From Burkholderiales bacterium (GTDB lineage: Bacteria > Pseudomonadota > Gammaproteobacteria > Burkholderiales > Casimicrobiaceae): a DNA stretch of 32,684 bases. Below, one piece after another: positions 1 through 32,684 of the stretch (position 1 is the stretch's first letter; every line of letters begins with the position of its first letter). Both the position numbers and the translations under genes were made by a program. The stretch covers positions 1 through 32,684 of the forward strand of contig JAICLP010000005.1 in NCBI GenBank assembly GCA_025925475.1. The letters are read 5' to 3'. The notes under the pieces are model-generated. The model did not search any database. It saw only the letters and a program-made list of their open reading frames with translations, and was not told where the DNA came from.

Positions 1-213
1 AGCGGGCCGGTTCAGACGCTTCCCGGTGCATACGAGCTTCGCGCTTTGCAGGCTCGATATCGGCGGCAGCGGCGGGTGCGTTCCACCTGACGCATCGACG
101 ACCAGCAATTCGATTGGCGAATGCCGCTGCCCGACCACCGACGCAATTGCATCGGCGAGACACGGCCTGCCCATGCTTCGGACGATGACGGTTGCGGTTG
201 GCGCGGCGCTCAC
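1..213 (-). CDS. Glycosyltransferase family 2 (GT2), N-terminal fragment running off the window edge
   Basis: Reverse-strand translation from GTG at 213: (M)SAAPTATVIVRSMGRPCLADAIASVVGQRHSPIELLVVDASGGTHPPLPP..., open to the window edge. Matches the GT2 start pattern (VSVIVRT..RP.L..AL.SV..Q...E.VVVDA). Not in the ORF track. Confidence 0.65.
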   Translation of the reverse strand, partial: MSAAPTATVIVRSMGRPCLADAIASVVGQRHSPIELLVVDASGGTHPPLPPISSLQSAKLVCTGKRLNRPA

Positions 214-295
214 GTTGTGAAATGCACGCGCATTTCGCCTGATCCGCGAACCGACGGAAGGCCCGTCCTAGGCGTCGCTTCGGTGACTTACGAGG

Positions 296-463
296 CTACG
301 AGTCACCCTTCTTGTCCGACGTCGGCGGGTCCGCGTCGGGAGCAGCCGCCGCCTGCTCGGACTCCGACTTGCGTTGACGCTTCGCTTCCTTCTTCTGCTT
401 CTTTGCAAGGTCGCGCTGGCGTTTTGCGAGCGCGTAGTTGGGCTTCGCCAATTGATGCTCCAT
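296..463 (-). CDS. Small Lys/Arg-rich conserved hypothetical protein (55 aa)
   Basis: Reverse strand ATG at 463 to TAG at 296: MEHQLAKPNYALAKRQRDLAKKQKKEAKRQRKSESEQAAAAPDADPPTSDKKGDS. Below the ORF-track length cutoff. Low-complexity basic composition resembles small proteobacterial 'KPNYAFAKRQRELAKKQKKEAKRQRK' proteins. Confidence 0.6.
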   Translation of the reverse strand: MEHQLAKPNYALAKRQRDLAKKQKKEAKRQRKSESEQAAAAPDADPPTSDKKGDS

Positions 464-605
464 GGATTGAACCCGTTATCGTAGGCCATTTCGCGGCAGC
501 CGGTCCTCGCGTGTGCAAATCGGCCGTCGATTGTCGCGTAACCAGGCCCAAGTCTTTCCGGGCCTCTGCGATTTGCCCGACAATGACGCCGGGGGGCCGC
601 CGCCC

Positions 606-3485
606 ATGCTGAACCCCGCACCGACCCAAACCCTCACCTTCCTTTTCACCGACATCGAGGGCAGCACGGTGTTGTGGGAGCACGCGCCCGAGGCGATGCG
701 CCCACTGCTCGCGTGGCACGACGGCGTCCTGCGCTCGGCCATCGAGTCCTCCGGCGGACACGTCTTCAAGACCACGGGCGACGGCGTTTACGCGGTTTTC
801 GGCACTGCGAAGCATGCAATCGCAGCCTGCCTTCAGGCGCAGCGCGATCTGCAGCAAGCGGCGATCGGCGCCGCAGGCGCGACTGCGCGAGGGCGCGAGC
901 CGCCGATCGCGATCAGGGTCCGCATGGGTTTGCACAGCGGGGCCGCCGAGCTCCGCGACGGGGACTATTTCGGAGCACCGGTGAATCGGGCCGCGCGAAT
1001 CATGTCGGTCGCGAACGGAGAGCAAGTGCTGCTCTCCTCCACGACCGCGGAGTTGCTTCGCGGCGACGTTCCCGATGAGGTCGAGCTCCGCGACATGGGA
1101 GAGCACCGGCTCAAGGGATTGCCCAATCCGGAGCGACTGCTCCAGCTCGTCGCGTCAGGGCTGCGCGCGGATTTTCCGCCATTGGTCTCGCAGGCCGCGC
1201 ACAGCCTTCCCGCCGAACGCGACGCCTTCATCGGGCGAAACGACCCACTCGCCGACCTGGCAAAACGCTTCGGTCGCGATGCGCGGCTCGTGTCGGTCCT
1301 CGGCGTCGGTGGCAGCGGCAAGACACGCCTCGTGATCCGCTTCGGTTGGAGCGCACTCGATGCCTTCCCCGGCGGCATCTGGTTTTGCGATCTCTCCGAG
1401 GCCAGAACGCTCGATGGGATCCTCCATGCCGTCGCGCAAGGTCTCGGTGTCCCGCTCGGCAGCGACGACCCGGTCGCGCGCATTGGCAACGCGATTGCCG
1501 GCCGCCGGCAATGTCTCGTCATCCTCGACAACTTCGAGCAGGTGGCCCGGCTCGCCGAAGAAACGCTCAGCCAATGGCTGAACCGCGCGAGCTTCGCGCG
1601 ATTTCTCGTGACGACGCGCGAAGTGCTCGGTCTGACGGGCGAGGAAATTCTCGCGCTCGGCCCGATGCCACCGCAGGATGCTTCCACCTTGTTCGTGAAG
1701 CGAGCAGAAGCCGCGAAGCCCGGGTTCGCGTTGAGCACGGAGGATCAGGCGGCGATCGGCACGCTCGCGAAGCTGCTGGACGGACTTCCGCTCGCAATCG
1801 AGCTCGCGGCCGCGCGAGTACGCGTGATGCCGCCGCGCACGCTTCTCGCGCGAATGAGCGACCGATTCAGGCTCCTGTCCTCGATCGGCGGCCGTCTCGA
1901 CCGCCAGGCGACGCTGCGCACGGTGTTCGACTGGTCGTGGGACTTGTTGTCGTTGCCCGAGAAGGCCGCGTTGGCGCAGTTTTCGGTGTTCGAAGCGGGT
2001 TTCACGCTCGAAGCAGCGGAGGCCGTTCTCGATCTTGGCGACTCCGATGACGCGCCATGGGCGATCGACATGCTGCAATCGCTCGTGCAGAAATCGCTCG
2101 TCAGGCAGGTGACGGACGATCGCTTCGATCTGCTCGTCAGTGTCCAGGAGTACGCGGCCGAGCACCTGCGCACGGCCAAGCGTTATTCCGGCAGCGGGCC
2201 CGCTGCAGCGCTCGCCGCCGAGATCAGGCACGGTGCGCACTTTGCGTCGATGGAGCAGCGCACAGCGGTCGAGCATCGCAGCGTGGAGCTCGACAATCTT
2301 GTCGCTGCGTGTCGTCGTTCGGCGGCGCGCGGTGATGCGGCGACGGCCGCAAAGACATTGCAGGCCGCGTGGAGCGTACTCGCGCTGCGGGGACCGTTTC
2401 GAATCGGCGTCGAGCTTTCATCGCTGGCTCAGGCCATTCCCGGCCTGGAGCCGGGTACGGCCGCGATCGTGCATGAGATTGCGGGCTCGGCGCTGAGGCT
2501 TCTCGGGAAGGTCACCGACGCGCGTACGGCATTGGACAGATCGCTCGAAGAAGCTCGCGAGGCGGGCGACCACGCCTGCGAGATTCGAGCACTGCTCAAC
2601 CTGGGCGCGCTCGATATTCACGGCGGGGCCGCGCAATCGGCCCGCCGAGTTCTCGAGCTCGCGCTCGCCGCTGCACGCGAGATGTCGGACTTCGGGCTCG
2701 AAAGCGAAGCCAGGAACAAGCTCGGAAACCTGGAAATCTCACTCGGCAAGCCGGATGGCGCCCTGCCGCACTTCGAGGCTGCGCTCGATCTCGCCAGGAA
2801 AGCGTGCGACCGACGACGCGAAGTGGCGGCGCTTGGCAACCTGGGAACGTTGGAAGTCTCCGGAGCAAGCAAGGCACGCTTCCATTGCGAAGCAGCGCTT
2901 GCGATGGCGCGAGCCCAGGCCGACCGGATGATCGAAAGCAACACGCTGTGCAATCTGGGACTGCTGAACTACCTCGACGGAAGGCTCGAGGAGGCAAGGG
3001 AGCACCTCGACATGGGATTGGTCGTCGCGCGAGAGATCGGCAACGTCGAGGCGGAGGGCATCGTGCTGTGCAATCTCGGCATGCTTCATGACGCGCTCGC
3101 GCAACTCGACCAGGCGGAGAGCCATTACGATGCCGCGCTCGCCATCGCGCGCGCATTCGAGCTTCGTCGGCTGGAAGGACAGATCCTGGGCTACGCCGGC
3201 GCGCTCTCGGCGCGTCGCGGCGAGCTCGACGAAGCGCGCAGCCGCCTCGACGCCGGCGAAGCGCTGCTGCGCGCAGTGTCCGATCGAGTAAGCCTCGGCA
3301 TTCTGCTTTGCAATCGATGCGAAGCGGCGGAACTGGCCGGCTCCTCTTCCGATGCGAGCGCCGCGCTTGTCGGGGCGGAGGAGATTGCCGCGGAGGTCGC
3401 GGCGGGAGCCGACTCCGAGTTGGGGTTCGCGCTGGCGCGTCTCCGAGGCAAGGCGCGAATCAGCCCCGAACCGACCCGCATATAG
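606..3485 (+). CDS. Class III adenylate/guanylate cyclase domain + STAND-type ATPase + TPR regulator
   Basis: MLNPAPTQTLTFLFTDIEGSTVLW...KTTGDGVYAVF...GDYFGAPVNRAARI (cyclase); GVGGSGKTRLV Walker A; CLVILDNFEQV Walker B; C-terminal TPR-like repeats (ALLNLGAL.., EARNKLGNLE, ALGNLGTLE, TLCNLGLLNYLDG, VLCNLGMLHDAL). In-frame ATG at 606 is a better start than 513. Confidence 0.9.
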   Translation: MLNPAPTQTLTFLFTDIEGSTVLWEHAPEAMRPLLAWHDGVLRSAIESSGGHVFKTTGDGVYAVFGTAKHAIAACLQAQRDLQQAAIGAAGATARGREPPIAIRVRMGLHSGAAELRDGDYFGAPVNRAARIMSVANGEQVLLSSTTAELLRGDVPDEVELRDMGEHRLKGLPNPERLLQLVASGLRADFPPLVSQAAHSLPAERDAFIGRNDPLADLAKRFGRDARLVSVLGVGGSGKTRLVIRFGWSALDAFPGGIWFCDLSEARTLDGILHAVAQGLGVPLGSDDPVARIGNAIAGRRQCLVILDNFEQVARLAEETLSQWLNRASFARFLVTTREVLGLTGEEILALGPMPPQDASTLFVKRAEAAKPGFALSTEDQAAIGTLAKLLDGLPLAIELAAARVRVMPPRTLLARMSDRFRLLSSIGGRLDRQATLRTVFDWSWDLLSLPEKAALAQFSVFEAGFTLEAAEAVLDLGDSDDAPWAIDMLQSLVQKSLVRQVTDDRFDLLVSVQEYAAEHLRTAKRYSGSGPAAALAAEIRHGAHFASMEQRTAVEHRSVELDNLVAACRRSAARGDAATAAKTLQAAWSVLALRGPFRIGVELSSLAQAIPGLEPGTAAIVHEIAGSALRLLGKVTDARTALDRSLEEAREAGDHACEIRALLNLGALDIHGGAAQSARRVLELALAAAREMSDFGLESEARNKLGNLEISLGKPDGALPHFEAALDLARKACDRRREVAALGNLGTLEVSGASKARFHCEAALAMARAQADRMIESNTLCNLGLLNYLDGRLEEAREHLDMGLVVAREIGNVEAEGIVLCNLGMLHDALAQLDQAESHYDAALAIARAFELRRLEGQILGYAGALSARRGELDEARSRLDAGEALLRAVSDRVSLGILLCNRCEAAELAGSSSDASAALVGAEEIAAEVAAGADSELGFALARLRGKARISPEPTRI

Positions 3486-3554
3486 GAGTTTGGCCGACAG
3501 AGCGAGGGCACGCGTCGCTACTAACGTTCTGCATCTCGCGTGAGGAGGGGTCTC

Positions 3555-3881
3555 ATGTTCTGGAATAGAACGACGACGCGCAGTACCCGGGAACTCGCAA
3601 GCGATTTCAATCAGCTTGTAGAGGAAGGCAGGATGCTTCTGGGCGAATTGAGGGCAAATGCTCGAGAACAAGCCGGCGTGCGGACGGTCGTGGACGACAT
3701 AAGCGAAAAGCTCGCCGACTTCCAGTCGTCGGCCACGAGCGCTGCCCGACGGGGCGCCAGGCAGGGCGCTGACTATGCGCGTCAGGCCGACCGTTATCTG
3801 CGCGACAATCCCTGGCCTGCGGTGGCCGGTGGCATCATCGTGGCGGCGCTTGCTTCTCTTTGGCTGGCGCAACGTCGCTGA
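3555..3881 (+). CDS. DUF883/ElaB-YqjD-like C-tail-anchored membrane protein
   Basis: SD GAGGAGG upstream of ATG 3555; FNQLVEEGRMLLGELRANAREQAGV...RQADRYLRDNPWPAVAGGIIVAALASLWLAQRR: helical region then the 'DNPWPAVAGG' C-terminal TM typical of the family. Confidence 0.8.
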   Translation: MFWNRTTTRSTRELASDFNQLVEEGRMLLGELRANAREQAGVRTVVDDISEKLADFQSSATSAARRGARQGADYARQADRYLRDNPWPAVAGGIIVAALASLWLAQRR

Positions 3882-3977
3882 CATGCGCCGGGAAGAGCCG
3901 GCTCGCATATCGCGCTCGGCTTCGCGCAGAGCATTACCAATTCGACAGGCTCACGACAACGATCAAAAGGGGGCGGT

Positions 3978-4052
3978 GTGAATAGAATCATCTATATCGT
4001 AGGACTCGTCGTCATCGTCATCGCTATCCTGTCGTTCTTCGGTTTACGTTAG
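3978..4052 (+). CDS. 24-aa single-TM small membrane protein
   Basis: GTG start after AAAGGGGGCG: (M)NRIIYIVGLVVIVIAILSFFGLR*. Uninterrupted hydrophobic helix, between two DUF883-like genes. Absent from the ORF track because of length. Confidence 0.7.
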   Translation: MNRIIYIVGLVVIVIAILSFFGLR

Positions 4053-4105
4053 GCCGCGGCGCTCGCAGGCCTCGCCCGAGCGCCTGATCTGGATGGAGAG
4101 GAATC

Positions 4106-4420
4106 ATGGCAGAAAACCCTGGCAGTTCTCCGGTAGATGCAATGGCAGAACAAGCACGGACAGCCACCGATCGCATTGCGTCGAAAGCCACCGATGCGAT
4201 CACGGCGGTGAAGACTTCGGTCCACGACACCGTCAACAGCGCTGCGGATCGCGCTAACACCGCTACGCAGTGGACTTCCGAACGAATCGACGCAGTCAGG
4301 CGAGCGCCAGCTGACGCCTTGGAAACAGGGGCCGAGTACATTAGAGCCAACCCGTATACCGCGGTGGCCATTGCCCTTGGAGTCGGATACGTCATTGGCC
4401 GCGTCGGTCGATACGTTTAG
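4106..4420 (+). CDS. Second DUF883-like membrane-anchored protein
   Basis: MAENPGSSPVDAMAEQARTATDRIASKATDAITAVKTSVHD...YIRANPYTAVAIALGVGYVIGRVGRYV; RANPY-TAVAIALGVGY C-terminal TM; SD GGAGAGGA upstream. Confidence 0.8.
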   Translation: MAENPGSSPVDAMAEQARTATDRIASKATDAITAVKTSVHDTVNSAADRANTATQWTSERIDAVRRAPADALETGAEYIRANPYTAVAIALGVGYVIGRVGRYV

Positions 4421-4443
4421 AACATTCGGGCTGCGGCTCATGT

Positions 4444-4469
4444 GCGGGACACGTGCGGTCGTGTGCCGC
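4444..4469. terminator. Candidate bidirectional hairpin between convergent genes
   Basis: GCGGGACACG-TGCGGT-CGTGTGCCGC: 10-bp arms with one mismatch and a 6-nt loop, between the DUF883 stop (4420, +) and the oxidoreductase stop (4501, -). No clear U-tract. Confidence 0.4.
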
Positions 4470-4500
4470 GCTGTCGCCCGGTCGACACTGTCCGATTGAG

Positions 4501-5523
4501 TCAGCTGCGGATCTCCACCGGTGCCCCTCGCCTGGCGCTGGCGGCGAGCGCATCGAGCACCAGTGCGATGTCGACGGACTCTTCCGGCGTCGCACCCGTC
4601 CAGGCCGCCGGCCCGTCGTTCAGCAGGTCACAAAACGATTCCGCCTCGGCGAGAAAGCCGTTCATCGCCGACGTCTCGATGACCTCTCGGCGCGCATCCC
4701 AACCAGGCCCGTATCGCACTTCGATGATCGGGGGAAACAGCGGACCGGTGTCGTTGTAGTAGGAGGTGGTGAGAGAACCTTGGTCGCCGGCGATGAAGGC
4801 GTGTCGATGCCGCGCGGTCGTGAAGCTGCAGGAGATTTGCGCCATCGTGCCGTCGGCGAACTCGAGCGTACCGAGTGTCGTGAGATCGACTCCCGAACTG
4901 GACCATCTTGACATCGCGTGGACGCGCGTGGGCAGTGTCCCTGTCACCAGTCGCACGAAGCTGACGGGATAGGATCCGGCGTCCATGATCGCGCCGCCTG
5001 CGAGCTCCGGCTTCATGCGGATGTTCTCCATATCCGCAAGAAGAAAGCCGAACGACGCCTGGATCAGCCGTACCTTGCCGAGTGTCTGCGCCGTCAGGAT
5101 TTCGCGAAGCTTGCGGGTCTGCGGCTGCGCCCGATACGGATAGCCTTCGACGACCGCGACATCGTGCGCCTTTGCAGCCGCGAAGATGTTGCGCGCTTCC
5201 TCCGCGTTCGCGGCGAGCGGCTTCTCGCACAAGACATGCTTGCCCGCTTCGGCAGCCAGGATCGCCCACTGCGCGTGCAGATTGTTGGGCAGAGGGATGT
5301 AGACCGCGTCGACTTGCGCGTCCGCCAGGAGCGCCTCGTATGAAGAATGGATACGAGGCACACCCAGCGATTGCGCGAACGCTTCCGCTCGCGCATGGTC
5401 CCGGCTCGCGACCGCTTCCACCGCCATCTTCGCCGAGGATCGTACGGCGTCGACAAAGAGACGCGCGATTTTCGCGGCGCCAAGGATTCCCAGGCGCACG
5501 CGTCCATGAGCCACTCGCTTCAT
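4501..5523 (-). CDS. Gfo/Idh/MocA family oxidoreductase
   Basis: MKRVAHGRVRLGILGAAKIARLFVDAVRSS...VDAVYIPLPNNLHAQWAILAAEAGKHVLCEKPLAANAEEA...MDAGSYPVSFVRLVTG: Rossmann motif and EKP motif. Start trimmed from 5577 to the ATG downstream of the dctP stop. Confidence 0.92.
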   Translation of the reverse strand: MKRVAHGRVRLGILGAAKIARLFVDAVRSSAKMAVEAVASRDHARAEAFAQSLGVPRIHSSYEALLADAQVDAVYIPLPNNLHAQWAILAAEAGKHVLCEKPLAANAEEARNIFAAAKAHDVAVVEGYPYRAQPQTRKLREILTAQTLGKVRLIQASFGFLLADMENIRMKPELAGGAIMDAGSYPVSFVRLVTGTLPTRVHAMSRWSSSGVDLTTLGTLEFADGTMAQISCSFTTARHRHAFIAGDQGSLTTSYYNDTGPLFPPIIEVRYGPGWDARREVIETSAMNGFLAEAESFCDLLNDGPAAWTGATPEESVDIALVLDALAASARRGAPVEIRS

Positions 5524-5542
5524 GCTCGCGACGCAGTTCGCT

Positions 5543-6574
5543 TTACTTCTTCGCCTCTGCTTCCTTGACTGCGCCAAGCGCGTCGTCGATCCATTTGGCG
5601 TCGATGTTCGTTTTCAGCCAGTCTATGACCGGCTTTTGAGCAGCCGACCTGAATTCGGCGAACTCCGCCGCCGTCGGCGTGTAGACCGTAACGCCCTTGT
5701 CCTTCAGCGTCTGGACTCCCTCGGCGGTGAACTTGCGGTTCACGCGGCGCTCTGCCGTGCATGCGTCCCTGGCGGCATCCTGCACCACCTTCTGAAGATC
5801 CGACGGCAGGCTCTTCCAGAACTTGTCGCTGACGATGAACCAGTCTATCCCGTAGTTGTGGCCATCGAGCGTGACGTGCTTCTGCACCTCGTAGAACTTG
5901 GCAAAGATCATCGTCGGGATCGGATTCTCCTCGCCATCGACGACACCCGTCTGTAGCGCGGTATAGGTTTCCGGAAAGGCGATCGGTGTCGGCTGAGCGC
6001 CCAGTGCCTTCATCTCGGTGACGTAGAGCGGTGTCTCCTGCACCCGGATCTTCAGACCGGCCAAGTCCTTCGGCGAGTGAATGGCCTTCTTGCCAGTCGA
6101 GAAATCCCGGAAACCGACCTCGCCGAAGCAGAGGTTGTGCATGCCCGTCTTCGCCTGAAAGTCAGCGGAGAGCTTCTGCCCAAATGGCCCATCCATGACG
6201 CGGTCCGCGACAGCGTCGGAAGGAAACAGATAGGGGATGTCGGTCACCATCGCGGGCGGGTAGAAGTTCGCCATGACGCCGGAGGCGAGCCCGGCCTGGA
6301 TGAACCCGTTCTTGATGCCCTCGACGTAGTCGCGCTCACCACCCAAGGCACCGGCGCCGAAGATCTGCACGTCGATGCGCCCGTTGCTCTTCGCCTTGAC
6401 TTCCTTGGCGAACGTATCGGCCATGACGGCTTTGCGGGAGACGGACATATCCACCGAGTCCGCGTGCGCGAGCTTCAGGACGTACTTCTGGTCAGCGGCA
6501 TGACTGACGCTGGCGACGGAGAAGGCGATCGTCGATAGCATGATCGCGGGAACGAGATTCACTGGCCGCTTCAT
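5543..6574 (-). CDS. dctP: TRAP transporter solute-binding protein (DctP family)
   Basis: MKRPVNLVPAIMLSTIAFSVASVSHA signal peptide; DQKYVLKLAHADS...VRVQETPLYVTEMKALGAQPTPIAFPETYTALQTGVVDGEENPI: DctP signature. The 710-aa track ORF (5543-7675) is a run-through; only this part is coding. Confidence 0.93.
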   Translation of the reverse strand: MKRPVNLVPAIMLSTIAFSVASVSHAADQKYVLKLAHADSVDMSVSRKAVMADTFAKEVKAKSNGRIDVQIFGAGALGGERDYVEGIKNGFIQAGLASGVMANFYPPAMVTDIPYLFPSDAVADRVMDGPFGQKLSADFQAKTGMHNLCFGEVGFRDFSTGKKAIHSPKDLAGLKIRVQETPLYVTEMKALGAQPTPIAFPETYTALQTGVVDGEENPIPTMIFAKFYEVQKHVTLDGHNYGIDWFIVSDKFWKSLPSDLQKVVQDAARDACTAERRVNRKFTAEGVQTLKDKGVTVYTPTAAEFAEFRSAAQKPVIDWLKTNIDAKWIDDALGAVKEAEAKK

Positions 6575-6630
6575 TGCATGTCCTCCAAAAGGTTTGCGGG
6601 TCTGGGTTTGCAACAACGGAAGGCTCGAGG

Positions 6631-8613
6631 TCACTTGAGATTCAACGCGTGTGGGAGCACCAGGCTGATCGCCGGGAACAGTGCAATGACAATGAGGCCG
6701 ATCACGAGCACCGCCAGATAAGGCACGAAGCGCGGCGTCACCCTTTCGACCGCCGTATCCATGACGGCACACGTCACGAAGTAGCAGATCCCGAACGGCG
6801 GTATGAACGTGCCGATGCCCATGGCAATGATCATCACGATGCCGAAGTGCATCGGATCGATGCCGTACCGAGTGGTCATCTGCAGCAGCATCGGGCCGAA
6901 GATCAGGAGCGAAGGCAGGCCCTCGAGAATCGAGCCCATGACCACCATCAGGACGATGGCGAAGGTCATGAAGGCGACGCTCGATCCCCCAAGCGCGTCG
7001 AGAAAGCCGGAGACCACGCTCTGCAAGCCGCTGATCGCAAGCGTCCACGAGAAAGCGCTGCCCGCACTGACCATGAAGAGCACCATCCCGGACATCGCCG
7101 CCGAGTCGGCCATCGTGGAGAAAAAGCTGCGAAAGGTCATGCCGCGGTACAGGAGGACGGACACGGCAATGGCATAGACGACGGCCAGCGACGACACCTC
7201 GGTGGTCGTCGCAATGCCACCTACGATCCCGACAATCAGGATGATGGGAACGAGCAGCGCCGGGAACGCGCGGTAGGTAATGCTCATGCGCTCGCGCCAA
7301 CTCGTTTTCGCGCAGCGGGGCCAGTTCCGCTTGCGCGCGCGATGGAAGACGATGGCCATCAGGCATAGGCCGAGCAGCGCAGCGGGCAAAACGCCGGCAA
7401 CGAAGAAAGCGGCGACCGAAAGCGTCGTGATCGAAGCGAGCACCATCATCACGAGGCTGGGCGGAATCGTCTCGCCCATGATCCCCGCCGCAGACAGCAC
7501 TGCCGCGCTCTCGGCCTCGTCGTAGCCTTGCGCCTTCAACATGCCCTTCAGCGTCGTTCCCACCGCCGCGACGTCGGCGATCTTCGAGCCTGAGATGCCG
7601 GAGAAGATGTACATCGCGACGACGAGCGCCTGAAGCAATCCACCCTGCAACCGTCCGACGGTAGCCGTGACCCAATCGGCCAGGGGCTTGGTCAACCCGC
7701 CGTCAGTCATGATCTTCCCGGCGAGGATGAAGAACGGCACCGCGAGCAGGATGAAACTGCTGATGCCATTGGTAAGCGCGAACGAGACGGCCATGGGGTC
7801 CGCCGCCGCAGACGAGTAGATGTACACGTAGGCGGTGACCGAGAGCACGTAGGCGATCGGTACGCCGGCGAACACGAGGACCAGCAGCAGCAGCAGCGCG
7901 AACGCTATTCCGCCCGGGCCATCCCATGGGCCGGTGAAGTACTGCAAAAGGAACCAGACAACGGCCAGTGCCAGGACGGCTGCTCCCGCGACCACGTTGT
8001 GTCGACCCCGGTATCGCGCGAGCTTGGTCACGGCAAAGAGCACGGTCAGGACCATGCCGATGATGAACGGCAACAACGTCCACGACTTCGACAGCTGGAG
8101 GATCGTCGTCAGGTTGTTGCGGGACTTGATCCACATCGGCACGGCATAAGCCACACCGATCAACGCCACGACCAGAACGAAGTAGTGCCGGGCACACTCG
8201 GCGTATTCCCTCTGGCGGTTCGGCAGCCGCTCGATCGCGAAGCGGACGACCATGTGCATGCCGCGGTGATAAGCGACGGCACCTCCGATGAACGCGAGAC
8301 TCGTAAGTGCGTATTCGGCAACCTCGTTCGCCCACACCAGCGAGTTGGTGAATATCGCCCGCATGGCGGTGTTGCCGAAGAGGAGCACGAGCTCGACGAA
8401 GAGAATTCCTCCGAGCACTGCGTCGAAGGTGTGCTCGAGCCACGACGAGAAGCGTACGTCGTCGGTACTGCGTGCCGCGCTGCCCGCAGGCTCGACCTCG
8501 GACAGCGGCGTATGCAAGGGTCCCGAAAGTGTTTGCACGATCAGCGCTGCGCTCTCGTACCGCCGGCGCTCATGTTCGGGTTCTTCGGCTTCGGGTCGAG
8601 TGTGTGCCCGCAC
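6631..8613 (-). CDS. dctM: TRAP transporter fused small (DctQ) and large (DctM) permease
   Basis: 660 aa; DctQ-like N-terminus (LVWANEVAEYALTSLAFIGGAVAYHRGMHM), then DctM-like AGVPIAYVLSVTAYVYI...FILAGKIMTDGG...GTTLKGMLKAQGYDEAESAAVLSAAGIMGETIPPSLVMMV. Confidence 0.9.
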   Translation of the reverse strand: MRAHTRPEAEEPEHERRRYESAALIVQTLSGPLHTPLSEVEPAGSAARSTDDVRFSSWLEHTFDAVLGGILFVELVLLFGNTAMRAIFTNSLVWANEVAEYALTSLAFIGGAVAYHRGMHMVVRFAIERLPNRQREYAECARHYFVLVVALIGVAYAVPMWIKSRNNLTTILQLSKSWTLLPFIIGMVLTVLFAVTKLARYRGRHNVVAGAAVLALAVVWFLLQYFTGPWDGPGGIAFALLLLLVLVFAGVPIAYVLSVTAYVYIYSSAAADPMAVSFALTNGISSFILLAVPFFILAGKIMTDGGLTKPLADWVTATVGRLQGGLLQALVVAMYIFSGISGSKIADVAAVGTTLKGMLKAQGYDEAESAAVLSAAGIMGETIPPSLVMMVLASITTLSVAAFFVAGVLPAALLGLCLMAIVFHRARKRNWPRCAKTSWRERMSITYRAFPALLVPIILIVGIVGGIATTTEVSSLAVVYAIAVSVLLYRGMTFRSFFSTMADSAAMSGMVLFMVSAGSAFSWTLAISGLQSVVSGFLDALGGSSVAFMTFAIVLMVVMGSILEGLPSLLIFGPMLLQMTTRYGIDPMHFGIVMIIAMGIGTFIPPFGICYFVTCAVMDTAVERVTPRFVPYLAVLVIGLIVIALFPAISLVLPHALNLK

Positions 8614-8631
8614 ACTAACAGAATTGTCAGT
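8614..8631. promoter_or_regulatory. Candidate TetR-type operator in the TRAP/tetR divergent region
   Basis: Imperfect palindrome ACTaACA-GAAT-TGTcAGT, with an additional overlapping ACACTA (8612-8617) / TAGTGT (8631-8636) inverted pair. Confidence 0.35.
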
Positions 8632-8735
8632 AGTGTCAAGGCAGTCCGAAAGCCGATTCAGATGGCGTATGCTGATTGATTACCGTGAAGTCGATTGCTG
8701 TGCTTCGGCAACCATTTTCTTTGCAAGTTGGAAAA

Positions 8736-9443
8736 ATGAATTCACGTCAGGCAAGAGTGCGCGCCCGGCGCAATGCGCGCGACCCCGCGCAAACCAAGGC
8801 GAGCATCATCTCCTCGGCGACGGAGGAGTTTTCGGCGCGGGGCGTCAAAGGCGCGCGACTGGACGCGATTGCCAGTCGAACGCGAACGACGCGCGCCATG
8901 ATTTACTACTATTTCGGTAGCAAGGAAGGGCTCTACCTTGCAGTGCTCGAGACGGCATACCGCGGTGTGCGCGAAGCGGAGACAAGGCTCGATCTCGCGC
9001 ACCTGGCGCCCGTCGAGGCGATGCGCCGGCTAGTGGAGTTCACGTTCGATTATTACTACGAACATCCGAGCTTCGTTGCTCTTATCGTTGCCGAGAATCA
9101 GTCCGGCGGCAAGTTCATCCGCAAGCTCGATCACATCGATCGGATGAACGTGTCGATCATCGACACCATTGCCGCCATTCTCCAGGTAGGCGCGCTCGAC
9201 GGCGTGTTCCGACCGGGAATCGATCCCGTCGAGGTGCACATGATGATCGCGGCACTCGGGCTGTTCCAGATCGCCAACCGGCACACGTTCGGGTATCTGT
9301 TCGATCGCGACATGGCGAGCAGACGCTACATCGAGCGAACGAAAGCGCTCGCGAGCGACATCCTTTTGCGTTACCTGAGAGGTGACGTCGAACGCGATGC
9401 ATCGCTGCAGAAGAAGCGGCGCGTGGCGCTGCGCGAGTCGTAG
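8736..9443 (+). CDS. TetR/AcrR family transcriptional regulator
   Basis: MNSRQARVRARRNARDPAQTKASIISSATEEFSARGVKGARLDAIASRTRTTRAMIYYYFGSKEGLYLAVLE: TetR HTH. Start may instead be 8676. Confidence 0.9.
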   Translation: MNSRQARVRARRNARDPAQTKASIISSATEEFSARGVKGARLDAIASRTRTTRAMIYYYFGSKEGLYLAVLETAYRGVREAETRLDLAHLAPVEAMRRLVEFTFDYYYEHPSFVALIVAENQSGGKFIRKLDHIDRMNVSIIDTIAAILQVGALDGVFRPGIDPVEVHMMIAALGLFQIANRHTFGYLFDRDMASRRYIERTKALASDILLRYLRGDVERDASLQKKRRVALRES

Positions 9444-9476
9444 GAGTCTCACGCCGGGCCCCATCGATCCCCGGGT

Positions 9477-10967
9477 TCAGGTAGCCGCGCGGCCTGCCAG
9501 GAAATGCGCAAGAAGCGCCACCGGCCTGCCTGTCGCGCCTTTGTCCTCGCCGCTCTTCGACGCCGTGCCCGCGATGTCGAGGTGCACCCACGGATAGCGC
9601 CTGGCGAACCGCGAGAGGAAACACGCCGCGGTGATCGCGGAGTCCCCGCCCGGGCCGACGTTCGCGAAATCGGCGATGTTCGACTTGAACGTGTCCTGAT
9701 ACTCGTGCCATAACGGCATGTGCCAGGCGCGGTCCCATGCGCTGTCGCCGGCCTCGAGCACCTCGCGCGCGAGCGCGTCGCTGTTGGAGAATACGCCGGT
9801 GGCGATCTCGCCGAGCGCGCGCACGATCGCGCCCGTCAGCGTCGCGACATCCACGAGTACCGCGGGCTCGTACTTCTCGGCGTAGGTGAGCGCATCGCAA
9901 AGGGCGAGGCGGCCCTCGGAGTCGGTATCGAGGATCTCCACGGTCTGGCCGGACATCGTCGTCACGACGTCGCCCGGCTTCATCGCGTTGCCATCGGGCA
10001 TGTTCTCCGCGGCCGGGATGACGCCGATCACGTCGAGCGGCAGCTTCATCAACGCGGCCGCGCGCAGAGCGCCGAACACGCTCGCCGCACCGCACTTGTC
10101 GAACTTCATCTCCTCCATTTCCGAAGCGGACTTGATGTCGACCCCGCCCGTGTCGAACGTGATTCCCTTGCCAACGAGGACGACCGGACGCGCCGCGCCG
10201 GCGCCGCCGCGGTACTCCATGGCGATCAGCTTCGGCGGCTGGCGGCTGCCCCCCGCGACCGCGAGGAAGGCGTTCATGCCGAGCTTCTCGATGTCTCGTT
10301 GGTCGAGGATCGTCACCTCGAAACCGTGCTCGCTGCCCAGCGCTCGCGCCTGCTCCGCCAGATAAGTCGGGGTGCAAATGTTCGCGGGCAGGTTGCCGAG
10401 ATCCTTCGCGAGCGTCATTCCCGCGGCAATCGCCACCGCCCGATCGACGGCAGACCGGGCCACGGATGCCTGCGAGCGGTCCGCGACATGGAAGACGACT
10501 TTCTCGAGCGCGTGCTTCCTTTTCCGGGGCTCACTCTTCAGCTCGTCGAAGCGATACATGCCGTCCGCGACGGCAAGCACCGCCTGCTCGATCTTCCACG
10601 CGCCGTCGCGGTCGTTCACCGAAAGCTCGTTGACGCAGAGCGTTGCGTCGCCGGCGCCCGTCGTGCACAGCGTCCTCGTCGCCGCGCAAAGCGCCGTGTG
10701 ATAGCTGCTCTCGACAAATTCCCGCTCGGGACCCAAGCCAACGAGAAGCACGCGCTCGCAAGGCGCGTTCGGAATCCTGGTGAGAAGTAGTGTCGTGCCG
10801 ATGTCGCCCTCGAGGTCGCCGCGGCTCAGCGCCTCGCTGAGGGCCTGGCCCGATGCGGCATCGAGCTCCATCGCCGACGGCAAAAGCTTGCGACCCTCGT
10901 ACACGCCGACCACGATGCAGCCGGTGCGCTGCTCCGCGAGGCGTCCTCCGTTTACAAGAAATTCCAT
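9477..10967 (-). CDS. pepA: Leucyl aminopeptidase (M17)
   Basis: MEFLVNGGRLAEQRTGCIVVGVYEG...VGKGITFDTGGVDIKSASEMEEMKFDKCGAASVFG...NMPDGNAMKPGDVVTTMSGQTVEILDTDSEGRLALCDAL: M17 catalytic motifs (DTDSEGRL in place of the common NTDAEGRL). Confidence 0.93.
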   Translation of the reverse strand: MEFLVNGGRLAEQRTGCIVVGVYEGRKLLPSAMELDAASGQALSEALSRGDLEGDIGTTLLLTRIPNAPCERVLLVGLGPEREFVESSYHTALCAATRTLCTTGAGDATLCVNELSVNDRDGAWKIEQAVLAVADGMYRFDELKSEPRKRKHALEKVVFHVADRSQASVARSAVDRAVAIAAGMTLAKDLGNLPANICTPTYLAEQARALGSEHGFEVTILDQRDIEKLGMNAFLAVAGGSRQPPKLIAMEYRGGAGAARPVVLVGKGITFDTGGVDIKSASEMEEMKFDKCGAASVFGALRAAALMKLPLDVIGVIPAAENMPDGNAMKPGDVVTTMSGQTVEILDTDSEGRLALCDALTYAEKYEPAVLVDVATLTGAIVRALGEIATGVFSNSDALAREVLEAGDSAWDRAWHMPLWHEYQDTFKSNIADFANVGPGGDSAITAACFLSRFARRYPWVHLDIAGTASKSGEDKGATGRPVALLAHFLAGRAAT

Positions 10968-11031
10968 GAAGCGGTCATTCGAGTACCTTCGCTGCGCGCT
11001 CCGGTGTTCGCGCTCGGGACGGCCGTCGCGC

Positions 11032-12501
11032 TCACGGCGCAGGACGTTGCGTACCGCCGCCTCTGGTCTCCGCAATGCGGCGCGCGAACACGCCAAGGAC
11101 TTCGCGGTAGAGCACGTCGCCCATCACCTGATCTTCGTTACCGGCATCGATGTTCGGGTTGCAATTGACCTCGATCAAATAGATGCGGTCCTCGACCTGC
11201 TTGAGATCGGCGCCATACAGGCTGCGGCCAACCAGATTGGCGGCGCGCAAGGCCGTGTTGATCACCCGCTCGGGTGCTTCACCGATGGTCATCGCTTCCG
11301 TCTTGCCGTCGATCAGCTGCTGGCCGTCGACCACCTTGTTGACCTGCCAGTGACCAGGGGCCATGAAGTACTTGGCGACGAAGAGCGGTCGTCGATCGAA
11401 AACGCCGACGCGCCAGTCGAACTCGCTCGGCAGCCATTCCTGTGCAATGAGGAGTTCCGACTTCTCGAAGAAGCGCTCCGTTTCCTTGCGCAGACTGTCT
11501 TCGGATTCGATCTTCACCACATCGAGCCCGAAGCCGCTGTCCGGCAGCTTGAGCACGCAGGGCAGCCCCAGCGTCCGAACGATTTCGTCCACGTTGCCGC
11601 GGTGCACGATGAGCGTGCGTGGCGTATCGATGCGATGGCGGTTCAGCAATTCCTGCATGAACACCTTGTTTCCGCACTTGAGGATCGACTCGGAATCGTC
11701 CACGACCGGCATGCCAAGCGATTCCGCGCTGCGCACGAACTCCTCGATGATGCCCTCGGGGCCCGCGCGGTTGAAGAGCGCGTCGAACTCGGGCAGGCGC
11801 TCCAGTGCTTCGGGGCCGATGAGCTCGGCTTGCAATCCAACGAGCGGCGCCGCCTTCAGGAACCGCTGCAGCGCTTCCTCGTTGGAGGGTTTGTGCGGTT
11901 CGTTCCGATCCCACAGAATGGCAAGTCGCGGGCCGCCGCGTTTGGCAATCTGCCGCTTCGCGGTAGCGCCTTCCGCGATGAACGACTTGACCGCCTCGAG
12001 CAGGAACGCGCGGTTTTGCAGCGGAATGTCCGCAAGGCCTACGGCCTGCAAGTCGTCGAGGCGCCAGCGTCCCTCTGCGTGCGCAAACAGCACGCGCAGC
12101 AGCGGGACACCAACCTTCGCGAACAGTTGCTCGGCCAGGGCCGGGTGAGTGGAATGCTTTCCGAGGTAGACGTCGAGCTGGAAGCGCTCGCTTTCGTCGT
12201 GATGCAGCGTCTCCTCCACCAGCGGTTGAACTTCGGCCTCGAGCGCCCGGAGATGGGCATCGGACTTGAGGTCCGCGATCGTTTTGACATCCGGGACGGG
12301 GTGCTGGCCACGAGCCTCGGCCAGAAGCGACACGTAGTACCCACGTCCCTGGTAACGGCCGGTGCGGCACAGGTTGAGCACACGCACGCTGCCCTCGTTA
12401 CCGTTCTCGGGTTCCGCCAGGTAGCGGCGCGCCGTGACGATGGTGGCGTCCGCAATCTCGAACCACTCCTGATTCTGATCAGTGATGACGATCGTTTTCA
12501 T
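11032..12501 (-). CDS. RimK family ATP-grasp protein with RimK-like N-terminal (RLAN-type) domain
   Basis: MKTIVITDQNQEWFEIADATIVTARRYLAEPE...RVLNLCRTGRYQGRGYYVSLLAEARGQHPVPDVKTIADL...FNRAGPEGIIEEFVRSAESLGMPVVDDSESILKCGNKVFMQELL...GLPCVLKLPDSGFGLDVVKI...LIEVNCNPNIDAG. Confidence 0.9.
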   Translation of the reverse strand: MKTIVITDQNQEWFEIADATIVTARRYLAEPENGNEGSVRVLNLCRTGRYQGRGYYVSLLAEARGQHPVPDVKTIADLKSDAHLRALEAEVQPLVEETLHHDESERFQLDVYLGKHSTHPALAEQLFAKVGVPLLRVLFAHAEGRWRLDDLQAVGLADIPLQNRAFLLEAVKSFIAEGATAKRQIAKRGGPRLAILWDRNEPHKPSNEEALQRFLKAAPLVGLQAELIGPEALERLPEFDALFNRAGPEGIIEEFVRSAESLGMPVVDDSESILKCGNKVFMQELLNRHRIDTPRTLIVHRGNVDEIVRTLGLPCVLKLPDSGFGLDVVKIESEDSLRKETERFFEKSELLIAQEWLPSEFDWRVGVFDRRPLFVAKYFMAPGHWQVNKVVDGQQLIDGKTEAMTIGEAPERVINTALRAANLVGRSLYGADLKQVEDRIYLIEVNCNPNIDAGNEDQVMGDVLYREVLGVFARRIAETRGGGTQRPAP

Positions 12502-13028
12502 CCAGCGACGTCCCGGCATGCATTCGCCGATTCATACTTCGATCACCAGTCATCGCGCACACGCGGTAGGAGCGAACGGGCGCGTCGCAAGGTTCAAGTA
12601 GGAGAGATAGCAAATCGTGTGATCGTTACAGTCCCACTTTCGGACGCGATCGCGCTGCATTGACGGCTGCGCCGCGTGGCATCCTCGCCGGCTGAAGGGA
12701 CTTTGGCGGGTACGCGCCGAGGTCACAATAGGAACTGAACGCATGTTTGCGTCCGCGTCGGGCCTACGGCTGCGGACGCCGTCGCGACTGATCGGCATCG
12801 AATAACGCGAAGGCGGCCGTGCGCGCCTCACCCTGCTCGATGCGCATACCGCGACAATGCAGAACAAACCTCCGCGGGACAGCTCGCCCCGACCTCACCA
12901 GGACTGCGCCGCGACGCCGGTGCCGGCGAGTTCGGCCAGTTACTGCCTCTGTCGCGGCCCTCCTCTCCAAACACAGTTCATTTCTACGCCGGGTGGTGTA
13001 AGCCGTCCGGCTGCGCGTTTCCCAACGC

Positions 13029-13292
13029 CTATGCTTCGACGAGGATTACCAACGACTCCGGCAACACGCCGTCATACGCCATCGCCTCGGCAGCGGCCTT
13101 GCTTTTCATCGCGGACATCAATGCGTTCATGTCGGGGACGTCCATGAGCACTGCCACGTGCGTCGGGTTCTGCGGGTCAACGAAGGTCCGGATGTTGGTA
13201 ATGCCGAGAGGCCCGAAGAATTCCTTGCGCTTCGGCGAGGCAAGCCAGTGAGCTTTGTCCTTGACATCATGATGCGCAACAATGGTAGGCAT
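13029..13292 (-). CDS. Conserved hypothetical small protein (87 aa), possible dimeric alpha/beta barrel fold
   Basis: MPTIVAHHDVKDKAHWLASPKRKEFFGPLGITNIRTFVDPQNPTHVAVLMDVPDMNALMSAMKSKAAAEAMAYDGVLPESLVILVEA: coherent globular sequence. Fold is inferred. Confidence 0.75.
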   Translation of the reverse strand: MPTIVAHHDVKDKAHWLASPKRKEFFGPLGITNIRTFVDPQNPTHVAVLMDVPDMNALMSAMKSKAAAEAMAYDGVLPESLVILVEA

Positions 13293-13427
13293 TGTGTTTT
13301 CCCAAGGTAGCAGGTCTGTAAGCGCCGCATGCAAACGGCGTCCTCCGGCAAGACGACAGCCAGCATACGCCAAGATGCCGCCAAAGCCGCGTGAACGACT
13401 GCTCCTGCCGCCAGCCGGCACTCGCAA

Positions 13428-14342
13428 TCAGTGCTCGGCATTTCCGCGTAGCGCCGCAAAACCGAACGCGGCCACGCCAAGCACAAGCATCGCCATAGCG
13501 ACCGCGGTCAAAGTCGGTGTCGCTATGGCGCCGGGTTGGACCGGCGAGGGAAGAGGATCGTTGCTGACCGCGACTGCGTAGTCGGCGATGCCGCACAGAT
13601 TCGTGCCGCGGGCCATGTAGATATACCCCTGCACACCCCACGACGTCCCCCGTGAGTTCTTGACGATCCAATAGCCGCCACCGCCAGTGGTATAGCCCAC
13701 GATCAGCACCGCCTGCGTTGGGTCGTTGGCGGTGCAAGGCCCGGTGAAGACTCCGCCTTTGTAGTCATCGAACGCCGCACTCGCGTTGACGAGTGCCAGC
13801 ACCGGACCTCGAGCGACGTAATTCTGGAGCGATATCTCGTCGCCGGGCGGCACCCGTCCCGCACCCGGTATCGTCGTCACCGGCGTGATTGCCCTGCAGA
13901 CTCCTTGACGAGCGGTATAGGGATAGGACGACGTTTTTGCCAGTCCACCCTTGGCGATGACCGTTCTCAATGCCGCGATCGGACTCCCGCCACTGCACCC
14001 CGATTGCGACCCCGTGCAATCGAGCAGTTCCTGCTCGGAGAGAGCGAACAGCTGGCCCGTCCGAATGACGTGACTGGCTTCTACCAGCCCTGTCACCGCG
14101 AAGGCCCAGCTCGCGTCGCACGACCCTTCGTTCTTGACCGGCGTCACCGCTCCTTTCGACCGCCAGTCCACGTCCCCGACGTTGCCTGTAAGTGCGGGCA
14201 GCACGGTGAGCCTGTCGTAGTCTGTTGTGAAGACCGTGGCGCGAGCAGCGCCGACTGCAGCTCCGGCAAGCAGTACGGCGGCGATGACGAGGCGAAGGAT
14301 CACGCAGCAACGCGGGCAGGTAGACCGGTCATGCCGCGGCAT
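13428..14342 (-). CDS. Papain-fold (C1) protein, predicted catalytically inactive, secreted, with C-terminal TM
   Basis: Signal peptide (VILRLVIAAVLLAGAAVGAARA), VDWRSKGAVTPVKNEGSCDASWAFAVTGLVEASH...LSEQELLDCTGSQSGCSGGSP...DPTQAVLIVGYTTGGGGYWIVKNSRGTSWGVQGYIYMARG, C-terminal hydrophobic segment LTAVAMAMLVLGVAAFGFAALRG. Confidence 0.85.
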   Translation of the reverse strand: MPRHDRSTCPRCCVILRLVIAAVLLAGAAVGAARATVFTTDYDRLTVLPALTGNVGDVDWRSKGAVTPVKNEGSCDASWAFAVTGLVEASHVIRTGQLFALSEQELLDCTGSQSGCSGGSPIAALRTVIAKGGLAKTSSYPYTARQGVCRAITPVTTIPGAGRVPPGDEISLQNYVARGPVLALVNASAAFDDYKGGVFTGPCTANDPTQAVLIVGYTTGGGGYWIVKNSRGTSWGVQGYIYMARGTNLCGIADYAVAVSNDPLPSPVQPGAIATPTLTAVAMAMLVLGVAAFGFAALRGNAEH

Positions 14343-14437
14343 ATTATCGCGAAACGTCCAGCAACCGGCGTTGCTCGCTTCCTGTTGGGAAGACCGTCGG
14401 GCGGCCCCGTTCCAACAGACAACATACTTTTCAATCA

Positions 14438-15124
14438 ATGACGGCCAAATCCCCCCAACGCCTACGGCCGAAGCTGATTTCGTTCGACGTGTTCGGCACG
14501 CTGATCAGCGTTCGCGAAAGCTCCTATGGTGCCTTCGAGCGCATTCTGTGCGACGCCGGCGGAGAACGCGTCGACGTGAAGGCGTTCTGGGAGTATTGGG
14601 AGCAGCGGAACATCGCTCATTATTGGGAGCCGTATCGGACTTATCGCGAGATTTGCGAGCTCTCGCTGGAGGAATCCTTCGCACACTTCGGCGTCGCTGG
14701 CGATTGCCGCCTCATCGACCGCTATTTCGACAGCTTTCCGCGCTTCTTTCTCTACGACGACGTCGTGCGCACGCTGGATCGACTGTCGCGCCGCTACCGG
14801 CTGGCCGTCGTGTCCAATATCGATGATGATCTTCTGGCGCTGACGCCGCTCACGCGTGAATTCGATCTCGTGTGCACGGCGCAACGCGCGCGCGGCTACA
14901 AGCCCGACGGCACACTGTTCCGACACCTGATCGATCGTGCGGGCTGCTCCAGGGACGACATCCTGCATGCAGGACAGTCGCAATTCACCGATCTGGTCGG
15001 TGGCAAGCCACTTGGGTTGACCATCGCCTGGATCAACCGGCGCCAGATCGCGCTGGACGGCGCAGTTCCGCGCCCGGACTACGTTTTTCCCGACATTCAA
15101 TCTTTCAGCGAATTCGTACAGTGA
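14438..15124 (+). CDS. HAD family hydrolase (haloacid dehalogenase-like)
   Basis: LISFDVFGTLISVRESSYGAFERIL...YRLAVVSNIDDDLLALT...QRARGYKPDGTLFRHLIDRAGCSRDDILHAGQSQFTDLVGGKPLGLTIAWINR: HAD motifs I-IV. Confidence 0.9.
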   Translation: MTAKSPQRLRPKLISFDVFGTLISVRESSYGAFERILCDAGGERVDVKAFWEYWEQRNIAHYWEPYRTYREICELSLEESFAHFGVAGDCRLIDRYFDSFPRFFLYDDVVRTLDRLSRRYRLAVVSNIDDDLLALTPLTREFDLVCTAQRARGYKPDGTLFRHLIDRAGCSRDDILHAGQSQFTDLVGGKPLGLTIAWINRRQIALDGAVPRPDYVFPDIQSFSEFVQ

Positions 15125-15288
15125 CCCGACAGCGGGTTCCCCAGATCAGCTGGAATGCAGACGTGCAGCGCCGAGATTGAAACGCAAGCGCGTCTTGATG
15201 AGCATTGAACCGCATCGAGTAACGACGGACTCGCTCGTGCAGCCCGTCGCACTCTCGCGATTGGGAACGCTTGCACCTGACTCGCCGG

Positions 15289-16530
15289 TTATGCGCTTCC
15301 TGCGCGATGCTGCGAATAGAAGAATCGGACCATTTCCGCTGATGCGTCGGGTCCGGTTGGGTCGGTGAACGAGCCGCCGGGGCTTCCTCCGGACCATGCG
15401 TGGCCCGCGCCATGCAGTATCCAGTGCTCGATGACCGGCCGACGCGTGCCGTCGGAGAGCATGGCACGCGTATAGGCGCGACCATTCGGGCTCGTACCTC
15501 GATAAACGGTGGACGTCAGGGCTGAGTCATCCGAATTGGCAGCGCGTGCCTGTTCGACGATGGCATCCGCATTCGACGCGTTTACGGTCACATCGTGATC
15601 GCCGTGGAAGATGATCGTTGGAATGGCAGGTCCGGGTTCGGAACGTGGGGCGAAGTCTGCACGACGCGACAAGGACGTTTGACCTGGCGCGCCACCTTTC
15701 ATCGCTGCGAAGGCCGAAGGCACGTCGTGGGCGCACGCGTAAGGCAGACCCGAATGCACGCCAAGGGCGGCATAAAGCTCCGGATACGTCGCTGCAAGCA
15801 CGACCGCCATGGCTGCGCCTGCGGACAAACCTGCAACGAAGATCCGCCGTTGATCGATGCGATAGGCGCCCGCGACTTCACGCGTGATGCCTGCTATGAG
15901 CGCAGGCTCGCCGCGATCGCGGGACTGATCCTCCGTGCGGAACCAATTCCAGCACTTCGATCCGTTCGCATGAGCTTCCTGCGCAGGATAGGCCACGACG
16001 AAGCCGTGTTGGTCGGCAAGCGCGTTCATGCGCGTGCCGGCCGCGAAATCTTCCGGATCCTGAGTGCAGCCGTGGAGCATTACGATCAGCGGCACGGGCT
16101 CCTCGGACGTGCGGCCATAGCTCGCCGGCACGTAGAGCTTATAGGTGCGCGCACCCACCTCGGAGCTGAACGAGCGCGTGACGAATTCGCCAGGACGTGC
16201 CGGTTCGTCGGGGGCCGGGAGACCGCTCGGTGTGTCATCGGGCGTGCGCGATTCCGGCGCGGTGATGTCGACAGCAGCGCCGTCGAGGGTGACAGGACGC
16301 GCAAAGTCCGCGGGCGCTTGCACGCCCACGCCGGCATTTGCGAGCGCCCGCTCGATTGTCTGCGTCACAAAACTTGCCACGCCGGAGCGCGTGTTGAGAC
16401 CCGAGGATGCAAGTGCCGCCGCGATCGTGTGCGTAATTCCTCGCACGTCGACGGGAAGCGTCGCCGGCAATGCGGCGATGGGACGGGCTTGCTCGAGGTA
16501 GCCATGGAACAGATCGTGGAATTTCTTCAA
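15289..16530 (-). CDS. PHB depolymerase-type esterase (alpha/beta hydrolase)
   Basis: YKLYVPASYGRTSEEPVPLIVMLHGCTQDPEDFAAGTRMNALADQHGFVVAYPAQ...RRIFVAGLSAGAAMAVVLAATYPELYAALGVHSG (GxSxG)...GAGHAWSGGSPGGSFTDPTGPDASAEMVRFF. Confidence 0.92.
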   Translation of the reverse strand: MKKFHDLFHGYLEQARPIAALPATLPVDVRGITHTIAAALASSGLNTRSGVASFVTQTIERALANAGVGVQAPADFARPVTLDGAAVDITAPESRTPDDTPSGLPAPDEPARPGEFVTRSFSSEVGARTYKLYVPASYGRTSEEPVPLIVMLHGCTQDPEDFAAGTRMNALADQHGFVVAYPAQEAHANGSKCWNWFRTEDQSRDRGEPALIAGITREVAGAYRIDQRRIFVAGLSAGAAMAVVLAATYPELYAALGVHSGLPYACAHDVPSAFAAMKGGAPGQTSLSRRADFAPRSEPGPAIPTIIFHGDHDVTVNASNADAIVEQARAANSDDSALTSTVYRGTSPNGRAYTRAMLSDGTRRPVIEHWILHGAGHAWSGGSPGGSFTDPTGPDASAEMVRFFYSQHRAGSA

Positions 16531-16561
16531 GATTGTTTCTTTCGGTTGGCAACGTGGGACT

Positions 16562-16996
16562 TCAATGGATCCGATCGGCCAGTGCGCTACGCACCGGCAG
16601 ACTGGCGTGAAAGGCGCCGAGCACCTCGACCGATTCGATCGTCGCGCGCGCGAGCTCGGGTGTTACGTCGTTTGCGATGCGGGCAAGACCGAGCACGTGA
16701 ATGTGAAGCTTCCGCCCCGCCGCGAGCGCCCGTTCGAGGTCCACCCGATCGATGTGCAGCAGGCCGAGCACGAGGTCGCGGCGGGCCACGGTGCGCTTGA
16801 CCGCATCGGCGTGCACGGAGAGTTGATTGCGAATGGCCGTCCGGATCAGGTCCGTGCGGTTTGAATAGAAACCCTCGCGGACGAGAAGGTCGATTTGGCC
16901 GAGGTCGACAACACCAAGGTTGATCGTGAGCTTCTCGCTTTCGCCGATCCGGACACGTGGGTCGGCGGTGTTATCAGCCATCTGCTTACCATCCAT
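16562..16996 (-). CDS. CopG-type (ribbon-helix-helix) transcriptional regulator
   Basis: MDGKQMADNTADPRVRIGESEKLTINLGVVDLGQIDLLVREGFYSNRTDLIRTAIRNQLSVH...: RHH pattern ('ItInLg..dL..iD.LV..G.ysnRtd.iR.AiR.ql'). SD GAGG precedes ATG 16996; alternative ATG 16981. 31-nt gap to the esterase start. Confidence 0.85.
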   Translation of the reverse strand: MDGKQMADNTADPRVRIGESEKLTINLGVVDLGQIDLLVREGFYSNRTDLIRTAIRNQLSVHADAVKRTVARRDLVLGLLHIDRVDLERALAAGRKLHIHVLGLARIANDVTPELARATIESVEVLGAFHASLPVRSALADRIH

Positions 16997-17017
16997 GGAC
17001 CATCCTCTTGGATGGTC
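16988..17017 (-). promoter_or_regulatory. Repeat cluster over the CopG SD/start codon (operator or RNA hairpin)
   Basis: Plus strand ACCATCC (16988-16994), ACCATCC (16999-17005), GGATGGT (17010-17016). Perfect 8-bp inverted repeat GACCATCC-TCTT-GGATGGTC (16998-17017). Confidence 0.55.
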
Positions 17018-17564
17018 ACTTTGCCACACGCAAACGCGTTTGGCAAGCACCGTGGATGACACTCGCTACCGCCGAGCGTCGAGCAGTCGATCTTCAACAG
17101 GGCATGAAAGAGCGGAGGAACAGCAGTGGCAGTTTTGCGCGTCGCCGCTCCTCGCAACCACTTCTGTGTCGCTACCGTCGTGCAATCTCGAGGATTAACC
17201 CTCGGGTCCGGTTCGCGTCTGGCCCAAATCCGATCGCGAAGGTATTTCTTCCGCTCCATCTTCGTTTTCCCACTCGTGAAGTGGGGCCTTGCGTTGTTTT
17301 TCTCCGGCGCCGTTGCGCCGCAGCCATGCGCCGAGGGGGGTGCCGCGCGCAGCGGATAGCGTCCAGCGGTGTTGAGTGACCATGGCTGCCTCGGTTCGGT
17401 AAACGGGCAGTCTGCCGGGCTTGCCATCTTCGGTCGGTGCGCTGGCGCGCATATCCGCGTTCGAGGAGATCAAGGCGTGGATGTCGCGAACACGCGCACT
17501 CAGCAGCCGCGTCGATTGCGCATCGGTTTACGGCGATGCGGGCGCGAAAGGCCAGACACACCCG

Positions 17565-18809
17565 TCAGTGCGGACTCGAACGCGCCGTTGACTTTTGGTG
17601 TGCAGTTGCCGGAAGTCGAGCCGGCGACAGCGATGCGTAGCTGCGCAGCTCCCGAGCGAACTTCTGCAATTCATCGATGCCGCTGGCCTCGGCCCGCTGG
17701 CACCAATCCTGAAGCTGCTCGACGAGCTGGTGTCGCGTGGCCACCGACCGGCCCCATACCGCCGCCAGCTGGGAGCGCATCGTATACATCGTCTGCAACG
17801 CGCGCACCTTCTGCAGGGTCGCGGCGATTTTCATGCGCTCGGTTTCGCGAAGAACCTTCTCGTCGCGATAGAGCCACGGCTTCAAGGTCAGCAGCGCACG
17901 CGCGTCATGCGGCGCAAACCGACGCAGCTTGCCGAGCTCCCTTGCATAAGCGCGCTTCAGCGACCTGCCGTACTTGGCGAGCACGTCGTAGCGGAAGTCG
18001 ATGATGATTTGCAGCGTATCGAGGTCGATTGCCGGCTTCGGTGCGGTGAAATGCGGAGTCGCCACGACGTGCTTGACGCGGGCGAGTCCGCACGTTTCCA
18101 GAGCGCGGATGTACAGCCAACCGCTGTCGATCTCGTACCACTTGTTCGACAGCTTGGCCGATGTCGGGTAGGCATGGTGGTTGTTGTGCAGCTCCTCCCC
18201 GCCGATGAGCAGGCCGATGGGCACGATGTTGGTGCTCACGTCAGGCGTGGACCAGTTGCGGTATCCCCAGTAATGACCAACGCCATTGATCACACCGGCC
18301 GCCCAAAACGGTATCCACACCATCTGGAGTGCGAAGATCAGCGCGCCGGGGACCATACCGAAGAGAATGAGTTCGACGACGCCCATGAGCGTCAACCCGA
18401 GAAGCGGGAGGCGGGAAAAAACGTTGCGATCGAGCCAGTCGTCTGGCGTCCCAGCGCCGTAACGCTCGACGGTTTCGCGCCGGTTCGCCTCCTTGACGTA
18501 CAGAAACACGCCGCGCCGCAAGACACGGTTGCTGCCGAAAACGCGTGGACTATGCGGATCTTCCGCGGTTTCGCATTTCGCGTGATGCTTCCGGTGAACG
18601 GCGACCCATTCGTTGGTCACCATGCCGGTCGTCATCCACAGCCACAGCCGGAAAAAATGGCTGGCGGCCGGATGCAGCTCGAGAGCGCGATGTGCCTGGT
18701 GCCGGTGCAAATACACCGTGACCGCGGCGATCGTGATGTGAGTGAGGCCAAGCGCCGCGATGGCGTTACCCCACCAGGGAAGCCCGAATACGCCGGAAAA
18801 AATCACCAA
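17565..18809 (-). CDS. Acyl-CoA/fatty acid desaturase (DesA type)
   Basis: Three His boxes: HRHQAHR, HRKHHAKCE, HNNHHAYP; membrane-spanning segments between. Confidence 0.93.
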   Translation of the reverse strand: MVIFSGVFGLPWWGNAIAALGLTHITIAAVTVYLHRHQAHRALELHPAASHFFRLWLWMTTGMVTNEWVAVHRKHHAKCETAEDPHSPRVFGSNRVLRRGVFLYVKEANRRETVERYGAGTPDDWLDRNVFSRLPLLGLTLMGVVELILFGMVPGALIFALQMVWIPFWAAGVINGVGHYWGYRNWSTPDVSTNIVPIGLLIGGEELHNNHHAYPTSAKLSNKWYEIDSGWLYIRALETCGLARVKHVVATPHFTAPKPAIDLDTLQIIIDFRYDVLAKYGRSLKRAYARELGKLRRFAPHDARALLTLKPWLYRDEKVLRETERMKIAATLQKVRALQTMYTMRSQLAAVWGRSVATRHQLVEQLQDWCQRAEASGIDELQKFARELRSYASLSPARLPATAHQKSTARSSPH

Positions 18810-18837
18810 TCATGTCCTCCCGCCATCGTTCGTCAGC

Positions 18838-19494
18838 ATGACGTCGTCGCGCGGGGATATCTGTGCGCTCGAGCGGATACCCATGTCGCTTGGCGAGATG
18901 CTTTACGAACCGGGGGGCCGTTTGCGGCATGTGTATTTTCCGACCACCTCGATTGTTTCTCTGCTCTACGTCATGGAGGATGGCGCGTCCGCGGAAATCG
19001 CCGTCGTAGGCAACGAAGGCATGCTCGCCATATCGCTGTTCATGGGCGGCGAGACCACGCCGAGCCACGCGGCGGTGCAAAGCGCTGGCTACGGCGTCCG
19101 GCTCAAGGCGCAGGTGCTGAAACAGGAATTCGCGCGCTTCGGTCCCATGATGCATCTGCTGCGCCGCTACACGCAGGCGCTGATCACGCAGACCGCGGTG
19201 TGCAATCGGCATCATTCCGTCGACCAGCAGTTGTGCCGATGGCTGCTGCTGAGCCTTGACCGGTTGTCTACGAACGAATTGTCCATGACGCAGGAGCTGA
19301 TCGCGAACATGCTGGGCGTTCGCCGCGAAGGTATTACCGAGGCGGCCGGCAAGCTGCAGGACGTCGGTTTGATCAGGTACCGCCGCGGCCGGATCACCGT
19401 GCTCGATCGTCCCGGTCTCGAGGCACGGTCCTGCGAGTGCTATCAAACGGTCAAGAAAGAATTCGATCGTCTCCTGCCCTACGTGAGCAAGTAG
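18838..19494 (+). CDS. Crp/Fnr family transcriptional regulator
   Basis: LGEMLYEPGGRLRHVYFPTTSIVSLLYVMEDGASAEIAVVGNEGMLAISLFMGGETTPSHAAVQSAG...QELIANMLGVRREGITEAAGKLQDVGLIRYRRGRITVLDRPGLEARSCECYQTVKKEF. True start uncertain: frame is open upstream to 18742, antisense to the desaturase 5' end. Confidence 0.85.
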   Translation: MTSSRGDICALERIPMSLGEMLYEPGGRLRHVYFPTTSIVSLLYVMEDGASAEIAVVGNEGMLAISLFMGGETTPSHAAVQSAGYGVRLKAQVLKQEFARFGPMMHLLRRYTQALITQTAVCNRHHSVDQQLCRWLLLSLDRLSTNELSMTQELIANMLGVRREGITEAAGKLQDVGLIRYRRGRITVLDRPGLEARSCECYQTVKKEFDRLLPYVSK

Positions 19495-19741
19495 CACCCT
19501 GACGCTTCTGCGCGCCACCTCGCAGCAACTCGTTATCTTTTTGGCCGTGCCTCGCGACAAGTCGTTTTGTGCGCCAGCGCACAGACCGGTCGGCTAGCTT
19601 GCGTAATTCTTGCCGATGGCAGAAGTGCAGCTCGCGTGCCGCTTTTCCGGACCGAAGACCCTCCTCTTTCCGGACCCGTGCGTGGCAGGCAAAGGCCGCA
19701 CGGAGGATGCGTCATGGAGATCGTGGAGCGGAGAGAACCGA

Positions 19742-20522
19742 GTGTTGCACGAATTCCTTGCGGCCCATCGGGCCAATTTGATCGACCGCCGCAGGTCGAA
19801 GGTCGCGCGAAGGCCGTCGCCAACGGCGACCGACGCCGATCTCGAGCACGGTGTACCGCTCTTCCTCGACCAGCTCATCAAAACATTGCGCGTGGAGGAG
19901 ACGTCGGAGCCCATGCGAAGCCGAAAAGTGTCAGGTCCCTCAGGCGGTGGGACGTCGGTGTCGATTCGACAACGCGATCGCCGACGCCGTTACGGAATCG
20001 ATCGCTCCCTCGCCAACGTGCGCGTAACGGCCGGACTTCCGGCGCGACACCAACTGATCTCAGTTGCCAGCCTCGTCGCTGACGTCAAAAGCGCCGCCTC
20101 ACTCGAAGCACAAGACCGGGGATGCGAACTGACGGTCTCCTTCGTCGATCCGTCGCTGACGGTCGATTGCCGAGCCCGACATGCTGGTCGCAGCGGTCGG
20201 GAACCTGCTGCAGAACGCGTTCAAGGTCACGAAGCACCGAACCAGCGTTGCCCTGAACGCCTATGGCGTCGCCGATCGCATCCGCATCGACGTCGAGGAT
20301 TGCTGCGGCGGCCTTCGGCCGGGGGGTGCGGATCGAATGTTCCTGCTGTTCAAGCAATGCGGCGGGGACGGGTCCGGTCTCGGGCTCGGATTGGCGATCT
20401 GTCGGCGCAGCGTCCAAGCGAACAACGGCGTCCTCAGCGTCCGCGATGTGCCCGGCGTGGGCTGTGTCTTCACGATCGACCTGCCGCGGCACTCACTTCC
20501 CCAAACATGCTTCGGCACCGAC
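19742..20522 (+). pseudogene. Decayed sensor histidine kinase lacking the HisKA/H-box segment
   Basis: GTG 19742 LHEFLAAHRANLIDRRRSKVARRPSPTATDADLEHGVPLFLDQLIKTLRVEETSEPMRSRKVSGPSGGG; remnant RCRFDNAIADAVTE in another frame near 19959-19997; GIDRSLANVRVTAGLPARHQL...; frameshift near 20175; then DMLVAAVGNLLQNAFKVT...IDVEDCCGGL...GSGLGLGLAICRRSVQANNGVLSVRDVPGVGCVFTIDLPRH. Confidence 0.8.
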
Positions 20523-20576
20523 TGCCTGAGAGCAGGGGTCGTTCTGCTTTTCTCGCTCGATCAAAAGGAGCACACG

Positions 20577-20696
20577 ATGTCTCACCAACCTCCCAAGCAA
20601 AACAAGAAGAAAGCTCAGCACACAGCCAAGGAGAAGAAGTCGATCAAGCAGCAAAAGAAACACGCAAGCGAACACGTACCGTTCATCAAGCAATAG
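20577..20696 (+). CDS. Small Lys/Gln/His-rich basic protein (39 aa)
   Basis: SD AAAGGAG 7 nt before ATG 20577; MSHQPPKQNKKKAQHTAKEKKSIKQQKKHASEHVPFIKQ. In frame with the upstream kinase remnant with no intervening stop. Confidence 0.6.
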   Translation: MSHQPPKQNKKKAQHTAKEKKSIKQQKKHASEHVPFIKQ

Positions 20697-20789
20697 GTGC
20701 GGGTGACCGACCGCCAGTGTGAACGAAGGGCGGATGAAACCTGGCGAACCGACGGTGACGGACGTCGTCGCGTCCTCTTTGCCGTCGAA

Positions 20790-21015
20790 TCGCCGCCTTC
20801 GCCTCCTGGCCCGGTGCTGCAAGCGCCGATCAACGTGCGCAGCACCTCGCTCGCAGTGCCGGCACTTCTCCCCGTCATTGGATTCTTGTTCGTCGCGCGT
20901 GCCGTGCTCGTACCGATCACCGTTCGCGGTGCTCGCAAGCTACGGTTGATGCCGATCGTCGACTGGTTAATAGGACAGCACGCCTGCCCCAGGCGCTCGG
21001 GGCGGCTCCCCTCAC
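20790..21015 (+). pseudogene. Remnant of AI-2E family (PerM-like) transporter N-terminus
   Basis: Frame at 20697 gives ...ESPPSPPGPVLQAPINVRSTSLAVPALLPVIGFLFVARAVLVPITV...LMPIVDWLIGQH, with LPQALGAAPL in another frame nearby. Resembles the AI-2E N-terminal hydrophobic region, but no full ORF follows. Confidence 0.4.
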
Positions 21016-21182
21016 GTGTGCGAACGCATCGAGGATCTCCGACCGGTCAGTGAATTTCTTGGTTACGGGCCGCGGCAGGCCTAGCGACGAGCCATCACCA
21101 TCGACTTGCCGCCGCACTTCCTAGCGTAGGCGTGCCGCCGGCGCTTCGTGCGCCACACGCGTGACGGCGCCGTTGCACGGCC

Positions 21183-21926
21183 TTACCGGATTGTCGGCAC
21201 GCGATGCAATGCCAGGCCACCGTCATGACCTTGGACATCCAACATTCGCAATCGAATTCTTTCGATGGCCCTCGAGGGAGACAGGCCCACCGGACAAACC
21301 TCGGTGCAGTTCATGATCGTGCGACAGCGGAATAGCCGGTAGGGATCGCTGTTCAAGTCCTCGAGACGTTCCCGCGTAGCGCGATCGCGGCTGTCACTGA
21401 TGAAGCGGTATGCCTGGATCAGTCCGGCCGGACCAACGAACCTCTTCGGGTTCCACCACGACGAAGGGCATTGGCTGGTACAACAGCCGCACATGATGCA
21501 TTCGTATGAGCCATCCAGCTTGTCACGCTCTGCCGGCGACTGCAGCCGCTCCTTTTCGGGCGGAAGTTCGTCGTTGACGAGATACGGCTTGATCGAGTCG
21601 TACTGTTTCCAGAACCGGGTCATGTCGACCACCAGGTCGCGAATGACCGGAAAGCTCGGCAAGGGCCGCAACACTACCGGTTCCCGCAGCTCACGAACCC
21701 GGGTGACGCACGCCAATCCGTTGCGACCATTGATATTGATCCCGTCCGAGCCGCATACGCCTTCGCGGCACGATTTACGGATCGTAAGCGAATCGTCCTG
21801 CGTATCCCTGATGCGCAAGATGATTTCGAGCAGCATGCGGTCGGTCGGCGCAACGTCGACATGGAAATCCTGCATGTAGGGCTTTTTGTCCCGCTCGGGG
21901 TTGTAGCGGAAGATCGAAAAATGCAA
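21183..21926 (-). CDS. sdhB: Succinate dehydrogenase iron-sulfur subunit
   Basis: SCREGVCGSDGININGRNGLAC ([2Fe-2S]), CIMCGCCTSQCP, CRTIMNCTEVCP, WWNPKRFVGPAGLIQAYRFI. TTG start with GGAGG upstream. Confidence 0.95.
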   Translation of the reverse strand: MHFSIFRYNPERDKKPYMQDFHVDVAPTDRMLLEIILRIRDTQDDSLTIRKSCREGVCGSDGININGRNGLACVTRVRELREPVVLRPLPSFPVIRDLVVDMTRFWKQYDSIKPYLVNDELPPEKERLQSPAERDKLDGSYECIMCGCCTSQCPSSWWNPKRFVGPAGLIQAYRFISDSRDRATRERLEDLNSDPYRLFRCRTIMNCTEVCPVGLSPSRAIERIRLRMLDVQGHDGGLALHRVPTIR

Positions 21927-21965
21927 GGAGGACCTCCGGCAGCGATGGCGTGATCGGAACCGCGA

Positions 21966-22310
21966 TTAGCCGCGCGCCATCCACAAGATTCGCATCATCC
22001 ATACGCCCGTTGCCGCCAGGCTGAAGCCCAGCAGCGCGAGAACGCAAACGCGAAGCGCGGTCGCGTGAACGTAGTCCATGACCACATCGCGAAGACCCAC
22101 CCAGGCATGCGCCAGCAACGCGGCGAAGAAGACGGTCGTGATGATGCGCACACCGTAGCTCGTCATCCATGCGTGCCACGCGGGATAGGAATGCGGCGGA
22201 TCGACGGTGAAATGCGCCAGCAAGAATACGATGAACAGGAGCATGTAGATGGCGCTTGCTCGCTGCACGAGCCAGGCGCGCAAACCCGTGGCGGCGATTC
22301 TCACAGCCAT
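21966..22310 (-). CDS. sdhD: Succinate dehydrogenase membrane anchor subunit
   Basis: MAVRIAATGLRAWLVQRASAIYMLLFIVFLLAHF...LLAHAWVGLRDVVMDYVHATALR: HAWVG.RDV..DY signature. Overlaps the sdhC stop by 10 nt. Confidence 0.9.
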   Translation of the reverse strand: MAVRIAATGLRAWLVQRASAIYMLLFIVFLLAHFTVDPPHSYPAWHAWMTSYGVRIITTVFFAALLAHAWVGLRDVVMDYVHATALRVCVLALLGFSLAATGVWMMRILWMARG

Positions 22311-22726
22311 GCAGCGGCAGCGAACAGCGCGATTGCCGCGCCGCCGAAGTTCACGATCCACGCGCTGCGGCGCGCGATAGGCAACCGCGAGCCGATGTCG
22401 ATGTCGCTCAGCAGGTGACGGATTCCCGCCAGCAGATGATGGGCGAGCACCCAGACAAAAAGGACCGCGGTGACTCGGAACGCAACGTTGTCGAAGAGAC
22501 GAGTGACTCGCGCGTAGGATTGCGGGCCCTCGAGAGATAGGTCGAGAAGATAAATCCCGAATGGAACGCCGAGCGCCAGGAAGAATCCTGTCACCCGGTG
22601 AGTAATGGAAGTGAGCGCACCCACCGGCATCTGGATTTGCACCAGATCGAGGAATACAGGCCGTGGGCTTCCTGTCGCTGCCACGTCACGAACGCGCGTG
22701 CGTGCTACCGCTTTCGTCCGATGCAT
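22301..22726 (-). CDS. sdhC: Succinate dehydrogenase cytochrome b556 subunit
   Basis: RPVFLDLVQIQMPVGALTSITHRVTGFFL...FVWVLAHHLLAGIRHLLSDIDIG: SdhC SITHR.TG and HHLL.GIRHL motifs. Confidence 0.92.
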   Translation of the reverse strand: MHRTKAVARTRVRDVAATGSPRPVFLDLVQIQMPVGALTSITHRVTGFFLALGVPFGIYLLDLSLEGPQSYARVTRLFDNVAFRVTAVLFVWVLAHHLLAGIRHLLSDIDIGSRLPIARRSAWIVNFGGAAIALFAAAAWL

Positions 22727-22901
22727 TCAAAGCTCGCCGCGTCGTTCGTCAGCCGTGGTTCAAGCGCCACGCATGGTCTGCAAAGCAGGTGGTACCCATG
22801 CCGCAACGAATCCAGCCGCTGCTCGCGGGCCGGATCAGTCCGGTTGCGGCGGTTGGGTGATTTCCGTACCGGCCCCTCGAGCAAAGGCGACAGCGCGTCG
22901 T

Positions 22902-23117
22902 TCATACGCCGGTCTTTTTCAGCGCCGCGCCCTTGTGCATCGCGACGTGGTCGGTCTTGTCGCTCTTGATTTCATACTGCGGATCATCCGGGGTCGCGTG
23001 ATGCGTGTATCCCTTGTAGTCGGCATCGCGGGTGTGAATCTTGATGATCCTGCCGCTCACGTGGCCCGCCTCCGAGTTCCATGTTACGTGATCGCCAACC
23101 TTGAATTTAGTTGCCAT
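22902..23117 (-). CDS. DUF2945 family protein
   Basis: MATKFKVGDHVTWNSEAGHVSGRIIKIHTRDADYKGYTHHATPDDPQYEIKSDKTDHVAMHKGAALKKTGV. Confidence 0.88.
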   Translation of the reverse strand: MATKFKVGDHVTWNSEAGHVSGRIIKIHTRDADYKGYTHHATPDDPQYEIKSDKTDHVAMHKGAALKKTGV

Positions 23118-23921
23118 GACGTGTAGCCCCCGGTTGTCGCGGTTCGTGCGAGTCGCCGTGTTGCGCCGCGCCGGGTACCTCGAGTCGGACCGGCTCGGCA
23201 CAGGTCGCGATCAGCAACGCATCGTATGCAACGCGGCTGCCGTCCACGAGTTGCAGAGACCGGGCCTTGGTGTCGAGTCTGGCTACGGATACACCAAGCT
23301 TCACGTCGATGCCGTGCTCAAGCTAGAACGCCGGTGGCAGCAGCGGGTTCGACGCTGCGTCCGCGGTACCCGCAAGGAAACCCTTGGAAAGTTGGGTCGA
23401 TCACACGGACCTGATGCATCCGCGCTCAACAGCGTGATGCGGCCGGAATAGCGCTCGCGCCGGAGCGTTTCGGCCGCGGCGTTGCCTGCCGCACCCCCAC
23501 CCAAGATCACCACCACTTGCGGTGTTCCCGCGACCGGCGCAAACGGCTTCCGTTCCGCACGAGCAAGCTTTTCGCGAACATAAACGTTGTCATCAACTTG
23601 CTCGACGCGCCAGCAAGAGACCGGATCCAGGGCCGGCGGCCGGAGCGGCCCACCCGTGTGCAGGCTGAAACAGGCATGATGATGCCACGGGCAACGGACC
23701 GTATCGCCGATCAGCAGCCCTTCAGCCAGCGGCGCGCCGTAATGCGTGCAAATCGCGCCGATTGCAAACAGTTCATCGCCACGTCGCGCGAGCAACACCG
23801 ATTCGCCATGCGCGTGTCCCGGCAGCATCGCGCCGTCGGCGATGTTCCTGAGCGAAACGCCCTTGGTGAAGTCAGGCCCTTCGAGGGCTTGAGCGCGTCG
23901 TTCATTCTCGTCCTTCGACAC
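23118..23921 (-). pseudogene. Rieske [2Fe-2S] + FAD-dependent (AIF-like) reductase, frameshifted and truncated
   Basis: Intact Rieske motifs (CTHYGAPLAEG...CPWHHHACFSLHTG) and VVILGGGAAGNAAAETLRRERYSGRITLLSADASGPCDRPN, then frame shift to SKGFLAGTADAASNPLLPPAF*LEHGIDVKLGVSVARLDTKARSLQLVDGSRVAYDALLIATCAEPVRLEVPGAA, then homology ends at the DUF2945 gene. Confidence 0.8.
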
Positions 23922-24357
23922 CTACGCCGTAGACGTGCACCATCTGGCCTCCAAGCCAGCCTGATACAAAGATGAGCGCTACGCCGATAATCGACAGCAG
24001 AACGGGCACACTCAAGCCCGTGCCCATACCGCCCGGACCGCTGGCACGCAACCAGATGTTGATCGCATAGAGCACGACCGCGGTCAGATTGATCGCCATG
24101 TGGGTCAGCGCGATTTTCTTGACTGGCGGCGCGCCTCCTTTGTAATAGAGCAAGTCGATGAATCCCGGTACGGCCGCGCAGAGGGCCCCAATCAGGCCGC
24201 CCACCATGCTGTAGAACGCGACCGTGGTCCACGCGTCCGACGAGCCGCCTGCCAAACGGATCAAATCGCAGGCTAGCGAAAAAATCCACAGGCCGATCGG
24301 AAAGACGATCAGCATCGGGTGGATCGGATGCTTGGATATGCTGGCGGGCGTGCGCAT
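23902..24357 (-). CDS. DUF2231 membrane protein
   Basis: MRTPASISKHPIHPMLIVFPIGLWIFSLACDLIRLAGG...AVPGFIDLLYYKGGAPPVKKIALTHMAINLTAVVLYAINIWLR: 'HPIHPMLIVFPIGL' DUF2231 signature, 4 TM. Confidence 0.9.
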   Translation of the reverse strand: MRTPASISKHPIHPMLIVFPIGLWIFSLACDLIRLAGGSSDAWTTVAFYSMVGGLIGALCAAVPGFIDLLYYKGGAPPVKKIALTHMAINLTAVVLYAINIWLRASGPGGMGTGLSVPVLLSIIGVALIFVSGWLGGQMVHVYGVGVEGRE

Positions 24358-24461
24358 GAGGTGACCTCCTTTAGATTGTCTTCGAGAGTCTCCACGGTCA
24401 GTGGTGACGCTCTGGTTGACCTTGCGGTTTCGAACGTAGTCTCCGTTCGGCCGGTGCGCGC

Positions 24462-24683
24462 CTACTTGCTTCGCGTCAACGCCTTTCCGGAGTGGACAAC
24501 GATCGCCGGCTCACGCGGGTGATGGTCGTGCTGTTCAATCGAGTACATGGTGTTGTCGGCGTTGGTCTGTTTCTTGTGGACACTCTTTACAGTGCCGTGG
24601 CCTATGGCGCTGCGATAGTGCCAGGTCACTTTCGTACCCGCTGGAATCGTCTTGAACGTAGCTTCCCTCGTTGCAGTCATCAT
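24462..24683 (-). CDS. DUF2945-like small protein (second copy)
   Basis: MMTATREATFKTIPAGTKVTWHYRSAIGHGTVKSVHKKQTNADNTMYSIEQHDHHPREPAIVVHSGKALTRSK. Confidence 0.8.
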   Translation of the reverse strand: MMTATREATFKTIPAGTKVTWHYRSAIGHGTVKSVHKKQTNADNTMYSIEQHDHHPREPAIVVHSGKALTRSK

Positions 24684-24716
24684 GCTTCTCCTGGCCTGGT
24701 TGGCAAATTCGCATGA

Positions 24717-26450
24717 TCAGATTGGCACGCGGTAGCCAAAGAATTCGTGATCCTCGTTGTAGCCACCTTCACCGGCGCCAAGGTCGGCATAGTGGTGCAC
24801 GAGTTCGATGGCCGCGATCCATTTGACCATTTTGAAGCCGACCTCGTTCTCGCAGCGCAGCCGCAGCGGCGCCCCATGCAACACGCTGACGGGCGCTCCG
24901 TTCATCTCGTAGGCGAGGATCGTCAATTCGTGGCGCATGTTGGACAAGCTGTGCGTATCGTAGTAACGGCCGCCGTCGCCGCCATCCGCCAATGAGTAGA
25001 GCACGACGTAACGGGCATCGACCGTCGGCTTCACAAGGTCGAGGATGTGACGCATTGGAACCCCGCCCCATTTGGCGACGCCGGACCATCCCTGAATGCA
25101 GAAATGCGTGGTGATCTGCTCCTGCTTCGGCATCGCCTTGAGTTCGGCGTATGAGAACTCCATGGCGTTTTCGACCAGGCCGCCGACTCTCAGCCGGTAG
25201 TCGGCAAAGTTGGTTTTCACCAGCGTATCGAATTCCGTCGAATTCGGCATCGTGCCGTTGGGCCAGAAGTGCGGCGAGATGTCTTTCTCGGTGAGCTGGC
25301 TCATCGGGTCCCATGACTGCGTCGCGCTGCCGAACGGCCGCGACATCACTTCTCCAACCCGTTGCACCAGCCGCGCATGGCGCAACGTGAACGGCGACGC
25401 CCACCACCAGGCCATCGCGACCGCCACCATCGCGACAACGAAGATCCAAAGGCCGCTCCAGGACGCGTCATTGACTCCCGCCCACATCATGTTCAGGTTG
25501 ACGCGTGCATCGGTGATGAATACCAGCGTGCCGTGCGCAAGGATGAAGAGCAGAAACCACCACAGCGCGATGAAGTGGATCGAACGCGCCATCTGGCGAT
25601 TCAATGCCCGGCCGAACCAGCCCAGCCGGTTCGAGATCGCGGGGCTTTGCATCAGGCCGGTCACGATCGACGTCGGCGGGGCGATGAAGACGGTGATGAA
25701 GTAGACGAGTTGCTGCAGGCCGTTGTAGCGTGTCCAGCTTTGATCGACCGGGAAGGTCAGCGAAAGGTACTGGATCGCGGTGGAGACCGCGTTCGGAAAC
25801 ACGCTCCAGGTCGTCGGCACGAGCCGCAGCCACTGGCCAGTCGTGAACAGCAGCACGTAGAACGCGATGCCGTTGATCATCCATAGCAGGGTGATCGAGA
25901 AGTGCCACCAGCGCGCCAAGCCGATCGAATGGCGGATGCCGGGGATGCCCAGCCAGGACGGGATCGTCACCGAGTCGTCCTTCGCCGTCCAGATCCGTCC
26001 GGTCGGCACCGCCTTCTGGAAGCGAAACCATTCGGTGCCCGGCGTGCAGTCGCGCTTCCAGTAGAGGCGCGGGTGGTCGGCGAGGATCTGCACACCGGCG
26101 CGAATGATGAAGGCCATGAAGAAGAAGTTGAGAAAGTGCAGCCACCTCAGCCAGCCCGGGAAGCCGGCGGTGACGGCGACTGATGGCGGGATGCCCGGGT
26201 AGCGCGAGATAAAGTCGTGCACCGCGGGCAATTGCCGCAGCCCCTGCGCAACGGCTACGCCGATCACCAACAGCACGAAAACCAGCGGCAACGCCCACAG
26301 CGCATTGACCCAGTGCCGGCCGAAGCGAACCCTCGGTGCCACGCCGTCCTGCGGCGGCAACCAGTCATTCAGCTCGACACGATCATCGGCGGTGGAAAGG
26401 CGCATCGCCAGGGGATCGTGTGGCGAGGACGTATCGGGGGAGCTGCTCAT
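24717..26450 (-). CDS. Cytochrome b561-like membrane domain fused to sulfite oxidase/YedY-like molybdopterin domain
   Basis: N-terminal TM region with conserved His (WLRWLHFLNFFFMAFIIRAG, LARWWHFSITLLWMINGIAFY, SIHFIALWWFLLFILAHGTLVF) then DYRLRVGGLVENAMEFSYAELKAMPKQEQITTHFCIQGWSGVAKWGGVPMRHIL...HGAPLRLRCENEVGFKMVKWIAAIE. Confidence 0.92.
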   Translation of the reverse strand: MSSSPDTSSPHDPLAMRLSTADDRVELNDWLPPQDGVAPRVRFGRHWVNALWALPLVFVLLVIGVAVAQGLRQLPAVHDFISRYPGIPPSVAVTAGFPGWLRWLHFLNFFFMAFIIRAGVQILADHPRLYWKRDCTPGTEWFRFQKAVPTGRIWTAKDDSVTIPSWLGIPGIRHSIGLARWWHFSITLLWMINGIAFYVLLFTTGQWLRLVPTTWSVFPNAVSTAIQYLSLTFPVDQSWTRYNGLQQLVYFITVFIAPPTSIVTGLMQSPAISNRLGWFGRALNRQMARSIHFIALWWFLLFILAHGTLVFITDARVNLNMMWAGVNDASWSGLWIFVVAMVAVAMAWWWASPFTLRHARLVQRVGEVMSRPFGSATQSWDPMSQLTEKDISPHFWPNGTMPNSTEFDTLVKTNFADYRLRVGGLVENAMEFSYAELKAMPKQEQITTHFCIQGWSGVAKWGGVPMRHILDLVKPTVDARYVVLYSLADGGDGGRYYDTHSLSNMRHELTILAYEMNGAPVSVLHGAPLRLRCENEVGFKMVKWIAAIELVHHYADLGAGEGGYNEDHEFFGYRVPI

Positions 26451-27072
26451 TTGCGCTTGATGCCGGCAAGCAGACTCATTGCGATTCGCAGGCGGAGGAA
26501 CACGGCGGGCATTTCCGATTCAAGGCGGACACGTCATGCAGCCGGCGTCCCGTTCAATGCAATCGGCAGAGTTAGTTGAGAATGACTTTGTCCTTGGTTC
26601 GCCAAGGCAGTTGATACCCTGGCGCAAGAAATAGCCGCTGCAATGAGCGACACCGAGATACCGCGGTTCGTCGCCGGCACGCATCGCCGCCGAATTTTCG
26701 GGCGTCGACTCGCTTCGGAATGGCGAACCGACGTGCCGGCCTGATCCTGAACCAGTGATACGGAGCAAGCAGTACTCGGTGCTCCGTACCTTCGGTCGGT
26801 CAAACCGAACTATCGCATGAGCGAAGTTTGTTGACCGGGTGTGGAACTCCTCAGTAACGCGAAGCTGCCGAACGACAGGCGAAGGCGATATGGGCTTCCG
26901 TCACGCAATGCAAGATGCAAAATACGGCATGGCTCATGATCCGTACAGGCAACGTCCCGGCGTTCGGTTATCTGCCTCGACGGCGTCCGAGGTGCTCGCG
27001 TACCTGTTGTCCAAAAAATGATTTCGGGATGCGGCGTCAGCGGAGGGCGCGGCGCGGCTCGTCACCGCCGGG

Positions 27073-27426
27073 TTATGCGGGAGCGAGTAGTGAAGCGCAA
27101 GCCTTGGCCACCGCTGACTGTTGGTCGGTCGCTTTCGACCCACGCGTCGCGGCCCAGCCGCCCTTCTCGATGAAATCACCCTGCGACCACGAGTCGACCT
27201 TCTTGAGTGCCGCGAGATTCGCAGCGGCGTCGGAGGCACCCTGGAAGCGTTCAACGCACACGGGTGCGAGAGCAGCCACGACGGCAGCGTTGGCGCGTTG
27301 TGTCGCATCCGCTTCAGCCGTACCGCCCGTAACCCACCCACCCCACGAGAAACCGATGATCGCCGCAGCGATCGCTCCACCGACCGCGCCCCATAGGGCC
27401 GGCTTCGTTTCGACTGGAATCTTCAT
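27073..27426 (-). CDS. Conserved hypothetical protein with N-terminal TM anchor
   Basis: [117 protein letters not shown]. Confidence 0.8.
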
Positions 27427-28305
27427 AACCCATGCCTCTTCAAGATGTTCGAATGAGAGCCGGCTGAAGCAATTGATACTGCATCGCCAATTCGGCAGAA
27501 ACTCGTCTTCGGCCGTGAATAAGGTGATGACTCCTCATTCGCTTTGACCAATACGCGAAGTTGCTGATGGTGTATGTGCGCTGTCGCACACACTCGGCCC
27601 CGCGTGCAGCGAATCTGATTGCGCTTCTGTAGCCAACTTGCAGCCTTCGTGATGCCGACGCGGCGAACGCCGAGCATCGCGGCCAAGAATTCCTGGGTAA
27701 TATGGAAGGTGTTCGCCCAGCGCTCGATCCTGGGTCATCAGGAGCCACCGGGCCAGACGCGCTTCGATCACGTGGAACCCGTGCAGCCAGCCATCTGTGC
27801 GAGCTGGCTCGCATGGACGAACCGGGTAACAGCCGATCTCGTTGCAACGCCCGACTGCGTGCGAGTACGCGGCGAAACGACGCGGCACTGATGCATAGCG
27901 CGGGTCCCGCACCCGGACAACCACGCGCACGGGCGACCTGTCGACCCCGAGCGCGAACATAATTCCGAACATTCCTTCGCTTCCAATCAGCCCGACCGCG
28001 AGAGCAGTGTCGTGGATCGGCATGATGAGCGCGATGAAGCCGTTGAGCGGGAAATAGACGCGGTAAAGCCTCTCTTCGAGGTTGTAGAGCACGTCGGCAA
28101 TCCGCAGCTCTACGCTGTCGAACTTGGCGAGCATTCGCCGCCGATCGGGGTCGGCAGCGCGTCGAGCAAACGATTGACTGGAGAGGCGCTTCCGTTCGCC
28201 TTGATCGATGTTTTCAGGTGGTCGCGGGGACGCTTGATCCGCTCCGTCGGCACGCCCAGTGAACGATGCGGGTGTCGGCAGCGTGCCGTCACGAGATTTC
28301 GGCAT
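27423..28305 (-). pseudogene. Crp/Fnr family regulator, multiply frameshifted
   Basis: DRRRMLAKFDSVELRIADVLYNLEERLYRVYFPLNGFIALIMPI...VGLIGSEGMFGIMFALGVDRSP (one frame), RFVHASQLAQMAGCTG (second), [22 protein letters not shown] (first), [34 protein letters not shown] (third). Confidence 0.8.
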
Positions 28306-28474
28306 CTGTGCGCTACCACGCACTCGACCTCGCCCGGTCTGCGAGTTTCGGTCTCGTCGAACGTCTGACGCCCGATTGGGTGTCCGGACTACGCTGCGGC
28401 TCTCGCACACGCCGTACAGTGGCGGTCGGTTTGACGTCGCCTCCTGCGGGGTCACCACTAGCTGGAGAAAAGCG

Positions 28475-29005
28475 ATGGCAAATTCCACCGACGACAGAAT
28501 GGTCACGGGACTTTTCAACGACCGTGAGAGCGCTGAGAACGCGTACAACTCGGTTGCAGCCCGCGGTTATGGCAAGGACGACATCAATCTCGTGATGTCA
28601 GACGAAACGCGGAACACCCATTTCGGCGCAGAGAACAGCACCAAGACGGAACTCGGAACGAAAGCCGCAGAAGGTGCCGGCGTTGGTGGTGCCATCGGCG
28701 GAACGCTTGGAGCAATCGCCGCGGCGGTTGCGGCAGTCGGGACGTCCATCGCGATTCCGGGGCTCGGCCTCGTGATCGCGGGACCGCTGGCCGCCGCGAT
28801 CGCTGGCGCGGGTGCGGGCGGCGCGGCGGGTGGCCTCGTCGGCGCTCTGATCGGCTGGGGAATTCCCGAGGAACGCGTCAAGCGCTACGAGTCCGGCATC
28901 AAGAGCGGCGGCATCCTGATGGGTGTCAAGGCGCGCTCCAGCGACGATGCTAAGTACTTCCAGGATGAATGGAAGCGGAGCAACGGTACGGAAATCTACG
29001 CCTGA
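28475..29005 (+). CDS. General stress protein-like membrane protein with Gly/Ala-rich core
   Basis: MANSTDDRMVTGLFNDRESAENAYNSVAARGYGKDDINLVMSDET...GAGVGGAIGGTLGAIAAAVAAVGTSIAIPGLGLVIAGPLAAAIAGAGAGGAAGGLVGALIGWGIPEERVKRYESGIKSGGILMGVKARS; SD GGAG. Confidence 0.85.
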   Translation: MANSTDDRMVTGLFNDRESAENAYNSVAARGYGKDDINLVMSDETRNTHFGAENSTKTELGTKAAEGAGVGGAIGGTLGAIAAAVAAVGTSIAIPGLGLVIAGPLAAAIAGAGAGGAAGGLVGALIGWGIPEERVKRYESGIKSGGILMGVKARSSDDAKYFQDEWKRSNGTEIYA

Positions 29006-29134
29006 GCATTCGTAAACTCAGGTACACCGACGCGGGTTCCGCCCAGCCGTGGCGGATCCGCGGCGGCCCTTGAATAATCGGCTCGGGCTAACGCCGCGAC
29101 GCCGCCTCGATTTGCTTATAACGAAGGGAAACAC

Positions 29135-29719
29135 ATGTCCACTAGTCCATCGAAGTCTTCGGACTCGAAGACGCGCAACAATGAAACCGATGCGATCGCG
29201 CTGCTGACGGCTGACCATAAGACGGTTAAGGCGCTGTTCAAGCAGTTCGAGCAATTGAAGGAGCATGACGACGCCGGCGAGCAAAAGGCCCGGCTCGTCC
29301 AGCAGATCTGCAATGAATTGACGGTGCACGCGCAAGTCGAGGAAGAACTTTTCTATCCGGCCGTGCGCGACGCCATCGACGATGACGACTTGATGGACGA
29401 AGCGGACATCGAGCATGCGAGCGCCAAGGAGCTCATCGCTCAGCTCGAGGAGCTCGCGCCCGGAGACGACCATTACGATGCGCGCGTCACCGTTCTGGGC
29501 GAGTACATCGATCATCATGTGAAGGAAGAAGAAGGCGAGATGTTCGAAAAGGCGCGAAAGGCCGATGTGGATACGGCCGCGCTCGGAGAGCAGATTGTCG
29601 AACGCAAAGAGGAGCTGAAGGCGGACCTCGGCGTCGCGGAAGACGATGAAGCCGCTGCGCTACCGCGAAGCGCGTCGAAAAAGTCGGGGGAAAAACAGTC
29701 GGCAGAAAAACGCAAATGA
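29135..29719 (+). CDS. Hemerythrin domain-containing protein
   Basis: DAIALLTADHKTVKALFKQFEQLK...ELTVHAQVEEELFYPAVRD...DIEHASAKELIAQLE...LGEYIDHHVKEEEGEMFEKA: hemerythrin His/Glu ligand spacing. Confidence 0.93.
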   Translation: MSTSPSKSSDSKTRNNETDAIALLTADHKTVKALFKQFEQLKEHDDAGEQKARLVQQICNELTVHAQVEEELFYPAVRDAIDDDDLMDEADIEHASAKELIAQLEELAPGDDHYDARVTVLGEYIDHHVKEEEGEMFEKARKADVDTAALGEQIVERKEELKADLGVAEDDEAAALPRSASKKSGEKQSAEKRK

Positions 29720-29919
29720 CCAATCCTTGGCTCAAAAAGAATCCGTGGCTCAGCATGTGGTTGAGCGGCGCCAACGCGGCACTGGGTTCGACGCGCGGTC
29801 ACGCAACGGCGGAAGCGAAGCGCCAGGCCGGTGCAATGACGTCCAACGCCGTTTCACAGGGCATGCGGTTCTGGGCCTCCGTCATTGCGCCCCCAAAACG
29901 CAAGAGATCCCGAAAGTAA
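29716..29919 (+). CDS. Small conserved hypothetical protein, translationally coupled to hemerythrin
   Basis: ATGA overlap with the hemerythrin stop; MTNPWLKKNPWLSMWLSGANAALGSTRGHATAEAKRQAGAMTSNAVSQGMRFWASVIAPPKRKRSRK. Confidence 0.8.
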   Translation: MTNPWLKKNPWLSMWLSGANAALGSTRGHATAEAKRQAGAMTSNAVSQGMRFWASVIAPPKRKRSRK

Positions 29920-30318
29920 GGGCGCGACTTCCTGAGCGAGGCGCGGCAAGCCACGACGGGCGAAGGCGCGCGCGGCGGGAGGGAACGCAAGGACCATGCG
30001 CCGTTACTGCGCATGCGCATCAGCGAGCTCGCGCTCAATCGCCCGCGCTTCGGTTATCTGCATGGACAAACTAGGTTTCGGCGACTGAGACCGATGGCAC
30101 CAAAAGGCCTGATACCTATGCACACGCGTGTACGGCGCCGCCGCCGTGCGCGTTGTGGCGGAGCTCACCAACGTCCGCTTCTGGCCGATTGCTGCGCCTT
30201 CGCGCTGCTTAGCTCGACTCGTGCAGTAAATCACTAAACATCTGTCGATCGAAGCAAAGTGTTGCGTCGTACACCGTACGACGAGCATGCGCGACGAAGA
30301 TGGTTGCAAGCCAGAAGC

Positions 30319-30345
30319 AAAAAGAGCTTACGGTTCGACGTAAGC
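30319..30345 (-). terminator. Candidate intrinsic terminator (minus strand)
   Basis: Minus-strand read: GCTTACG-TCGAAC-CGTAAGC (7 perfect bp, 6-nt loop) followed by TCTTTTTG. Confidence 0.4.
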
Positions 30346-30414
30346 CCCTGATGCAGATCGGAGTTGCGGGGGCACGCAACGTGTTTTAGCAACATCAGAG
30401 AATCAAGGGCTTAG
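30326..30414. other. Multi-hairpin intergenic element
   Basis: Perfect stems GCTTACG/CGTAAGC (30326-30345) and GTTGCG/CGCAAC (30363-30380); outer imperfect inverted repeat GTAAGCCCCTGAT (30340-30352) / ATCAAGGGCTTAG (30402-30414), 11/13 complementary. Confidence 0.4.
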
Positions 30415-30723
30415 CGTGCCGATATCCGTCAGACTCGGCGACCGCATGGCGCGCAGACGTCCGATCAAGGACAACCTCCGTGGACAATCGAAGTCAGGTC
30501 AGGACGTTTGTTAAGCGGCCTACGGGCTGCAATGATCGCCAGTTGATACACGGCGCATGCCGGTCGATTGGAGCGGTATGTGCGTCGAGCCGACTCGTCT
30601 TGCCCGGATGGTAGACGAGGTCGAAGCCGACAGACTTCGCGACTCGGGCGTGCTTTGCCCGCGCTTTCTTGTTCGAAAGAGCGTGTTTATCGCGGATACC
30701 CTAGTTCGTTAGTCGCCGCCTCG

Positions 30724-31251
30724 CTAATAGACCTCTGCCCAGTCATCCTCGCGATGCACGAGCTTCGTAAGGATACGATCGAGCGCCTGCACCTCTTCTT
30801 CGTTTAGCACCGAGATCATCTTCGCCTGCCGCGCCTCGAATTGCGGCAGTATTTCCTGATATAGCTTGCGTCCGATGGCGGTTAACGCCAGCACCGCGCG
30901 GCGATTATCGTGGACATCGACGTCGCGACGGATGCGCCTTTCGGCTAGCAGTTCATTTACCGCGCGCGAAAGGGAATTCTTCGGAATCCCCGTGAGCAGC
31001 CCGATCTCCGTGGCGCTCATACGCTCGAGATGTGCGAGACAGAACATGGTCGCGAACTTCGGCCTTCGGATGTTATAGCGCTCCTCGAGCAGCGAGTAGA
31101 CCGGGCCGCTAAAGTAGTTCGATAGGTATCCGATTCGGTAGCCGAAGGGAATACGATTGTCAGCGAGGAGCACCGGGAGCAGCTCGACGAACGAGCGACC
31201 GACGCCATTGCGCATGGCATCTGAACGCCTAAGACGAAGCGAGCGGACCAT
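30724..31251 (-). CDS. MarR family transcriptional regulator
   Basis: NRIPFGYRIGYLSNYFSGPVYSLLEERYNIRRPKFATMFCLAHLERMSATEIGLLTGIPKNSLSRAVNELLAERRIRRDVDVHDNRRAVLALTAIGRKLYQEILP: wHTH with the MarR wing. Start may be 31215, 31251 or 31335. Confidence 0.9.
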   Translation of the reverse strand: MVRSLRLRRSDAMRNGVGRSFVELLPVLLADNRIPFGYRIGYLSNYFSGPVYSLLEERYNIRRPKFATMFCLAHLERMSATEIGLLTGIPKNSLSRAVNELLAERRIRRDVDVHDNRRAVLALTAIGRKLYQEILPQFEARQAKMISVLNEEEVQALDRILTKLVHREDDWAEVY

Positions 31252-31266
31252 AACTGGTACCCACCG

Positions 31267-31313
31267 TTGACAAACGTCCCGAATGGAACTAGTTTCGTAC
31301 CGTTCGGACCGAA
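31267..31313 (+). promoter_or_regulatory. Candidate promoter/operator of the BKACE gene
   Basis: Consensus -35 TTGACA (31267-31272), 17-nt spacing to a weak -10 TAGTTT (31290-31295); palindromes AACTAGTT (31287-31294) and TTCGGACCGAA (31303-31313); tandem 9-mers TTCGTACCG/TTCGGACCG (31294-31311). Confidence 0.45.
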
Positions 31314-31352
31314 TAGCAACCCCTAAACGTTGCACTCCTCTAGGAGAAGCGC

Positions 31353-32228
31353 GTGAAGAAGCTGATCATCGAGTGCCGCGTGAACGAGTACAACACGCGC
31401 GAGCGCAATCGCAACGTTCCCTGGAGCACGGAAGAGATCGCGCGCGATGCAAAGTCGTGCCGGGATGCGGGCGCAGCCATCGTCCACTTCCACGGGCGCA
31501 AGCACGACGGATCGCCAGAGCACGCATACGAGCCGTATCGCGACACAGTTCTCGCGATCCGTGGCCGATCCGACATCCTCATCCACCCTACTTTGGGCTA
31601 CGTGACGTTGGACGCGTCGGCCGAGGAGCGACTCGGGAACATGCGCCGAATGGTCGAGGACGGATGCGCGCCCGACATCGCGCCGATGGACATGGGCTCG
31701 ACCAACGTGAGCGTACTGCGTGACGGTCGTTACCTGCCCGAATCGGAGGAGCGGGTCTATCAGAACAGCACCGCGACGCTGCACTACTTCGCCGACCGCT
31801 TGAAGGAATGGCAGTTGAAGCCGTACCTGCAAGTGTGGAACCTTTCATTCATGCGCGAGGTGGCGCAGTTTGCACGCCTCGAATGGGTCGCGCAGCCGGT
31901 CTTCGTCGAGTTTGTCTGCACCGATAATCATTGCATCGGTGGTCACCCGGGAACGCCGAAAGGGCTGCAGGCGTTCATCGACTTCCTGCCCTCGGACATT
32001 CACGTCGAGTGGACCGTGTGCAACTACGGAGGCAACTTGTTTCCGCTCTGCGCACAAGCACTTGCGCAGGGTGGCCACGTGTCGATCGGCCTCGGCGACT
32101 GGGATTACCGGGAGCTCGGCGAGCCGACCAACGCCGACCTCGTCGACCACGTCGTGCGGATCGCCCACGAAGCGGGCCGTGAGGTGGCAACGCCGGCGGA
32201 AGCCCGCGAGATCCTCGGTATCGCGTGA
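31353..32228 (+). CDS. BKACE-family (DUF849, beta-keto acid cleavage enzyme) protein
   Basis: KKLIIECRVNEYNTRERNRNVPWSTEEIARDAKSCRDAGAAIVHFHGRKHDGSPEH...HPTLGYV...EWTVCNYGGNLFPLCAQALAQGGHVSIGLGDW: DUF849 TIM-barrel with the HxHxR metal/substrate motif. Confidence 0.88.
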   Translation: MKKLIIECRVNEYNTRERNRNVPWSTEEIARDAKSCRDAGAAIVHFHGRKHDGSPEHAYEPYRDTVLAIRGRSDILIHPTLGYVTLDASAEERLGNMRRMVEDGCAPDIAPMDMGSTNVSVLRDGRYLPESEERVYQNSTATLHYFADRLKEWQLKPYLQVWNLSFMREVAQFARLEWVAQPVFVEFVCTDNHCIGGHPGTPKGLQAFIDFLPSDIHVEWTVCNYGGNLFPLCAQALAQGGHVSIGLGDWDYRELGEPTNADLVDHVVRIAHEAGREVATPAEAREILGIA

Positions 32229-32273
32229 TCGCTCGCGGCGGCACCTCGTCGTCGACGGATTGCGACCGACACG

Positions 32274-32684
32274 ATGCTGTTACTACAGCAGACGCTCAAC
32301 GGAGTGGTCGTCGGAGCCATATACGTGCTCTTCGCGCTGGGCTTCACCCTGGTGTTCGGCGTACTGCGCATCCTCAACCTCGCGCACGGCGCGATCTTCA
32401 CGTGGGGCGCATTCACGGGGCTGCTCGCGGTCGTGACGTTGAAGGCGCCGCTGCCCATCGCCATTCTTATCGCCATGCTTGCGGCCGGAATCGTCAGCGT
32501 GCTGGTCGATCTGGTCGCATTTCGCCCATTGCGAAGACGCGACGCGCCAGAATTCTCGGCGATCGTCTCGTCGATCGGCGCGAATCTGATACTCGTGAGC
32601 CTCGCTCAGAAGGCCTCGAACACGCGAGTCATGCGCTTTCCCTTCGACACGTTTCCAACCATCGTCTACGAGGTCGGGCGCGGC
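32274..32684 (+). CDS. livH: Branched-chain amino acid ABC transporter permease (LivH family), partial
   Basis: MLLLQQTLNGVVVGAIYVLFALGFTLVFGVLRILNLAHGAIFTWGAFTGLLAV...VAFRPLRRRDAPEFSAIVSSIGANLILVSLAQ; runs off the window end. Confidence 0.93.
   Translation, partial: MLLLQQTLNGVVVGAIYVLFALGFTLVFGVLRILNLAHGAIFTWGAFTGLLAVVTLKAPLPIAILIAMLAAGIVSVLVDLVAFRPLRRRDAPEFSAIVSSIGANLILVSLAQKASNTRVMRFPFDTFPTIVYEVGRG

Follow-up and report, generated by a model that had tools for sequence, protein, structure and literature searches.

What do the short repeats that run into the start of a CopG-type gene in a Burkholderiales bacterium do, and do they act as RNA or as DNA? They lie on the minus strand of the window, which is the whole 32,684-nucleotide stretch of DNA that was analysed. 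The original prediction offered two readings: a bistable RNA hairpin over the Shine-Dalgarno sequence and the start codon, or an operator for the encoded ribbon-helix-helix (RHH) protein. As argued below, the element is very probably an autoregulatory DNA operator, to which the RHH_8 (PF17723) protein encoded next to it would bind.

The repeat array and the genes behind it

The minus-strand sequence GTGACCATCCAAGAGGATGGTCCATGGATGGTAAGCAGATGGC is present in the window as earlier described. In it, GACCATCC (17017-17010) and GGATGGTC (17005-16998) form a perfect 8-bp inverted repeat with an AAGA centre. The arrangement of the 7-mer, with two direct copies 11 bp apart and one inverted copy, had been given exactly, and I add a fourth, degenerate copy in the same register. 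The array and the two genes that follow it are listed here.

17010..17016, minus strand: half-site 1, ACCATCC, in inverted orientation; match of 6/7 or better here in 95% of 105 unique loci
16999..17005, minus strand: half-site 2, GGATGGT, 4 bp past half-site 1 (11-bp step); 94% of loci
16988..16994, minus strand: half-site 3, GGATGGT, next 11-bp step; at least 6/7 at this offset in 41% of loci
16977..16983, minus strand: half-site 4, AGATGGC, degenerate, next 11-bp step; at least 6/7 in 20% of loci
16562..16996, minus strand: RHH_8 (PF17723) ribbon-helix-helix regulator gene; PF17723 E 4.4e-48
15289..16530, minus strand: PHA/PHB depolymerase-family esterase gene, TTG start as listed; PF10503, NF050058

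The 7-mer occurs six times in the window, where 3.2 copies are expected by chance, and three of the six belong to this array. The exact spaced triple was found once on either strand, the rough uniform expectation being 2 x 32684 / 4^14 = 2e-4. In the whole 3.37-Mb assembly (about 84% complete), this is the only perfect copy of ACCATCC-N4-GGATGGT and also of GGATGGT-N4-GGATGGT. Two sites with two mismatches (L151 and L152) exist in the same genome. A direct repeat with one mismatch (L150) lies inside an ORF and was taken as chance, as was a one-mismatch match in Limnobacter (L095) from the regulon search, which is inside a large carboxylase-like ORF.

The RHH_8 protein of 144 amino acids is encoded by the downstream reading frame and matches positions 2-119 of the 119-position PF17723 model with 162.7 bits, above the cut-off of 25.4. 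Its AlphaFold monomer model is poor (pLDDT 72, pTM 0.46), and no credible fold match to this model was found in the PDB. The sole PDB sequence match (E 0.027, annotated as an adenylate kinase) is marginal and was disregarded. The esterase gene begins 31 bp downstream. Its predicted product matches Esterase_PHB (PF10503) and the model for the short-chain-length PHA depolymerase catalytic domain type 1 (NF050058; 338.9 bits against 150), and its nearest solved relative is 8daj, a PHB-depolymerase-family esterase. A type II toxin-antitoxin operon would pair an RHH antitoxin with a small toxin gene, whereas the neighbour here is a PHA-depolymerase-family esterase of 413 amino acids.

In a fatty-acid desaturase ORF elsewhere in the window (17565-18809, minus strand), the C-terminal part scores over the Pfam cut-off for DDE_Tnp_ISL3 as well; either the ORF is a fusion or the model match is spurious. 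Another minus-strand ORF (13428-14438) has papain-family cysteine-protease-like motifs, as seen by eye.

Conservation of the array, the presumed promoter and the start codon

Is this layout common? Orthologs were taken from related genomes, GTDB contigs and an independent Pfam-model search of 399 genomes, an even sample of the phylum from which a second locus set was drawn. The total is 115 orthologous loci, 105 of them unique; the loci share ancestry and are not phylogenetically independent. The esterase gene lies downstream of the RHH_8 gene in 114 of the 115, and the contig of the remaining one ends too soon. In the first set it was present in 89/90 loci, the exception having a right flank of just 30 bases; in the second set every scored locus has it. 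The observation that a CopG-type gene leads a PHB-depolymerase-like gene is borne out here and is general across the ortholog loci.

Within 250 bp upstream, ACCATCC-N4-GGATGGT is exact in 38/115 loci and has at most 2 mismatches of 14 in 98/115. The original prediction had named absence of the repeats from orthologs as grounds for giving it up; with at most 3 mismatches they are present in 106/115. When the spacer was varied (at most 2 mismatches, 89 loci), a spacer of 4 was found in 78/89 and other spacers in 0-4, except for a spacer of 15 with 43, because the next half-site sits one 11-bp step on. Extra GGATGG half-sites recur at +22, +33 and +44, inverted half-sites recur at -11, and there is almost nothing off register. 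At the offset of half-site 3 the mean match is 4.8/7 against about 2 off register, and the 20% of loci scoring at the offset of half-site 4 compare with at most 2% at neighbouring offsets. The even phylum sample reproduces the motif independently, and the operator was found in about a hundred bacteria of several classes.

In Halomonas heilongjiangensis (L039), at least seven tandem direct GGATGGT half-sites in 11-bp steps occupy the region between about 180 and 92 nt ahead of RHH codon 20; judging from this sequence, operators appear to differ in length through tandem expansion. Hydrogenophaga loci have GGATTCC-type half-sites in a similar rhythm, and the diverged upstream region of L126 has TATACTCC-AATT-GGAGTATA, another palindrome in place of the usual operator with the same 4-bp gap. 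These variants suggest that the geometry outlives the sequence. One further locus (L142) has a broken RHH_8 remnant with an internal stop codon, followed by an esterase match, and no recognisable operator.

When the orthologs were aligned on half-site 1, a TTGACT-like -35 appeared at about -28 and a TAnTAT-like -10 abutting half-site 1, the latter hexamer lying 6 bp upstream and ending at -1. The promoter fit is better at the operator than at a decoy 120 bp upstream (penalty 4.2 vs 6.2). A strict promoter scan of the window found none, and the TTGCCA-17-CAAAGT match of this locus is weak:

17041..17046, minus strand: possible -35, TTGCCA; best-scoring pair, offset -30
17018..17023, minus strand: possible -10, CAAAGT (weak), offset -7; 17 bp from the -35, stopping just before the operator

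Transcription would start about 7 nt past the -10, at the conserved A that follows half-site 1 directly. An imperfect palindrome, TTGCCA-AACGCGTTTGCGTG-TGGCAA (17021-17046, minus strand), lies immediately upstream of the operator and overlaps the presumed promoter; its conservation was not seen in the ortholog upstream sequences.

The start codon of the RHH_8 gene is also affected. Half-site 3 overlaps the ATG proposed earlier (16996-16994), while half-site 4 includes another ATG (16981-16979, codon 6), which is probably the conserved start. The ortholog alignment places the conserved start at codon 6 for this group, and several orthologs have no ATG equivalent to 16996, or have a stop codon just before the next one (L015, L018). 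The MDGK-like residues before codon 6 would then be there because the operator sequence dictates them. The original prediction was right that an ATG with a Shine-Dalgarno-like sequence exists at 16996: AGAGGA, produced by the unusual AAGA centre, lies a few bases ahead, and given this sequence the ATG may be used as a start, but it is probably not the conserved one. Starts of these RHH_8 genes may be mis-called, because the ATGGATGG half-sites resemble starts.

A probable DNA operator and the competing explanations

In the proposed mechanism, RHH dimers would bind the 7-bp half-sites every 11 bp, or about one helical turn, on the same face of the DNA. The core would be the inverted pair ACCATCC-N4-GGATGGT, extended by more direct half-sites. 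The array covers the -10/transcription-start region, so that the bound protein, presumably RHH_8, would block RNA polymerase. The predicted effect is repression of its own gene and of the co-directional PHA-depolymerase esterase gene (negative autoregulation of the operon), and a signal linked to PHB metabolism may relieve the repression via the C-terminal domain. The effect on the promoter may instead be activation. An 11-bp register next to the promoter, as found in the 105 unique loci, is the layout of an autoregulatory RHH operator. The operator that had been put forward as the alternative reading is thus well supported by the sequence layout of the 115 loci, and the sole perfect site in the genome, at the regulator's own gene, makes a local autoregulatory operator most likely.

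Could the operator serve another regulator, such as a PHB-linked or a global factor? The linkage of a regulator gene to a site does not by itself prove binding, but the site accompanies the RHH_8 gene through alpha-, beta-, gamma- and delta-class loci, and its half-sites in 11-bp steps suit RHH dimers. A global factor would have more sites, whereas there are no perfect copies elsewhere in this genome. Another ligand is therefore unlikely.

A still smaller chance is left to the bistable RNA hairpin, in which ACCAUCC pairs with either the first or the second GGAUGGU, hiding or exposing the Shine-Dalgarno sequence and AUG and so controlling translation. In this single sequence GAGG and AUG are suitably placed, and both alternative pairings give good predicted folds (z -2.7 to -3.4): the 46-nt fold chooses the long-range pairing (-14.7 kcal/mol, z -2.7) and the folds of 101-141 nt choose the local hairpin. 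However, any palindromic operator would fold likewise, and the orthologs do not support a conserved switch. The distance from the operator to RHH codon 20 ranges from 47 to 198 nt in all three frames, and in Halomonas-type loci as much as about 150 bp separates the element from the start codon downstream of it; the arms thus drift relative to both the Shine-Dalgarno sequence and the start codon. A cis-acting translational RNA switch would show compensated pairing near the start codon. Among the 735 cells examined (105 unique loci x seven pairs), 645 keep the consensus pair, 14 are wobble pairs, only 2 are compensated with both sides changed, and 74 are broken, so that the covariation check proposed with the hairpin speaks against it. 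The similarity-based choice of loci slightly biases this count against compensation, but only 9/115 loci were excluded; one of them, L126, is a compensated palindrome, and a symmetric protein site would show the same. The additional direct half-sites have no pairing partner. In addition, the conserved -10 adjoins the first arm, so that the transcript would begin in or after it and lack most or all of the arm. Taken together, the variable distance, the unfixed frame, the promoter-proximal place and the broken arms argue for a DNA operator and strongly against a conserved RNA switch over the Shine-Dalgarno sequence.

Least credible of all, with a negligible chance, is that the ATGGATGG repeats are simply N-terminal codons (MDGK..) with an accidental inverted copy. 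The 7-mer by itself is common in the window, but the exact triple is unique there, and the ortholog comparison rules this reading out, as the array is also kept in non-coding, out-of-frame positions.

Known RHH operators and a probable link to PHB metabolism

Among the closest known systems is relO of the Escherichia coli relBE operon, where RelB RHH dimers bind cooperatively to adjacent sub-sites on one helix face at their own promoter (PMC2812701). relO is made up of two abutting half-sites of 12 bp, with four 6-bp hexads in all, and the spacing of the sub-sites is critical (PMC2812701). The RHH sites predicted here are likewise adjacent, on one helix face and over their own promoter. Unlike relO, they have 7-bp half-sites in 11-bp steps with a 4-bp gap, often extended as direct repeats, and the partner gene encodes an esterase, not a RelE-type toxin. 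Pseudomonas aeruginosa AmrZ binds amrZ1 as a dimer of dimers; the site is 18 bp long and has two inverted half-sites joined by an A/T-rich linker (PMC3325190). Two inverted half-sites are also the core of the present element, a candidate RHH site judged from its sequence, but those of AmrZ are GGC, 5 bp apart, as compared with ACCATCC-N4-GGATGGT, and AmrZ controls many genes whereas a single perfect site exists here.

Two dimers of P22 Arc, a phage RHH repressor without a C-terminal domain, occupy inverted sub-sites about 11 bp apart from centre to centre. The inverted half-sites here have a spacing of about 11 bp too, although the sequence differs and the extended direct-repeat array is found only here. 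NikR combines an RHH N-terminal domain with a C-terminal domain, binds nickel, and recognises an operator with widely spaced half-sites. RHH_8 similarly has an RHH domain and a C-terminal domain in one regulator, while the operators differ and no sequence relation was found. In the open-access literature, which was the scope of the search, nothing relevant was found on PF17723/RHH_8, on the core sequence of the operator or on control of a PHB depolymerase by a CopG-type protein. This is a well-defined operator of a known kind, apparently undescribed so far.

In the even sample, 26 genomes have RHH_8 over the cut-off, and PHA synthase (PhaC_N) is present in 26/26 of them vs 232/399 overall (hypergeometric 4e-7, with shared ancestry left uncorrected). 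Two PhaC_N genes are present in the assembly that contains the window. The module is thus one of bacteria that can make PHB-type polymers. As a tentative extension, RHH_8 might serve PHB mobilisation across Proteobacteria as its dedicated sensor-repressor, with a single target. Its C-terminal domain would sense the granule, the depolymerase itself or a signal derived from PHB and release the 11-bp-stepped array, whose length varies; the response would be tuned by how many half-sites the array has.

The locus offers a testable regulator-operator pair for a widespread PHA-depolymerase operon. Control of PHB breakdown is relevant to the making of bioplastics, in Halomonas hosts for instance, and the helically phased half-sites, which vary in number, form a natural series for studies of cooperative RHH binding. 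PF17723 was also found over the cut-off in Methanocaldococcus jannaschii, a control genome, and the family thus extends to archaea.
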